NCBI RefSeq assembly: GCF_029873255.1 | Contig: NZ_CP123622.1 | Location: 3,199,001-3,263,000, forward strand | From: Pigmentibacter sp. JX0631 | GTDB lineage: Bacteria > Bdellovibrionota_B > Oligoflexia > Silvanigrellales > Silvanigrellaceae | Direction: 5' to 3' | Length of the DNA stretch: 64,000 bases | In this document: piece after piece, positions 1-64,000 of the stretch | How positions within the stretch are numbered: the first letter of the stretch is position 1 | How the letters are laid out: every line of letters begins with the position of its first letter | Program-made: the position numbers and the translations under genes | Notes under the pieces: model-generated | Seen by the model: the letters and a program-made list of their open reading frames with translations, nothing else | What the model was told of the DNA's origin: nothing | The model's database searches: none

Positions 1-436
1 CGGATAATTTTCCAATAGGAGTCTGTAAAAGTTCTTCTAATCTTAAGCCTAATGGTTTTAATGTTTCTTCAACAATATTTTCTGGAAAATTTTTAATAGC
101 ACTCTTAAAACCCGCAGTTTTTGATTTTAGCATAGCCATCGCTAAATTTTCGGCCACAGTCATTGTTGCTACTGAGCCCATGTGTGTATTTTGAAATACA
201 CGACTGATAAATTGTGCTCTTTTTGTTTCTGAAAGCTGTGTAATATCAGAACTATTGCGAAATATTTTACCTGAAGATGGTTTTATTCTGCCAGAAATAG
301 TATCTAAAAGAGTTGTTTTACCTGCTCCATTATGTCCTAAAATTAAAATAAAATCTTTTTCTTGAATTGTACAATTGATGTTACTTAGAGCTTTAAACTC
401 ACCAAAATTAACATGAACATTTTCTATCCGAATCAT
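1..436 (-). CDS. ABC transporter ATP-binding protein, amino-acid (TrpXYZ-like) type, 3' end outside window
   Basis: The ATPase subunit of the importer encoded by the next genes; it would couple ATP hydrolysis to substrate entry at the inner membrane. Only the first 145 residues lie in the window. It begins MIRIENVHVNFGEFKAL, with Walker A GHNGAGKTT at residues 34-42 and a Q-loop in the segment VFQNTHMGS. The signature and Walker B motifs are beyond the window edge. The ATG overlaps the stop of the upstream permease as ATGA, so the two are probably translationally coupled. The pairing with a COG4120-type permease and COG2984-type binding proteins points to the COG1101 (PhnK-like) ATPase family. 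The family is clear; the substrate is inferred from the leader peptides upstream. Confidence 0.9.
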   Translation of the reverse strand, partial: MIRIENVHVNFGEFKALSNINCTIQEKDFILILGHNGAGKTTLLDTISGRIKPSSGKIFRNSSDITQLSETKRAQFISRVFQNTHMGSVATMTVAENLAMAMLKSKTAGFKSAIKNFPENIVEETLKPLGLRLEELLQTPIGKLS

Positions 437-1290
437 TTAGCTTTAACTCCTTTAATGCTTTCCATTTTTTTAATGACAAGAATTAAAACAATAAGGAGGC
501 CGGTAATTAATTTTTGCCAAGAAGGTTCAACTTGTAATTCTATAGTTATTGCAATTAGTAATTGATATATTATTGAACCCATAATTGCCATTAAGAACAT
601 ATTTGCAGCAATCATTTCTGCAATCATACAGCCTGCTAAAGCAGCAATTAAAGTACCAACATTTCCAAAAGCAGAATAAAAGCCGCTATATTGTACAAAT
701 ATTCCACCTGCAAAAGCACTTAATGCATTGGCTAAAACTAATGATAAAGTGATATAAAAGGGAACACTTTTACCTAATGAAGTAACAAATTGTTCATTTA
801 CACCAGTTGAACGCAGTATAAAACCATTTTCAGTTTTCATGTACCAAATAAAGATAAATGCTGTTATTAAAGAAAGAGAAGCTAACAAGACAACAGAGCC
901 ATAGGAGAAAAAATGCAGAGAAGAAAATATTGTATGCGCATTTCCTAAAGCAACATTTGCTGTACCTATATTTATGCTTATGGAAAAAAGCATTGTTGTG
1001 ACAACGATACCTGCAATTAACTTATTTAATCCTAATTTCGTGTGCAGTAAACCAGTTATGCAACCAGAAAATCCGCCACTTATAACAGCAATGATCAATG
1101 CAAGCCAGGGATCAAAGTTATGGAGAATTGCCCAAGCAACTACAGCCCCACCCAAACCAAAAGTTCCTTCAATACTAAAGTCATCAAATTTCATTACTCT
1201 TGAAGCTAAGTAAATTGCCATAACTACAAATGAACCAATAAAACCACGCTCTAAAATTCCAATAACTACGGGTAAAATAGAAGAAGACAT
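433..1290 (-). CDS. ABC transporter permease, TrpY/COG4120 type (BPD_transp_2)
   Basis: Integral inner-membrane subunit of the importer, 285 residues with about eight hydrophobic segments. The overall character (Gly/Ala-rich helices, segments such as FGLGGAVVAWAI and LAGCMIAEMIAANMF) matches the branched-chain/ribose type permease superfamily in its COG4120 branch, known from TrpXYZ systems. The start is ATG, preceded by AGGA about 9 nt upstream. It lies 56 nt after the binding-protein gene on the same strand and its TGA overlaps the ATG of the ATPase. A small hairpin plus U-run in the 56-nt gap may lower its expression relative to the binding protein. The substrate cannot be read from the sequence. 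Confidence 0.88.
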   Translation of the reverse strand: MSSSILPVVIGILERGFIGSFVVMAIYLASRVMKFDDFSIEGTFGLGGAVVAWAILHNFDPWLALIIAVISGGFSGCITGLLHTKLGLNKLIAGIVVTTMLFSISINIGTANVALGNAHTIFSSLHFFSYGSVVLLASLSLITAFIFIWYMKTENGFILRSTGVNEQFVTSLGKSVPFYITLSLVLANALSAFAGGIFVQYSGFYSAFGNVGTLIAALAGCMIAEMIAANMFLMAIMGSIIYQLLIAITIELQVEPSWQKLITGLLIVLILVIKKMESIKGVKAK

Positions 1291-1302
1291 TATAAAATTC
1301 CT

Positions 1303-1325
1303 AAAAAAACTTTCCTATAAGGAAA
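1303..1325 (-). terminator. Weak intercistronic hairpin plus U-run between binding-protein and permease genes
   Basis: Read on the minus strand, TTTCC-TTATA-GGAAA is followed by GTTTTTTT. The stem is only five base pairs, so it is more likely a partial terminator or processing site that keeps binding protein in excess over permease than a full stop. Confidence 0.35.
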
Positions 1326-1346
1326 TTACAAAACTGAGCAGTGGCC

Positions 1347-2300
1347 TTATAAAACAATCAATTCATTTTTCAAAGAATTGGGTAGTACTATATTTAAACG
1401 TTTAAGTTCGTACGAGTTGATAAATACTTTGCTGCTAGGTGAAATGACTTGTAACTCCATTGGTGGTATTCCTTTGTTTAAAATGCTTTTTAGTAAATCA
1501 GCTGCTTGCACTCCAGATTGAACATAATCAACTCCAAATTGCATAAATGGGGCATCTTTTTCGCCTGTCCAAGTTGTAATTAGCGGAATTTTTGCTTTAT
1601 CAGCTATTTGTTTAACTATAGGGAAAGCGGAAGCAATTGTATTATCTGTTGGAACAAGAACTGCTTGAGAGTTTAAAACAGCATTTTGTGTAGCGGCTGC
1701 AACATCTGCTTGACTATTTACTCCATTTTCCTGAAATTCAATACCTATTTTTGTTAGTTCTTCCTTCATTTTCTTTACTAAGAGCACCGAGTTGGTTTCT
1801 CCTGGATTATAAAGTAATGAAATTTTACGCAAATTAGGAATCAATTGTTTAATAATTGTTACTTGTTTTTCTACGTCTGCCATATCTGTTGCGCCCGTAA
1901 TATTTGAGCCAGGAAATCGTAAATGTTGCCCATCAGGATCTGTCACTGCCGCAAAAAGAATAGGTCTGTCCTTTATAACTGCTTTTAGAGCTTGAACGGC
2001 AGGGGTAGCTATTGCATAAAATGCTTTTATGTTTTCATTTGCTTTAAAGCTAGATGCAATGGCTTGTGCTTGTACTATAGATCCTTGCGCATTTTGCTCA
2101 ATTATGACTAATTTATCTCCGTATTCTTTCTTTAATTCTGATATAAATCCTTCTTTTGCTTCGTCTAAAGGAGGGAAAGATGCAAATTGTAAAATTCCAA
2201 TAGAAATTTGACTAGAATCAACTTTTTTACGTTTTAATAAAACAACTCCTGCTAAAATTGCTATAAGAATCGTAAATAATAAAATAATTTTTTTACTCAT
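1347..2300 (-). CDS. ABC transporter substrate-binding protein (ABC_sub_bind/COG2984), paralogue 1
   Basis: Periplasmic ligand-binding component, 317 residues. The N-terminus is a charged, strongly hydrophobic segment (MSKKIILLFTILIAILAG) followed by KRKK. There is no lipobox and no clear signal-peptidase site, so it may stay membrane-anchored. The body has the typical repeats of the TrpX-like family: ISIGILQFASFPPLDEA, EQNAQGSIVQAQAIASS, PILFAAVTDPDG, ILYNPGE, VLVPTDNTIASAFPIV and PFMQFGVDYVQSG. It has the same length as the protein at 2605-3558 and aligns almost without gaps, so the two are a tandem duplication. SD TTTGGAG lies 10 nt before the ATG. A short aromatic-rich ORF precedes it. 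An aromatic amino-acid ligand is inferred from that leader and from TrpXYZ relatives. Confidence 0.9.
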   Translation of the reverse strand: MSKKIILLFTILIAILAGVVLLKRKKVDSSQISIGILQFASFPPLDEAKEGFISELKKEYGDKLVIIEQNAQGSIVQAQAIASSFKANENIKAFYAIATPAVQALKAVIKDRPILFAAVTDPDGQHLRFPGSNITGATDMADVEKQVTIIKQLIPNLRKISLLYNPGETNSVLLVKKMKEELTKIGIEFQENGVNSQADVAAATQNAVLNSQAVLVPTDNTIASAFPIVKQIADKAKIPLITTWTGEKDAPFMQFGVDYVQSGVQAADLLKSILNKGIPPMELQVISPSSKVFINSYELKRLNIVLPNSLKNELIVL

Positions 2301-2384
2301 TTTTCAATTTCTCCAAATAATTTATTCTAATTTAAATTATAAGATTAATATAATTAATATTCAATTTTTGAAAAGGGGAATATT

Positions 2385-2495
2385 TTAAAAATAAAATCGA
2401 TAGGCAAAATAGAAGCTAAAAAATGTGGATGACGTTAAAAATAAAGTGTTTCGTTGTTGTCGATTTTTAAGAAGTACTTTTAATAACGTTTCCAT
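2385..2495 (-). CDS. Candidate Phe/Tyr-rich leader peptide upstream of binding protein 1
   Basis: A 36-residue ORF from ATG at 2495, with SD GGAG six nt upstream; an in-frame ATG at 2507 would give 40 residues but has no SD. The N-terminal half is basic and amphipathic (METLLKVLLKNRQQRNTLF). The last 12 residues are FFSFYFAYRFYF, nine of them aromatic (six Phe, three Tyr). This resembles the design of attenuator leaders such as E. coli pheL. The end aligns with the second leader at 3646-3747 (FFSFYFAY versus YYSYYLAY), and the DNA shares GCCTAT followed by CGA here and TGA there. TCCACAT just before the Phe codons pairs partly with the downstream SD region ATTTGGA (six of seven). AT-rich DNA favours TTT and TAT codons, so expression is not proven. 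Confidence 0.6.
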   Translation of the reverse strand: METLLKVLLKNRQQRNTLFLTSSTFFSFYFAYRFYF

Positions 2496-2500
2496 GATAC

Positions 2501-2601
2501 GCTCCATATTTGCAAGATCTAGGCTTAGTAGAGATATTAACTACAGACCAGACGGAGCTAGTTTAACTAATATCTCTTCTTAATGCAAGAGTTAAATATG
2601 G
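2501..2601 (-). promoter_or_regulatory. Structured RNA element ahead of leader 1 (nested inverted repeats that can mask its RBS)
   Basis: Between the stop of paralogue 2 and leader 1 there is an outer inverted repeat, CCATATTT (2594-2601 on the minus strand) with AAATATGG (2504-2511), and a perfect inner 10-bp stem, AGAGATATTA with TAATATCTCT (2530-2539 and 2568-2577). The outer stem contains the first ATG and the GG of the leader SD. In the loop, GCTCC (minus strand, 2554-2558) is also a perfect complement of the SD GGAGC at 2501-2505. No U-run follows, so it is not a simple terminator. Its role as an RBS-masking or stability element is inferred. Confidence 0.5.
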
Positions 2602-2604
2602 AAA

Positions 2605-3558
2605 TTACAATAAAGTAACAGAGTTTTTAATATTTTCTGGTAAAATGACATTGTATTTTTTTAATTCTAGGGAGTTAATATATATTTTACTACTTGGGGA
2701 AATAAACTCTAATTCTGCTGGTTTTTTTCCTTCTAAAAGTATTGATCTTAATAAGTTAGCTGCTTGAATGCCTGATTGAGTATAGTCGACGCCAAATTGC
2801 ATAAGAGGAGGGTCTTTTTCGTTTGTACCAGTTGTAATTAAAGGAATTTTAGCTTTATCAGCAATTTGTCTTACAATAGGAAAAGCTGATGAAATTGTAT
2901 TGTCTGTTGGCACTAAAACAGCTTGCGCATTCTGAGTTGCATTTTGAACTGCTGCAGCAACATCTGCTTGACTATTTGCGCCGACATCAAGAGCTTTTAT
3001 ATTATATTTAAATAATTCTTCCTTCATTTTTTTTACTTGAATTGTAGAATTTGATTCAGCTGGATTATATAATATTGCTATTTTATTTATGTTAGGAAGT
3101 AACGACCTTAATATTTCAATTTGTTCAGCGATATCTGCCATATCTGTTGCGCCCGTGATGTTTGTTTCAGGGGAATTTAAATTTAAACCAACAGGATCGG
3201 TGACAGCAGCAAAAATAATAGGTCTGTCTTTTATTTCTGCTTTTAAAGCCATAACCGATGGTGTGGCAATAGCATAAAAAGCTTTTATATTTTGGTTTGC
3301 TTTGAAACTTGAAGCTATTGCTTGTGCTTGCACTACTGAGCCTTGTGCATTTTGTTCAATGAATTTAATATTATTACCAAGTTCTTTTTTTGTTTGTTCC
3401 ATAAAACCTATTCGAGCTTCATCTAATGCAGGAAAAGATGCAAACTGTAAAATTCCAATGGTTATTTCATCGGGATTTTGTTTCATTCTATTCATTAAGA
3501 CAACAGCTAATAAAATGATTATTAATGAACTAATTAATAAAATACTTTTTTTATTCAT
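2605..3558 (-). CDS. ABC transporter substrate-binding protein (ABC_sub_bind/COG2984), paralogue 2
   Basis: Second periplasmic binding protein, also 317 residues. An N-terminal hydrophobic segment (MNKKSILLISSLIIILLAVVLM) is followed by NRMK, again without a lipobox. Shared family blocks include ITIGILQFASFPALDEA, EQNAQGSVVQAQAIASS, IIFAAVTDPVG, VLVPTDNTISSAFPIV and PLMQFGVDYTQSG. Compared with paralogue 1, differences sit around the ligand-contact regions (for example GTNEKDPPL versus WTGEKDAPF), so the two may differ in specificity. SD TTGGAGTA ends 4 nt before the ATG. The leader ORF at 3646-3747 contains the exact complement of this SD. Both binding proteins would feed the single permease and ATPase downstream. 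Confidence 0.9.
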   Translation of the reverse strand: MNKKSILLISSLIIILLAVVLMNRMKQNPDEITIGILQFASFPALDEARIGFMEQTKKELGNNIKFIEQNAQGSVVQAQAIASSFKANQNIKAFYAIATPSVMALKAEIKDRPIIFAAVTDPVGLNLNSPETNITGATDMADIAEQIEILRSLLPNINKIAILYNPAESNSTIQVKKMKEELFKYNIKALDVGANSQADVAAAVQNATQNAQAVLVPTDNTISSAFPIVRQIADKAKIPLITTGTNEKDPPLMQFGVDYTQSGIQAANLLRSILLEGKKPAELEFISPSSKIYINSLELKKYNVILPENIKNSVTLL

Positions 3559-3561
3559 TTG

Positions 3562-3685
3562 TACTCCAATTTAAATTTTAAATGAAAATTTCATTCAGAA
3601 TTTTAGATTAATATTAAATTTTAAGCAATGAGAAAAGTTTAAGAATCAATAGGCTAGATAATAAGAATAATAAGATTTTGGAGTA
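3562..3685 (-). promoter_or_regulatory. SD and anti-SD pair: candidate translational attenuator of binding protein 2
   Basis: On the minus strand the leader contains TACTCCAA at 3678-3685. The SD region of the binding-protein gene is TTGGAGTA at 3562-3569. The eight bases are perfect complements. The anti-SD ends 5 nt before the first Tyr codon (3670-3672). A ribosome waiting at the Tyr codons should cover the anti-SD and free the downstream SD. A ribosome that finishes the leader would let the two pair. Complementarity and positions are seen; the mechanism is inferred. Confidence 0.55.
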
Positions 3686-3747
3686 GTTTTTGCTATTTTA
3701 TTTTGTTTGAGTTTATGAACAATATCTCGAAATAATTTTACTAGCAT
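3646..3747 (-). CDS. Candidate Tyr-rich leader peptide upstream of binding protein 2
   Basis: A 33-residue ORF with ATG at 3747 and a GGAG SD seven nt upstream (CGGAGTTTGTTATG). The N-terminus is basic (MLVKLFRDIVHKLKQNK) and the C-terminus is TTPKSYYSYYLAY; five of the last eight residues are Tyr. It ends 87 nt before the ATG of the binding-protein gene. The C-terminus aligns with leader 1 (TSST-FFSFYFAY). The presence of the same design ahead of each of two duplicated genes argues against chance. No G+C-rich terminator hairpin lies between it and the gene; instead the leader holds a perfect anti-SD, so control at translation is more likely than transcription termination. Not previously known to me. 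Confidence 0.68.
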   Translation of the reverse strand: MLVKLFRDIVHKLKQNKIAKTTPKSYYSYYLAY

Positions 3748-3800
3748 AACAAACTCCGAAAAATATCTAAACAAAGTAACTTGTTAATTTTGTTTAGAAG

Positions 3801-3829
3801 AAAAAATAAAAAACCCAAAAAAGTTTTTT
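3801..3829 (-). terminator. Weak terminator-like hairpin downstream of lexA
   Basis: Read on the minus strand, AAAAAAC and GTTTTTT flank TTTTTTGG and are followed by ATTTTTT. The stem has seven pairs but only one G-C pair. It lies between the lexA stop and leader 2 and could end the lexA transcript. Confidence 0.35.
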
Positions 3830-3900
3830 ACGAATGCAAGATGAGGATATAACTAAAAGGCTTTAAGTGCAACCCAAAATCAATATTGCGAGCGCTAAAG

Positions 3901-4698
3901 TTAAAAAATATTTTTTCGGTAAAGAGATCTTACTACTCCAATAATTTTGTCATCAGAATGATTACCAAAAGGAATTGGTAAATAATCAGGGTTTTCTGGA
4001 ATTAGAATAGCATTAGGTAATTGCAGATCAGCTTCAAGCGAATTGATTAAAAAAGAGATATTTTTTTCATATTGAAAAGAGCCTTTTTTTGCAAATCTTT
4101 TGATTGTCGTTTCTGAATAACCTAATGCAGCAACAACAATGTCATTGTCTTTTGCTTCTGAACAAAGCTCTACTAGCACAATATCCTTTGGTAAAAGGCC
4201 GGCGTGTAGCATGCTAAGTCCTTCAATTTCAAGAGCAAATAGTTTACTAGCTTTATTTTTTGCTATGTTTGGAAAAGAAATATAATCACCAGAGGACTCA
4301 ATTGCTTCATGTGGAGAACCAGCTGCTACTCGACCTATCAATGGAACCCGAACGGAATTCTCGAACCCTGGTAAAACATGATCAGTATTAGTCATGAAAT
4401 TTTGCGTTTGTGAACTGGACCCGTTTTTTTTTGTCGGGACAAGGTGGCTCTGAGAATAGTATTGGTAAAAATATTCGCTAACTTCTTTTGTAGGAACAAT
4501 TTGTCTGGATTTACCAGGTACATTGCTTAATAATAACCCTTTTTTTCTTAGGGCTGCAATGACATCTTGCGCACTACCAATTGATTTCCAATTAAAGTAA
4601 CTTGCTATTTCTCTAATGGTAGGCGGAGTTCCAGTAGCATCCATATGGTTAAAAATAAAATCCATTACTTTAAATTGTGCACTTGTTAACTCAACCAT
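3901..4698 (-). CDS. lexA: LexA-type SOS repressor with S24 autoprotease domain
   Basis: Transcriptional repressor that self-cleaves on contact with RecA filaments. I start it at ATG 4698 (MVELTSAQFKVMDF), which has GAGG six nt upstream; a TTG 12 nt further up would give 269 instead of 265 residues. Residues 1-65 form the winged helix (PTIREIASYFNWKSIGSAQDVI). A longer than usual linker (about 70-115) leads to the peptidase domain. The Ala-Gly cleavage site is in VAAGSP (A126-G127), the Ser is in GLSM (S162) and the Lys is in TTIKRF (K200). The spacings (36 and 38) are close to those of E. coli LexA. A perfect palindrome 21 nt upstream of the start suggests autoregulation. It is longer than typical LexA (about 200) because of the linker. 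Confidence 0.88.
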   Translation of the reverse strand: MVELTSAQFKVMDFIFNHMDATGTPPTIREIASYFNWKSIGSAQDVIAALRKKGLLLSNVPGKSRQIVPTKEVSEYFYQYYSQSHLVPTKKNGSSSQTQNFMTNTDHVLPGFENSVRVPLIGRVAAGSPHEAIESSGDYISFPNIAKNKASKLFALEIEGLSMLHAGLLPKDIVLVELCSEAKDNDIVVAALGYSETTIKRFAKKGSFQYEKNISFLINSLEADLQLPNAILIPENPDYLPIPFGNHSDDKIIGVVRSLYRKNIF

Positions 4699-4718
4699 AG
4701 GAAGCCTCAAAAGAAAAA

Positions 4719-4742
4719 GGTACCATACTTTTATATGGTACC
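4719..4742 (-). promoter_or_regulatory. Candidate LexA operator: GGTACCATA-N6-TATGGTACC
   Basis: Perfect 9-bp arms with a six-base spacer, 20 nt upstream of the lexA ATG, in the expected autoregulatory position. It matches neither the E. coli box CTGT-N8-ACAG nor the Bacillus-type GAAC-N4-GTTC box. No second intact copy was noticed in the window. Confidence 0.6.
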
Positions 4743-4780
4743 TTATAACTCTATTTAAAAATATAAGTCAATAGGTATTA

Positions 4781-5812
4781 TTACCGCTTTAGAAGTTTGT
4801 TTTCTTTAAGCCACTGTTGGATAAGTAGATTTATATTTTCAAATTCATTTTTTGAATTTAATGTCACTATGACATCTTTTTTTTCTTTTGCATTCCAGGT
4901 TAGCTGTCTTTTTGCGTATTGCCATGTAAGAGTTGAAATGCGTTCAAGCAATTCAGGCGGTGCTGAGAGTGAGTCTAATTTTTCATTGCATTTTTTTTCC
5001 TCAAGAATAAAATTAATTATTTCTTGATATCCAATTGCTTTCATTGAGTTAAAATTTAATAGTTGTTCTCCATAGTTATCTAATAAATTGGTTACTTCAG
5101 ATATCCAATTTTGGGCAAAAAGAAGGGGAACTCTCGTTTTAATTTTTTCTTTTAATGCAGATTCATTAGGTTCTAAATGAATGAGAAATGATGGAAATAA
5201 AGTGCTTTGCTCTCCTAAATTACTAGTTTTACTTCTTAGAGATGACATGGGTTTGCCCAGAAGATAGTATAATTCTAAAGCACGTTCAATTCGCGTTTTG
5301 TCATTGGGATGCAGCTCACTTGCACGGATAGGATCGACCTTCGCTAGTTCAGAGTGACAATGGGGCCAGCCATAGCTTGCAGCCATCTGCCGAATTTTTG
5401 TTCTGATAGCTTCATCCCTTCCTGGGAGAGAATCTAACCCATGTAAAAATGCTCTTAAATAGAGTCCGCTTCCTCCTACGCAAAGTGGAATGACTCCTTT
5501 GTTATATAATTCTTGGCATTGAGTATGAATTAATTTTGCATATAAATTGGCATCCATTGCTGCATCGGGTGGGAGTAAATCTATGCAATAATAATTATAT
5601 TTATTTTGTTCTGCGAAAGATGGTTTTGCTGTACCAGCTGTTACGTGTTTATATATTTGAAAGGCATCTAGGTTTACTATAGCAAACTTTACATGTTTTT
5701 CTTTAAAATAATCATAAATTTGATGAGCTAATGCACTTTTTCCACTTGCTGTAGGTCCAATAATGATAACAGCTTTGAAATTTATTTGTGAACTTAAGTC
5801 CTGAGAAACCAC
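4781..5812 (-). CDS. miaA: tRNA dimethylallyltransferase MiaA
   Basis: Transfers a dimethylallyl group to A37 of tRNAs that read UNN codons. Walker A GPTASGKS at residues 19-26, then DAFQIY (49-54, the DSMQVY position of the family), GTAKPS (60-65) and GGSGLYLRA. The length of 343 is slightly above the usual 300-320. The start is GTG at 5812 with AAGGA nine nt upstream; it overlaps the 3' end of mutL by 19 bp, so the two form an operon, the same order as in many proteobacteria. The C-terminal tail ends WLKENKLLKR. Confident. Confidence 0.95.
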   Translation of the reverse strand: MVSQDLSSQINFKAVIIIGPTASGKSALAHQIYDYFKEKHVKFAIVNLDAFQIYKHVTAGTAKPSFAEQNKYNYYCIDLLPPDAAMDANLYAKLIHTQCQELYNKGVIPLCVGGSGLYLRAFLHGLDSLPGRDEAIRTKIRQMAASYGWPHCHSELAKVDPIRASELHPNDKTRIERALELYYLLGKPMSSLRSKTSNLGEQSTLFPSFLIHLEPNESALKEKIKTRVPLLFAQNWISEVTNLLDNYGEQLLNFNSMKAIGYQEIINFILEEKKCNEKLDSLSAPPELLERISTLTWQYAKRQLTWNAKEKKDVIVTLNSKNEFENINLLIQQWLKENKLLKR

Positions 5813-7782
5813 GAAGATACATCCTTACTAGTAAATTTTCGAATTACAGGTCTTCCATGTGGGCAATGTGAATAGAAGTCAACATCACTCGCCCTTTGCA
5901 AAAGTCTTTGTACTAACTCAAAATTTAGGGGATCTCCAGCTCGGATTGCACTGTGACAAGCCATCGTTGCAAATAGAAGATGAAACAAGTCTTCGTCATT
6001 CAGTTGCGAAGGTATTCTGTTAAGTTCTTCTTGAATACCTGCAGTAAATTTCGATATTTTTTCAAATATTGGATAAATTTCACCTTGAGGTAGTCCATTT
6101 ACTGCAACAATTCTAGTTATAATTTCATCAAATATATCAGGAATTTTTTGTACATTTAAAAAACTGGGAAATGAATGAATTGCGATATGGCTGTTTTTCA
6201 ACTTTTCTATTTCAAATCCTAATGATAAAATTTTTCCTTTATTTTCCATTATAATGTCAGATAAAATTTCTTGTGAAGGAATTATAATGGGTGCTAGTAA
6301 TTCTTGTCTAGGAGTTTTGCTTGCTTTATGACTAGATAAAATTTCTTCATATAATATTCTTTCATGAAATGCATGCTGATCTAGAAACCATAATTCTTTT
6401 TCGAATTCTAATAATATATAACAATTATCAAATTGCCCCAAATATTTTGCATTAGCAAACGGATTAAATTTTTCTCTACTACTAGAAATAAAGGGAATAA
6501 ATTTTTCGTCTTTACTAGAAAGATTTAGGCTTTTATCTGGTTGAGAAATATTGCTACTATTTTCAATAATTTTAGGCTTACTTTCAGAAACTGGCATTTT
6601 TAATTTTGCCACTTCACTGCCTTTAATGTGTGATTGATAATTTGGTTTTTGGAAATATTTTTCTTGATTAAATTTAGGATTTTCTTCTGATTTAGAAATT
6701 TTAAATATCGAAGAATAATCATCTGATTTAATATATTTTTCTTCTAATTTTATAGATTTTTCTAATATGTCTGGAGCTTTTTTTTCTTTGATTCCATTTT
6801 TAATTTGATCTTGCACCGCAATAGAAATGAATTCTTGTACTGCTAAAGTATCATAAAAACGAATTTCTGTTTTAGAAGGATGAACATTAACATCAATCCA
6901 ACTAGGATCCACTGTAACAAAAATGATTGCAGGTGCGACGAGACCTTTTAACAATAAACCCTGATATCCTTGTAATATTCCAGAACGAATAACTTTATCT
7001 TTTACATAACGACCATTGACAAAAGTTATAAAATGGCTCGGGACGCTTTTACCAAGTTCTGGTTTTCCAACAAATCCAGTTAACTCAAAAGAACCTCTTT
7101 TAAAATCAAGTTGGATAAAATTACTTTTTTCGACCCCAATAATATCAGAAAATCTTTCTAGAAAGGTCTTTTTTTGCACAAAATTTGATACTTCTCTTCC
7201 ATTATGCATAAGTTTAAATGCAATATTTGGATTGCAAAATGCCATTGCAGTAATGAAATCATGAATATGCGCAAATTCTGTCGCAGTTGATTTTAAAAAT
7301 TTTAACCGCACTGGAACATTTTTGAATATTTCTTTTACTTGGACAACAGTTCCTTTCGGCATAGAAACATTTTTTATGGAATTTTTTTCTCCATAGTTTA
7401 TTATTAATTCAGAGCCATAATCTTCTTCTTGAATTCTTGAACGCAGAGTGAAATTAGATACCGAAGCTATACTTGGTAGAGCTTCGCCGCGAAAACCAAA
7501 GCTAGTAAGATTTTCTAAATCTGTGAACTTATTTATTTTACTAGTGGCATGTCTTTCAACAGCAATAGATAATTGCGATGCAGGAATACCTTTCCCGTCA
7601 TCTGTTATTTTAATGAGTTGTTTTCCCCCATCAAGTAACTCAATAAAAATGTTTTTAGCGCAAGCATCAATGGAATTTTCTACAAGTTCTTTCACAACAT
7701 TATAAGGTCGTTCAACAACTTCGCCTGCTTTAATTTGGTTTATTAAATGCTCAGGAAGCTTTTTTATAATATCAAATTGCAA
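5794..7782 (-). CDS. mutL: DNA mismatch repair protein MutL, endonuclease type
   Basis: Mismatch-repair matchmaker, 662 residues. The N-terminal GHKL ATPase has ELVENSIDA (32-40), DDGKGI (61-66), TSKI and GFRGEAL. A poorly conserved linker (about 340-440) is followed by the C-terminal dimerisation domain. That domain carries DQHAFHERILYE near residue 468, which fits DQHA-x2-E-x4-E of nicking MutL proteins, plus ACHSAIRAG and CPHGRP, which complete the metal site. The protein therefore probably nicks DNA itself, as in species without MutH. The start is TTG, with AAAGGAA about six nt upstream; no better ATG lies before the conserved region. It is first gene of a mutL-miaA operon. Confidence 0.95.
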   Translation of the reverse strand: MQFDIIKKLPEHLINQIKAGEVVERPYNVVKELVENSIDACAKNIFIELLDGGKQLIKITDDGKGIPASQLSIAVERHATSKINKFTDLENLTSFGFRGEALPSIASVSNFTLRSRIQEEDYGSELIINYGEKNSIKNVSMPKGTVVQVKEIFKNVPVRLKFLKSTATEFAHIHDFITAMAFCNPNIAFKLMHNGREVSNFVQKKTFLERFSDIIGVEKSNFIQLDFKRGSFELTGFVGKPELGKSVPSHFITFVNGRYVKDKVIRSGILQGYQGLLLKGLVAPAIIFVTVDPSWIDVNVHPSKTEIRFYDTLAVQEFISIAVQDQIKNGIKEKKAPDILEKSIKLEEKYIKSDDYSSIFKISKSEENPKFNQEKYFQKPNYQSHIKGSEVAKLKMPVSESKPKIIENSSNISQPDKSLNLSSKDEKFIPFISSSREKFNPFANAKYLGQFDNCYILLEFEKELWFLDQHAFHERILYEEILSSHKASKTPRQELLAPIIIPSQEILSDIIMENKGKILSLGFEIEKLKNSHIAIHSFPSFLNVQKIPDIFDEIITRIVAVNGLPQGEIYPIFEKISKFTAGIQEELNRIPSQLNDEDLFHLLFATMACHSAIRAGDPLNFELVQRLLQRASDVDFYSHCPHGRPVIRKFTSKDVSSWFLRT

Positions 7783-7828
7783 TCTTTATTCCTTTTTTTA
7801 AGCTCATTTTTGGGGGATATAAAATTAT

Positions 7829-8524
7829 TTATTTATTTATTTCTTTCATTGCTAAAACTAATTTGTTTATTATTTCAGCATCAGTTTGTTTACTTATTGA
7901 AAGATATCTTTCGCCATTAATTTCTTTTACATGAAAAGATTTTTTTACTAAATAATTTAAATTTTCTTTGACATTTTTCTTCCAAATATACTCAATATTT
8001 TCAGCACAAATTGCAAAGTCACATTTTTTTGCTATCAATCCATGAATCGCTTCGCTTTGATCAGAAAATCTAACTATATTTGGAAAGTTTTTTTCAGTTA
8101 GATATTGATCTCTAACATCATTTCTTACAACACAAATTGAATATTTTTTTGCTTCTTCCAGGGTTTTAATTTTAATTATGCTTTCCGTTTTTTGATACAA
8201 GTAAGTATTTATATGAAATAAAACCCCAACGAAATTAAAATATTTTTCTCGTTCCGCATTTTTAGCCATAGGAAAAACAAAATAATTTTTTTCTCGTTTT
8301 GCCATTTCATAGCTTCTTGCCCAAGGATAAACTTTAAGATTTTCTTTTAAATTTGCTTTTTTAAAAATTTTCCGAACTTTATCTACAATCGGACCTTTTA
8401 GTTGGTCTCCATCAAGTTCAATAAGTCCTGGGAGTTCTTCTGTAAATCCAATTAATTCTTGTCCATAAATACTGTTGAAACCAATAAAATTAAAGATTAT
8501 TGCAAATAAAATAAGTTTTTTCAT
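7829..8524 (-). CDS. Periplasmic solute-binding protein, family 3 (SBP_bac_3-like)
   Basis: Exported 231-residue protein. Residues 1-21 are a signal peptide (MKKLILFAIIFNFIGFNSIYG, cleavage before QEL). The body resembles family-3 amino-acid binding proteins: a GPIVDKVRKIFKKANL segment, YPWARSYEMAKREKNYFVFPMAK, and a second lobe with ICVVRNDVRDQYL and a CDFAICAENIEYIWKK segment. No transporter subunits adjoin it, so it is an orphan; such proteins may serve as sensors or share a permease. It lies 46 nt after mutL's start on the minus strand, but is upstream in transcription order and could be cotranscribed with mutL. The exact ligand is not visible. Confidence 0.75.
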   Translation of the reverse strand: MKKLILFAIIFNFIGFNSIYGQELIGFTEELPGLIELDGDQLKGPIVDKVRKIFKKANLKENLKVYPWARSYEMAKREKNYFVFPMAKNAEREKYFNFVGVLFHINTYLYQKTESIIKIKTLEEAKKYSICVVRNDVRDQYLTEKNFPNIVRFSDQSEAIHGLIAKKCDFAICAENIEYIWKKNVKENLNYLVKKSFHVKEINGERYLSISKQTDAEIINKLVLAMKEINK

Positions 8525-8594
8525 AAGATTCTCTCTTTTTTATTCGTAAAACCAAATAACATTAAGTTAAGATAACACAGACAAGAGGACAAAA

Positions 8595-9140
8595 CTAATG
8601 AGTTTGATGCGAATGTTTTTTTGACATAATGTATTCACTAATTGCTAAGAATACTGTGGATGCAATGAATGTTAAATGGATAATGATTTGCCATTTAATT
8701 TTTTCAATATCTGCAACAGAAATATCAATAAATGAACGCAATAAATGTATACTTGAAATTCCTATTAATGAACTTGCAAGTTTTACTTTTATAGTTCCTG
8801 GATCTATGTGATCTAGCCAATCTGGTTTATCATCATGATTTTCAACATTTAATTTGCTAACAAATGTCGCATATCCACCAATAATAACCATTGCAAGTAA
8901 ATTTGCCACCATTGTGAAATCTACCAAAGAAAGAATTCCTAGCAAGAGTTGAAGCTCTGTAGAAACAGTAGCTGAACCAATTATATGAACTAGTTCTTGA
9001 ATAAATTTAATTGTATATGCAATTTGTGCAATAATTAAACCAAAATAAAGAGGGGCTTGCAACCAACGGCTTGCAAAAATGATGTATTCTAAAGTAGTTT
9101 CAATTTTTAATTTTATATTATCTTTTTTTGAAGAAGACAT
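8595..9140 (-). CDS. YqhA/UPF0114 family inner-membrane protein
   Basis: 181 residues from ATG 9140, which has AAAGGA seven nt upstream; an upstream in-frame start lacks an SD. Family blocks visible are FASRWLQAPLYFGLI, SLVDFTMVANLLAMVIIGGYATFVS, PDWLDHIDPGTIKVKLASSLIGISSIHLLRSF and a final helix. Four hydrophobic segments predict an inner-membrane protein. The function of UPF0114 is not established. The gene follows hemB by 29 nt on the same strand and probably shares its transcript. Confidence 0.85.
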   Translation of the reverse strand: MSSSKKDNIKLKIETTLEYIIFASRWLQAPLYFGLIIAQIAYTIKFIQELVHIIGSATVSTELQLLLGILSLVDFTMVANLLAMVIIGGYATFVSKLNVENHDDKPDWLDHIDPGTIKVKLASSLIGISSIHLLRSFIDISVADIEKIKWQIIIHLTFIASTVFLAISEYIMSKKHSHQTH

Positions 9141-9169
9141 AGATATTCCTTTTATAAAATTCAAATATA

Positions 9170-10183
9170 CTAAAGTATATTTTGACAAATCCATTTAGCA
9201 TAATAAGTAACAATTAGATTTGCACCTGCTCGTTTCATGGCTATCATTGATTCATAGACAGCTGATTTTTCATCTACTAAATTATGCGAAGCTGCAAGTT
9301 TTAACAGAGAATATTCTCCACTTACTTGATAAATAGCGACAGGAACATCGACTTCTTGTTTTATTTTTGCTAGAATATCTAAATAAGGCAAACCAGGTTT
9401 CACCATTATAATATCTGCACCTTCTTTAACATCTAATTTTGCTTCTTTAACTGCTTCAAGACAATTTGCTGGATTTAATTGATAAGTTTTTTTATCTAAA
9501 CCTCTAGCCCCAGAAGCTACTGCTTCTCTAAATGGACCGTAAAATGCAGAAGCATACTTCGCACTATATGCTAGAATATTTGTATTTATATATCCTTCTT
9601 TGTCTAAAGCCCAACGAATAGCTGCTATACGTCCATCCATCATGTCGCTTGGGCAAACAAAATCGACACCTGCTGCAGCGTAAGATAAAGCTTGTTTACA
9701 TAATACTTCGACAGTTTCATCATTTAAAACATAATTATTTTGATCAATAATTCCATCATGTCCATGTATCGTAAAAGGATCTAAAGCAATATCCGCAAAA
9801 ATTACTATATTTGGAAATTGTTCCTTTATTTTTCGGATAGTATTTTGCATGAGTCCATTGCTATTAAATGATTCTTTACCACTAAGATCTTTTTTACTTT
9901 TATCTATGACTGGAAATAACATAATTCCTTTTATTCCAAGCTGATTTATTTCTTCAACTTCTGAAAGAATTTCTTGAAAAGGTATTCTGTTAATTCCTGG
10001 CAAACTGGGAATTTCAAATCTTGTAGTACCAAGTTCAGACACAAAAATAGGATAAATTAAATCTTTTTTATTTAAAGTATTTTCTTCAACAAGTTCTCTT
10101 ATTTGTTGATTTAATCTTAGTCTCCGAGGGCGAATGTGTGCATTTCCAATTTGTAAGTCTTTTATATTTTGATAGTTAGACAT
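9170..10183 (-). CDS. hemB: Delta-aminolevulinic acid dehydratase (porphobilinogen synthase)
   Basis: Condenses two 5-aminolevulinate molecules to porphobilinogen in haem synthesis. 337 residues from ATG 10183 (GGAG seven nt upstream). Active-site lysines are in AYSAKYASAFYGP and IMVKPGLPYLDI. DFVCPSDMMDGRIAAIR is the family signature. The region that binds catalytic zinc through three cysteines in E. coli-type enzymes reads DIALDPFTIHGHDG here, with no cysteines, so this is the Mg/K-dependent type. hemH lies 30 kb away in the same window. A YqhA-like gene follows. Confidence 0.95.
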   Translation of the reverse strand: MSNYQNIKDLQIGNAHIRPRRLRLNQQIRELVEENTLNKKDLIYPIFVSELGTTRFEIPSLPGINRIPFQEILSEVEEINQLGIKGIMLFPVIDKSKKDLSGKESFNSNGLMQNTIRKIKEQFPNIVIFADIALDPFTIHGHDGIIDQNNYVLNDETVEVLCKQALSYAAAGVDFVCPSDMMDGRIAAIRWALDKEGYINTNILAYSAKYASAFYGPFREAVASGARGLDKKTYQLNPANCLEAVKEAKLDVKEGADIIMVKPGLPYLDILAKIKQEVDVPVAIYQVSGEYSLLKLAASHNLVDEKSAVYESMIAMKRAGANLIVTYYAKWICQNIL

Positions 10184-10413
10184 TTTTGCTCCAATTGATT
10201 GCATTTGATGTCAAAGATTGCTTCACCATTGCTGAATTCGGGGAAGCAAGCTAAGTATGTTCATTACAAGTTTATGAAGCAAGTCTTTTAGGCTTCTATG
10301 CGTAAGTTTTTTTTCTATCAACTTTGCAGTAAAAGATTCTCTAGGTTATATTTACAATTGCTTAGTGAGATTTAACATTTGATTGATCACTGAAAGTCCT
10401 TTGGAGAAGATGT

Positions 10414-11022
10414 ATGCCACTTGTCCCTATCGTTGTTGAACAAACCAATCGTGGAGAACGCTCCTATGATGTATGGTCCCGTTTATTAAAAGACCGTATT
10501 GTTTTTTTAGGTACTCCTGTTTATGATGAAGTTGCTAATTTAATTGTAGCTCAGCTCCTTTTTTTAGAATCACAGGATCCTGAAAAGGATATCAGTTTTT
10601 ATATCAATAGTCCTGGTGGCAGTGTAACTGCTGGTCTAGCGATTTATGATGCTATGCAAGTTATAAGACCTCAAGTAAGAACTTTTTGTGTAGGACAATG
10701 CGCTAGTATGGGAGCGTTGTTATTAGCTGCTGGGGCTAAAGGAAAGAGATATGCTTTACCTAATAGTAGAGTAATGATCCATCAACCACACGGCGGGGCT
10801 GGTGGTCAGGCAACAGATATTGAAATTCAAGCTAAAGAAATTATATCGTTAAAAAAACGCTTAAATCAAATTTTAGCAGCTCATACTGGAAAAAAGGTAT
10901 CTGAAATTGAAGCCGATGCGGATAGAGATTTTTTTATGTCTGCCAGTGAAGCTAAGGAATATGGTTTAGTTGACGATATTTTATTGCCTAGATCTGACAG
11001 GATTGCTTTTACAGGCCTTTAA
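10414..11022 (+). CDS. clpP: ATP-dependent Clp protease proteolytic subunit
   Basis: Serine protease that forms the tetradecameric chamber used by ClpX. 202 residues. Catalytic Ser in [14 protein letters not shown], His in MIHQPHGG and Asp in the DADRDFFM segment. The start [19 protein letters not shown] is typical; ATG 10414 follows GGAGAAGATGT. It is first of a clpP-clpX-lon cluster, 18 nt ahead of clpX. Confident. Confidence 0.97.
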
Positions 11023-11040
11023 TAAAGGTAGTTAATTTAT

Positions 11041-12417
11041 ATGATTAAGAATGGAATGAAATTTTCTTCAGGACGTGGCGGCTCAGGTGGAGCGCATGGG
11101 TTGCATTGTAGTTTTTGTGGCAAAAGCCAGAGAGAAGTTAAAAAACTAATAGCAGGTCCTAACGTATATATCTGTGATGAATGTATTGAACTCTGTAATG
11201 AAATCATTGCTGAAGAAATGGAAAAAGATGATGCTACACAAATCGCCGAAGGTGTACCTAGTCCGAATGAAATTAAAAAGGTTCTTGACGAGTATGTTAT
11301 AGGACAGGAAAGAGCAAAAAAAGTTCTTTCAGTTGCAGTTCATAATCACTATAAAAGAATTGAACACGGAACGAGTGCAAATAAAGAAGATGTTGAACTT
11401 GCAAAGAGCAATATCTTGTTAATTGGACCCACTGGTTCTGGGAAAACATTATTAGCGCAAAGTATGGCTAGAATTTTGCAAGTCCCTTTTACTATTGCTG
11501 ACGCAACCAATTTAACAGAAGCTGGATATGTTGGTGAAGATGTTGAAAATATTATATTAAATCTGCTTCAAGCAGCAGAATTTGATGTTGAGCAAGCGCA
11601 AAAAGGGATAGCATACGTAGACGAAATTGATAAAATAGCCCGCAAAGGTGAAAATACTTCCATAACTAGAGATGTTTCTGGAGAAGGCGTTCAGCAGGCA
11701 TTACTTAAGTTACTTGAAGGAACAGTTGCTAACGTTCCGCCACGTGGTGGAAGAAAGCATCCGCAACAAGAATTTTTACAAGTTGATACAACTAATATTC
11801 TGTTTATTTGCGGTGGAGCTTTTGCTGGATTAGAGGAAATCATCCGCAATCGCATGGAACAAACAGCGATGGGGTTTGGTGCAGATATCAAAAACAAAGC
11901 TAAAATGACTGTTACGGATCTTTTTGCAAAGGTGCGAGTGGAGGATCTCCTAAAGTTTGGTATGATTCCCGAATTTATGGGAAGATTGCCGGTAATAGTT
12001 ACTTTAGCAGAGCTAGATGAAGCCGCTCTTGTTCAGGTTTTAACACAACCTAAAAATTCAATTATTAAACAGTTTCAAAAATTGTTTAGTTATGAAAGAG
12101 TTCAGCTTGATTTTACTCCAGAAGCTTTAACTGCAGTAGCTCAAGAAGCTATCAAAAGAAAAACAGGAGCTCGTGGACTTCGAGCTATTTTAGAAGATGT
12201 TATGCTTGAAACAATGTTTGATATACCAGGGCAAAGGAATGTTAAGCAAGTAATTGTTACTCCAGAATGTATTAAAGATGGAAAAGCTCCTGATAGAGTT
12301 TTTCTTTCTGAAGAAGAAATTCAACAGCGGCAAGAACAAAGATCTCGTTCGCAGTCAACAGTTACTCAACCAGCGTCTACTACTGCAGCAAAAGCAAAAT
12401 CAACTGCAAAAAAATAA
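11041..12417 (+). CDS. clpX: ATP-dependent Clp protease ATPase subunit ClpX
   Basis: Hexameric unfoldase that feeds ClpP. 458 residues. The N-terminal zinc domain has four Cys (CSFCGKSQ and CDECIELC). Walker A GPTGSGKT, Walker [11 protein letters not shown], then the loop [16 protein letters not shown] and the sensor-2 region [13 protein letters not shown]. The tail after residue 430 is an extension rich in Gln, Ser, Thr, Ala and Lys, longer than in E. coli (424). ATG 11041 is used; MKFSSGRGG five codons later is an alternative. A 12-bp inverted repeat spans the stop codon. Confidence 0.97.
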
Positions 12418-12436
12418 TTGAACATTTTTTTGCAGT
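12403..12436 (+). terminator. Perfect 12-bp inverted repeat over the clpX stop codon
   Basis: ACTGCAAAAAAA and TTTTTTTGCAGT flank a 10-nt loop that holds the TAA. Its own 3' arm has seven T, and TATTTTTTT follows shortly after. It could terminate clpX or reduce read-through to lon. Confidence 0.55.
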
Positions 12437-12571
12437 ACGTATTTTTTTCCCTCTGAAATTTTTTAAATTCCTGCCATTTTTGCGACTCACATAGTTTGTT
12501 TAATTCTGTAAAAATAAATAATGAGCATAAAAAATTAAAAAGGATGTTGTTGTAGAAGAGGTTCTTACTTC

Positions 12572-15052
12572 ATGTCGCAAGGAATTGATAAAGTTGCAGA
12601 CTGCCTTCCTTTGTTACCTTTAAAGGATATTGTTGTTTTTCCACAAATGATTCTTCCGGTATTTGTTTCTGAAGATATTTGTATGCGAGCAGTTGAAGCA
12701 GCTTGTGCTAAAGATAGATTTATTTTTTTGTCAGCTTTTCGTTCCGAAGTGAATCGTGAACATGAAGCTTTTATTGAACTTAAAGTTACAACTCCGCCTC
12801 CCTTTGATGTTTATGATGTCGGAACAGTCGCTACTGTCATGCGAACTAGAAAATTACCTGATGGACGAACAAAAGTTCTTATTCAAGGTGTTTCAAGGGC
12901 ATACATATTAAGTTTAAAACAATCAGAACCATACCCCATTGTTAGTATGAAATTACTCTTGGATAAAGAAACTAATCAAGAAGGTGAAGCTTTATGCCGT
13001 GCTGTGAAAGAATTACTAGAAAAATTAGTACCTTTTGGGCGCTCAATTTCTCCTGATCTCTTAATGCTAATTGAAGATGTTAATGATGTCGGTCGACTAG
13101 CAAATTTAATAGCGAGTAACTTAGGCTTAAAAATTGTAGAAGCCCAAAAAGTTTTAGCGACATCAGATCCTTTTGAAAGACTTAGAAAAGTATATTCATT
13201 ATTATTGAAAGAATTAGAATCTTATTCAAATAATAGCAGTAGAGGTTATTCACATAATCAAAAAGAAGAAACAGTTAAAAATCAAAGAGAACAATATTTA
13301 AGAGAACAATTAAAAGCATTAAAGCATGAATTAGGTGAATTAGATGGGAAAGAAGAAATAGAAGATTTCCGTGAAAAAATTATTAAAAGTGGGATGACTA
13401 ACGATGCCCAAAATGAATGCTTAAAACAAGCACGTCGCTTAGAAAGAATGAATCAGGACTCAAGTGAAGCAACATTAACTAGAACATATCTTGAATGGAT
13501 GATCGATCTTCCTTGGACAAAAATGAGCGATTCTAAAATTGAAATGTCGCATTGTAAACAAATTTTAGATGAAGATCACTATGGGCTAGAAAAAATAAAA
13601 GACAGAATTCTTGAATATATTGCGGTAAAAAAATTAAATCCTGAATTAAAAGGACCTATTTTGTGTTTTGTTGGTCCACCTGGAGTAGGTAAAACAAGTC
13701 TTGGTCGGAGTATAGCAAGAGCTTTAGGGCGAAAATTTGTCCGTATTAGTTTAGGTGGCGTTAGAGACGAGGCTGAAATAAGAGGACATAGAAGAACATA
13801 TGTTGGAGCTATGCCTGGAAGGATAATTCAAACTCTTAAATCTGTCGGTACTAGAAATCCGGTAATGATGTTAGATGAAATTGACAAACTTGGTGCAGAT
13901 TATAAAGGTGACCCAGCTAGTGCTTTGCTTGAAGTGCTAGATCCTGAACAAAATCATTCCTTTTCTGATCATTATATCTCAGTTCCATTTGATTTAAGTC
14001 AAATTATTTTTCTTGCAAATGCAAATAGGTTAGACACTATTCCTGCAGCTTTAAGAGATCGTTTAGAAATTATTGAAGTTAGTGGCTATAGTGAAGAAGA
14101 AAAAGCAGAAATTACTAAACAATATATTATTCCAAAGGTAATTGGACAAAATGGTTTGAATCCTGAATTAATTCAATTTCAAGATAATGCCGTTACATTA
14201 GTAATTAATTCCTATACCAGAGAATCTGGACTACGTAGTTTAGAAAAAAACATAGCAACTATAACTAGAAAGTTAGCTCGCTATATAGCTGAAAATGATG
14301 AAAAAGGGAAGGATAGAAAATCAGTAAAAGTAACTGCAAAAATGGCGAAGGAATTACTTGGTGAAGAACGTTACTTTAATGATGAGCATGATATTTATAA
14401 AAAAAGGATTGGAGTAGGTGTTGGTCTTGCTTACACACAAGCAGGTGGTGAAATTTTAGAATTAGAAGTTACATTAATGAATGGAAGTGGAAAACTAATT
14501 TTAACAGGTCAATTAGGTGATGTAATGAAAGAATCAGCACAAACAGCATTAAGCTGTGTGCGTGGTTTAGCAGAACAATTAAAAATTGAAACCGAAAAAT
14601 TTACAAAATATGATATTCATTTGCATGTTCCAGCTGGCGCAATTCCAAAAGATGGACCTAGTGCTGGTATTGCTATTGCTGTTGCTTTAGTTTCTACATT
14701 GACAAATCAATTTGTTAGGCAAGATATAGCTGTGACGGGAGAAATTACGTTGCATGGTCGTGTTTTGCCAATTGGTGGTGTAAGAGAAAAACTATTAGCC
14801 GCATTAAGGTCGGGAATAAAAGTCGTTTGCTTACCCGAGAAAAATAAAGGTTCATTTTCTGAACTTCCATTAACAATTCGCAGGAAAATTGATGTTCGTT
14901 TTGTAAATAAATTAGAAGATGTCTTAAAAGAATGTTTGGAAAATTTTGGAAACTTTAAAGAAACAAATTCGTTTGAAGATAAATCGCCACAGTCTCGTGC
15001 AGATAGAAATATTTCAATAGGAGATGATTCTATTACTGAGGCGAATGGGTAG
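12572..15052 (+). CDS. lon: Lon (LonA) ATP-dependent protease, first copy
   Basis: Cytoplasmic AAA+ serine protease, 826 residues. The N-terminal LON substrate-binding domain (LPLLPLKDIVVFPQMILPVF) is followed by a coiled region, AAA+ module with Walker A GPPGVGKTS and MLDEIDKLG, and S16 protease domain with PKDGPSAG (Ser697) and GGVREKLL (Lys740), the canonical 43-residue spacing. It sits 154 nt after clpX. A second LonA is encoded at 61622; the two differ in their N-termini and in several surface regions, so they are paralogues rather than a recent duplication. The acidic tail after about residue 790 is not conserved. Confidence 0.96.
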   Translation: MSQGIDKVADCLPLLPLKDIVVFPQMILPVFVSEDICMRAVEAACAKDRFIFLSAFRSEVNREHEAFIELKVTTPPPFDVYDVGTVATVMRTRKLPDGRTKVLIQGVSRAYILSLKQSEPYPIVSMKLLLDKETNQEGEALCRAVKELLEKLVPFGRSISPDLLMLIEDVNDVGRLANLIASNLGLKIVEAQKVLATSDPFERLRKVYSLLLKELESYSNNSSRGYSHNQKEETVKNQREQYLREQLKALKHELGELDGKEEIEDFREKIIKSGMTNDAQNECLKQARRLERMNQDSSEATLTRTYLEWMIDLPWTKMSDSKIEMSHCKQILDEDHYGLEKIKDRILEYIAVKKLNPELKGPILCFVGPPGVGKTSLGRSIARALGRKFVRISLGGVRDEAEIRGHRRTYVGAMPGRIIQTLKSVGTRNPVMMLDEIDKLGADYKGDPASALLEVLDPEQNHSFSDHYISVPFDLSQIIFLANANRLDTIPAALRDRLEIIEVSGYSEEEKAEITKQYIIPKVIGQNGLNPELIQFQDNAVTLVINSYTRESGLRSLEKNIATITRKLARYIAENDEKGKDRKSVKVTAKMAKELLGEERYFNDEHDIYKKRIGVGVGLAYTQAGGEILELEVTLMNGSGKLILTGQLGDVMKESAQTALSCVRGLAEQLKIETEKFTKYDIHLHVPAGAIPKDGPSAGIAIAVALVSTLTNQFVRQDIAVTGEITLHGRVLPIGGVREKLLAALRSGIKVVCLPEKNKGSFSELPLTIRRKIDVRFVNKLEDVLKECLENFGNFKETNSFEDKSPQSRADRNISIGDDSITEANG

Positions 15053-15334
15053 ATGTTTATAAACAATTAAAGTAAATTCATTTTTAAATTATTGTTGTAA
15101 TTATAAAAGTACGAAAATAATTTCAAAAAGATTACCAAAAAATAATAAAATGATTAATATTTAAGTAATTTAAATCAAAAACATAATTAAGTGAAAAATC
15201 TATAAAATATGTTTTTATGCAGAAATATCTATAAATATTTAAAAAAAATAAAAAATTAAAATTTACTTTACAATTTTATAGATTTTTATAAATAAGAAAA
15301 ACAATTTTTATATTTATGATTTTCCTTTAGGCGG

Positions 15335-17107
15335 ATGAAATATTTGATGAAAAAAAATTTTGCTATATTTAAGTTCAAAAAAAACTTTCTAATAACTTGT
15401 GCTACAAAAAGTGTTTTCTTTTCTTTGCAGGCAATAGCTCAAGATTTACCTAATACACCAGAGCAAGTGATTGATGAAGGAATCAGAAGGCAGGAAGAAA
15501 AAGCGAAAGAATATTCTGATAAAATTAAAAAAACAGATGATGTTTTAGCACCAGAAAAAGAAGTTGATTTATCAAAAGAAATTCCCATAGAAGATAATTG
15601 TTTTACTATTAATAAAATTCATTTTCTAGGCGAACATTTAGAATATTTTCCTTGGTTAGATGATGAAGTCAAATTTATATTAAACAAGTGTGTTGGATTG
15701 AATGGTCTACAAAAAGTATTAAATATTTTAAATTCGGAATTAATCAAAGAAGGATATGTAACAAGCAGAGTTTCAATATCAGAGCAAAATATAAGTTTAG
15801 GAAAAATCAAATTTTTAGTTCATGTTGGAAAAATATCAGAAATTAAAATGATTAAAAAGCATAACTTAGAAAAAATTGAAGATGAAAATTGGGGAACTTG
15901 GAAAAATGCTTTTCCTATAAAAGTAGGTGATGTTTTAAACATTAGAAATTTAGAGCAAGGTATTGAACAAATGCGTAAATTACCTAGCCAGAAAATAACT
16001 ACTCAAATAGAACCAGGAAATGAAATTAATACAAGTATAGTATATATTTTAAGAGAAGAAATTACAATTCTAAGTAGAATAAGATTAGGAGTTACCTTAG
16101 ATAACTCTGGTACTAAAGCTATGGGAAAATCTCAAATAGCTTCTTTTTTAGCATTTGATAATCTTTTAGGAATAAATGATATATTTAGTCTAAGTGCTAT
16201 AAGTAATGCAGAAAATATTTATGAAGAAAATCATTCACAAAGTTTTACAGGCAACTATTTATTTCCATTTAAATTTAGCAATTTTTCGATAAGTAATACA
16301 TATAGTAGGTATGCCCAAACTATAACTTTAACAACGGCAAAAATTTTAGCAAAAGGATATAGTAACAAAACTGATTTTAAATGGGATTATAACGTTTTAA
16401 GAGGTGCTTCCTACAAATTAGGAGTATATTTTAATGTTTCTTACAAAGTTGCTAAGAGTTATATTGGTGATGTTGAAATAATAAAACAAAGTAGAAGAAT
16501 AACAAATTCAGAAGTAGGTTTTACCTATAAAAAACTAATAGGTAGAGCCAGTATAGATTATAGCTTAAGTTACAGAGAAGGGACAAGTTGGTTTAATGCA
16601 CAACCAGATGAAATGCAATACAACAATGATGGGATGACAATTAGACCAAAAATTTGGTTATCATCACTAAGCTATCAGCAGCTTGTTTTACCTTGGGATT
16701 ATCCAATTCAATTTTCATCTGTAACAAGGTTTCAATACACGCAAAATAAAACAGGTACAGCGGATCAATTTGCAATTGGAAATCGTTATTCAGTTAGAGG
16801 TTTTGATGGTGAAAATTCGTTAATAGCTGAAAGTGGTTATTCAATTAAAAATGATATTTATTTTCCTTTAAAATTTTTGCCAGAATTTATGTCTTCAATT
16901 GCTTATTTTGGCGCTGATTTTGGTCAAGTTTGGGGAAAAAGTGACATATATTTACCTGGAAAAATTCTTTCAGGTACTGTAATGGGTATTCAAGGAAAGA
17001 TTACTAAATTTCATTATGACGTTGCACTAGCTGCACCAATATATAAACCAGAAAAATTTAAATCGTCTATTTGGAATTTATATTTAACATTATCAAGCAA
17101 TTTTTAA
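15335..17107 (+). CDS. cdiB: Two-partner secretion transporter (CdiB/FhaC/ShlB family)
   Basis: Outer-membrane barrel that would export the giant protein encoded next. 590 residues. A signal peptide ends near residue 35 (SLQAIA-QDL), followed by a charged helix-forming stretch (about 45-85). The POTRA_2 domain begins at DNCFTINKIHFLGE with paired cysteines C89 and C119, a second POTRA follows, then the 16-strand barrel (about 240-590). The VRGF signature of Omp85-superfamily proteins is at 487-490 (NRYSVRGFDGE). The ATG at 15335 sits directly after GCGG; the ATG at 15347 is an alternative. A 282-bp, very AT-rich region without a gene lies upstream. It is followed 31 nt later by the exoprotein gene. 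Confidence 0.93.
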   Translation: MKYLMKKNFAIFKFKKNFLITCATKSVFFSLQAIAQDLPNTPEQVIDEGIRRQEEKAKEYSDKIKKTDDVLAPEKEVDLSKEIPIEDNCFTINKIHFLGEHLEYFPWLDDEVKFILNKCVGLNGLQKVLNILNSELIKEGYVTSRVSISEQNISLGKIKFLVHVGKISEIKMIKKHNLEKIEDENWGTWKNAFPIKVGDVLNIRNLEQGIEQMRKLPSQKITTQIEPGNEINTSIVYILREEITILSRIRLGVTLDNSGTKAMGKSQIASFLAFDNLLGINDIFSLSAISNAENIYEENHSQSFTGNYLFPFKFSNFSISNTYSRYAQTITLTTAKILAKGYSNKTDFKWDYNVLRGASYKLGVYFNVSYKVAKSYIGDVEIIKQSRRITNSEVGFTYKKLIGRASIDYSLSYREGTSWFNAQPDEMQYNNDGMTIRPKIWLSSLSYQQLVLPWDYPIQFSSVTRFQYTQNKTGTADQFAIGNRYSVRGFDGENSLIAESGYSIKNDIYFPLKFLPEFMSSIAYFGADFGQVWGKSDIYLPGKILSGTVMGIQGKITKFHYDVALAAPIYKPEKFKSSIWNLYLTLSSNF

Positions 17108-17138
17108 AATAAATAATTTATAACAAAAGGAATTTGTT

Positions 17139-20100
17139 ATGTGTAAGAAAAACTTAAAGAAATTAAAAAATTTAAATAACAATAATTTTAATAAAATTAA
17201 TTTTGGTATTCAATGTAAAAAATGTCATACAAGTATTCCACTGTTCAATTTAAAGCGTATTTTTTCATCAGTTTTAGTTGCTGCTTATTATGCATGCCAT
17301 TCTTCAATTGTATATGCGCAAATAGAAGCTTTTCAAAATGCTCCTTCTGGGCATAAACCAATAATGGATGCAGCGCATAATGGAGTCCCTGTTGTTCATA
17401 TCGCTCCACCAAATAATGCTGGGGTTTCGCACAATCAATTTGAAAATTTTAATGTCAATGGTAACGGGGCAATTTTAAATAATAGTAATCAGGATGTTCA
17501 AACACAGCTTGCAGGTTGGATCGCAGCAAATCCTCAATTTGGGCAAAATTCAGCTAGTGTCATTGTGAATGAGGTGATGTCTACAAATCCATCATATTTA
17601 AGTGGTGCAATTGAAGTAGCTGGAAAATTTGCTGATGTTATTATTGCTAATCCAAATGGGATAACTTGTGACGGTTGTGGATTTATAAATACAGGTAGGG
17701 CGAGTTTAGTTGTAGGAAGACCCGAGTTTAGTCATGATGGGTTGGTTGATTCTTTTCAAAACTTAAATGGACAACTTATTATTGGCGGAAAAGGCCTCAA
17801 TGTAACTAATATTCTTCAATTAGATTTAATAGCAAAATCTATGACAGTTAGTGGTGAAGTTTGGGCAAATAAATTAAATGCAGTTCTTAGTTCAAGTAAA
17901 GTAAATTATAAAAATTTAAATGCAAATAAGAATGAAAATAGTACTGGCAGAGCAAATGGTTTTGCACTTGATATAAAAGCAATGGGTGGTATGCACGCCA
18001 AACAATTATTTATTGTAGCGACTGATAAAGGCTTAGGAGTTAATAGTCAAGGGCGTCTATCATCTTTAGAAAGTGATTTGGTTTTAAATGCAAATGGTGA
18101 TATAAAATTAAAAGATATTTTTGCCAAAAATAATTTGGAAATTAGTGGATCTGAAAACATATTTTTAACTGGTAAGGTAATTTCAGAAAATTCAGTTAAA
18201 TTAAAATCTGAAAGAGATATTGAAAATTTAGGAGTTGTTTCGTCAAATGGAATATTAAATATTAATTCATTAAATTTAAATAATAAAGGTGAATTAATTC
18301 AAAATAGTAACAATAGCATTATATTAGAAATTAAAAATAAGTCTGAAAACTCTGGAATAATTTCTGGTAAAGGTGAAATAAAAATTACGGCAGAGAAAAT
18401 AGAAGATAAAAATGGGAAATATGAATCTTTATCAACAATTAATTTAGCTTCCAAAGATTTTAAAACCGATGGTATGAGTTTGGTTTCACAGAATATTGAA
18501 GTAAAATCAGATTCTATAGAAATTATCAAAACTAATATAGCTACATCAGATTCTGTAAATGTAATTTCAGATAATTTGATATTAGGTAATAATTCAAAAA
18601 TAATTGCAGGAAATAAAGTTAAAATAGATAGCAGTGCATTAAAAAGTGAATTAAGTGAAATTACTTCTAACAAAGAAATTAATATTAATTTAATGTCTCC
18701 GCTAGTCAATAATAATTCTAAAATCATCAGTGAAAATGTTTTAAATATAAATTCAAATGGTTTAGAAAATAATAACGGATATATTTCTGCAAATTCTGCA
18801 AGCTTAAATTTCAATGGAAATGAAGTAAATAATCAATCTGGAAAAATAATTGTTGAAAACGATATTGATTTAAATTCTAGTTACTTAAATAATTCCAATG
18901 GAATGATAGTGTCAGGAAAAAATGTTAAAATTAATACAAATAGTAATAATTTAAATAATTCTAATGGAGTTTTGAAGGCTGAAGGTTTTATAGATGTTAA
19001 TGCAATAAATAGTGAAATAAATAATACAAGTGGTAAGATTATTTCAAATGAAAAAATCACTTTAAATTCACTATTTATAAATAATAATTATGCTGAAATA
19101 AATTCAGGTAATGTGGAAATAAATTCTTCTCTTAGTAATTCTTATGGGATTGTTAATTCAACAAATAGTATTGAATTAAAAGGGGATTTAGTATTAAATA
19201 ATGAAGGTAAAATTCTAGCAGAAAAAAATGTCATAATTGATTCAAACCAGAAAAATATAAATAATAACTATGGAAATATTTTATCAAATGGAAAAATTTC
19301 ACTGAATTCGAATAGTATTGATAATAATTCTGGGTTTATTAGTGGCTATAAAGAAATAATTGTAGCGAGTAATTATATTTCTAATAATGAAGGACGAATA
19401 TTATCTGCTAGTGGTGATATAAGTATAACTAAAGGTGAGTTAAATAATAATTTTGGAATTGTAAATGCAAGAGATAGTATTAAAATAAATTCTGAAAATA
19501 TAAATAATTCAAAGGGTACAATTGTCGGAAGTAATCTTGATATTTTTACGAATGATATTGATAACAGAAATGGTGAGATTTTAGGAAAGAATAAAATTGA
19601 TATTACCAGTAAAAATATTGATAATAGTTATGGATCTATTAATTCAGAAAATATTTTAAAAGTAAATTCTAGTAATTATGATGTATTAAATAATTATGGA
19701 AAAATATCTGCAAAAAATGATTTACAATTATTATCTAATAATTTGCAAAATTCAAATGGAAATATTTCATCAGGAAATAAAGGAAGTATTGAAACTAATA
19801 AGATTGAAAATATAAATGGTGAAATAATATCAAAAATTAATTTAAATATAAAATCAACTGAAATTACAAATTCTGGTCAGATACAATCATTAGGAAATTT
19901 AGATGTCAATAGTGCTGACCTTAAAAATTATAATGGAAATATAATTGCTGGAAATAACCTTAATATTAAGTCAAATATTGTAGAAAATATGAAAGGTAAA
20001 ATAAATTCAGGAGATAATGTTACTATAGATGCAAAATCTATGGATAATACTGATGGTCAAATTAAAGCAAGAAGTACAACTATTAACTTATTGAATAATG

Positions 20101-23100
20101 GAAATTTAATTAATAAAAATGGAGAAATATTTGCTGAAGAATATTTAAAAATTAAAGCGGAATTATCATCAAATGATGGTGGAAAAATTCGTTCAAATGG
20201 TAATATGGTATTGGATTTTGAAGGAACTAATTTTAATAATGCTGGCGGAACAATTGAATCTGGAAAATCGATGCAAATATTTGCAAAAGAAATTGATAAT
20301 TCAAAAGGAAAATTAAAAAGTGGAACAAATATAGATTTGCAAATAACTAATTTATTAAATAAAGAAGGTGAAATTAATGCTAAAGAAAATTTAAAATTAA
20401 AAGCAAATTCTGTTTTAAATATTCTAGGTAAATTTTTTGCAAAAAATCAAGATTTAAATTTAGGTGAAAATGGCATACTAAATAATGAAAATGGAGAATT
20501 ATTTTCTGAAAAAAATCTTTCAATTCAGTCTAGTGAATTAAATAATAATTCAGGGAAAATTATTGCTAATGAAAATGTTGTCATAAATTCAGGTTTAACT
20601 GTTGAAAATAAATTAGGAATAATTTCATCAAATAATGAAATTAATATTTCTTCAAATACTTTAGAAAATAATTTTGGAAATATAAGTGCTAATAATTTAT
20701 TTGTAAAAACTGGCGAATTAAACAATGAAGAAGGCAAAATTCTTGCAAGCGGAAACAATTCCGTAAATGCAGGAAATATAGAAAACAAGCAAGGTAAAAT
20801 TCATGGTCAAGTGGTAGCAGTTACGTTAACGCAAGGTAGTTCAATAAGTAACAGCAGTGGCGAATTGCTTGCAGAAAAAAGCTTAAGCTTGCAAGGCGGT
20901 GTCGCGGCAAATGATCAAGGCTTGATATCTGCCAAAGAAAGTTCCGTAATAAATACCCAAGGGGAAGAATTAAATAACAATAGTGGTAAAGTCCAAGCTG
21001 TTGGAACATTAACAATCAACTCCGCAGACATAAGCAACAAGCAAGGCGAAATAGTCAGTACAGACAAATTGCAGATAGAAAGCACGGCGTTCAATAACGA
21101 AACAGGAAAAGTGCTTAGCAGCAAAGAAATAGCAATTAAAAGTAAAGAATTAAATAATAAGCAAGGTGAAATTGTAGTTCAAAATACAGGAACACCTATT
21201 GCTGGGCATATTGTAATTCAAACCCAAGGGCAAAAAATAAATAATGAAGAAGGTAAAATTCTTGCAAGCGGAAACAATTCTGTAAATGCAGGAAATATAG
21301 AAAACAAGCAAGGTAAAATTCATGGTCAAGCGGTAGCAGTTACGTTAGTACAAGGTAGTTCAATAAGTAACAGCAGTGGTGAATTGCTTGCAGAAAAAAG
21401 CTTAAGCTTGCAAGGTGGTGTTGCGGCAAATGATCAAGGTTTGATATCTGCCAAAGAAAGTGCTGTTATCAATACCCAAGGGGAAATATTAAATAACAAT
21501 AGTGGTAAAGTCCAAGCTGTTGGAACATTAACAATCAATTCTGCAGACATAAGCAACAAGCAAGGCGAAATAGTCAGTACAGACAAATTGCAGATAGAAA
21601 GCATGGCGTTCAATAATGAAACAGGAAAAGTGCTCAGCAGCAAAGAAATAGCAATTAAAAGTAAAGAATTATATAACAAGCAAGGCGAAATTGTAGTTCA
21701 AAATTCTGGAGCACCGCTTGCTGGACATATTGTAATTCAAACCCAAGGGCAAAAAATAAATAATGAAGAAGGTAAAATTCTTGCAAGCGGAAACAATTCT
21801 GTAAATGCAGGAAATATAGAAAACAAGCAAGGTAAAATTCATGGTCAAGAGGTAGCAGTTACGTTAGTACAAGGTAGTTCAATAAGTAACAGCAGTGGTG
21901 AATTGCTTGCAGAAAAAAGCTTAAACTTGCAAGGTGGTGTTGCGGCAAATGATCAAGGGTTGATATCTGCTAAAGAAAGTGCTGTTATCAATACCCAAGG
22001 GGAAATATTAAATAACAATAGTGGTAAAGTCCAAGCTATTGGTACGTTAACAATCAATTCTGCAGACATAAGCAACAAGCAAGGCGAAATAGTCAGTACA
22101 GACAAATTGCAAATAGAAAGCGCAGCGTTCAATAACGAAACAGGAAAAGTGCTTAGCAGCAAAGAAATAGCAATTAAAAGTAAAGAATTAAATAACAAGC
22201 AAGGTGAAATTGTAGTACAAAATACTGGAGCACCGCTTGCTGGACATATTGTAATTCAAACCCAAGGGCAAAAAATAAATAACGAAGAAGGTAAAATTCT
22301 TGCAAGCGGAAACAATTCCGTAAATGCAGGAAATATAGAAAATAAGCAAGGTAAAATTCATGGTCAGGCGGTAGCAGTCACGTTAACGCAAGGTAGTTCT
22401 ATAAGTAACAGCAGTGGTGAATTGCTTGCAGAAAAAAGCATAAACTTGCAAGGTGGTGTCGCGGCAAATGATCAAGGATTGATATCTGCCAAAGAAAGTG
22501 CCGTAATAAATACCCAAGGGGAAAAATTAAATAACAATAGTGGTAAAGTCCAAGCTGTTGGTACGTTAACAATCAATTCTGCAGACATAAGCAACAAGCA
22601 AGGCGAAATAGTCAGTACAGACAAATTGCAGATTGAAAGCACAGCGTTCAATAACGAAACAGGAAAAGTCCTTAGCAGCAAAGAAATAGCAATTAAAAGT
22701 AAAGAATTAAATAACAAGCAAGGTGAAATAGTAGTACAAAATACTGGAGCACCGCTTGCTGGACATATTGTAATTCAAACCCAAGGGCAAAAAATAAATA
22801 ACGAAGAAGGTAAAATTCTTGCAAGCGGGAACAATTCCGTAAATGCAGGAAATATAGAAAATAAGCAAGGAAAAATTCATGGTCAAGCGGTAGCAGTCAC
22901 GTTAACGCAAGGCAGTTCTATAAGTAACAGCAGTGGCGAATTGCTTGCAGAAAAAAGCTTAAGCTTGCAAGGTGGTGTCGCGGCAAATGATCAAGGATTA
23001 ATATCTGCCAAAGAAAGTGCTGTTATCAATACCCAAGGGGAAAAATTAAATAACAATAGTGGTAAAGTCCAAGCTGTTGGAACATTAACAATCAATTCCT

Positions 23101-26100
23101 CAGACATAAGCAACAAGCAAGGCGAAATAGTCAGTACAGACAAAATGCAGATAGAAAGCACAGCGTTCAATAACGAAACAGGAAAAGTGCTTAGTAGCAA
23201 AGAAATAGCAATTAAAAGTAAAGAATTAAATAACAAGCAAGGTGAAATTGTAGTTCAAAATACAGGAACTCCGCTTTCAGGACATATTGCCATTCAAACC
23301 CAAGGGCAAAAAATAAATAATGAAGAAGGTAAAATTCTTGCAAGCGGAAACAATTCCGTAAATGCAGGAAATATAGAAAATAAGCAAGGTAAAATTCATG
23401 GTCAAGTGGTAGCGGTCACGTTAACGCAAGGTAGTTCTATAAGTAACAGAAGTGGTGAACTGCTTGCAGAAAAAAGCTTAAATTTGCAAGGCGGTGTCGC
23501 GGCAAATGATCAAGGATTGATATCTGCCAAAGAAAGTGCTGTGATAAATACCCAAGGGGAAAAATTAAATAATAATAATGGTAAAGTCCAAGCTGTTGGT
23601 ACGTTAACAATCAATTCCTCAGACATAAGCAACAAGCAAGGCGAAATAGTCAGTACAGACAAATTGCAGATAGAAAGCACAGCGTTCAATAACGAAACAG
23701 GAAAAGTGCTTAGCAGCAAAGAAATAGCAATTAAAAGTAAAGAATTAAATAACAAGCAAGGTGAAATAGTAGTTCAAAATACAGGAGCACCGCTTGCTGG
23801 GCATATTGTAATTCAAACGCAAGGACAAAAAGTAAATAACGAACAAGGTAAAATTCTTGCAAGCGGAAACAATATGCTAGAAGCAGGAAATCTAGAAAAT
23901 AAGCAAGGAAAAATTCATGGTCAAGCGGTAGCAGTCACGTTGACGCAAGGTAGTTCTATAAGTAACAGCAGTGGTGAATTGCTTGCAGAAAAAAGCTTAA
24001 GCTTGCAAGGTGGTGTTGCGGCAAATGATCAAGGGTTGATATCTGCCAAAGAAAGTGCCGTAATAAATACCCAAGGGGAAAAATTAAATAACAATAGTGG
24101 GAAAGTCCAAGCTGTTGGAACATTAACAATCAATTCCTCAGACATAAGCAACAAGCAAGGCGAAATAGTCAGTACAGACAAATTGCAGATTGAAAGCACA
24201 GCGTTCAGTAACGAAACAGGAAAAGTGCTTAGCAGCAAAGAAATAGCAATTAAAAGTAAAGAATTAAATAACAAGCAAGGTGAAATTATAGTTCAAAATA
24301 CAGGAGCACCGCTTGCTGGACATATTGTAATTCAAACGCAAGGACAAAAAGTAAATAACGAAGAAGGCAAAATTCTTGCAAGCGGAAACAATTCCGTAAA
24401 TGCAGGAAATATAGAAAACAAGCAAGGAAAAATTCATGGTCAGGCGGTAGCAGTCACGTTAACGCAAGGCAGTTCTATAAGTAACAGCAGTGGTGAATTG
24501 CTTGCAGAAAAAAGCTTAAGCTTGCAAGGTGGTGTTGCGGCAAATGATCAAGGGTTGATATCTGCCAAAGAAAGTGCCGTAATAAATACCCAAGGGGAAA
24601 AATTAAATAATGAGAAGGGGCGTATTCAGGCTCAACAGAATCTTGCAATAAATTCAGCTCAATTGATAAACAAGCAAGGAAATATTTCTACTCAAATGAA
24701 TGCTGAAATTAACTCTTTTGATATTAGTAATATTTTTGGGCATATTTTTTCTAAAGAAAACCTCAATATCAATAGTAGTAATATTGATAACACAAATGGA
24801 AAAATAAACGGGCAAGATCTAAATATGCTTCTTGCAGGTTCTTCTAGTATAAGTAATAATGATGGAAAAATAATTGCCGAGAAAAGTTTTGATCTAAAAG
24901 GTGGACTTTTAACAAATGTTAAAGGTGAAATTTTAGCAAACTATGATTTAAATTTTAATTCACATGGTCTTCTAATAAATAATGATCAAGGTTCAATTCA
25001 TTCTAACCAAAATATTGATATTCAATCAGGTCTTTTGACGAATAGGCAGGGTTCAATACAAAGTGAAAGAAACTCAAAATTCAAAAGTAGTGACCTTATA
25101 AATGATAAAGGAAAAATATTTTCTCAGGAAAAAATTGATGTTGATAGTAATTTAATATCTAATAAAGAAGGTTTTATTGTTGCTAAAGAAATTGAAATAA
25201 ATACAAATAACCATAAGATAGAAAATCAAAAAGGTACTATACATTCTAAAAATGATATTAACATCCAATCTAATGATTTGCATAATGAGCATGGAAGTAT
25301 TCTTGCTGGAAATAGATTAAATTTAACTACTGCAAGTATTTTTAATAATTATGGTTATCTTGCGGGTCAATCAGGTATTAATAGTAACAGTCAAAAAATA
25401 GACAATACAAGCGGTTTAATTCTGACAAAAAAAATTGCAGCTAGTTTAGGAATGAATACAAATAATAAAGAAATAATAAATAAACTTGGAACAATTGTAA
25501 GTAGCAATGATTTATCTATTCAATCTGGTGACATAAAGAATGAAAATGGAAAATTATTTGGACAAAGCATTGATATTAAGTTAGTGAAAGGGACAAATTT
25601 AAGTAATGATAATGGAAGTATTATTTCTAAAAGTGATTTAAATATTACTGGTGGTTTAAATTCAAATAAATTTGGTTTAATTGCCTCACATGGTAATTCA
25701 AATATTAATTCTGATGGTCAAACGGTAAATAATTCCCAAGGTGTAATTCAAGCTAATAAACAGCTTACATTGAAAACAGAAAATTTAAATAACAATCAAG
25801 GGGTAATTGCTTCTGTAGATCAATTAAAAATTAATAGTAAAATTTTAGATAATGATAAAGGAAAATTATTTACTACCGGAAGCTCAAATATTAATATTGA
25901 AACAAATAAGCAAAAATTATCAAATAATGAAGGTAAAATTTCAGCCAGTGGAAATCTTGCTCTTAATGCGAGTGAACTTATTTCTAATAAAGGTGTCGTT
26001 AGTGCTGAAAATGTTGATGTAAACTTAAATAATGGAAAACTAGAAAATGATCACGGTAAATTGATTGCTGAAGAAAAATTAAATATTAATAGTGGTTTTA

Positions 26101-29100
26101 TTTCAAATAAATATGGAACTCTTGGTTCTAACAACAAATTAGACATTAATACAAACAAACATAATTTAGATAATTTAAATGGTAAACTACAAGCTGAAAT
26201 AGCAACCATCCAGAGCGGAAATTTTGATAATCAAAATGGCGTTATAAATGTAGGAAATAAATTAAATGTAAATAGTGAATTATTTAATAATAATAATGGA
26301 ATAATTGTAGTTCATAGTATAAATAATAATAACTCTAATGAGTTTATATTAGATACAAATGGAAATGAATTTTCAAACGTAGGCGGAAAAATATTTGCAA
26401 ATGTTTTAACAAAAATATTAAATACTAGTAATATTAAAAACAATAACGGTTATTTATTTGCGAAAGATCTAACTATTAAAATAGATCATCTACAAAATAA
26501 TCATGGAATTGTTTTTACTAGTAATCATCTCAAAATTGACGCAAATGAATTAAGTAATCAAAATGGGCGAATTATTTCTAGTAATACTTTAACTGCAAAC
26601 ATAAGTAATGTTATTCAAAATCAGCAGGGGCAGATAAACGCAACTGGCAATTTAAATTTAAAAACGCAAAATTTTAATAATAGTAGTGGACAAATCGCAA
26701 GTTTAAGTAATTTAATTTTAAATGCAAACCAAATTAATAATTCTTCAGGTACTATTCATGGAAATGGTGCAAGTAAAATTGAAGCAAGCTCAACAAATAA
26801 CAATAGTGGTCACATATATTCAAACGGATCATTGGTTTTAAATAGTTCAACATTACAAAATGAAAATGGAAATATTGGAACAACTCAAAATTTAGAAATA
26901 AACTCTAGTAGTAATTCTTTAGGTGGAAAAATTATTAGCCAAGGAAATATGAATTTAAATATTTCTTCTAACTATACAAATACTACAGATTTAGCAGCAG
27001 GTGGAAATTTAAATTTATCAACAGCTGGTTTGACGAATAGTAATAAAATTCAAGCTAATGGAAATTTAAAAATAAACACAAGTGGAGATGCTACTAATAA
27101 TAAAGGTGCTACAATTGCTGCAAAATCAGCAGAATTAAATGTACAAGGTAAGTTTACAAATTTAGGAAAATTTGATGGTGAAAATGTAAAAATAAATGCT
27201 GCTAGTATAGAAAATAAGGCTCAAATATCAGGAAATAATTTAGACATAAAAGCCAATGAAATTCTAAATCATGAGCAAGGAAAATTTGTTGGAGCATCTG
27301 CTAATGGTTCAATTAATTTTGCAGGTGGAAATTTAACAAATGAAAAGGGTGGAGAAATTTTATCAGCTGGTAATATTTCATTTAGCTTAGATAAATTAAC
27401 AAATATTTCTACCAAAATATATGCATCAGGAAACATAAATTTTAATTCAACTGATGTAACAAATAAAAAAGAAAATTATGTAACTGAAATTCGAGAAATT
27501 GTTTACAATTATTCACCACATAAAAATGAATTACAATTTGAAAAAGGTGATATATTAGGACATAAAAGAAGAGAAAAAATAACCCACCGTAAAACAACTT
27601 ATGGTGAAGAAATTAAAGAAGATAGTGCTGTTGGAGAAATTAAAGCGGGTGGCAATATGCACTTTGCAGGAAATGTCTTAAATGATAAAAGTGTAATTAT
27701 ATCTGCCGGTACTATGATTTTTAACCAAGCTAGTACCAATAATGCTTCATATATTATTGAAAGACAATATTGGGAAAATGGGAATTTCTTTGATGTACAT
27801 AGATATGAAATTTCATTTTCAGATAGTATGTTTGGAGGTTTTCAAACAAAACACGAAATTCGTACAGATGACAAAGTATTATTTAATATTACTAGATCTG
27901 ATAACGCTATGGAAAAACATACTCTCACCGAAGCAATTATGGTTGGGAATAAAGCTGTTGGTACCTTGACTCAAGCGCAAAATATTAATCTTTCTGCAAC
28001 ACAAAATATTGTACCTTCTTTGAGCTTTTCCTCTCCAGCGCAAAATCCAGGCGTTTCTTTAGTAAAATTAAATAAGGAAAGTAATTATCAAGGCTCAATC
28101 CAAAGTTCTTTTAATCCAGACGAACAAGTTTTACAAACTGCTGCTACAAATAATCAATCATTTGTTGGAAATAAATTAAGTTTGCAAGCTGTGCAAAAAG
28201 AAAATATTCAAACTGCTCAACTTCAAACTTATGGTAAAGTATTAACGGATAATATTTCTTTTAGAAATGGAAGTATTGAAAATCCTAATATTCCTTTATT
28301 TGCAAACAGAAATACGCAATTTTCTTTCAGCGGAATGACTCAGTATAATGCAGATCAGGGTTCTTTATTAAATTATAGTAATACTAGTGAAGTTATTCCT
28401 GCAGAATTAAGTTTAACTGATAAAGAAAATTTTAATTTTGGAAATATTTCTATTGATAACAAAAATAATGAAAATATTGAAATAAATACTTTTGAAAATG
28501 CAAATAATATTTTAAATAGTCAAGAAACAGAGCCTTTTTCAGTTCCGCTTGATAACGGATTATTAAAACAAAGCAATGTTTTTCAATATTTTGATCCAGC
28601 TGCATTTAACCAAAATTATGCTTTAAATATGTTTGACTATTTTGCAGCAAATAAACAAAGTATAAAACAAAATTATCAACTAAGTTTCACTGAATTAGAA
28701 AAATATAGTTTAAGTAATTTGGAGCAAAAAGGAGTTAACTTCAGAAAAGAAACAGATTCTAAATATACTGACTATAATAATTTTTATGCAAGTGATTATT
28801 ATTTTAACCAATTAAAACTTCAGCCTGACAGACAGCTTAAAAAATATGGTGACAATCAAAATGGACGCCTTGCAGATGCTGATGATAATTTGGGTTTAAC
28901 AGGCCAAACTTTTCTTACTAACTATCAAGCAACAGAAAAACAATTTGTGCAAATTGTTAATGCAGGAAAACAGTTTACCCAAAGCTATCAAATTTCACCG
29001 GGTACAAATTTATCTGCGGAATCGATGAAACAATTGACAAGTATTATTATTGCAAATGTAGATGAAAAAACAAATAAAGTTGAAAAAGGATTAAGAAATT

Positions 29101-32100
29101 TAGCAAACCAAGATTTAAAAAAACATGGAGGTTTTATAGCTTTCGGTGAAATGGATTTGAAAATTTCAGGAGATTTTAAAAATGAAGGTACTTTTTTCAA
29201 TGCGGACGGAAAACTTGAAGCTCAAAATATAATAAATGATGGTGGTAAAATTATTGGTAATAATACGCAACTAGAAGCGAAGAAAGATTTTAAAAATATT
29301 GAAGGCATGCTTTTAAGCGATAAACAAAAAGGAAATCTTTTTATTAAAGCTGGCAATAAAATATTTATGGAAACAAAAGCAGTTGATATTGATTATACAA
29401 TTGATGGAGTAAAACAAAAGTTAACTGAAGTTGGAGCTGTAGCAAGCGTTTCTGGTCATAATATTTCGTTATATTCTGAGGGAAATATTGAAAAAATTGG
29501 AACTCAAATTGATGCAACTGGAAAATTGCAGCAATATGCAAAAGGAAATATCGACGCTAAAAGTACTGTACTTGAAAAAGCCATTCATTCAAACACAATG
29601 AATGGCGGATATTTAAAAGAAAAATCTACTACCCACTTTATTGGCAATGAAAAATCTGGAAGTGACAATATTTTAATTGCTGAAAAAGATATTAATTATA
29701 AAGGCGTGGATATTGAATCGAAGGGGAAACTAAGTGTTTCTGGAGAAAATGTAACATTTAAAGCCGAAGTAGAATCTAATCATGATGAATATTATAGTTC
29801 AGTAAGAAATAGTCAGATTTATAATTCAGCGACAACTGAAAAATCCGTAGGCGGAAAACTTAATGCCAATAATAACATTTTAATTATTGCCACAGGTGAA
29901 AAAACAGGAGAAAAAGATGCAAATGGAGAAGCTGTTTCCAAAAATGGTACAGGAAATGTTAATTTAACAGGTACTGAAATAAAATCTAAAAATGCAAATA
30001 TCATTATTAATGCAAATAATGATGTGAATGTAATTTCTCAGGTATTGAATAATAAATTTGCCTCTTGGTCTGTTCAAACAAGTGAGGGGGCTGTAAATTC
30101 AACTACGACTTCAGCAAACTCTGGGCAAAATAGCCAGGGTATAACTCAATCAGTTTTAAGTGCAAATAATATTTTAATTAATGCTGGCGATCAAAATAAA
30201 AAGCAAGGAAATATTAATATTCAATCAGGGCAACTAGTGGCTTCTAAAGATATTCAACTAAATGCAGGCAATGAAATTAATATTATTTCACAAGAATTAA
30301 AGAGTGAAAGCCATTCCCATTCGGAAAGTTCAACAAGTGGTCTAATGGGAACTAGTGTTTCAAGCTTTACTGTTGGGCAAAAAGACGAAAAACAAAAAGG
30401 AACAAGTAAAGTTACACAAAATATTGGATCCACTGTGGCAACAAAAGATGGTAACATTAGTATAAATGCAGGTGGAAAATATTACCAAAAAGGTTCAAAT
30501 TTATTGTCAGTAAATGGATCTGTAGATGTAGAAGCAGAATCTATAAAAATAGAACATACAAAAAATATTTATGTTGGAGCACAAGAGAGAGAAGTCTCTG
30601 TCAATGGTTTAAATGTTGGTGCAAGAAATGAAGCATTTTCTTTAGGACAAAACTTATACAATAATTATAATACTTCTCAAAATACAACTGATCCGCGAAT
30701 GCAAGCAATTTTAGCAGCTGCTTCAGGATTGTCAGTTTATAATACCCTAAGTCCCGCTTTAGATAAAAATGATCCAAAAGAACTAGCTAAGTTGAAGGTT
30801 TCAACAGGAATTGGCGGTAGTTCGCAAAAAAACTCTATGAGTTATTATAATGAAGAAATAAATGCTTCATCAATTAATGCCGGCAATAATGTTTCTTTAA
30901 AGGCAAGAGGGGCGGGCGCAGATAGCAAAATTGAAATTTATGGTTCTGATGTTAAAGCAAATAATAAATTAACCCTAAATGCTGAAGGCGATATTATTGC
31001 AAATGCTGCTAAAGCAATGTCGAAATCAAGTTCCGATGCGCTTTCTTATAGTTGGCAAGCTGGGGTAGCCTTCAATGTTAGCACTGAAGGAGTTGGTGTT
31101 GCTGGTGAGGTAACAGGAACACTTGGGCAAAGTGGAACTAATAAGTATGAAGTTGCGCATAGAAATAGCCATTTAGAAGGTTCAAAACAAGTTGAAATTG
31201 TTTCTGGTGGAAATACCAATTTAATTGGTGGTACCATTCGAGGTGATAAAGTAACAGGGGATATTAAGGGTAATTTGTATATTGAAAGTTTGCAAGATTT
31301 AAGTAAATTTTCAAGTGATGCAAAATCAGGTTCACTTACAGGAACAGCTTGTGTTCCGCCAATTTGCGCTGGAAATTCTGGCGCAAGTTTTAGCTATACG
31401 CAGACAGATATGGACAGCTATTATCAAAGTGTTGGTGAGCAATCGGGAATATTTGCTGGGTCACAAGGGTTTCAATTAAAAGTTGGTGGAAATACGCACC
31501 TAAAAGGTGCAGTGATATCTTCAAACGACGAAGCAATAAAAAACAAGAGAAATACATTTGAAACGGGAACATTTAGTAGTGAAGATATAGTAAATAAAGC
31601 GTGGTATGAAGCAAGTCAATTTACAGTTGCTGGTTCAGTAGGAACGTTAAATAATAGCGTAGCACCGACAGTACCATTGTATTCATCAGATTCCAAATCC
31701 AACACGACATATAGTGGTGTATCGGGAGGAAGTTTTGTAATAAGAGATGATGCAAAACAAAGAGAGTTAACAGGTAAGAGTGCAGAGCGGACGATAGCCG
31801 AGACAAATCGAGACACATCAAATACGCATGAGAAATTGGCGGTGATATTTGATGAGCAAAAAATAACAACAGAGTTTCAAATAGTAACAACATTTAATAA
31901 TGAATTAAATACGTTTATAAATAATCAAGCAAATAAACAGGATAATTATAAGAAAGAATTAGAAGGATTATTGGACAGTGGTGCAGATCCCAATTCATCC
32001 GAAGTAAAAGAAGCGCAATCAAATTTAGAATCAGCAGAGAAGTGGGGACCAGGAGGAAGCTACAGACAAATAGCGCAGGCGTTATCGCTAGCGATATCAG

Positions 32101-33920
32101 GGAATGTAGGTGGAAGTAATATTGATTTAATAAAAGGGTTTGCAGCAAATTACCTCCAAAGTTTGGGAGCAGAAAAGGTAAAAGAGTTAGCACAGCATTT
32201 AGGTGGAGAAGGAAGTCCAGCGCATGTGGCCTTACATGCGGTATTAGGTTGTGTAGCAGGAAGTATAAAAGGAACATGTGAACAAACGGCAGTAGGAGCA
32301 GCTGCAGGAGTAGTAGTAAACGAATTACTAAAAGAAGATAAAAAGTTAACAGCGGAAGAAAAAGAAAAGAAATTAAATATAACAACAGGGTTGATAGGAA
32401 GCTTAGCGAATGCGTTAGGGGAAAAGAATGTAGCAGCGGTAACAAGTGGAGCGCAGATAGAGAGTGAGAATAATAGTTTAAAGAAATTAGATCATATTAG
32501 TCTTGGTGTTTCTTTAGTAGATGCTGCTCGTTTAAAAATGATAAAAATGCAGTCAGATAATTTAAAACAAGAATTAGAGAAACATATTGGTGAATATGCA
32601 ACAGTAGGCGATTACGTTTTTAATAGTCATACATTTGAATCAGAGCTTTTAATGTTGAGTGAGGGTAAGAAAACCTTTGCTGAGTTTTTAGATGCGTATG
32701 GAAAAAGTGCAGTTTTAGAAATTATATTAAACAAAAGCTTATCAAGGTTAACAGAATTAAAACCAGAATTAAAAAGTATTTTACAACCAGCCTTACTAAA
32801 TGTTCAAAAGAAAGGTGAAGATTGGTTATTAAATGAAGGGTTATCGAAACAAGAGCAAATTAAATTAACAGAAAAATATGAAGATACCTATAAACTTTTG
32901 AGTGGAAAAACAAGTTTAAAAGAGTTGGAACGCACAAAAGGAATAGGATATTTATTAGAAGTAGGTAGCGAACTAAATAAAAAAGGAATTCACTTAGATA
33001 AGAAAGGTGGAACAGATTGGCAATTAGTAAGAATAGATAGTAAGACACAAAAGGAAAAAGCCCTCAATATAAATCTTGTGAATGGTGTTCAAGAGGGTTA
33101 TCAAAGTACAAGTGAAAGCAAAAATTTAAAAGACATAATTGAAGGGAAAACAACTTGGGAAGAGTTGGCAAATAAAAAAGGCAAAGATTATGTAGAAAGG
33201 TTAGTCAAGAGCAAAGAAGCAGAAGGAATATGGAATAATGAATTAATAAATCCAAATACAAGTATAAACGGAGATAAAGAAAATACAATATTAAAGAAAT
33301 GGGATGAAGGAAAAAATTACTTGGTAGAAAATGATCCAAAATTAAAAGACAAGCCAAGTATATTAGGTAACAAAGCGCCATATTCATCAAGAGAAATAGC
33401 AGAAGATATGAAGGATAGGCATGGTAAAGACAATGTGACTTCAACGACAGTACCTCCTTTGAATAAACCGAATGTAAAAATGGCAGGGAAAGAAAAAGTA
33501 ATACAATTAGATGTTCAAAAACAAGAATGGGATGTAGATAAAAAACAATTTAAAACGGTGACAGAAAAGCAAGACGTAAAAATAGTATTTGACAAGAAAG
33601 GATATCCAATATTTGATGATGTTATGAAGGTGGAAGTGAGAATTCCTGTGAAAGAATATCGGGAAATGGAGTATAGACAACAATTGAAAGCTGCAACAAA
33701 AGAGTTAAAGAGGTTAATTCAGGAAAACATAATTCCAAAAACTTCATTCACAGCGAAACAATTAGAACAAATAAATAAGGAATTACCAAACTTTGATGGA
33801 TATACATGGCATCATCACCAAGAAACTGGTAGAATGCAATCTGTTCCTCGGAATATTCATGAAAAAGTTAGTCATATAGGTTGGGAAGGAATGCAAGGAG
33901 AAACTAAAAATGAGAAATGA
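17139..33920 (+). CDS. cdiA: Giant two-partner secretion exoprotein with C-terminal WHH nuclease toxin (CdiA type)
   Basis: 5593 residues; likely a surface filament that delivers its C-terminus into neighbouring cells. Long signal region, with 40 mostly polar residues including CKKC, then a hydrophobic core and cleavage after A60 (SSIVYA-QIE). TPS domain about 61-330 with NPNG at 171-174 and ITCDGCGF. FHA-type repeats, in which residues 1195-2490 are 173-residue units. A non-repetitive region (about 3446-3990) is in the receptor-binding/YP position of CdiA. FHA-2 repeats run from about 3990 to 4830. The pretoxin module starts at WGPGGSYRQ (4969) and ends at SENN (5109-5112) instead of the usual VENN. 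The C-terminal region (481 residues) ends in a nuclease with YTWHHHQETGRMQSVP (W5557, HHH 5558-5560), the WHH/LHH group of HNH/EndoVII nucleases. The good SD AAAGGAA precedes the ATG. Confidence 0.92.
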   Translation: MCKKNLKKLKNLNNNNFNKINFGIQCKKCHTSIPLFNLKRIFSSVLVAAYYACHSSIVYAQIEAFQNAPSGHKPIMDAAHNGVPVVHIAPPNNAGVSHNQFENFNVNGNGAILNNSNQDVQTQLAGWIAANPQFGQNSASVIVNEVMSTNPSYLSGAIEVAGKFADVIIANPNGITCDGCGFINTGRASLVVGRPEFSHDGLVDSFQNLNGQLIIGGKGLNVTNILQLDLIAKSMTVSGEVWANKLNAVLSSSKVNYKNLNANKNENSTGRANGFALDIKAMGGMHAKQLFIVATDKGLGVNSQGRLSSLESDLVLNANGDIKLKDIFAKNNLEISGSENIFLTGKVISENSVKLKSERDIENLGVVSSNGILNINSLNLNNKGELIQNSNNSIILEIKNKSENSGIISGKGEIKITAEKIEDKNGKYESLSTINLASKDFKTDGMSLVSQNIEVKSDSIEIIKTNIATSDSVNVISDNLILGNNSKIIAGNKVKIDSSALKSELSEITSNKEININLMSPLVNNNSKIISENVLNINSNGLENNNGYISANSASLNFNGNEVNNQSGKIIVENDIDLNSSYLNNSNGMIVSGKNVKINTNSNNLNNSNGVLKAEGFIDVNAINSEINNTSGKIISNEKITLNSLFINNNYAEINSGNVEINSSLSNSYGIVNSTNSIELKGDLVLNNEGKILAEKNVIIDSNQKNINNNYGNILSNGKISLNSNSIDNNSGFISGYKEIIVASNYISNNEGRILSASGDISITKGELNNNFGIVNARDSIKINSENINNSKGTIVGSNLDIFTNDIDNRNGEILGKNKIDITSKNIDNSYGSINSENILKVNSSNYDVLNNYGKISAKNDLQLLSNNLQNSNGNISSGNKGSIETNKIENINGEIISKINLNIKSTEITNSGQIQSLGNLDVNSADLKNYNGNIIAGNNLNIKSNIVENMKGKINSGDNVTIDAKSMDNTDGQIKARSTTINLLNNGNLINKNGEIFAEEYLKIKAELSSNDGGKIRSNGNMVLDFEGTNFNNAGGTIESGKSMQIFAKEIDNSKGKLKSGTNIDLQITNLLNKEGEINAKENLKLKANSVLNILGKFFAKNQDLNLGENGILNNENGELFSEKNLSIQSSELNNNSGKIIANENVVINSGLTVENKLGIISSNNEINISSNTLENNFGNISANNLFVKTGELNNEEGKILASGNNSVNAGNIENKQGKIHGQVVAVTLTQGSSISNSSGELLAEKSLSLQGGVAANDQGLISAKESSVINTQGEELNNNSGKVQAVGTLTINSADISNKQGEIVSTDKLQIESTAFNNETGKVLSSKEIAIKSKELNNKQGEIVVQNTGTPIAGHIVIQTQGQKINNEEGKILASGNNSVNAGNIENKQGKIHGQAVAVTLVQGSSISNSSGELLAEKSLSLQGGVAANDQGLISAKESAVINTQGEILNNNSGKVQAVGTLTINSADISNKQGEIVSTDKLQIESMAFNNETGKVLSSKEIAIKSKELYNKQGEIVVQNSGAPLAGHIVIQTQGQKINNEEGKILASGNNSVNAGNIENKQGKIHGQEVAVTLVQGSSISNSSGELLAEKSLNLQGGVAANDQGLISAKESAVINTQGEILNNNSGKVQAIGTLTINSADISNKQGEIVSTDKLQIESAAFNNETGKVLSSKEIAIKSKELNNKQGEIVVQNTGAPLAGHIVIQTQGQKINNEEGKILASGNNSVNAGNIENKQGKIHGQAVAVTLTQGSSISNSSGELLAEKSINLQGGVAANDQGLISAKESAVINTQGEKLNNNSGKVQAVGTLTINSADISNKQGEIVSTDKLQIESTAFNNETGKVLSSKEIAIKSKELNNKQGEIVVQNTGAPLAGHIVIQTQGQKINNEEGKILASGNNSVNAGNIENKQGKIHGQAVAVTLTQGSSISNSSGELLAEKSLSLQGGVAANDQGLISAKESAVINTQGEKLNNNSGKVQAVGTLTINSSDISNKQGEIVSTDKMQIESTAFNNETGKVLSSKEIAIKSKELNNKQGEIVVQNTGTPLSGHIAIQTQGQKINNEEGKILASGNNSVNAGNIENKQGKIHGQVVAVTLTQGSSISNRSGELLAEKSLNLQGGVAANDQGLISAKESAVINTQGEKLNNNNGKVQAVGTLTINSSDISNKQGEIVSTDKLQIESTAFNNETGKVLSSKEIAIKSKELNNKQGEIVVQNTGAPLAGHIVIQTQGQKVNNEQGKILASGNNMLEAGNLENKQGKIHGQAVAVTLTQGSSISNSSGELLAEKSLSLQGGVAANDQGLISAKESAVINTQGEKLNNNSGKVQAVGTLTINSSDISNKQGEIVSTDKLQIESTAFSNETGKVLSSKEIAIKSKELNNKQGEIIVQNTGAPLAGHIVIQTQGQKVNNEEGKILASGNNSVNAGNIENKQGKIHGQAVAVTLTQGSSISNSSGELLAEKSLSLQGGVAANDQGLISAKESAVINTQGEKLNNEKGRIQAQQNLAINSAQLINKQGNISTQMNAEINSFDISNIFGHIFSKENLNINSSNIDNTNGKINGQDLNMLLAGSSSISNNDGKIIAEKSFDLKGGLLTNVKGEILANYDLNFNSHGLLINNDQGSIHSNQNIDIQSGLLTNRQGSIQSERNSKFKSSDLINDKGKIFSQEKIDVDSNLISNKEGFIVAKEIEINTNNHKIENQKGTIHSKNDINIQSNDLHNEHGSILAGNRLNLTTASIFNNYGYLAGQSGINSNSQKIDNTSGLILTKKIAASLGMNTNNKEIINKLGTIVSSNDLSIQSGDIKNENGKLFGQSIDIKLVKGTNLSNDNGSIISKSDLNITGGLNSNKFGLIASHGNSNINSDGQTVNNSQGVIQANKQLTLKTENLNNNQGVIASVDQLKINSKILDNDKGKLFTTGSSNINIETNKQKLSNNEGKISASGNLALNASELISNKGVVSAENVDVNLNNGKLENDHGKLIAEEKLNINSGFISNKYGTLGSNNKLDINTNKHNLDNLNGKLQAEIATIQSGNFDNQNGVINVGNKLNVNSELFNNNNGIIVVHSINNNNSNEFILDTNGNEFSNVGGKIFANVLTKILNTSNIKNNNGYLFAKDLTIKIDHLQNNHGIVFTSNHLKIDANELSNQNGRIISSNTLTANISNVIQNQQGQINATGNLNLKTQNFNNSSGQIASLSNLILNANQINNSSGTIHGNGASKIEASSTNNNSGHIYSNGSLVLNSSTLQNENGNIGTTQNLEINSSSNSLGGKIISQGNMNLNISSNYTNTTDLAAGGNLNLSTAGLTNSNKIQANGNLKINTSGDATNNKGATIAAKSAELNVQGKFTNLGKFDGENVKINAASIENKAQISGNNLDIKANEILNHEQGKFVGASANGSINFAGGNLTNEKGGEILSAGNISFSLDKLTNISTKIYASGNINFNSTDVTNKKENYVTEIREIVYNYSPHKNELQFEKGDILGHKRREKITHRKTTYGEEIKEDSAVGEIKAGGNMHFAGNVLNDKSVIISAGTMIFNQASTNNASYIIERQYWENGNFFDVHRYEISFSDSMFGGFQTKHEIRTDDKVLFNITRSDNAMEKHTLTEAIMVGNKAVGTLTQAQNINLSATQNIVPSLSFSSPAQNPGVSLVKLNKESNYQGSIQSSFNPDEQVLQTAATNNQSFVGNKLSLQAVQKENIQTAQLQTYGKVLTDNISFRNGSIENPNIPLFANRNTQFSFSGMTQYNADQGSLLNYSNTSEVIPAELSLTDKENFNFGNISIDNKNNENIEINTFENANNILNSQETEPFSVPLDNGLLKQSNVFQYFDPAAFNQNYALNMFDYFAANKQSIKQNYQLSFTELEKYSLSNLEQKGVNFRKETDSKYTDYNNFYASDYYFNQLKLQPDRQLKKYGDNQNGRLADADDNLGLTGQTFLTNYQATEKQFVQIVNAGKQFTQSYQISPGTNLSAESMKQLTSIIIANVDEKTNKVEKGLRNLANQDLKKHGGFIAFGEMDLKISGDFKNEGTFFNADGKLEAQNIINDGGKIIGNNTQLEAKKDFKNIEGMLLSDKQKGNLFIKAGNKIFMETKAVDIDYTIDGVKQKLTEVGAVASVSGHNISLYSEGNIEKIGTQIDATGKLQQYAKGNIDAKSTVLEKAIHSNTMNGGYLKEKSTTHFIGNEKSGSDNILIAEKDINYKGVDIESKGKLSVSGENVTFKAEVESNHDEYYSSVRNSQIYNSATTEKSVGGKLNANNNILIIATGEKTGEKDANGEAVSKNGTGNVNLTGTEIKSKNANIIINANNDVNVISQVLNNKFASWSVQTSEGAVNSTTTSANSGQNSQGITQSVLSANNILINAGDQNKKQGNINIQSGQLVASKDIQLNAGNEINIISQELKSESHSHSESSTSGLMGTSVSSFTVGQKDEKQKGTSKVTQNIGSTVATKDGNISINAGGKYYQKGSNLLSVNGSVDVEAESIKIEHTKNIYVGAQEREVSVNGLNVGARNEAFSLGQNLYNNYNTSQNTTDPRMQAILAAASGLSVYNTLSPALDKNDPKELAKLKVSTGIGGSSQKNSMSYYNEEINASSINAGNNVSLKARGAGADSKIEIYGSDVKANNKLTLNAEGDIIANAAKAMSKSSSDALSYSWQAGVAFNVSTEGVGVAGEVTGTLGQSGTNKYEVAHRNSHLEGSKQVEIVSGGNTNLIGGTIRGDKVTGDIKGNLYIESLQDLSKFSSDAKSGSLTGTACVPPICAGNSGASFSYTQTDMDSYYQSVGEQSGIFAGSQGFQLKVGGNTHLKGAVISSNDEAIKNKRNTFETGTFSSEDIVNKAWYEASQFTVAGSVGTLNNSVAPTVPLYSSDSKSNTTYSGVSGGSFVIRDDAKQRELTGKSAERTIAETNRDTSNTHEKLAVIFDEQKITTEFQIVTTFNNELNTFINNQANKQDNYKKELEGLLDSGADPNSSEVKEAQSNLESAEKWGPGGSYRQIAQALSLAISGNVGGSNIDLIKGFAANYLQSLGAEKVKELAQHLGGEGSPAHVALHAVLGCVAGSIKGTCEQTAVGAAAGVVVNELLKEDKKLTAEEKEKKLNITTGLIGSLANALGEKNVAAVTSGAQIESENNSLKKLDHISLGVSLVDAARLKMIKMQSDNLKQELEKHIGEYATVGDYVFNSHTFESELLMLSEGKKTFAEFLDAYGKSAVLEIILNKSLSRLTELKPELKSILQPALLNVQKKGEDWLLNEGLSKQEQIKLTEKYEDTYKLLSGKTSLKELERTKGIGYLLEVGSELNKKGIHLDKKGGTDWQLVRIDSKTQKEKALNINLVNGVQEGYQSTSESKNLKDIIEGKTTWEELANKKGKDYVERLVKSKEAEGIWNNELINPNTSINGDKENTILKKWDEGKNYLVENDPKLKDKPSILGNKAPYSSREIAEDMKDRHGKDNVTSTTVPPLNKPNVKMAGKEKVIQLDVQKQEWDVDKKQFKTVTEKQDVKIVFDKKGYPIFDDVMKVEVRIPVKEYREMEYRQQLKAATKELKRLIQENIIPKTSFTAKQLEQINKELPNFDGYTWHHHQETGRMQSVPRNIHEKVSHIGWEGMQGETKNEK
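20721..24606 (+). repeat. Seven and a half tandem 519-bp repeats inside cdiA
   Basis: Units of exactly 519 bp (173 codons) start at 20721, 21240, 21759, 22278, 22797, 23316, 23835 and 24354; the last is partial and diverges near 24606. Each begins NNEEGKILASGNN or a close variant and contains GSSISNSSGELLAEKS, ANDQGLISAKES and VVQNTGAPLAGH. Differences between copies are scattered substitutions with no indels, which suggests ongoing homogenisation or recent expansion. Copy number may vary between strains. Confidence 0.95.
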
Positions 33921-34482
33921 AATTGAATGGATAGCCTCAGAACAACCTACAAATATAGATCAGATAAAAGAATTTGAAATTAAGTCTGGTTATAAATTTC
34001 CTAAGAGTTATATAGATTTAATGATAAAATATAATGGAGCAACTATACTTAATTACATAACTAGCTTTAAAGTTTATTATAAAAGTGGTAAAATGTATCC
34101 TAATACCTTTGGAATTGGACAGTTTTTGGCTTTTGGAGAAGAAAGTATTTCTCATATTACTAATCTAATAGATTGGTGTAATGATAATAATAATCGTGAT
34201 GAAAATTATCCAATACCAGAATTTATATTACCCATTATTTATGATGGCGGAGGTAATTATGTTTGTTTTGATTACCGACATGATCCAAAAACGGATAATC
34301 CTAAAGTAGTGTTTTGGTTTCATGAAGAAGCTGGATGCTTGGAAGAAGGTTTAGAAGTTTATTTTATAGCCAATAGTTTCGATGAGTTTTTAGATTGTTT
34401 GTTTGATAGTAGGACGGAGAAAGAAAAAGTGGAAGATGAAATTTCCAGAAAAGAATATTTAGAGATGTTTGGTTCAAAGTAA
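33910..34482 (+). CDS. cdiI: SUKH (SMI1/KNR4) family immunity protein
   Basis: 190-residue cytoplasmic protein, probably the antidote to the WHH nuclease at the end of cdiA. SUKH features are IKEFEIKSGYKFPKSYIDLMIKYNG near the start, then FLAFGEESI, and the ILPIIYDGGGNYVCFDYR core (about 106-123) followed by PKVVFWFHEE. SUKH proteins are the commonest partners of WHH and LHH nuclease toxins. The ATG overlaps the last 11 nt of cdiA and an AAGGAG lies about nine nt upstream inside it, so translation is probably coupled, as expected for toxin-immunity pairs. A strong inverted repeat follows. Confidence 0.88.
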   Translation: MRNEIEWIASEQPTNIDQIKEFEIKSGYKFPKSYIDLMIKYNGATILNYITSFKVYYKSGKMYPNTFGIGQFLAFGEESISHITNLIDWCNDNNNRDENYPIPEFILPIIYDGGGNYVCFDYRHDPKTDNPKVVFWFHEEAGCLEEGLEVYFIANSFDEFLDCLFDSRTEKEKVEDEISRKEYLEMFGSK

Positions 34483-34502
34483 TACTTATATATTCTTTGA
34501 AG

Positions 34503-34534
34503 AAATAGGTAAATAAAATTTATTTACCTATTTT
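34503..34534 (+). terminator. Terminator-like inverted repeat after the CDI locus
   Basis: AAATAGGTAAATA and TATTTACCTATTT, 13 perfect pairs around AAATT, followed by TAATTT. It lies 20 nt after the immunity stop. It is symmetric and could act in both directions, ending the opposite lipoprotein transcript as well. Confidence 0.7.
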
Positions 34535-34688
34535 AATTTGAAATAGTTTTAACTTGATCTGACAAAAGTATTGAAATGAAAAGTTAATTTTCTAACCGCT
34601 ATTTAAATAACTTCCTTTAATAAAATCTTATTGTATTTCTTTTAAGAGCATATTATGAAATTAAAGTTAAAAAACTAAACTAATTAGT

Positions 34689-35621
34689 CTAATAAGTTAA
34701 ATGAAACTCAGTTGGAATTTCTATACCTTCTTTGTTATCTACATAAAGAACAATTGTTAATAATTTTAGATGATCTGTTAATATTTTAGAAGGGTCTTCA
34801 TTTTTGTTATAAGATAATGGCAAATTTCCAAGAAATTGAAGATCGTTTGCTGATATTTTAATATTAGAAGAATTTACTATTTTATTAAGACCGTTATTTA
34901 TATTACTTGATGAATCAAAAATTGAATAACTTTTTATGAGATAATTATTTTCTATATTAAACTCTAATTCACCTTTGTAACTAATGATTTGGACTAAGTC
35001 TGAGGTTGATATTTTAAGTCGATTTATTGCATTAAAAAAGAAGCCTTTATTATCTATTTTCTTAACTTTATTATCTCCGAAATAGATTGTATTTTCTTTT
35101 GACTTAAATACGTCATTGACTACTACATTTTCTTGTGGATTATAAACATCTATTCTAAATTCTCTATTTTTTCCAGAGATTATTTCTGAAGAAATTTTAT
35201 ACTTTTTATTATGATTTTCATCTTTAAGAAAATATATATCTTTGCTTTTTGAATCTGTATCTAAATTAAATCCTTTTTCAAGTTTATAAACTTCATTTTT
35301 ATTATCTTGATTGCTAAATTCCATGCTTGTAATATTAATATTACAAGCATTATTACCATTTTCATTAAAAGAAAATTTATTATATTGGCTTCCTGCTTGC
35401 CATTTTATTTCTTCATCTTCTTCACATTCTTTTGAAAAATTGCCACTGATGGCTAAGCTATAATTTTTTATAGGAATTTTATCTGAAAATTTAAATGTAT
35501 ATGTTGTTTCTTTAGAGCTTTTGCCACTGCTAGAGTTTGTATTATTTGATTTATTACCATCTTTACAACCTATAGTAGTTAATGCTGCTAATGCTAAAGA
35601 AACTTTAAAAGCGAACTTCAT
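34689..35621 (-). CDS. Putative lipoprotein, function unknown
   Basis: 310 residues. A signal peptide ends in lipobox LTTIGC (C19), followed by a Ser/Asn/Lys-rich spacer, so a lipid-anchored periplasmic or surface protein. The rest is polar, beta-rich in appearance and rich in Lys, Asn and Ser, with no domain I recognise. SD AGGAGG precedes the ATG. It faces the CDI locus; I see no sequence link to it. Confidence 0.75.
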   Translation of the reverse strand: MKFAFKVSLALAALTTIGCKDGNKSNNTNSSSGKSSKETTYTFKFSDKIPIKNYSLAISGNFSKECEEDEEIKWQAGSQYNKFSFNENGNNACNINITSMEFSNQDNKNEVYKLEKGFNLDTDSKSKDIYFLKDENHNKKYKISSEIISGKNREFRIDVYNPQENVVVNDVFKSKENTIYFGDNKVKKIDNKGFFFNAINRLKISTSDLVQIISYKGELEFNIENNYLIKSYSIFDSSSNINNGLNKIVNSSNIKISANDLQFLGNLPLSYNKNEDPSKILTDHLKLLTIVLYVDNKEGIEIPTEFHLTY

Positions 35622-35732
35622 TAAACCTCCTATACTTTAATTACTTGAATGAAAAATTCCCGCTATTAGACAAAAATATTATTCTAATTTTTAATTAAAA
35701 CTGGTTTTATTTTTCAAAAAGTTGCAATAAAA

Positions 35733-35762
35733 AGCAAGGAAATTAAAATTAAGTTCCTTGCT
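35733..35762 (-). terminator. Rho-independent terminator of the 35784-36245 gene
   Basis: On the minus strand AGCAAGGAA and TTCCTTGCT (nine pairs, 12-nt loop) are followed by TTTTATTG, 22 nt after the stop codon of the lipoprotein gene. Confidence 0.75.
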
Positions 35763-35783
35763 ATAATTAGAAATTTTTAACTA

Positions 35784-36245
35784 TTAATCTCTATTAAATT
35801 CTATGTAAGTTATTTCTGATTCAATTGAATTAGTAGAATATGAAGATGGGATATAAAGTTTTAATTTGTTATCAACTAATTTTAGCAATCCCATTTGATA
35901 TTTTATTTTTTTATTTCCAACAATCATATTACAGTTTGTAGGACTTAGATGAATTCTGTCTGTCTCTTTTTCCAAAAGAAATTTACCTTCAGTACAACCT
36001 GAAATTCTTGATAATCCATTTGCTTTTTCAAAACTTAGGGAATCTCCCGCTTTAGAAATATTTACTATAATTTGTTGGTTTTTTGAAATCCAACGTGTTT
36101 CTCTTAGATCTTCAATGGCAGTGTCTTTTTCAGGAAGTGTTGAAAATGATTTCGCAGCTTTTTTATTATTACTGCTTTCATTATTCTTTCCGCAAGAAGC
36201 TAGTATTAGGCAAGAGCTCAAAGCAACTAAAAACAAATTTTTCAT
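35784..36245 (-). CDS. Small putative lipoprotein, function unknown
   Basis: 153 residues with signal peptide and lipobox LILASC (C19) followed by GKNNESSNNKK. The mature part contains RETRWISKNQQIIVNISKAGDSLSF and SGCTEGKFLLEKE, reminiscent of small META- or lipocalin-like folds, but I cannot assign a family. SD AAGGAATA lies just upstream of ATG. It has its own terminator and a long, palindrome-rich upstream region. Confidence 0.7.
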   Translation of the reverse strand: MKNLFLVALSSCLILASCGKNNESSNNKKAAKSFSTLPEKDTAIEDLRETRWISKNQQIIVNISKAGDSLSFEKANGLSRISGCTEGKFLLEKETDRIHLSPTNCNMIVGNKKIKYQMGLLKLVDNKLKLYIPSSYSTNSIESEITYIEFNRD

Positions 36246-36406
36246 TAAAATATTCCTTTTCTAAATTAAATTTCAAAACAATATCATCCAGAATTTTCCG
36301 TTAGTATTCTAAACGAACTAACAAAATAGAAATTTTCATAAATATATAAAAATCTCATTTAATTTTATATATTTATAAAAAACAAAAAAATCAAATTATT
36401 ATTTAA

Positions 36407-36450
36407 ACATATTTTATAGATATATTTTAAATATTATCTATAAAATATGT
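36407..36450. repeat. Perfect 16-bp inverted repeat
   Basis: ACATATTTTATAGATA and its exact complement flank a 12-nt AT-only loop. The sequence has only two G-C pairs, so it may be a DNA-bending or protein-binding site or a weak RNA hairpin. Confidence 0.6.
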
Positions 36451-36543
36451 GAGATAAAAACTAACTAGGATAAAAAATTTTGCAAATTCTATCTGTGTTT
36501 ATTAGATAGAATATAAATGATAATTCTAATTAAATTTCTTCGA

Positions 36544-36567
36544 ATTCAGTTTCAGTTGAAACTGAAT
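36544..36567. promoter_or_regulatory. 24-bp palindrome, candidate operator
   Basis: ATTCAGTTTCA-N2-TGAAACTGAAT. The near-continuous dyad with a 2-bp spacer is more like a dimeric repressor site than an RNA hairpin, because the loop would be too small. Confidence 0.45.
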
Positions 36568-36815
36568 CATAATTAATAAATTTTTGCTTAAAATTAAATC
36601 AACAAAAATTATTTTTTATTCTAGTGCAGTGAATTAATCTCACTAGCAAAAATTTCGCATAATACTATAGCTCTTGTTAAAAGGGTTATCTAAAAAAATA
36701 AAATTTGAGGTATTAAAGCTAATAAAAATTGTAGTATTTTATAATTTATAAATATAACAAGAAATAATTTTTACCAATTGTTGAAATAAATTAAAATTAC
36801 GAATATATAGAGTTT

Positions 36816-36843
36816 TGCTTAATTACCAAAATTAAGCATTTTT
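36816..36843 (+). terminator. Terminator-like hairpin 30 nt before the outer-membrane protein gene
   Basis: TGCTTAATT and AATTAAGCA (nine pairs, loop ACCAA) followed by TTTTT. Its place inside the presumed 5' leader suggests either an attenuator for the barrel gene or the end of an upstream small transcript. Confidence 0.5.
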
Positions 36844-36873
36844 ACTATTTGCTTAAATAAATGGAGTTATTTA

Positions 36874-37467
36874 ATGTTTGCTAAAAAAATGGGCTATACT
36901 TTAGCTTCTTTGGTTCTTACAACATCTGCATTTGCTGCAAAAAAATCGTCTGATGTTCAAATCAATGCCGGTTATACAAATTATAGTGGTTTTTCTGATG
37001 GTGCATTTGATAATAATTTTAATGGTGGAAATTTAGGAGTAACATACCTTTACAGTATTTATAATGATAAAATTGCTCCTGTAGTTGGTGGTGGCTTAAA
37101 TACGCAATTAATGAGATATTCATATTCAAATGGTGAGACCTTAACTTTAAATTCCTATGAAGGAGTTATTAAAGCTGGTGCAAAATTTGAACTTGTTGAA
37201 AAAGTTAATATGTTTGCATTAGTAAATGCTGGTTACTCTTTTTATAACTATATTAATACATCTTTTAACAAAGGTGACTTTAAAGTGCAAAATACATATA
37301 GTTTTGGAGCTTCTCTGATAGCAACTTACGACCTATCTGAATCTTTAAATGTTGGTTTGGGTTACACATATAACCGTAGAAATTTAAAAGTACAAGACAC
37401 AAATTATAATAAAGATTTTCAATACAATGAACATTCAGCAAATGTAATTGTAGGTTTCAATTTTTAA
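36874..37467 (+). CDS. Outer-membrane beta-barrel protein (OmpA-like/porin family)
   Basis: 197 residues with a clean signal peptide (MFAKKMGYTLASLVLTTSAFA-AKK). The mature part has alternating strands with aromatic ends (INAGYTNYSGF, LGVTYLYSIYND, VGLGYTYNRRN) and ends in VGFNF, the C-terminal Phe needed for BAM-dependent insertion. It predicts an eight-stranded barrel. SD GGAG lies seven nt upstream. A strong terminator follows. The next stretch is a decayed paralogue. A structural role or adhesion is possible, but no function can be read. Confidence 0.85.
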   Translation: MFAKKMGYTLASLVLTTSAFAAKKSSDVQINAGYTNYSGFSDGAFDNNFNGGNLGVTYLYSIYNDKIAPVVGGGLNTQLMRYSYSNGETLTLNSYEGVIKAGAKFELVEKVNMFALVNAGYSFYNYINTSFNKGDFKVQNTYSFGASLIATYDLSESLNVGLGYTYNRRNLKVQDTNYNKDFQYNEHSANVIVGFNF

Positions 37468-37490
37468 TTTGTGAGATCAATCTCAATTTT

Positions 37491-37525
37491 GCTAGGCTAT
37501 TTTCCTAAATAGCCTAGCTTTTTTT
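37491..37525 (+). terminator. Rho-independent terminator
   Basis: GCTAGGCTATTT and AAATAGCCTAGC form 12 perfect pairs around TCCT and are followed by seven T. It is the clearest intrinsic terminator in the window and ends the barrel gene. Confidence 0.93.
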
Positions 37526-37541
37526 ATAGAGAATTTAAAAT

Positions 37542-38186
37542 AAAAAAATATTACTTTCCTTAGCAGCATCTTCAATGCTTACAGCCGTATATGCCAAAGA
37601 AAATCCTTCCACTTTAATGTTTCAAGGTGGCTATACTACAATTGATAATTATAAAAATTCAGATGATACTACAGATAACCCTAATTTTCCTCAATTATCA
37701 GGGTGGAATATGGGAGCTATGTATATGGCTTCTTTTATCGACAACAGTAGCATTCATCCCATTTTAGGGGGCGGACTTTCTTATAACTACACGACTGGTC
37801 ATAAAAACGATGCCTTTTCTTAGTATGATTTAACCTTGTCTTCGCTGGATCTTGCTGGAGCAGCTGGTGTAAAATTTAATTTGACAGATAAGTTTGATCT
37901 TTATACTCTTGTTAATTTAAACTTTGCAGCTATTTCAAAACAAAATGAGTATAGTGGTTATTATTATAGTAATAACAATGTATATTTTGGAACAGTAAAA
38001 ATTTATAGTGCAGGATCTTTTGGTATTAGTATCATTCCAACTTATAATATTGATGAAAATTATAGTATTGGCTTTGGGTATTTCTTAGGAAAAAGAGTTT
38101 TTGTCAGAAAAGCTGATCATATTAGCGATAAAACATATACGGGAACTGAACAATCTTTTAATGTTGTATTTGGTATAAATATATAA
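37542..38186 (+). pseudogene. Decayed outer-membrane barrel gene: start codon lost and in-frame stop
   Basis: Paralogue of the preceding barrel (GVKFNLTDKFDLYTLVNLNF versus GAKFELVEKVNMFALVNAGY). It is open in one frame from KKILLSLAASSMLTAVYA, an evident signal peptide, to the final FGINI, except for TAG at 37821-37823. The signal peptide has no start: the sequence reads AT followed by seven A where ATG AAA AAA ATA would be expected, as if the G of ATG was deleted. An internal ATG at 37575 would miss most of the signal. Two lesions argue for a true pseudogene, although the start defect beside a homopolymer could be a sequencing error. Confidence 0.8.
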
Positions 38187-38200
38187 GGTAAATTAAATTA

Positions 38201-39922
38201 TTAGTTAAAGGAAAGTTTATAGAGTTTTAACTTTTCATCTTTTCCTTTAACGCTAAATTCGCCCACAAATTCTACTTGTTTTTTTTCATCCTCATTAAAA
38301 GAATTATATGTGCTTTCAGAAATTAATAATTCTGTTTTTATTTCTTTGGTCATACTTTCAATTCTTGAAGCAGTATTTACAGAGTCTCCAATTACTGTAG
38401 CATTCAATCTTTTTTCTTCACCCACTATGCCAATGACAACTTTGCCAGTATTTAATCCAATTCCTATTTTTACTTCACCAAATATAGAATATTGATTTTC
38501 TGAATTTTGATTTTTAATTGCAGAAAGTATTTCTTGTGAAGCTTTAAATGCTTGAATAGCTTGGTTAGGAAACAAAGCCATTAATCCATCACCAATATAT
38601 TTATCAATGAATCCTCCGTGTTCTTTAATAATGGGTGCGACTAATTTTAAGTAATCATTGATAAATTCAAAATTTTCTTTCGGGGTTAAACTTTCCGAAA
38701 GTTTTGTATAACCACGAATATCTGAAAATAAGATAGTCATTTCTTGTTCAAAATAATCTCCTAAGAGAATTTTTCTAATATCATCTTTATTTAAAATATC
38801 AATAAATTCTTTTGGAACAAACCTTTGGTAAGATAGATTTGTTTCTTTTAGATTTTGGATTAAGTTTTTAATTGAGTTTCGCATTGTTTCAAAGCTTTTT
38901 GCTAATTTTGCTACTTCATCCTTTCCATAAGTAACAATTGGAATGTCTAAGTTTCCTGCAGACAAAGTGGCAGCATTTTTTTCTAGTTTTTTTAAACCTT
39001 TAGTAATTCCAGCTGCGGCAAAAGAGGACAAAATAACTGAAAATAAAAATATTCCAAGGCCAAGAATTAAAATAAATATTTTTGAAGTGTTAAATACATA
39101 TTCATTTTCTTTATTGGATATTGAAAGTAAAGCTGTTACATTTTCGTTTACTAAATTAGGTTTAAACTTAAAAGAATAATAATAACCATTTTTTGATGTC
39201 CACGTTCTATCATTGTCATTATTTATGGAAGTTTTTTCTTGCTTTAAATGATTAAACTCCTTGTTAATAACTTCAATTTCATTTTTGTCTTCAATTGAGC
39301 TGCTTAATAGTTGAGTTTGATTAAAAAAAGAAATATCAACCCCTGTTATTTTTGCAATTTTTTCTAAATATTTTCTATCGATATTAAAGGTAGTAGAAAG
39401 TATTCCGCAGACTTTTTTATTGTCTGAGATCACTGGTGATAAATGAATAATTTTTAAGTTATTGCTTGACATAAATTTTGAGGAGTTTTTTCCATCCAAT
39501 GCTTGCCTAAAACTATCGAATAAAATTTTATTTTTATTTTCTGAAAAAAAATTTATAAAAGACTGATTTCCACTTTCTCCTAAAGAAATGGGATTCCCAT
39601 CATTGTCATAACTATGAACATCTGATAACTCTAACTCTTCTTGAAATTTCTTTGCTATTTTAAGTACAGCTAAACTTTGTCTTGACTCTATTTCTTTTAT
39701 AAATTGAGAAAAATTTGCAATAATTCGACTATCGCCATCTAATTTTAAAAATTGAAAATCTAGCGATGTATTTAATGTTTCTTTTGCTGAGTTTAAAATT
39801 TTGAAAGAAGAATTTTTTAATTGTAAAAATAATAACCAAGCACCAAATGCTAAACAAACTGTGGATACTAGTGCTGTTAATCCACACATTAGAAATAAAA
39901 AGCGGTTTCGGATACTAAACAT
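38201..39922 (-). CDS. Membrane-bound class III adenylate/guanylate cyclase with HAMP domain
   Basis: 573 residues. TM1 about 9-33, a periplasmic sensor-like region (about 34-280), TM2 about 283-308 (IFILILGLGIFLFSVILSSF), HAMP (about 308-365), then the class III cyclase domain from about 393. Metal-binding aspartates are in ILFSDIRGYTKLSESL and in KYIGDGLMALFPN; GIGLNTGKVVIGIVGEEKRLNATVIGDSVNTASRIES is the typical core. It makes cAMP or cGMP from NTP in response to an external signal. AGGAAAAA directly before ATG is the RBS. It is transcribed away from hemH. Nucleotide specificity is not decided here. Confidence 0.92.
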   Translation of the reverse strand: MFSIRNRFLFLMCGLTALVSTVCLAFGAWLLFLQLKNSSFKILNSAKETLNTSLDFQFLKLDGDSRIIANFSQFIKEIESRQSLAVLKIAKKFQEELELSDVHSYDNDGNPISLGESGNQSFINFFSENKNKILFDSFRQALDGKNSSKFMSSNNLKIIHLSPVISDNKKVCGILSTTFNIDRKYLEKIAKITGVDISFFNQTQLLSSSIEDKNEIEVINKEFNHLKQEKTSINNDNDRTWTSKNGYYYSFKFKPNLVNENVTALLSISNKENEYVFNTSKIFILILGLGIFLFSVILSSFAAAGITKGLKKLEKNAATLSAGNLDIPIVTYGKDEVAKLAKSFETMRNSIKNLIQNLKETNLSYQRFVPKEFIDILNKDDIRKILLGDYFEQEMTILFSDIRGYTKLSESLTPKENFEFINDYLKLVAPIIKEHGGFIDKYIGDGLMALFPNQAIQAFKASQEILSAIKNQNSENQYSIFGEVKIGIGLNTGKVVIGIVGEEKRLNATVIGDSVNTASRIESMTKEIKTELLISESTYNSFNEDEKKQVEFVGEFSVKGKDEKLKLYKLSFN

Positions 39923-40060
39923 TTTTTCCTAATCCCTTATGGTATCTTAATAACATTCATGTTAATTCAATGCGTTGGAATGCTGCTGGGGCTTCTTTTC
40001 CTATTTGGATGAAAAAAACCTCAACAGAGAATTTTAGTATTTTATTGAGGGGTATAATCT

Positions 40061-41098
40061 ATGGAAATGAAGGTAAAAACTGGGGTATTGCTAGTCAATG
40101 TGGGCACCCCCGATGCCCCGGAAACAAAAGCAGTAAGACGTTATTTAAAGGAATTTCTTTCCGATCCAAGGGTTATTGATATACCGGCGGTTATTCGATT
40201 TTTTTTATTGCGTTGTATTATTCTGCCATTCCGTAGCCCGAAATCTGCGCATGCTTATAAAAGTATATGGTCGAAAGAGCATGGCTCACCCTTGTTAATG
40301 TATTCTAAGCAACTAGGAACCGAAGTTGGAAAATTATTAGGTGATGATTATCTAGTGGAAGTATCTATGCGGTATCAAAATCCATCTATTGATGAAGCTC
40401 TAGCGAAATTAAATCAGGCAGGGGTTGGTAAAATTATTGTTTTTCCTTTATTTCCGCAATATTCTTCTGCAGCAACTGGTACAGTTTTTGAAAAAGTAAG
40501 CAAATTAATTCATAAGATGTGGAATATACCACAAGTTGTTTATGTTCCTCCTTTTTATGATGATCCTTTGTTTATTGAAAGTTTTTCAGCAATAGCAAAG
40601 AATTTTTTAGCAAATTATTCTGCTGATTTTGTCTTGTTCAGTTATCATGGATTACCTGAAAGACATGTAAAAAAATCAGATTTAACAAAAGGAAAATTCT
40701 GTTTAACAAAAGATAACTGCTGTGAAAAAATAGAAAAAGAAAATCAATTTTGTTACCGAGCGCAATGTTTTGCAACCACAAGACTGTTAGCAAAAAAATT
40801 AAATCTTTCACCGCAAAATTATACTACTTCATTTCAATCAAGACTTGGAAAAGATCCTTGGATTAAACCTTATACTGATCTTTTATTGCAAGAATTAGCA
40901 GATAAAGGTTATAAAAAAATAGCGGTATTTTGCCCTGCTTTTGTCGCAGATTGTTTAGAAACTTTAGAAGAAATTCAAATGCGTGCAAGGGAACAATGGT
41001 TAGAAATTGGGGGAGAAGATTTACGTCTTATTCCTTCTTTAAATGCTGATTCCAATTGGGCCCAATCAGTGGTAAAAATGATCCAAAAATATGCTTAA
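40061..41098 (+). CDS. hemH: Ferrochelatase
   Basis: Inserts ferrous iron into protoporphyrin IX. 345 residues. VLLVNVGTPDAPETKAVRRYLKEFLSD at the start, SMRYQNPSI, catalytic His in LFSYHGLPERH, and FQSRLGKDPWIKPYTD. Five cysteines cluster at C214, C220, C221, C230 and C235 (CLTKDNCCEK and FCYRAQC), which could hold an iron-sulphur cluster as known in some bacterial ferrochelatases; that is inferred. SD GAGGGG lies nine nt before the ATG; a second ATG two codons on is possible. uvrB follows after 18 nt. Confidence 0.95.
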   Translation: MEMKVKTGVLLVNVGTPDAPETKAVRRYLKEFLSDPRVIDIPAVIRFFLLRCIILPFRSPKSAHAYKSIWSKEHGSPLLMYSKQLGTEVGKLLGDDYLVEVSMRYQNPSIDEALAKLNQAGVGKIIVFPLFPQYSSAATGTVFEKVSKLIHKMWNIPQVVYVPPFYDDPLFIESFSAIAKNFLANYSADFVLFSYHGLPERHVKKSDLTKGKFCLTKDNCCEKIEKENQFCYRAQCFATTRLLAKKLNLSPQNYTTSFQSRLGKDPWIKPYTDLLLQELADKGYKKIAVFCPAFVADCLETLEEIQMRAREQWLEIGGEDLRLIPSLNADSNWAQSVVKMIQKYA

Positions 41099-41116
41099 TT
41101 TTTTTAGGAAATAATT

Positions 41117-43150
41117 ATGTCGGAAAAACCTTTTGAAATTTCTTGGCCTGTGACACCAACAGGCGATCAGCCGCAGGCTATAGAAAAATTAGTTTCAGGT
41201 TTATCTGCAGGACTTTCAGAACAAATATTGCTTGGTGTGACTGGTTCTGGGAAGACATTTACCATTGCTAATGTTGTCGCAAAAACCCAAAGACCCACTT
41301 TAGTCATTGCACATAATAAAACATTAGCTGCGCAATTATTTCAAGAATTTAAAGAACTTTTTCCAAATAATGCGGTTGAATATTTTATCAGTTACTATGA
41401 CTACTATCAGCCAGAAGCCTACTTGCCAAGTACGGATACTTTTATCGATAAATCTGCATCTATTAACGATAATATCGACAAAATGCGGCATAGTGCGACA
41501 AAAGCCTTATTTGAACGGCGAGACGTTATTATTGTCAGTTCTGTAAGTTGTATTTATGGTTTAGGAGCTCCCGATACTTATTTAAATTCAAGAATAGTTT
41601 TAAATTTAAATGCAGAATTTTCCAGAGATGATTTTATTCGCCAACTTATTTCCATTCAATATACTCGAAATGATATATCCTTAGAAAGAGGAAAATTTCG
41701 GGTGCGTGGTGATATAATTGAAGTCGTTCCTTCATCAGAAAATGAAAGAGCAGTGCGAATTCAATTTTGGGGAGATAAAATTGAAAAATTATCTACAATT
41801 GACGCACTTAAAGGAACAGTAATAGAAAAAATTCAAAAAATAAATATCTATCCTGCCTCGCATTATGTCTTAGAGAATGAAAAAATTGACGAAGTTATTT
41901 CCCAAATTTCCCATGATTTAATTGAAAAAGTTTCTGAATTTAAAAATAATGGAAAACATATTGAAGCTCAACGAATTGAGCAAAGAACGTTACACGACTT
42001 AGAAATGATCCGTGAAATTGGATACTGTCAAGGCATAGAAAATTATTCTCGTTACTTAGATGGACGGTCTCCTGGTAAACCTCCTGCTACTTTACTTGAT
42101 TATTTTCCAAAAGATTATTTATTAGTTATTGATGAAAGTCATGTCACAGTTCCACAAATTGGCGGTATGTATCGTGGCGATAGAGCAAGAAAAGAAACCT
42201 TAGTGCAATATGGATTTCGCTTACCAGCTGCATTAGATAATCGTCCGTTAAATTTTGATGAATTTAAAGATCGAATGGGTCAGACTATTTATGTTTCAGC
42301 AACTCCTGCTAAATATGAATTAGAACATGCAGGAACTGAAATTGTTGAACAGATTATTCGTCCTACTGGCTTAATCGATCCTCAAATTCTCGTTAAACCA
42401 GCAAAAGGTCAAATTGATGATCTTTTATTTGAAATCCAAAATGTTGTAGCAAAAAAAGAAAGAATTTTAATTACAACTCTGACTAAAAAAATGGCGGAAA
42501 ATATAACTGCTTATTATGCCGAATTTGGCATAAAAATAAAATATTTGCATTCTGAAATTCAAAGTATAGAGCGAGTAGAAATATTACGAGATCTGCGCTT
42601 AGGTATTTTTGATGTTCTTGTTGGTATCAATTTGCTAAGAGAAGGACTCGATTTACCTGAAGTATCATTGGTAGCTATTTTAGATGCAGATAAAGAAGGT
42701 TTTTTAAGAAGTAAAACAAGCTTAATCCAAACTGTTGGTAGGGCGGCTAGAAATGCTAATGGAAGAGTTATTTTGTATGCTGATAAGGAAACAGAAAGTA
42801 TTAAATTTTGTATTGAAGAAACTTCTAGAAGAAGAGAGAAACAAGAAAAATATAATACCGAAAATAATATTACACCTCAAACTGTATACAAAAAAATTCC
42901 TGATGATCTAAAGAAAATATATAATCTTGACTATGGTGATGAATTTCAAGAAAAATTAATTCAAGCTATCGCTAATTTAGATGATGAAAATATTTTAAAA
43001 GATGCTAAAAAACTGGAAAAATATGTGCAAAAAATGCAAAAAGAAATGATAAAAGCTTCGCAAAAAATGGATTTTGAATTAGCGGCTCAATTACGCGATA
43101 AAATCTTTCTATTAAAAGAACAAATTCTTTTACTAACAGGTGAATCATAG
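41117..43150 (+). CDS. uvrB: Excinuclease ABC subunit UvrB
   Basis: Damage-verification helicase of nucleotide excision repair, 677 residues. Walker [11 protein letters not shown], the beta-hairpin region [35 protein letters not shown], helicase motifs [13 protein letters not shown] and [37 protein letters not shown], and a C-terminal UVR coiled coil ([14 protein letters not shown]) that contacts UvrC. SD AGGAAATAATT precedes the ATG. It sits in a hemH-uvrB-truA run; no LexA-like palindrome was seen in front. Confidence 0.97.
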
Positions 43151-43978
43151 ATGGAAGAAAAAGAGTATCAGAATTTTAAATTAATATTTTCTTGGAATGG
43201 TGAAAAATTTCATGGTTATCAGCAACAACCTAATGTTTTTACAGTCCAAGAAGCTATAACAAAAGCATGGTTTATTTTGACTAAAGAAACTGTAACTTTA
43301 ACAGGTTGCAGTCGATTAGATGCTGGTGTACATGCAAATAGCTTTGTTTTAAATTTACAATCTCAAACTAATTATTCTTTGGAAAGAATACAAAAAGGAT
43401 TAAATGGAATTTTTCATTCGCAATTGCATTTGGATATTTCTTTGTATTCGGTAGAACATGTCGCAAGTGATTTTCATGCACGGTTTTCTTCACAAGGAAA
43501 GCATTATCGATATTTAATTTGGTATGGTTTTTCAGAACATGCATTTTTAACTCGAAGATGTTGGCATGTTAGAACGAAATTAGATGTTTCTGAACTGTTT
43601 TTGCAATTGCAAAATTTTGTCGGTGAGCACGATTTTTCTGCATTTCGAGCTATAGATTGTGGAGCTAAAAATACGATAAAAAAAATCTACCAAATTCATG
43701 CGCAATTTCATCCTGTTTATTCTGAATGTATTGTTATTGATATTTGGGGTGAAGGGTTTTTGAAAAATATGATCCGCAACATGGTGGGAACCGCCGTTGA
43801 TATTGCAAGCAATAAGTTATCAAAGAATACCATAACCGAAGGGTATTTGCATAAAAACAGAAATTTAACAGGAGTTTGTGCACCAGCGTGGGGTTTAACC
43901 TTAATGCAAGTATTCTACAGCAAAAAAGAACTCGAGAAAGCTTTACAGTTGCCTACATTCTTCCCAGCTCCTTGCTAA
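43151..43978 (+). CDS. truA: tRNA pseudouridine(38-40) synthase TruA
   Basis: 275 residues. The catalytic Asp lies in the conserved TGCSRLDAGVHA. Other family blocks are FSWNGEKFHGYQQQP, FHARFSSQGKHYRY, GEHDFSAFRA and GEGFLKNMIRNMVGTAVDIA. The ATG follows the uvrB stop with no gap, so translation is probably coupled. It modifies the anticodon stem-loop of many tRNAs. Confidence 0.95.
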   Translation: MEEKEYQNFKLIFSWNGEKFHGYQQQPNVFTVQEAITKAWFILTKETVTLTGCSRLDAGVHANSFVLNLQSQTNYSLERIQKGLNGIFHSQLHLDISLYSVEHVASDFHARFSSQGKHYRYLIWYGFSEHAFLTRRCWHVRTKLDVSELFLQLQNFVGEHDFSAFRAIDCGAKNTIKKIYQIHAQFHPVYSECIVIDIWGEGFLKNMIRNMVGTAVDIASNKLSKNTITEGYLHKNRNLTGVCAPAWGLTLMQVFYSKKELEKALQLPTFFPAPC

Positions 43979-44061
43979 AGGCAATTTCTTTGTTAGTACT
44001 TTGTTTCCTATTCTCTCTTTTCTAACTTCGCTAAAATATATAAAAGTTTAACGAGGTTAAA

Positions 44062-45159
44062 TTGACCCATAGAAGTATTCATAAAAAGAAAATAAAAGTT
44101 TTAATCATAGATGACTCGATCTCTATGCGAAAATTCTTTTCTACACTTCTTAGCTATGATCATCATATAGAAGTTATTGCCACAGCTCAGGATCCCTATG
44201 AGGCTTTTAAAATAATCGAACAAAAAAAACCAGATGTAATAACGTTAGATTTGCACATGCCGAAGATGGATGGTTTTACTTTTTTACAAAAAATAATGCA
44301 GTCACACCCAACTCCTACAATTATAATAAGTAGTTTTGCGAAAGAAAATTCAGAAAATGCTTTGAAAGCTCTTACCTATGGAGCCATAGATATTTTTCCT
44401 AAACAAGTTATTCAACCAGGTTCTAATGTAGAGCTCATAGCAAAAGGATTGATTCATAAAGTCAAATTAGCTGCAAGAATTGCCCTTAAACCAGTATTAA
44501 AAGTTGAAACAATTGTTGCAAAAAAAGAACATATTAATCCATTGCCAATTAATTCAGTAAATAAACAAGGAATAAAGCTTATCGCAATTGCGGCCTCAAC
44601 TGGTGGAACCGATGCTCTCAGAAAAATATTGTCTCAACTCCCAGAAAATATTCCAAGTATTTTAATCGTGCAGCATATGGCGAAAGAATTTTTACAAGGT
44701 TTTGCAAATAATTTAAATAATGTTTGTCAATTTAAAGTAAAATTAGCAGAACAAAATGAAACAATTGAACCAGGAAAAGCATATTTAGCTCCTGGAGATC
44801 TCCATATGGAAATTTTACGTCAACAACACAGTTACGTTGTCCGTTTAAAAGAAGGAGCGCTTATTCAAGGTGTTAGACCATCAGCAAATCCTTTATTTTC
44901 TTCAGTTGCTCGAAATGTTGGGAAATATGCACTTGGAATTATTCTCACAGGCATGGGGGCTGACGGCTCTGATGGTTTACTCGAATTGAAAAAAGCAGGG
45001 AGTTTGACAATTGCACAAGATGAAGAAACTTCTGTTGTCTTTGGGATGCCCAAAAAAGCAATTACTAAAGGAGCTGTTGATTTAGTGTTACCTTTACATA
45101 CAATTGCTGAGAGAATTATTTTAGAATGCTCTGATGTAACACAGAAATTAGTCTCTTAA
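44062..45159 (+). CDS. cheB: Chemotaxis response regulator protein-glutamate methylesterase
   Basis: Removes methyl groups from chemoreceptors when phosphorylated. 365 residues. Receiver domain with VLIIDDS and the phospho-acceptor D63 in VITLDLHMPKMDG, linker, then the methylesterase domain with the Ser in IAASTGGTDAL (about 178), His in QHMAKEFLQGF and Asp in LTGMGADGSDGL. The start is TTG with GAGG six nt upstream; no ATG precedes the receiver domain. No other che gene is in the window, so it is an orphan copy. Its stop overlaps the stop of the convergent gene. Confidence 0.93.
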   Translation: MTHRSIHKKKIKVLIIDDSISMRKFFSTLLSYDHHIEVIATAQDPYEAFKIIEQKKPDVITLDLHMPKMDGFTFLQKIMQSHPTPTIIISSFAKENSENALKALTYGAIDIFPKQVIQPGSNVELIAKGLIHKVKLAARIALKPVLKVETIVAKKEHINPLPINSVNKQGIKLIAIAASTGGTDALRKILSQLPENIPSILIVQHMAKEFLQGFANNLNNVCQFKVKLAEQNETIEPGKAYLAPGDLHMEILRQQHSYVVRLKEGALIQGVRPSANPLFSSVARNVGKYALGIILTGMGADGSDGLLELKKAGSLTIAQDEETSVVFGMPKKAITKGAVDLVLPLHTIAERIILECSDVTQKLVS

Positions 45160-45959
45160 ATAGAAATACCAATTTGAATAACTCTGCGTATTTCATCAAG
45201 CGATCGAAGAGAATTGGGAGATGGGTTTTTCATTGTATATGAAGTTTTTTCAAAAAATGCACTTACTCTAAAAAATCCAATTTCTAAACCACCACCAACC
45301 TTAAACCCTGCTTGTTTTGCATAGGAAGACGGAAAAGCAAGCCAGTCATCATTGCTAAATAGCCATGAACCTTCTACTCTAAGACTTTGAGCAAGATAAA
45401 TAACCGCAGCGGCTTCCCAATTCCATTCTTCATAGTATTGAGATAGCAAGTCTCGTTCGGTCTTTTTTAGATTTAAATACAAAGCAGAGTCTTGCTGGTT
45501 GCGTCCAAAAAATCGTAAAGATGGTCCATACGTATCAATTTTACTAATGCCTCTAGCAACTTCTTCACGATGTTCACCAAATACACCTGGTACTATGTTG
45601 GGTGCAGGGATTTTAAATATCCCTGAAATAAAATTATTAAAGTAGATACTTCCCCCATACCCAACTCCTTCCCATTGAGTTCCGTCACTAGTAAGTCCAT
45701 TGTACCAAAGACCATAAATAAAAGGCTCTAAACGGGGAGAGTTCTTGCCGCTGCCATCGCTGTAAAATCTTAATAAAAAATCCGAGTATTTTAGTTTATT
45801 TTTCTCAGTAAAATAAGTACTCATTGACCAACGTTCATTATCCCGTTCATTTTGTCGCATCCAATATTTTTGCGCAAAACATCTGTTAGAAAGAAACACA
45901 CTTCCAAGGAACAAACAAAACAAGCTCAAGTTGCTTTTTTGAAAGCCATATTTTTTCAA
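45156..45959 (-). CDS. Putative exported outer-membrane protein, unknown function
   Basis: 267 residues with an N-terminal signal peptide (SLFCLFLGSVFLSNRCFA-QKYW). The mature protein shows strand-like segments with many aromatic residues (LEPFIYGLWYNGL, GVGYGGSIYFNNF, WEAAAVIYLAQSLRVEGSWLF, GGGLEIGFFRVSAFFEKTSY) and ends VIQIGISI, which suggests a barrel. I do not recognise a family. It converges on cheB, with the two stop codons overlapping. It is divergent from asnS with a 174-bp shared upstream region. Confidence 0.7.
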   Translation of the reverse strand: MKKYGFQKSNLSLFCLFLGSVFLSNRCFAQKYWMRQNERDNERWSMSTYFTEKNKLKYSDFLLRFYSDGSGKNSPRLEPFIYGLWYNGLTSDGTQWEGVGYGGSIYFNNFISGIFKIPAPNIVPGVFGEHREEVARGISKIDTYGPSLRFFGRNQQDSALYLNLKKTERDLLSQYYEEWNWEAAAVIYLAQSLRVEGSWLFSNDDWLAFPSSYAKQAGFKVGGGLEIGFFRVSAFFEKTSYTMKNPSPNSLRSLDEIRRVIQIGISI

Positions 45960-46133
45960 AGCAATTCTCCTTTAATATGTTTGAAACCTTCCTATTAAAA
46001 AATAGCAATTCATTGCACAAAATCAAAGCTTATGACATACTCTGAGCTTTGGGTATAAGGGTGATATTGACCATTTTATTTTATCATAACGGTGTAATCC
46101 CAATTTGTTTTTTATATTTTCATAGGTGTAACA

Positions 46134-47537
46134 ATGTCGACATTACTTTCTGGGCTGACTCAGATATCTGATATTCATGCAGATAATATCTCTCCCGCAC
46201 AAATTTCAATTGCAGGGTGGTTAAGAACTAAAAGAGGTTCTAAAAAATTTTCCTTTTTAGAAATCAATGATGGTACCTGTGCCAAGTCTTTGCAGGTTAT
46301 TGTCGATGCAAATATATCTAATTATTCTGAAGTTGAAAAATTAACCACAGGGTGCTCAGTAAAAATTACTGGTAATTTGGTATTGAGTCCTGGTAAGGGG
46401 CAAAAATACGAAATGCAGGCAACGGCTGTTTCAGTATATGGAGCCGCAGATCCCGAAACTTATCCCCTCCAGAAAAAAGAAATGACATATGAATATCTCC
46501 GGGAAAATGCCCATATGCGGGTCAGAACATCTACGTATTCAAGTGTTTTTCGCATCAGAAGTAGAATCAGTTTTGCCATTCACCAATTCTTTACCCAACG
46601 AGGATTTTGTTATGTGCATACTCCTTTGTTGACCACAGCAGATGGGGAGGGTGCAGGCGAATCTTTTAAAGTAACAAATTTTGATTTGGAACAAGTGCCT
46701 AAAACTAAAGAAGGAAAAGTAGATTTTACGCAAGATTTTTTTGAAGAACCCACTATGCTTTGTGTTACAGGGCAATTAGAAGGTGAATTACTGGCTATGG
46801 GGCTGAATCGAATATATACTTTTGGACCCACTTTTCGCGCTGAAAATTCAAATACTTCAAGGCATTTAGCAGAGTTTTGGATGGTTGAGCCTGAATTTGC
46901 ATTTGCTGATTTAGAAGATAATATGCAACTTGCCCAAGATATGATTCGCTTCGTTGTGGCAGATGTATTAGAAAATTGTCATGATGATCTTGATGTTTGT
47001 ATTCAAAAAACACAATTGGACACAAGAGAATATTTGCGTTTAGCTTTAGAAAAACCATTTATTCGTGTTTCCTATACTGAAGCAGTAGAAATTTTGAAAA
47101 ATTGTGGGAAAAATTTTGAACACCCTGTTTATTGGGGTTGTGATTTAAAAAGTGAGCATGAACGTTATTTATGTGAAGAGCATTTTAAATCTCCAACAAT
47201 AGTCTTTAATTACCCTGAAGAGCTAAAAGCCTTCTATATGTATTTAAATGAAGATGGAAAAACAGTTCGGGCGATGGACGTCTTAATGCCTGGTATTGGT
47301 GAAGTCGTTGGTGGAAGTCAGCGAGAAGATAGAGAAGCTATTTTAATAGAAAGAATGAAAGCAAAAGGCATAAACACTGAACATATGGATTTTTATGTTT
47401 CATTAAGACGTTTTGGATCAGTTCCGCATGCTGGTTTTGGGTTAGGACTTGAGCGTTTAATTATGTGGGTAACAGGAATGAACAATATTCGGGATGTTAT
47501 CCCATTCCCAAGAACGCCAGGTAATTGTAAATACTGA
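46134..47537 (+). CDS. asnS: Asparaginyl-tRNA synthetase
   Basis: Charges tRNA-Asn. 467 residues. N-terminal OB-fold anticodon domain (ISIAGWLRTKRGSKKFSFLEINDGTC), class II motif 2 FRAENSNTSRHLAEFWMVEPE, and motif 3 GFGLGLERLIMWVTGMNNIRDVIPFPRTPG, with the Asn-type pattern. Start at ATG 46134 after AGGTGTAACA. Its presence suggests direct Asn-tRNA formation in this organism. Confident. Confidence 0.97.
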   Translation: MSTLLSGLTQISDIHADNISPAQISIAGWLRTKRGSKKFSFLEINDGTCAKSLQVIVDANISNYSEVEKLTTGCSVKITGNLVLSPGKGQKYEMQATAVSVYGAADPETYPLQKKEMTYEYLRENAHMRVRTSTYSSVFRIRSRISFAIHQFFTQRGFCYVHTPLLTTADGEGAGESFKVTNFDLEQVPKTKEGKVDFTQDFFEEPTMLCVTGQLEGELLAMGLNRIYTFGPTFRAENSNTSRHLAEFWMVEPEFAFADLEDNMQLAQDMIRFVVADVLENCHDDLDVCIQKTQLDTREYLRLALEKPFIRVSYTEAVEILKNCGKNFEHPVYWGCDLKSEHERYLCEEHFKSPTIVFNYPEELKAFYMYLNEDGKTVRAMDVLMPGIGEVVGGSQREDREAILIERMKAKGINTEHMDFYVSLRRFGSVPHAGFGLGLERLIMWVTGMNNIRDVIPFPRTPGNCKY

Positions 47538-47624
47538 TATTTTAACTATTTAAAAAAAATAGAAAATCAACTAAAAATTAACAAAACATCAACCGATAAC
47601 CCCATAGATCTTTAGCGAGGATGT

Positions 47625-48251
47625 ATGGGGAATTTTAAGTTAAAAGAAATTTTTATTTTACTAACCTGTATACTATTAAATGTAACTTGTGGTCCTTCAA
47701 ATGATCTTGGTTCTAAAGATTCTACAGCCCCCTATGTCGATTCAGCAGATGTTAAAAAACTATATGCCCCTACTTATGACTTATATAGCAGCTCCAAGTC
47801 TGTATATGTTTCATTACGCACTTTAAGTAATAACGTAAATGACAATAATTACATGTTAAGTACTTGCAGATTTAGTAATAGTGAAATGAACTCAGTACAA
47901 AATATAACTGCATCGCTTACTAGTGATGGCGTTGATAAAATGGCAAAGTTAGTTAGTGATACAAATAATAACTATGTTTATACATCCAATTCTGGAATTC
48001 CAGTATTATTAAATACTATAATTTATGACTCACATATTTATAATCCTGACATTAGAATTTTAAATATGCGAAAGCAGCAAATTAGAAATGATTTAAATTA
48101 TGTGAATCAAACAATTCTTGATGCCATTAATAATATTAATACAATGATTTCTAATCCAAATGGGAAGTCTATTTTTTTAGAAGGTGATAATGGACTAAGA
48201 GTGATTTATAATAAATTATCAGCAGCAATTAATAATTATAAAAACTACTAA
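47625..48251 (+). CDS. Putative lipoprotein, function unknown
   Basis: 208 residues. Lipobox LNVTC (C22) after a hydrophobic stretch (IFILLTCILLNVTC), followed by GPSNDLGSKD. The rest is Asn-, Ser- and Tyr-rich and probably helical, with a second Cys in STCRF. SD GCGAGG lies four nt before the chosen ATG at 47625; the ATG at 47621 is out of frame and ends after five codons. No domain recognised. It converges with the RND pump gene 20 nt away. Confidence 0.72.
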   Translation: MGNFKLKEIFILLTCILLNVTCGPSNDLGSKDSTAPYVDSADVKKLYAPTYDLYSSSKSVYVSLRTLSNNVNDNNYMLSTCRFSNSEMNSVQNITASLTSDGVDKMAKLVSDTNNNYVYTSNSGIPVLLNTIIYDSHIYNPDIRILNMRKQQIRNDLNYVNQTILDAINNINTMISNPNGKSIFLEGDNGLRVIYNKLSAAINNYKNY

Positions 48252-48270
48252 TTGCTTGTCTACTAATTGG

Positions 48271-51200
48271 TCAAGATTTTTTCTTACTTAACAAAGTATA
48301 CATGGTAGGAACTACAAATAAAGTAAATAAGGTACCAATAGTTAAACCTGAAGCAATTACAATTCCTATATTATACCTACTAGAAGCGCCTGCTCCACTG
48401 GCGATAATCAAAGGAATAACTCCTAACACCATTGCTGCAGTTGTCATTAAAATAGGTCTTAATCTAACTGAAGCAGCTTTTTGAATAGCTGTTTCGAGAT
48501 CTAACTTGTCTTTATGTTGCAATTCATTAGCAAACTCAACCATTAATATCCCATGTTTAGTAATTAATCCTATTAACGTAATTAAACCAATTTCGGTATA
48601 AATATTAATAGTTGCAAGACCAATATTTAAAGGAATCAGTGCGCCACAAATTGCCATAGGAACGCTAAACATAATTACTAATGGGTCTCTAAAACTTTCA
48701 AATTGAGCTGCAAGAACAAGAAAGATAACAATCAATGCAAAGGCAAAAGTACCTAATAATGCGTTACCTTCTTGCTGTTCTGTTCTAGAATCGCCAGAAA
48801 AATCGTAAGACATTCCCCTCGGCATAAGTTTTTCAGCTTCCGCTTTTAAATAATTAAGACCTGTTGTTGTTGTTTGAGTTGGCATCATGACAGCAGATAG
48901 CGTTGCTGAATTTAATTGCTGAAATTGATTTAATGAACTTGGTTCAGAAGTTACTTGATACGTAACAAAGTTTGATAATGGAACTAAATTTCCCGAACTA
49001 TTTCGTATATAGGTTTTATTTAATTCTTCTGGATTACTCCTGTTAACATCTTTTAATTGAGGAATGACTTGATAACTTCTTCCATTCATATTGTATAAAT
49101 TTGTGTAGGCACCACTTAGCATAGTAGCAAGAGAATTTCCAATTGCTTGCATGGTAATACCCATTTCTGTAGCTTTATTTTTATCAATCTTAATATTTAG
49201 TTGTGGAGATTCAAAGCTTAAATCGCTATCAACAACTATAAATAAACCACTTTTTCTTGCTTTCGCTTTTAGATCTTCCATTACAGAATAAAGAAATCTA
49301 TAATCATCGGTAGTTTTTAACACAAATTGGACTGGCATACCACTTGCACCAGTAGGAAGATCTGGCATTGAAAATATGAAGGATTTTACTCCTGCAATTT
49401 GGTTGAGATCTTTTTGAATAATTTCTTGCAATTTCATAGCAGTGCGTTTTCTATCGCCCCAAGGTTTAAAAATAAGGCCAGAGAAAGCAGCATTTTCACT
49501 ACCCATCCCGTTAACGTTAAAATTAGCAGCACGTTCATTGTATTTTTGCAGAATATTATCAATTTCTTTAGTATAACGCTCCAAATACCGAACATTCGCA
49601 TATTGCGGTGCAGTAGAAAATATTGCTAAAAATCCTTGGTCTTCTTTTGGTGCTAGTTCTTTCGGAGTCAATAAAAATAAGAAAAAAACGCTGACTAAAA
49701 CAACAGATCCAAATAGAACTACTACAGGTTTCGTTTGTAATACAGAATGCAAAAGGGATTCATATTTTTTTTGCAATTGGCTAAATTTTTTATCTATCCA
49801 TTTTGCAAAACCTTTATCATTAGCTTCATGAATTAAAATTTTTGAACACATCATAGGAGATAAAGTTAAAGCCACTACTCCAGAGACCACAACTGAGGCT
49901 GCTAGAGTTAATGCAAATTCCTTAAATAAAGCTCCTGTTAATCCTCCCATTAAACCAATTGGAGCATACACAGCCCCCAAAGTGATTGTCATAGTAATTA
50001 CGGGCATTGCAATTTCTCTAGCTCCAATTAGAGCAGAATCTAAAGGAGATTTTCCTTCCTCAATATGACGTTGAATATTTTCAACAACAACAATAGCATC
50101 ATCAACCACAAGTCCAATCGCTAATACCATGGCAAGTAAGGTTAGTAGATTAATAGAATAACCCAAAGCCATCATAAGGGAACATACGCCGACTAACGAT
50201 AAAGGTATTGTTACGATAGGTATACTAACTGAACGAAGAGATCCTAAAAATAAAAAGATAACAACTATAACTATTATAGTAGCTTCTACTAAAGTTTTTA
50301 TAACATCATTAATAGAAGCAGAAATAAATTCGGTTGAGTCATAAACTATGAGTTGTTTTAATGAAGGAGGTAAGTCTTTTTCTATTTGTGGAATAACTTC
50401 ACGAATATTTTTTACAACAGTAAGTGGATTGGCTGAAGGTACAGGTTGAATTCCTATGAAAACCCCTTTATTACCGTTAAAAGTAACAGAAGAAGAATAA
50501 CTTTGCGATCCTAATTCTACCTCCGAAACATCGCGCATGCGAATGAGTTTTCCTTTAATTTGTTTTACTACCAAATCTTTAAATTCTTGCTCACTATGCA
50601 GATCAGTTGCCGCACTGATATTGGTAATGGTGTATTGACCCTTTAATTGTCCTGCTGCAGATAAATAACTATTTGCCCGCAATGCGGAACCAACTTCATC
50701 AGCTGTTACTCCAAGTGCTGCCATTTTTTCAGGATTTAACCAAATTCGCATGGCAAAAGGGTTGCCACCTAAGATATCTGCACTTGCAACGCCAGATACC
50801 GATTGCATTTTGGGTTGAACTACTCTTGCAAGTAAATCATAAATTTGAGGCCCTGACATTTTTTCACTAGAGTAACTTATATATAGAGCAGCTAATGTAC
50901 TTCCGGTTGTCTTAGTAATAACAGGGTCATTCGCATCTTTGGGAAGTTGAGCGCGAACAGCGTTTACTTTAGCTGAAATATCACCAAAGGCAGTCGTAGA
51001 ATTAAAATTCAATTTTAAATGGATTTCTATTTTACTTACACCTTGGGAACTTGAAGAATTTATATAATCAATTCCTTCCGCTGATGAAACTGAAGTTTGA
51101 ATTGGTTGGGTGATAAAACCTTGCATTAATTGTGCGCTTGCACCTGGATAAGTTGTTAAAACGGTAACAACGGTATTTTCAACTTTAGGATATTGTCTAA

Positions 51201-51300
51201 GATCAAGATTAAATATTGATTTTAAACCAACCATGAAAATTAAAATACTAACGACCGTTGCCAACACTGGCCTTTGAATGAATATGTCGGTAAATTTCAT
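48271..51300 (-). CDS. RND multidrug efflux transporter (HAE1/AcrB family)
   Basis: Proton-driven inner-membrane pump, 1009 residues from ATG 51300 (MKFTDIFIQRPVLATVVS), preceded by GAGGAAGAAA. Twelve transmembrane segments with two large periplasmic loops. The proton relay is present: two Asp in GLVVDDAIVVVENIQRH and Lys in LITKHGILMVEFANE. Porter-domain blocks such as TTYPGASAQLMQGFITQPIQ and MSGAYTNLYNMNGRSYQV-like segments are typical. It follows its adaptor gene after 25 nt. No outer-membrane channel gene adjoins, so the pair must use a TolC-like protein encoded elsewhere. Substrate unknown. Confidence 0.93.
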   Translation of the reverse strand: MKFTDIFIQRPVLATVVSILIFMVGLKSIFNLDLRQYPKVENTVVTVLTTYPGASAQLMQGFITQPIQTSVSSAEGIDYINSSSSQGVSKIEIHLKLNFNSTTAFGDISAKVNAVRAQLPKDANDPVITKTTGSTLAALYISYSSEKMSGPQIYDLLARVVQPKMQSVSGVASADILGGNPFAMRIWLNPEKMAALGVTADEVGSALRANSYLSAAGQLKGQYTITNISAATDLHSEQEFKDLVVKQIKGKLIRMRDVSEVELGSQSYSSSVTFNGNKGVFIGIQPVPSANPLTVVKNIREVIPQIEKDLPPSLKQLIVYDSTEFISASINDVIKTLVEATIIVIVVIFLFLGSLRSVSIPIVTIPLSLVGVCSLMMALGYSINLLTLLAMVLAIGLVVDDAIVVVENIQRHIEEGKSPLDSALIGAREIAMPVITMTITLGAVYAPIGLMGGLTGALFKEFALTLAASVVVSGVVALTLSPMMCSKILIHEANDKGFAKWIDKKFSQLQKKYESLLHSVLQTKPVVVLFGSVVLVSVFFLFLLTPKELAPKEDQGFLAIFSTAPQYANVRYLERYTKEIDNILQKYNERAANFNVNGMGSENAAFSGLIFKPWGDRKRTAMKLQEIIQKDLNQIAGVKSFIFSMPDLPTGASGMPVQFVLKTTDDYRFLYSVMEDLKAKARKSGLFIVVDSDLSFESPQLNIKIDKNKATEMGITMQAIGNSLATMLSGAYTNLYNMNGRSYQVIPQLKDVNRSNPEELNKTYIRNSSGNLVPLSNFVTYQVTSEPSSLNQFQQLNSATLSAVMMPTQTTTTGLNYLKAEAEKLMPRGMSYDFSGDSRTEQQEGNALLGTFAFALIVIFLVLAAQFESFRDPLVIMFSVPMAICGALIPLNIGLATINIYTEIGLITLIGLITKHGILMVEFANELQHKDKLDLETAIQKAASVRLRPILMTTAAMVLGVIPLIIASGAGASSRYNIGIVIASGLTIGTLFTLFVVPTMYTLLSKKKS

Positions 51301-51325
51301 TTTCTTCCTCAGCTCACTCAATCTG

Positions 51326-52426
51326 TTAAAGATTGATAGAATTGTTTATGGCTATTTTTGCTCCATCATTTAATTTTAATTGTCCACTACTGACAACAAG
51401 ATCGCCTTCTTTTATTCCTTCTATAATTGTTACTAAATTGTCTCTCTTTTCTCCAGTTTTTACAAAAACTCTTTTTACTGTAGCTAATTCATCGCCTTTA
51501 TCAGACTTTTGATTCAATAAAGTAACAACAAAAGCAGAATCACCGTAAAGAGTATAGGTTATAGCGGTTTGTGGTAAAATAATTGAATTAGGAACAATTG
51601 GTAAGGCTACCTTCACACTAATGAACATTCCGGGCAATAATTTATTTTCGGAATTATCAATTGTTGCTTGAACATGAATTGTTCTTGTGGCTTCATCTAC
51701 TTTTGAATCTACAGCGTTTATTTTACCTTTAAAATTAAAATTTGGATATGCATCAACGTTAACTAAGACTTCTTGATTGATAAATACCTTGTTGGTATCC
51801 TGCTGTGGTAAGGTAATTTGTGCGTATAAAGCATTTGAAGTTTGTAAACTTGCGCAAGCAAAACCTGCTTGAATAAATTGCCCAATATTTACTTGTTTAA
51901 TTCCAATTTTCCCGCTAAAAGGTGCTCTAATTAATTTTTTAGCAATTAATGATTTTGCATTTTCATAATTAGCAGATAATTGCTTTACTTTAGAAGAAGA
52001 ATCATCGACTGCAGACAACGATGCTGCTCCTTGAGTAAACAATTGTTTTATTCTTTTATCATTAACTTGTGCAAGTTGTAATTGAGCAACTATATCTTTT
52101 AATTGGGCTTGCTCAGAAGAATCATCTAGTTGGATAAGAGGTTCTCCTTGTTTAACAAATTTCCCAGAATCAAAGTAAATTGCTTTAACTTGGCCTGCGG
52201 TTTCAGCACTTATATCCACTCCATTTATTGAACTTAAAGAGCCTACTGAATAAAGATATGGCTGCCAATTATCTAATTTTGCTTTTACCACACTAACGAC
52301 TTGTGGTGGTGGTTCAAATTTAGCAAAAAAGCTTTTGATAAAATATTGCCGTAAACCGTACCAACCAAAAACACATCCAAAAACGATAACTAATGCAATT
52401 ATTGTTATACTCATCCGTTTTGACAT
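51326..52426 (-). CDS. RND efflux periplasmic adaptor (membrane fusion protein)
   Basis: 366 residues. One N-terminal membrane helix (ITIIALVIVFGCVFGWYGL) without a lipobox. Then barrel-sandwich halves (ISAETAGQVKAIYFDSGKFVKQGEPLIQLDD and LIRAPFSGKIGIKQVNIGQFI) flanking a short alpha-hairpin, a beta-barrel and membrane-proximal domain (KLLPGMFISVKVALP, VVSSGQLKLNDGAKI). This is an HlyD/AcrA family adaptor linking the pump to an outer-membrane channel. SD GAGGA precedes the ATG. It is first gene of the two-gene operon. Confidence 0.93.
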   Translation of the reverse strand: MSKRMSITIIALVIVFGCVFGWYGLRQYFIKSFFAKFEPPPQVVSVVKAKLDNWQPYLYSVGSLSSINGVDISAETAGQVKAIYFDSGKFVKQGEPLIQLDDSSEQAQLKDIVAQLQLAQVNDKRIKQLFTQGAASLSAVDDSSSKVKQLSANYENAKSLIAKKLIRAPFSGKIGIKQVNIGQFIQAGFACASLQTSNALYAQITLPQQDTNKVFINQEVLVNVDAYPNFNFKGKINAVDSKVDEATRTIHVQATIDNSENKLLPGMFISVKVALPIVPNSIILPQTAITYTLYGDSAFVVTLLNQKSDKGDELATVKRVFVKTGEKRDNLVTIIEGIKEGDLVVSSGQLKLNDGAKIAINNSINL

Positions 52427-52629
52427 AAAATTCCTCTTTTATACTTAAAGGACTAGATTTAATTCATAACTTTATTTTTCATTTCGTTCAATAGTACATC
52501 AAGAAGGATTTTTCATTTTTTAATTTTATAAAGAAAGAAGAGATATTCTAAGAGGTTATTTTTGTATATTTTAAAATGTTTTTTTATTAAAATGAAAAGT
52601 AACAAAACAAATCGCCAATAAAGTAACTG

Positions 52630-55488
52630 CTATATTTCAGTAGACTCGTTACTCAATAGTGCTGCATGAATTAATTTATCTTGTTCGATAAAATGTTGTT
52701 TTTCTAAACCTACAGCGGGAGTTGCCCTTCTGCTTCTGCCAAAATACATTAATTTAGTCTGCATTCCAATTTTATCTAAAACTTTTTCCAATTCAAATCT
52801 GATATAAGTCCAAGCTCCCATATTTGCAGGCTCTTCTTGGACCCATGCAACATGTTTTACATTCTTATAATGAGAAAGAATACTTGTTACTTTTTCAATG
52901 TGGAATGGATAAAGTTGTTCTATTCTTACGACTGCAATAGACTCTGCTTTATTTTTAAACTCTTCTTTTTCTAGAGCATCAAATAAATCAAGGGAAATTT
53001 TACCAGTACAGAATAAAACTTTTTCTATTTTCTGAGCTTTAGAAATACGTGAATCATCTAAAATTTCTTCAAAAGATCCTGTAGCAAGTTCTTCTAAAGT
53101 TGTAGATGCTCTTGGACTACGCAAAAAGCTTTTAGGTGTCATAATGACTAAAGGTTTTCTGAAATTGCGATGCAATTGTCTTCTGAGGGCATGGTAAATT
53201 TGAGCAGCGTTAGTAAGGTAACAAACTTGCATATTAGCATTTGCGCTCAGCTGTAAAAACCTTTCTAACCGAGCACTGGAGTGCTCAGCTCCTTGTCCTT
53301 CCATTCCATGTGGCAGTAACAAAACTAAGCCCTGTGATTGAGCCCATTTTGTTTCACCGGCAGCAATAAATTGATCAATAATAACTTGCGCACCATTGGC
53401 AAAATCACCAAATTGTGCTTCCCATAAAACCAATCCTTTTGCTTGTCTAACAGCATAGCCGTATTCATATCCCATAGCTGCTTCTTCAGATAAAAGAGTA
53501 TTTATAACTTCAACTTTTGCGTTTTGTTCAATACACTCTTTAATACTTGTATAACGAGCCCCAGTTTCAAAATCGACTAAAGTCACATGGCGATGTGAAA
53601 ATGTACCTCTTTGTGCATCTTCTCCAGCAAGTCGAATGCTAAATCCTTCGTTTAACAAAGAAGCATAAGCAAGTAATTCAGCCATTCCCCAATCTAGCTT
53701 TTTATTTCCTTCAGCCATTTCTTTTCGTTCAGAAACGATGATTCTTGCGAGCTTTGGATTGGGCTTGAAGCTTTCAGGTGTTTGACAAATTTTTAAAGCT
53801 AATTCTTTTAATTTATTTAAGGATATTTGTGTTTTTGCAGGTTTTAGCATTTCTTTTTCATCAACGAGCTTTAATTCTCCTGCTTCTCTTAGAGGCGTAA
53901 ATTGTAAAATTGGTAAATGTTCATTTTTTACTTTATCATAAACGTTATTCATATCTGAACGGTATTTATTATAAATTTCTTTTAATTCTTCTGAATTAAA
54001 ACTATGTTTATTGACAAGATATTGAGCATATTCTTCATATGGAGCAGGTTTGTCTTTAATAATTTTATACATTAAAGGTTGGGTAAAAGAAGGTTCATCT
54101 GTTTCGTTATGTCCATGTCTTCTAAAACAAACTAAATCAATATAAAAATCCTTTTTAAATTTGAATCTGTAGTTTGCAGCAAGTACCATAACATTATGTA
54201 GAGCATCTAAATTATCGGCATTAACGTGGAATACAGGTGATCCTGTTACTTTAGCAATATCTGTACAATAAGTTGATGAGCGTGAATCTGAAGGATCTGT
54301 TGTAAATCCAACCTGATTATTTGCTACTATATGAACTGTTCCACCAATACTGTAACCTTGTAATGTCATCATTTGAATATTTTCAAAAACAATGCCTTGT
54401 CCAGAAAATGCAGCATCACCATGTAAAACTATACTTGTAACTTTGTTTGTGTCTCCATTGTGATACATTGCTTGACGAGCTCTTGTATCTCCCATAGCTA
54501 TACTGCCAACATATTCTAAATGACTTGGATTAAATGGCATGGAGACTAAAAGTTTATTTCCACTTCTTGTAGTACGTTCAGATTCATATCCATAATGGTA
54601 TTTTACATCACAATCACCGTGTAATTCAGGATTAGGATATCCTTCAAATTCACTGAATAATCTTTCAAGCGGTTTTCCAATCACATTCACAAGGAAATTT
54701 AAACGTCCGCGATGCGCAATAGCAATAGTGCATTCTTGTGCCCCTAGTTTACCTGCTTCATCAATAAAGCTTTCAACAGCGGGAAATTGAGAATCAGCTC
54801 CTTCGATAGAAAAACGTTTTTTCCCTATGTATTTAGTCGCTATTGTTTTTTCAAGGGAATCAGATTTTGCCAATTCATGGTAAATTGCTGTTTGTGTATC
54901 TTTTGCAACAGGTTTATAAATTAGAGCAAATTGTTCTTGTAACCAGAATCTTTCTTCTGTACTTTCTATGTGCTCTATTTCTGCTCCAACCGTTCCAGCA
55001 TATCTCGCTTCTAAAACTTTCTGTAATTCTGCGAAAGTCATTTTATCTAAACCAATTAGCAAGCCAGCCATAGTTGTTTTTGATAAATCTGATTCAGAAA
55101 TTCCATAATTTTCAGTTTTTAGAGATGGAACTTCAGGGCTTGTATTTTGTAGTGGGTTAACTTTTGCTTTTAAATGACCAAAGCTTTTCCAAGCTTGAAC
55201 AAAAGCTGCTACTTTAAATTCAAACTGTATTGCATCTTGGCTCATGTTTAATGAATTTGAATTTTCATTTCTTTGTTGATGACTTAAATCAGTTAATAAT
55301 TCATTAAAGTGTGGAACATCATTTGCTAGAGCAGTGGCTGTGCCAAAGCCTTCGTGAAATCCTTCAAAGTATGCTCGCCATTCAATTCCAACTGAATTGG
55401 GGTCGGAAGAATATCGCGAAAACATTTCCTCTACATAACCAGCATTATTTTGAAAAACAGAATTAAAATTACCACTCATATTTGCCAC
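52630..55488 (-). CDS. sucA: 2-oxoglutarate dehydrogenase E1 component
   Basis: Thiamine-diphosphate enzyme of the TCA cycle that decarboxylates 2-oxoglutarate. 952 residues. N-terminal E2-binding segment (MFSRYSSDPNSVGIEWRAYFEGF), then FSIEGADSQFPAVESFIDEAG, IAHRGRLNFLVNVIGKP, the ThDP region HGDAAFSGQGIVFENIQM and the conserved RHGHNETDEPSFTQP; FSHRHV and LVLWEAQFGDFANGAQVIIDQF in the C-terminal half. The start is GTG at 55488 or ATG at 55479 (three codons on); AAGGA is rather close to the first and far from the second. No E2 (sucB) gene adjoins in the window, unlike in most genomes. Confidence 0.96.
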   Translation of the reverse strand: MANMSGNFNSVFQNNAGYVEEMFSRYSSDPNSVGIEWRAYFEGFHEGFGTATALANDVPHFNELLTDLSHQQRNENSNSLNMSQDAIQFEFKVAAFVQAWKSFGHLKAKVNPLQNTSPEVPSLKTENYGISESDLSKTTMAGLLIGLDKMTFAELQKVLEARYAGTVGAEIEHIESTEERFWLQEQFALIYKPVAKDTQTAIYHELAKSDSLEKTIATKYIGKKRFSIEGADSQFPAVESFIDEAGKLGAQECTIAIAHRGRLNFLVNVIGKPLERLFSEFEGYPNPELHGDCDVKYHYGYESERTTRSGNKLLVSMPFNPSHLEYVGSIAMGDTRARQAMYHNGDTNKVTSIVLHGDAAFSGQGIVFENIQMMTLQGYSIGGTVHIVANNQVGFTTDPSDSRSSTYCTDIAKVTGSPVFHVNADNLDALHNVMVLAANYRFKFKKDFYIDLVCFRRHGHNETDEPSFTQPLMYKIIKDKPAPYEEYAQYLVNKHSFNSEELKEIYNKYRSDMNNVYDKVKNEHLPILQFTPLREAGELKLVDEKEMLKPAKTQISLNKLKELALKICQTPESFKPNPKLARIIVSERKEMAEGNKKLDWGMAELLAYASLLNEGFSIRLAGEDAQRGTFSHRHVTLVDFETGARYTSIKECIEQNAKVEVINTLLSEEAAMGYEYGYAVRQAKGLVLWEAQFGDFANGAQVIIDQFIAAGETKWAQSQGLVLLLPHGMEGQGAEHSSARLERFLQLSANANMQVCYLTNAAQIYHALRRQLHRNFRKPLVIMTPKSFLRSPRASTTLEELATGSFEEILDDSRISKAQKIEKVLFCTGKISLDLFDALEKEEFKNKAESIAVVRIEQLYPFHIEKVTSILSHYKNVKHVAWVQEEPANMGAWTYIRFELEKVLDKIGMQTKLMYFGRSRRATPAVGLEKQHFIEQDKLIHAALLSNESTEI

Positions 55489-55585
55489 AAGTCCTTATCA
55501 GGAAGTAAATCGAAATGCAGACAGACGCACCACATCTAAAATTGTGTTATCACAACTTCGGATTTTGTTGCAGAGACTATCAAAA

Positions 55586-56989
55586 TTAATCGGGTATAAA
55601 CAATTTTTCTTCATCAGAATCGTAGATGATCAAGTTAGCGTAACGACACCATTTTAAAAGGGTCTGAAATTGAACATCATGATCTTCAAAAGGGAGCATC
55701 ATGACAATCTGCTCGATTGCAATATCTGCTTCTAATCCTTCATCGCCACTATTTTTAACTAACTCATATATAGAATAAACTACCGGCAATTTTAAGATTG
55801 CAGTCCGCATAATTTTGCCACGAGCTTCGGCATCATGTTCCGCAGCAAATTTTCTGCCTTCATCGGTTAAAATGACGCGAATTCCTGGAGTTGTTATAAA
55901 ACCTAAAGTTTCAGCTGCGGCTACAGCAGGTAGAACTTGATCGACGCTTTGTCCCATATCTTCGCACAAATCATAAAGATCGGTGGTTTCAACTTCTGTG
56001 CTTAATCTGCTGACGAGACCTTCAACCAAAGTTAGATTTGTATTAATTAAGGGTTTAACTCTCTTTGCTTTATTTAAAGAAGTATCTTTGGTTCTTATCT
56101 CTTCAGAGGTTTTATCATTTGGTAAATTAATAGATTTATTTCTTGTTATTTGATCAGAATTTCTTTGTTGTAGAATCAATTCTGGAGTTGAAGTGTCAAA
56201 ATCAACATCTTCTGTTACTTTATCAAGGTGAAGTTGACCAAATGCTTTTTCAAGAAGTTCTTCTAATTCTTTATATTCAGGAGAATTCGGCATTCTAGGA
56301 CGAGGTAAATTAATTTCTATTGAACGAAAAATAGTCCCTGGATTAGATGAAAGGATTAGAATTCTATCAGCAAGTTGTAATGCTTCTTCAAAGCGGTGCG
56401 TTACAAGAACGCAAGCACGAATTTTTCTTTCTGTTTGTCCCCAAATTCTTACGAGTTCAGCTCGCAAAGATTCGCTAGTTAATGGGTCTAAAGCTGAAAA
56501 AGGCTCATCCATGAACATGATCATGGGGTCAGAGACCATGGCGCGTGCCAAGCTTACTCTTTGCCGCATTCCTCCACTTAATTCGCGAGGAAAAGCATCT
56601 TCAAAACCTTTTAATCCTACTAATTGAATAATTCTATCTACACGTATATTTTGTTCCGATTTTGTTAATTTTGGCATTGAAACGGCTATATTTTCCCGAA
56701 TGGTCATCCAAGGAAACAAGGCAAAATTTTGAAAAACAAAGGCACTTAATTGCATGTTTTCAGGTGATGGATTCGCATAAGTAACAGTTCCTCTATCAGG
56801 ATTGATGAGACCAGCCATACAACGCAAAAGCGTTGATTTACCTGATCCTGATAAACCAACTAAAGCCAGAAATTCACCATCATAAATATCGAGATGAATT
56901 CCTTCCAAAACAGTAAACATATTTCCACTAGGACGTCTGTAATCTTTGCATAAAGATCTAACAGAGAGCACAACTTTCTTTTTAGACAT
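55586..56989 (-). CDS. NitT/TauT-type ABC transporter ATPase with AAA-associated C-terminal domain
   Basis: 467 residues. ATPase domain 1-260: Walker A GLSGSGKSTLL, Q-loop FVFQNFALFPW, signature LSGGMRQRVSLARA, Walker B MIMFMDEPFSALD. A linker rich in Asn and Lys leads to a C-terminal domain (about 310-460: LVEGLVSRLSTEVETTDLYDLCEDMGQSVDQVLPAVAAAETLGFI), which fits the AAA_assoc_C family found on nitrate/sulphonate-like ATPases. It starts 3 nt after the stop of the permease gene. No binding protein is encoded nearby, so the substrate is open. Confidence 0.9.
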   Translation of the reverse strand: MSKKKVVLSVRSLCKDYRRPSGNMFTVLEGIHLDIYDGEFLALVGLSGSGKSTLLRCMAGLINPDRGTVTYANPSPENMQLSAFVFQNFALFPWMTIRENIAVSMPKLTKSEQNIRVDRIIQLVGLKGFEDAFPRELSGGMRQRVSLARAMVSDPMIMFMDEPFSALDPLTSESLRAELVRIWGQTERKIRACVLVTHRFEEALQLADRILILSSNPGTIFRSIEINLPRPRMPNSPEYKELEELLEKAFGQLHLDKVTEDVDFDTSTPELILQQRNSDQITRNKSINLPNDKTSEEIRTKDTSLNKAKRVKPLINTNLTLVEGLVSRLSTEVETTDLYDLCEDMGQSVDQVLPAVAAAETLGFITTPGIRVILTDEGRKFAAEHDAEARGKIMRTAILKLPVVYSIYELVKNSGDEGLEADIAIEQIVMMLPFEDHDVQFQTLLKWCRYANLIIYDSDEEKLFIPD

Positions 56990-56992
56990 AGC

Positions 56993-58780
56993 CTAATCCT
57001 TAACTCTTTCAGCAAATATTTGCAGAGTTCGCCATAAGGTGCGATTTAAAATGATTAAAGTTACAACAATACAAATGATTGCAGCGATCAATTTTTGATA
57101 ATTACCTTGCGCCGATGCGCTAGCGAGTTCTGCTCCTATACCAAAGGAATGCATTGATCCACCAGGAAACTCAACTACTTCTGCAACCATACTGGCATTC
57201 CAAGCTCCTCCAGCTGCAGTAATCCAGCCTGTCGCTAAAGAAGGTAAAATAGCTGGAAAATATAATTTACTAAAGCGATGCCATAAAGAAAATTTATAGA
57301 TTTGTGTAACAAATTTTAAATCAGCCGAAATTCGCGAAGCTCCGCCAATGACATTAAATAAAATGTACCATTGGCATCCTACACACATTAATAATGTTGC
57401 ATTGATAAAGGGAGGAACATTAACAAAACTTAAACCTAAAGTTATTAATGGAAATAAAACAGGAGCGGGAAATGCTGCTAAATTTTGAATAATAGGCTGA
57501 AAAAAATTTTCTAATCTAGGATTTAAACCGAGCCATAGACCAACGGGTATTGTCCAAAATGAACTAATAATTAACACAAGAAGGACTTTTATTCCTGTAA
57601 ATAAAACCGCATTCATTAAATTAAACCAATCTTTACTCGAAAGAGAGGCAAGAGTCTGGCCGAAAGAAGGTAATTTAGGTAATAAAGTAAAGACAAGACC
57701 ACCAATAGCAAAGGTGATAAGTAGTGATAAAATAGATGAACGACGAATTTTATTTACATTTTCATCAGAAAACCAATTTTTTGGACTGATTACAGTTCCC
57801 CATTTATCAATATTGTCAATCAAATATTTTCTTGTTGCACCTGATTCATTGATTTTAGATTTAGGAAACAAAAACAAAATACTTTTTTTAAAAAAGTTTG
57901 AAATTATTTCAGGAATACTTGTTTGTCTTATTAAATTAAGAAACCAATTGTCATCTTGAACTCCTTTTCCATCATCGCTATCTCGATAACGAGAAACCCA
58001 GGCTATTAAAGGTTTCCAGAGAAAAATATCTGTGCTCACTATAATGATAAGTAAAGTAACTAAAGCAATAGAAAAATTGATATAGTTGCCTGTTGCAAAA
58101 GTTTCAGCAATATAACTTCCTAACCCAGGTAAACGAAAATCTTTGTTACCTAATGTAAAAGCCTCACATGTTGTTAAAAAAAACCAGCCTCCTGCCATTG
58201 ACATCATTCCATTATAAATTAATGGTCGATATCCATTAGGAAAATCTACAAAGAAAAATTTTTGTAATTTTGTAAGTTGATAGATTTTTGCAACTTCTTT
58301 AAATTCTGGTTGTAAAGATCTTTGTGATTCATAATAAGCAAATGCTAGATTCCAAACTTGTCCTGTAAAAATAGTTAAAATACAAGCGAATTCTAAACCC
58401 CAACGACTTCCTTGGAAAATTGATATTAATGCTAGAACAAAACCAGGTAAAAAAGCCACAACGGGAAGACTTTGGAGAACATCAAGAATTGGGATCATTA
58501 ATTTTTCAAGAGATTTATTATTTGCAGCTATAGTTCCATATATAATAGCAAAAATATAACTTAAAATTAGTGCTATCAAGCTGCGTACAAAGGACAGGAG
58601 GGAATAACTTGGTAGTGATGAGATTGATGTGTTTATATCAACTTTTTCTAAGTAGGGCGAATTTCCTGAGCTAAAAAAGTCGGCAAAGCCCATGCCCAGA
58701 ACGATGACAATAAGGATAACTGCAATATCCGCTCTTAAAAAAGCACCTCGGGTTGCTTGCACTTTGGCAAATTGTGTCAT
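56993..58780 (-). CDS. Fused double ABC permease (two BPD_transp_1 domains), NitT/TauT type
   Basis: 595 residues from ATG 58780, preceded by AGAGGTGAGC. Two permease domains in one chain: about 65-265 (with EVAKIYQLTKLQKFFFVDFPNGYRPLIYNGMM as the coupling loop) and about 385-590 (with LKFVTQIYKFSLWHRFSKLYFPAILPSLATG). They are joined by a cytoplasmic linker and extra helices, so one chain supplies the whole membrane channel. Both loops follow the EAA pattern. It is first gene of an operon with the ATPase. A group of AATGAGAT half-sites lies just upstream. Confidence 0.88.
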   Translation of the reverse strand: MTQFAKVQATRGAFLRADIAVILIVIVLGMGFADFFSSGNSPYLEKVDINTSISSLPSYSLLSFVRSLIALILSYIFAIIYGTIAANNKSLEKLMIPILDVLQSLPVVAFLPGFVLALISIFQGSRWGLEFACILTIFTGQVWNLAFAYYESQRSLQPEFKEVAKIYQLTKLQKFFFVDFPNGYRPLIYNGMMSMAGGWFFLTTCEAFTLGNKDFRLPGLGSYIAETFATGNYINFSIALVTLLIIIVSTDIFLWKPLIAWVSRYRDSDDGKGVQDDNWFLNLIRQTSIPEIISNFFKKSILFLFPKSKINESGATRKYLIDNIDKWGTVISPKNWFSDENVNKIRRSSILSLLITFAIGGLVFTLLPKLPSFGQTLASLSSKDWFNLMNAVLFTGIKVLLVLIISSFWTIPVGLWLGLNPRLENFFQPIIQNLAAFPAPVLFPLITLGLSFVNVPPFINATLLMCVGCQWYILFNVIGGASRISADLKFVTQIYKFSLWHRFSKLYFPAILPSLATGWITAAGGAWNASMVAEVVEFPGGSMHSFGIGAELASASAQGNYQKLIAAIICIVVTLIILNRTLWRTLQIFAERVKD

Positions 58781-58797
58781 GCTCACCTCTTGACTGG

Positions 58798-58851
58798 AAT
58801 GAGATCATAATCTCATTTTTTAGTAACTCCAACTGTAAAGCATAATGAGAT
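58798..58851 (-). promoter_or_regulatory. Candidate operator: three AATGAGAT half-sites before the permease gene
   Basis: AATGAGAT at 58798-58805 and its complement ATCTCATT at 58810-58817 form a perfect dyad with spacer CATA; a third direct copy is at 58844-58851. They lie 18-71 nt upstream of the permease ATG. No U-run follows on the transcribed strand, which favours a protein-binding site. Confidence 0.45.
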
Positions 58852-58877
58852 ATAGTAATGCAAGACACTAAGTGACA

Positions 58878-59840
58878 TTATTTAAGCAATCGATTTGCTT
58901 GTTTTGTTAAAGTATATATATGTGATGGTAAAGTTTCAATAACAATTCCTTTTTCATCGCGCATTGGATATTGCGGGAACAATATATAACCGTCTTGTGG
59001 GGCATAAAAATCTTGTCCCGGCAAAAATGCACCAAGGAGTTGTCCTTTTGTTACCTTTTCTAAATTAATAAATTCCTTTACTAATTTAGTCTGCTGAGTT
59101 TTGAACTTTTCTGAATATATTATTTGCAGAATATTTAACTCATTTTTTTTTCTAGCTAAATTATGAATGCATCTTTTTTTCAATTGTATTAAATCCATTA
59201 ATTGCATACTATTAATTATTGCTAATTTACAAGTATTTGTTGCTTTTTCTGAAATTCCTTGCTGACCTAATTCTAATGTTAAGCCAGGTTTATTTAATAA
59301 TCTAACATATTCATCCGAACACATTCCTTCTGCAGAATAGGGAGTATTTGATCTGCGAGTCACAAAAATATTACAACAGCCAATTGCTCTTGCCCAAGAA
59401 TAACTTATACTGTGCATAGTAAAAATATAGAAAGGTTCCAAACAAGGTTTATTTGTTTGATGAAAATCAAGAAATAAATCACAAGTGTTCAATAATTTTT
59501 TTATTTCCTCAGCTCGGTTTTTTTCAGAAGATTTTTTATTATTTTCTAGAGGAGAAAAAGATCTATTTAAATCATCTTCTATAAATCTTTTATTTTCTAA
59601 GGATGCTTTTTTGTTTCCTAAGAAAAAGGAAATTTTACCACCATATTTTATTTTTTTATCGATTAAATTTTGAATTACTTGCAAAACCCCTGGTAATGAG
59701 CCCGTTTCATTTCCATGAACGATGCTACCAATCACGATATGGCCATTATGTGATTTAAAGTCTAAATGTATACAATCATTTATAATGCCTTTGGATCGTT
59801 TTTCTAATTTTTCAAATGTCTCTAGATATTGTGTTAGCAT
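58878..59840 (-). CDS. Succinylglutamate desuccinylase/aspartoacylase family zinc hydrolase
   Basis: 320 residues. The zinc ligands of the M14-like AstE/ASPA family are visible: H42 and E45 in GSIVHGNETGS and H127 in LDFHQT. N92-R93 in DLNRSF is the substrate-binding pair and ELGQQG (about 194) holds the catalytic Glu. The C-terminal part (FLPGQDFYAPQDGYILFPQYP) is the barrel-like domain of the family. It could remove an acyl group from an N-acyl amino acid; the precise substrate is not visible, and no arginine-catabolism genes adjoin. Transcription leads toward the ABC permease genes. Confidence 0.85.
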   Translation of the reverse strand: MLTQYLETFEKLEKRSKGIINDCIHLDFKSHNGHIVIGSIVHGNETGSLPGVLQVIQNLIDKKIKYGGKISFFLGNKKASLENKRFIEDDLNRSFSPLENNKKSSEKNRAEEIKKLLNTCDLFLDFHQTNKPCLEPFYIFTMHSISYSWARAIGCCNIFVTRRSNTPYSAEGMCSDEYVRLLNKPGLTLELGQQGISEKATNTCKLAIINSMQLMDLIQLKKRCIHNLARKKNELNILQIIYSEKFKTQQTKLVKEFINLEKVTKGQLLGAFLPGQDFYAPQDGYILFPQYPMRDEKGIVIETLPSHIYTLTKQANRLLK

Positions 59841-59986
59841 AAATAAGCTACCTTAAGTCTTTTTTTACTAATTTCATTATGTTATAAAAAAAAGAATTGT
59901 CAAAGCCAATTTTATTTGCTTCTATGGAGCAAATAAAATTAAGGTTATTAGTTTTATTAAGTTGACTTCTGCGTATTGGAAATTTT

Positions 59987-60763
59987 ATGGCTGGCTATTT
60001 ATTACGTGGTATTAGATTTATTCTGTTATTTCTTTTATTTTTTATCTTAAGTTTTCTATTATTATTTGTTTTTATCATTAGATTTAGAAACAAAAATAAT
60101 AATGTCATTTTTGGAAAAATATTTTCCTATTTATCTGCAAACCTTTTGCAAATAAAAATAATTGTCAAAGAAAAATATAAAATGACTGATGAAAGTCCAA
60201 AGGTTATTATTGCGAACCACCAATCTTACTTTGATGCTATTATCTTTGGTCGTATTATTTCCAATAACACTCTGATTATTGGAAAAAAATCCTTAGTTTG
60301 GATCCCAATTTTTGGTTGGGTTTTTTATTTAGCAGGAAATTTATTTCTGAATAGAACGAATCATCAAAAAGCCATGAATACTATGAAAAATGTTGATGAA
60401 GCTTTACAAACTGGTTCTTCCTTGTGGATTTTTCCAGAAGGAACAAGGGGACATAGTTTGGGATTAAAACCTTTTAAAAAAGGAGCCTTTTATGCTGCTA
60501 TTCAAAATCAGGTTCCAGTACAAATTGTTGCTGTCAGCAATTTAAAATTTTCTTTGGATTATAAAAGATGGAAAGCAGGTACTGTTCTGGCTGAAATTAT
60601 GGATCCTATAGAAACTAAAGGTTATTCTATCGATGATGTGGAAATATTTATTCAAAAAGCATATCAATTAATGAAAGAAAAAATTGAACAACTTGATAAT
60701 GAAATAAAAAATATTCAGTTGGAGTCAATTCCTGGAAATTTATTAAAAGAAAATTTTAAGTAG
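59987..60763 (+). CDS. 1-acyl-sn-glycerol-3-phosphate acyltransferase (PlsC-like)
   Basis: Adds the second acyl chain in phospholipid synthesis. 258 residues. N-terminal transmembrane segment (FILLFLLFFILSFLLLFVFII), then the NHxxxxD motif ANHQSYFD (H78, D83), the glycerol-phosphate binding motif FPEGTRG and a proline-bearing block NQVPVQIVAVSN. The C-terminal helix is charged. Its last 21 nt overlap a convergent small lipoprotein gene. Confidence 0.9.
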   Translation: MAGYLLRGIRFILLFLLFFILSFLLLFVFIIRFRNKNNNVIFGKIFSYLSANLLQIKIIVKEKYKMTDESPKVIIANHQSYFDAIIFGRIISNNTLIIGKKSLVWIPIFGWVFYLAGNLFLNRTNHQKAMNTMKNVDEALQTGSSLWIFPEGTRGHSLGLKPFKKGAFYAAIQNQVPVQIVAVSNLKFSLDYKRWKAGTVLAEIMDPIETKGYSIDDVEIFIQKAYQLMKEKIEQLDNEIKNIQLESIPGNLLKENFK

Positions 60764-60964
60764 CAAAGAAAAATCAGATTCCGGAAGTTCTTCATATCCT
60801 ATAGGATTGCAAACCATCTGTTTTGTTTTTTGATTTTGATATTTAGCATCGCAGATTTCTAGCCTATTATTAATATTTGAAAATACGACTGGTTTATAAG
60901 TGCAAGATTGAACTAAGATAATCAAAGCAAAGATAATTGCAAATATTTTTCCATTACTTTCCAT
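60743..60964 (-). CDS. Small putative lipoprotein
   Basis: 73 residues. Signal peptide IFAIIFALIILVQSC with lipobox LVQSC (C21), then CTYKPVVFSN, so a lipid-anchored peptide of about 53 residues with two further Cys. GGAGAATTGA gives a good SD for the ATG at 60964. The gene overlaps the 3' end of plsC on the opposite strand. Small entericidin-like or unrelated lipoproteins look like this; no family assigned. Confidence 0.65.
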   Translation of the reverse strand: MESNGKIFAIIFALIILVQSCTYKPVVFSNINNRLEICDAKYQNQKTKQMVCNPIGYEELPESDFSLLLKIFF

Positions 60965-61102
60965 TCAATTCTCCAAGTAATTATACTTTTTTATAAGCAA
61001 TTAACGTACCAATATTTTTTTCATTGATTTTAATTATTTATAGTCTTTAGGAGTGTAAGAATGTCTAAATTTTTGGCATTCTGTTGATTATTTAGACAAA
61101 AA

Positions 61103-61132
61103 AAAGAGTTGAAGATTCTTCTCCAACTCTTT
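61103..61132 (-). terminator. Terminator of rpmB
   Basis: On the minus strand AAAGAGTTG and CAACTCTTT form the stem around a short, partly paired loop; a T-run of about five follows. It lies 19 nt after the rpmB stop. Confidence 0.8.
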
Positions 61133-61150
61133 CATATAAATAGCTAATAA

Positions 61151-61381
61151 TTAGCGGATAACGATTCCTTTTTTTGCACAGTATGCTTCAATTCCAATTT
61201 TATTAACTGTGCGAAGAGCACTAGTGCTTAAACGAACTTTAACAAATTTGCCTAAACTTGGGGCAAAAATACTTTTTTCTTGTAAATTAGGAAGAAGGCG
61301 AACTTTAGTTCTGTTTTTAGCGTGAGAAACGCGATTTCCAACTAGTCCACTTTTACCAGATAATTCACATACTCGTGACAT
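61151..61381 (-). CDS. rpmB: 50S ribosomal protein L28
   Basis: 76 residues. MSRVCELSGKSGLVGNRVSHAKNRTK and RLSTSALRTVNKIGIEAY are typical of bacterial L28. Only two cysteines (C5 and C68), so the zinc-ribbon form is absent. SD GGAGG lies about nine nt before the ATG. It is a single gene with its own terminator. Confidence 0.97.
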   Translation of the reverse strand: MSRVCELSGKSGLVGNRVSHAKNRTKVRLLPNLQEKSIFAPSLGKFVKVRLSTSALRTVNKIGIEAYCAKKGIVIR

Positions 61382-61532
61382 AATTTTAATTCCTCCAAAT
61401 CATATTCAAAAATGAACAGCAATTGCTTCAGCTTTAAAGAGTCTGCCAGTTGCCGTAAGTTTAAAGGCCATAGCAGTATTTTGCCTAAGATGCAAGAAAT
61501 AAGAGTCTTTGCAATTAAGAATCTTTTAGATA

Positions 61533-61560
61533 TTGACATATTCGATTTGCTGGCCATATT
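61533..61560 (+). promoter_or_regulatory. Candidate sigma-70 promoter of the second lon gene
   Basis: A perfect -35 TTGACA at 61533-61538, 16-bp spacer and CATATT (four of six) at 61555-61560. It lies about 60 nt upstream of the lon ATG. TGGCCATATT also occurs twice here, at the -10 and about 40 bp downstream. Confidence 0.45.
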
Positions 61561-61621
61561 CGCAAAGAGAATGAACATAAATTCCTTTGGCCATATTTGT
61601 CGAGGGCGTTAAGAGGGTATC

Positions 61622-64000
61622 ATGGAAGACAAAAAAAATAGCAAAATTTCTAAAACCAGTGATGTTAAAGTTGAAGAACAAAATGACTCTCTTAGTGAGG
61701 ACTCAGCTCAACTCCCTGTAGTTATTAATAAAAAAATCAAAGTATTGGCAAAAAAACCAAAGGAAACTGAGGAAAAACAGGCAGACTCAAAGGAAGGCTT
61801 AAAAACCTTAAAAATTGTTCCTGTTAGAAATACTGTTCTCTTTCCACATAATGTTCTTCCTTTTACAGCTGGAAAAGAATGGACAAGCGAATCAGTTGAT
61901 AGAGCTATCAGAATAGGTGGAAGAATTGGTATTCTTGCGCAAAAAAATTTAGATTCTGAATCCATAGTACCAGAAGATTTATATGAAGTTGGCACTGAAG
62001 CTAAGATATTGAAAGTAATGAAATTTCCAGATAACTCCTATGGTGCCGTTGTCCAAGGAGTAAAGCGTTTCAAAATAGTAAATTACGTTAATTCAGAAGC
62101 GGAACATTTAGCAGCAGAAATTGAATATCTCGATGTAGATCAGCCTAATACTGATGAAGAGGCAAACATAGAGGTGATAGCTCTTGGAAAAGCTATGAAA
62201 CAACTTGTGCAAAAAGCTATCAGTCTTTCTCCGAATATTCCAAATGAAGCTAATTTATTTATAGAAAATGTTCAGGATGCGGCCTATCTTGCTAATTTAA
62301 TTATTCCATATTTAAGTATGGATTTTAAAAGTAAACAAGAATTACTAGAAACAGAAAATTTAGAGACTCGTCTCAGACAAATTCATGCGCTTCTTATTAG
62401 AGAAATTGAAGTTTTAGAGATCTCCCAAAAAATTAATTCAGAAGTTAAATCTGAAATGGGAAAACAGCAAAGAAAGTATTTTTTAAAAGAACAAATGAAG
62501 CTGTTACAAAAAGAATTAGGTGAAATGGATGGCAAGACTGGCGGATTAAATTCTAATGATCCTGCAGATTTAGTTGAAAAAATTAACAAAAGTAAAATGC
62601 CTGATGAAACAAAAGATATTGCTCTTCGTGAAGTAGAAAGAATGAATATGATGCAGCCAGGTTCACCAGAATATATGGTAAGCCATACTTATGTATCATG
62701 GCTGTTAGATATTCCTTGGCAAACTTTTTCGGAAGATGAAATAAATATCCAAAATGCAAAACAAGTTTTAGATAAAGATCATTATGGATTAGAAAAAGTA
62801 AAAAAACGTATCTTAGAATTTCTTGCAGTTTGTGCTTTGAAAGACTCTTTAAAAGGACCAATTTTGTTATTTGTTGGGCCTCCTGGAGTGGGTAAAACAA
62901 GCTTAGGAAAATCAATTGCAAAAGCATTAAATAGAAAATTTATTAGAATTGCTTTAGGTGGCGTAAGAGATGAAGCTGAAATAAGAGGCCATCGTAGAAC
63001 TTATATTGGTAGCATGCCTGGTAAAATAGCTGATGCTTTGAAAAAATCGGGAACGATGAATCCAGTTATTTTATTTGATGAAATTGATAAACTTGCAGCT
63101 GATGGAAGAGGAGATCCTTCCAGCGCATTGCTTGAGGTTCTGGATCCTGAACAAAATAATGTGTTTATGGATCACTATTTAAATGTTCCTTTAGATTTAA
63201 GTAAAGTTTTCTTTATTGCAACTGCTAATCAATTAGGTTCTATTCCAGCACCATTAAGAGACAGAATGGAAATTGTCGATTTAAGCAGCTATACTTTAGA
63301 TGAAAAAGAACATATTGCTTTCGATCACTTATTGCCACAGGTTATTTCTGAGCATGGAATGAGTGATTGGTTAAAATTAAATTTTTCTTCTGAAAATATG
63401 CGCTCTTTTATTCAAGGTTATACTCGAGAAGCGGGAGTTAGGCAATTAAAGCGTGAGCTTGCAGCAATTATCAGAGGATTAGCAAAAGAATGTGTCGAAA
63501 ATGGGTATAATAAAAGCAAAGAACCTTTTCAGAAAACTATAACTTCCGATTTTATTCGGAAATTAGTAGGGCCTACTCCTTTTAATGATAAAAAGAAACC
63601 GCATATTTTACCAGTTGGTGTTGCAACAGGATTAGCTTGGACGCCAAATGGGGGAGATGTGTTGTATATTGAAACAGCAACAAGTCAGCCTGGAACTGGA
63701 AAATTTGGTTTAACTGGTCAACTTGGTGATGTTATGAAAGAGTCTGTTCATACTGCATTTGCATTTATTCGCTCTAATGCAAAAATGTGTGGAATTTCAG
63801 CAAAAAATTTAACTAAACAAGATCTACATGTCCATTTTCCTGAAGGGGCAGTAAAAAAAGATGGTCCAAGTGCTGGTGTTGCAACTTTTCTTGCTATGGT
63901 TAGCTTGTTTAAAGGAAAACCAGTAGCTTCTGATTTAGCTATGACTGGAGAAATTTCACTGCGTGGAGATGTTTTGCCCGTCGGTGGAATCAAGGAAAAA
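61622..64000 (+). CDS. lon: Lon (LonA) ATP-dependent protease, second copy, 3' end outside window
   Basis: 793 codons lie in the window, from ATG 61622 (GAGGG six nt upstream). An extra hydrophilic N-terminal arm of about 60 residues rich in Lys, Glu and Ser precedes the LON domain (LKIVPVRNTVLFPHNVLPF). The AAA+ Walker A GPPGVGKTS is near residue 419 and is followed by LFDEIDKLA. The protease domain contains KDGPSAG (Ser750) and the window ends exactly at the catalytic Lys793 of GGIKEK, 43 residues later as in other LonA. About 40-60 residues are missing. It is clearly distinct from the copy at 12572 and may have a different substrate set or stress regulation. Confidence 0.95.
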   Translation, partial: MEDKKNSKISKTSDVKVEEQNDSLSEDSAQLPVVINKKIKVLAKKPKETEEKQADSKEGLKTLKIVPVRNTVLFPHNVLPFTAGKEWTSESVDRAIRIGGRIGILAQKNLDSESIVPEDLYEVGTEAKILKVMKFPDNSYGAVVQGVKRFKIVNYVNSEAEHLAAEIEYLDVDQPNTDEEANIEVIALGKAMKQLVQKAISLSPNIPNEANLFIENVQDAAYLANLIIPYLSMDFKSKQELLETENLETRLRQIHALLIREIEVLEISQKINSEVKSEMGKQQRKYFLKEQMKLLQKELGEMDGKTGGLNSNDPADLVEKINKSKMPDETKDIALREVERMNMMQPGSPEYMVSHTYVSWLLDIPWQTFSEDEINIQNAKQVLDKDHYGLEKVKKRILEFLAVCALKDSLKGPILLFVGPPGVGKTSLGKSIAKALNRKFIRIALGGVRDEAEIRGHRRTYIGSMPGKIADALKKSGTMNPVILFDEIDKLAADGRGDPSSALLEVLDPEQNNVFMDHYLNVPLDLSKVFFIATANQLGSIPAPLRDRMEIVDLSSYTLDEKEHIAFDHLLPQVISEHGMSDWLKLNFSSENMRSFIQGYTREAGVRQLKRELAAIIRGLAKECVENGYNKSKEPFQKTITSDFIRKLVGPTPFNDKKKPHILPVGVATGLAWTPNGGDVLYIETATSQPGTGKFGLTGQLGDVMKESVHTAFAFIRSNAKMCGISAKNLTKQDLHVHFPEGAVKKDGPSAGVATFLAMVSLFKGKPVASDLAMTGEISLRGDVLPVGGIKEK

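Follow-up and report, generated by a model that had tools for sequence, protein, structure and literature searches.

Tyr- and Phe-rich leader peptides precede TrpX-type binding-protein genes in Silvanigrellaceae and may act as Rho-dependent attenuators

In the classical attenuators pheL-pheA, trpL and hisL, the regulated genes are immediately preceded by a short leader ORF in which codons for the regulated amino acid form a run. In tnaC-tnaAB, Rho is coupled to an upstream ORF that senses free Trp. Upstream ORF-coupled Rho control is also known from toiL-topAI, which senses antibiotics (PMC12121999). The cys operons of mycobacteria carry cysteine leaders without a conserved terminator hairpin; Rho has been suggested to act there, and polypyrimidine motifs are found past the leader (PMC1262725). 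Streptococcus trpXYZ is preceded by a T-box (PMC9382623). This T-box was the only regulation found for the TrpXYZ-type transporter family in the literature searched, which covers few subscription papers and in which searches for leader peptides of this family gave no result.

The leaders described here resemble those of pheL-pheA, trpL and hisL in that they are short, contain a codon run and lie just upstream of genes. They differ in the lack of terminator and antiterminator hairpins, in their target (the binding-protein gene of a transporter), in the position of the codons at the extreme C-terminus and in a structured stretch that lies upstream of the leader and not downstream. As in tnaC-tnaAB and toiL-topAI, we propose that the position of the leader ribosome decides on Rho-dependent termination, but the proposed signal is codon supply and not free Trp or an antibiotic. 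Like the mycobacterial cys leaders, they combine a codon run with the absence of a terminator hairpin; however, they concern Tyr/Phe and uptake in an unrelated lineage instead of Cys and biosynthesis (PMC1262725), and most of their copies conserve a C-rich motif after the leader. With the streptococcal T-box they share the transporter family and, as proposed here, a response to tRNA charging with an aromatic amino acid. A T-box, however, is an RNA that binds tRNA and carries an intrinsic terminator (PMC9382623); neither a T-box nor any other Rfam family matches the window at gathering score.

The window is a stretch of 64,000 nucleotides from Pigmentibacter sp. JX0631 (contig NZ_CP123622.1). 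An earlier note on this DNA had described two short ORFs with ribosome sites, one before each of two paralogous binding-protein genes, and both are present as claimed. All parts of the locus are on the minus strand, and their order along transcription is miaA, lexA, a promoter-like site, leader ORF2, BP2, a promoter-like site, leader ORF1, BP1, permease and ATPase. In most copies of the locus, lexA (3901..4710) directly precedes the transporter operon (window 3901-4710 and L015-L019). Between lexA and leader ORF2 lie the promoter-like sequence TTGCAC-17-TATCCT (3844..3872), an A/T-rich hairpin with a T run (GTAAAAAACTTTTTTGGGTTTTTTATTTTTTC, 3800-3831), which is kept in G012 and is perhaps the lexA terminator, and the hairpin CTAAACAAA...TTTGTTTAG (3767..3797) in the 5' leader of ORF2. 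Leader ORF2 (3646..3747, 33 codons, tail SYYSYYLAY) has GGAG just upstream, encodes the peptide MLVKLFRDIVHKLKQNKIAKTTPKSYYSYYLAY up to its stop codon and precedes BP2 (2605..3558). The promoter-like sequence TTGCAT-17-TAAACT (2560..2588) is followed by leader ORF1 (2385..2495, 36 codons, tail FFSFYFAYRFYF), which also has GGAG just upstream, encodes METLLKVLLKNRQQRNTLFLTSSTFFSFYFAYRFYF up to its stop codon and precedes BP1 (1347..2300). For ORF1, the second ATG (2495) is the most likely start, because the one at 2507 overlaps with its own GGAG and, in the closest relative, is not in frame. The permease gene (BPD_transp_2, 433..1290) is next to that of the ATPase, which runs off the window start.

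Leader ORFs of this kind rarely arise by chance. Dinucleotide shuffles of each region were scored for an ORF of 28-42 codons with an ATG, a Shine-Dalgarno site and at least five Phe or Tyr residues in the last 15 codons; such an ORF appeared in 0-0.13% of shuffles (about 0.001 per copy), yet it is found in every copy examined. Upstream of each leader, at a distance of 64-96 nt, is a promoter-like TTGCNN-N17-TANNNT with a spacing of exactly 17 nt in all ten copies, a pattern that arises in 1.5-8% of shuffles per copy. The locus therefore has the leader ORF with a ribosome site and several codons of the presumed regulated amino acid that characterize a classical attenuator.

Among 15 genomes of the order, close homologues occur in seven, all of one genus, and the rest of the phylum holds distant family members of the binding protein only. 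The succession of promoter-like site, leader ORF and binding-protein gene is present in ten copies, covering all seven Silvanigrellaceae genomes that carry the operon, with leaders of 33-37 codons and 5-9 Tyr/Phe codons among the last 15. The absence from close relatives that the earlier note had named as a refutation is thus not observed: orthologous leaders are present in G012, G011, G010, G014, G008 and G009. G012 has two, which resemble the window's pair, and G014 has MQTKIRSKVIQRETQLSSPLSSSCVTSYFTNRFYFFF and MHTNIGFIETERNFQFSLPFSSARKSSYLAYRYYFFF; the leader of G011 is MKANLELKLSNRHQQTCLINASFSFYASYFAYRFYF, that of G010 is MQTKIRSKVIQRNTQLSSPLSSSCTTSYFTYRFYFFF and that of G008/G009 is MLTRPPVLLRSLIHNIKRNISTSLMSSYFAYRFYY. 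Orthologous loci are known in Spirobacillus cienkowskii and Fluviispira multicolorata, which correspond to G008 and G010. The only close homologue without a leader ORF is that of the second tandem operon in G010. A degenerate leader motif searched across the order gives one match per genome, at this locus and in this genus only, and the viral contigs searched give none. Before pheS, phhA, the PDT gene and distant COG2984 relatives, no convincing similar leader with a good Shine-Dalgarno site was found. Several genus members (L044-L051) have a conserved ATTGCTATTTA...AGTCAG.ATATAA upstream of pheS, where the search for an aromatic leader with a Shine-Dalgarno site was negative.

Duplication of leader and gene as a unit, as previously suggested, is plausible, and in G014 the whole operon has been duplicated with its leader; the window's own duplication is left undated by the gene tree, the supports of which are too low. 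Fluviispira multicolorata (L016 5362-7900, 7981-10513) carries the whole transporter operon in two tandem copies with identical permeases. Its second copy has lost the leader and retained the post-stop TTCC element, and its two binding proteins differ, one having Trp and the other Gly at the pocket position discussed below.

Leader and spacer are under strong constraint, as they are more conserved than silent sites of the binding-protein genes: between G000 and G012, identity is 89-92% in the leaders and 92-96% in the leader-to-gene spacers, compared with 62% at third positions of BP1/BP2. In the G000/G012 leader pairs, third positions are not more variable than first and second ones and codon periodicity is absent, and hence part of the constraint acts at the nucleotide level. 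Between G010 and G014, leader differences by codon position are 3, 1 and 8 (p=0.019) and are thus concentrated at third positions, and two extra Phe codons of this group are in frame. Across species, the aromatic codons differ synonymously, so that Tyr and Phe are kept while the DNA varies, as the earlier note had asked. The C-terminus is conserved as SY[FL]xYR[FY]Y with a nearly invariant Arg; the N-terminus is not conserved. The reported difference between GCC-TAT-CGA in one leader and GCC-TAT-TGA in the other is real. GCC and CGA are retained in most copies, even though they are minority codons here (9% and 13%), and tRNA sensing alone does not account for the conservation of GCC and of the Arg codon.

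At the RNA level, there are no terminator-like sites on either strand between 1300 and 4000, and a GC-rich hairpin with a T-run between leader and gene is absent from every copy. RNAalifold detects no structure common to all nine sequences and weak structures when subsets are used, a sample so small that a divergent structure could escape it. Since neither a terminator nor conserved alternative hairpins are found, the locus lacks the structure that defines classical attenuation; the proposed likeness to pheL and trpL holds for the leader peptides and their conserved Tyr/Phe runs, but it does not extend to the RNA. The hairpin of the 5' leader of ORF2 shows a single double compensatory change, from C-G to T-A in the orthologue of G012, and is located upstream of the leader ORF. 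A pairing of GCCTATC with GATAYGG of the leader Shine-Dalgarno site, identified by eye, fits several copies and was rejected because it fails in G014a.

All copies have an excess of C over G of 11-20 per 120 nt across leader end and spacer, whereas coding windows average -5 and reach 12 in 0.5% of cases; the C bias of the copies stems partly from Phe, Tyr and Ser codons, and the excess in the spacer alone is modest (other spacers: mean -0.16, sd 4.3). In the window, 21 C and 4 G in 120 nt span the end of ORF2 and its spacer (3598..3717), and 23 C and 7 G in 120 nt cover the distal half of ORF1 and its spacer (2355..2474), a candidate Rho-loading region. A G-free run of 19-58 nt extends past each leader stop. 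The post-stop element A(T)TCCYYTT is present in the Phe/Tyr leaders and degenerate after ORF2; just past the ORF1 stop, the conserved C-rich element is ATTCCCCTTTTC (2370..2381). Rho is found in all eight genomes.

BP1 and BP2 belong to PF04392 (E 1.6e-56 and 1.6e-54, respectively) and share 67% identity, and both family profile and aromatic-ligand pocket identify them as TrpX-type aromatic amino-acid binding proteins. Both score well below the cutoff of the NCBIfam TrpX equivalog (NF041285 for BP1), and we therefore do not claim Trp as the ligand. The closest solved relatives, 3LKV, 6HNI and 3LFT, have Phe, Tyr and Trp bound. Clostridioides difficile CD0873, Vibrio cholerae VC_1101 and Streptococcus pneumoniae SP1069 belong to the same family and were solved with Tyr, Phe and Trp bound, and two selectivity residues have been named in the work on CD0873 (PMC6816091). 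The first is Glu263 in CD0873 and Ala246 in VC_1101; the second is Tyr279 in CD0873, which excludes Trp, and Gln in the Trp binder (PMC6816091). All ten proteins of the present set have Tyr at the second position, which argues against Trp as ligand. At the first (residue 244), where those proteins have Glu or Ala, six of the ten have Trp and four have Gly. BP1 has Trp244 and BP2 has Gly244 according to the column analysis, and genomes with two copies always combine the two types. This difference between the two binding proteins is new. Of about 317 columns, three distinguish the Gly class from the Trp class, two of them at the first selectivity site. Gly244 may give room for Tyr and Trp244 may favour Phe, and we predict from these residues a preference for Tyr in the Gly244 class and for Phe, or for both, in the Trp244 class. 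A further, distant TrpX-type binding protein (G014:C7:32928-33812, L013) has Glu at the selectivity position, like Tyr-binding CD0873, and no such leader ahead of it.

We compared the pocket classes with the Phe/Tyr counts in the last 12 leader residues. These are 0/5, 0/5 and 3/4 for Gly-type leaders and 6/3, 6/3, 4/4, 5/3, 5/2 and 2/4 for Trp-type leaders, and the Gly-type leader is the Tyr-richer one in all three genomes with two leaders. The single copy of S. cienkowskii is of the Trp type, yet its leader tail has 4 Tyr and 2 Phe. As there are two independent duplication lineages at most, the apparent link between leader and pocket is a trend only. The earlier suggestion of Tyr sensing by one leader and mixed Phe/Tyr sensing by the other thus agrees with the split in codons and gains a matching split in the pockets, while sensing itself is a prediction.

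Of eight genus members, only the window's own genome and one other have prephenate dehydratase; prephenate dehydrogenase is either missing or scores below cutoff in each of the eight, with positive control searches. Given these missing enzymes, most members must depend on imported Phe, and every member must either take up Tyr or synthesize it from Phe. Phenylalanine hydroxylase is found in six of the eight.

We consider it rather probable that translated leader peptides gauge how much charged tRNA-Tyr and tRNA-Phe is available, with Rho as the favoured gate on transcription of the binding-protein genes. Here, the leaders would be translated and ribosomes would stall on them, the ORF2 tail reading Tyr only and ORF1 reading Phe and Tyr. 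If the amino acid that a leader reads is short, the ribosome would stall on the aromatic codons at the extreme end of the leader and mask the C-rich, G-poor RNA around and just past the stop, including the (T)TCC of the Phe/Tyr leaders, so that transcription could proceed into the binding-protein and transporter genes. If it is ample, the ribosome would finish and depart, and Rho could load on the bare RNA and stop transcription early. The two leaders would allow separate control of two binding proteins with predicted different aromatic preferences. Rho-dependent termination gated by the leader ribosome appears the most likely mechanism; taken alone, this translation-gated step is possible rather than probable.

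The conserved C-terminus with its near-invariant Arg, the variable N-terminus and the tight length of 33-37 codons would also suit nascent-chain arrest, in which the SY[FL]xYR[FY]Y end acts in the ribosome tunnel like TnaC and senses the free amino acid and not tRNA charging. However, the distance from motif to stop varies, ORF2 keeps just YYSYYLAY without the Arg, and TnaC-type induction by excess amino acid fits breakdown genes and not uptake, which makes arrest unlikely. In translational attenuation, the Shine-Dalgarno site of the binding-protein gene would be paired with the leader end until a stalled ribosome frees it. The window's ORF2 copy does have a perfect complement of this kind, between TACTCCAA and TTGGAGTA at the start of BP2 (p=0.013 relative to shuffles), but this is the only copy that pairs better than shuffles (p 0.37-0.97 in the others), also when the Shine-Dalgarno site of the leader is considered. 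The partners differ among copies, and pairing is weaker in the ORF2 orthologue of G012; we regard this mechanism as quite unlikely.

The G000/G012 pairs, which are strongly conserved in their nucleotides and show no codon periodicity, could also reflect a DNA operator or promoter of the binding-protein gene, with the ORF incidental, and the ORF1-BP1 spacer contains a 10/12 promoter match, TTGAAT-17-TATAAT (2336..2364). This site is not clearly conserved beyond G000/G012, its -10-like part being lost in other species, and ORF, ATG, Shine-Dalgarno site and aromatic codons persist where the DNA differs, and the extra Phe codons are in frame. We consider an operator improbable. That the ORFs encode small functional proteins, such as transporter-associated peptides, is highly improbable: most copies combine a basic N-terminal part with an aromatic C-terminus, but the N-terminal two thirds are not conserved between species, the ORFs match no family, and one tandem copy kept its transporter and lost the leader ORF.

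The Rho-dependent attenuator can be extended to a fuller reading, in which it senses Tyr/Phe codon supply, the leader codons co-evolve with the pocket (Gly244 or Trp244) and the Tyr/Phe make-up of the leader matches the ligand; this reading is tentative and, as a whole, somewhat unlikely. If true, leader codons would report transporter specificity and could predict the ligands of uncharacterised transporters. The locus would then represent a natural experiment on the joint divergence of regulator and binding pocket after duplication, and Silvanigrellaceae would use leader-peptide sensing without hairpin terminators.
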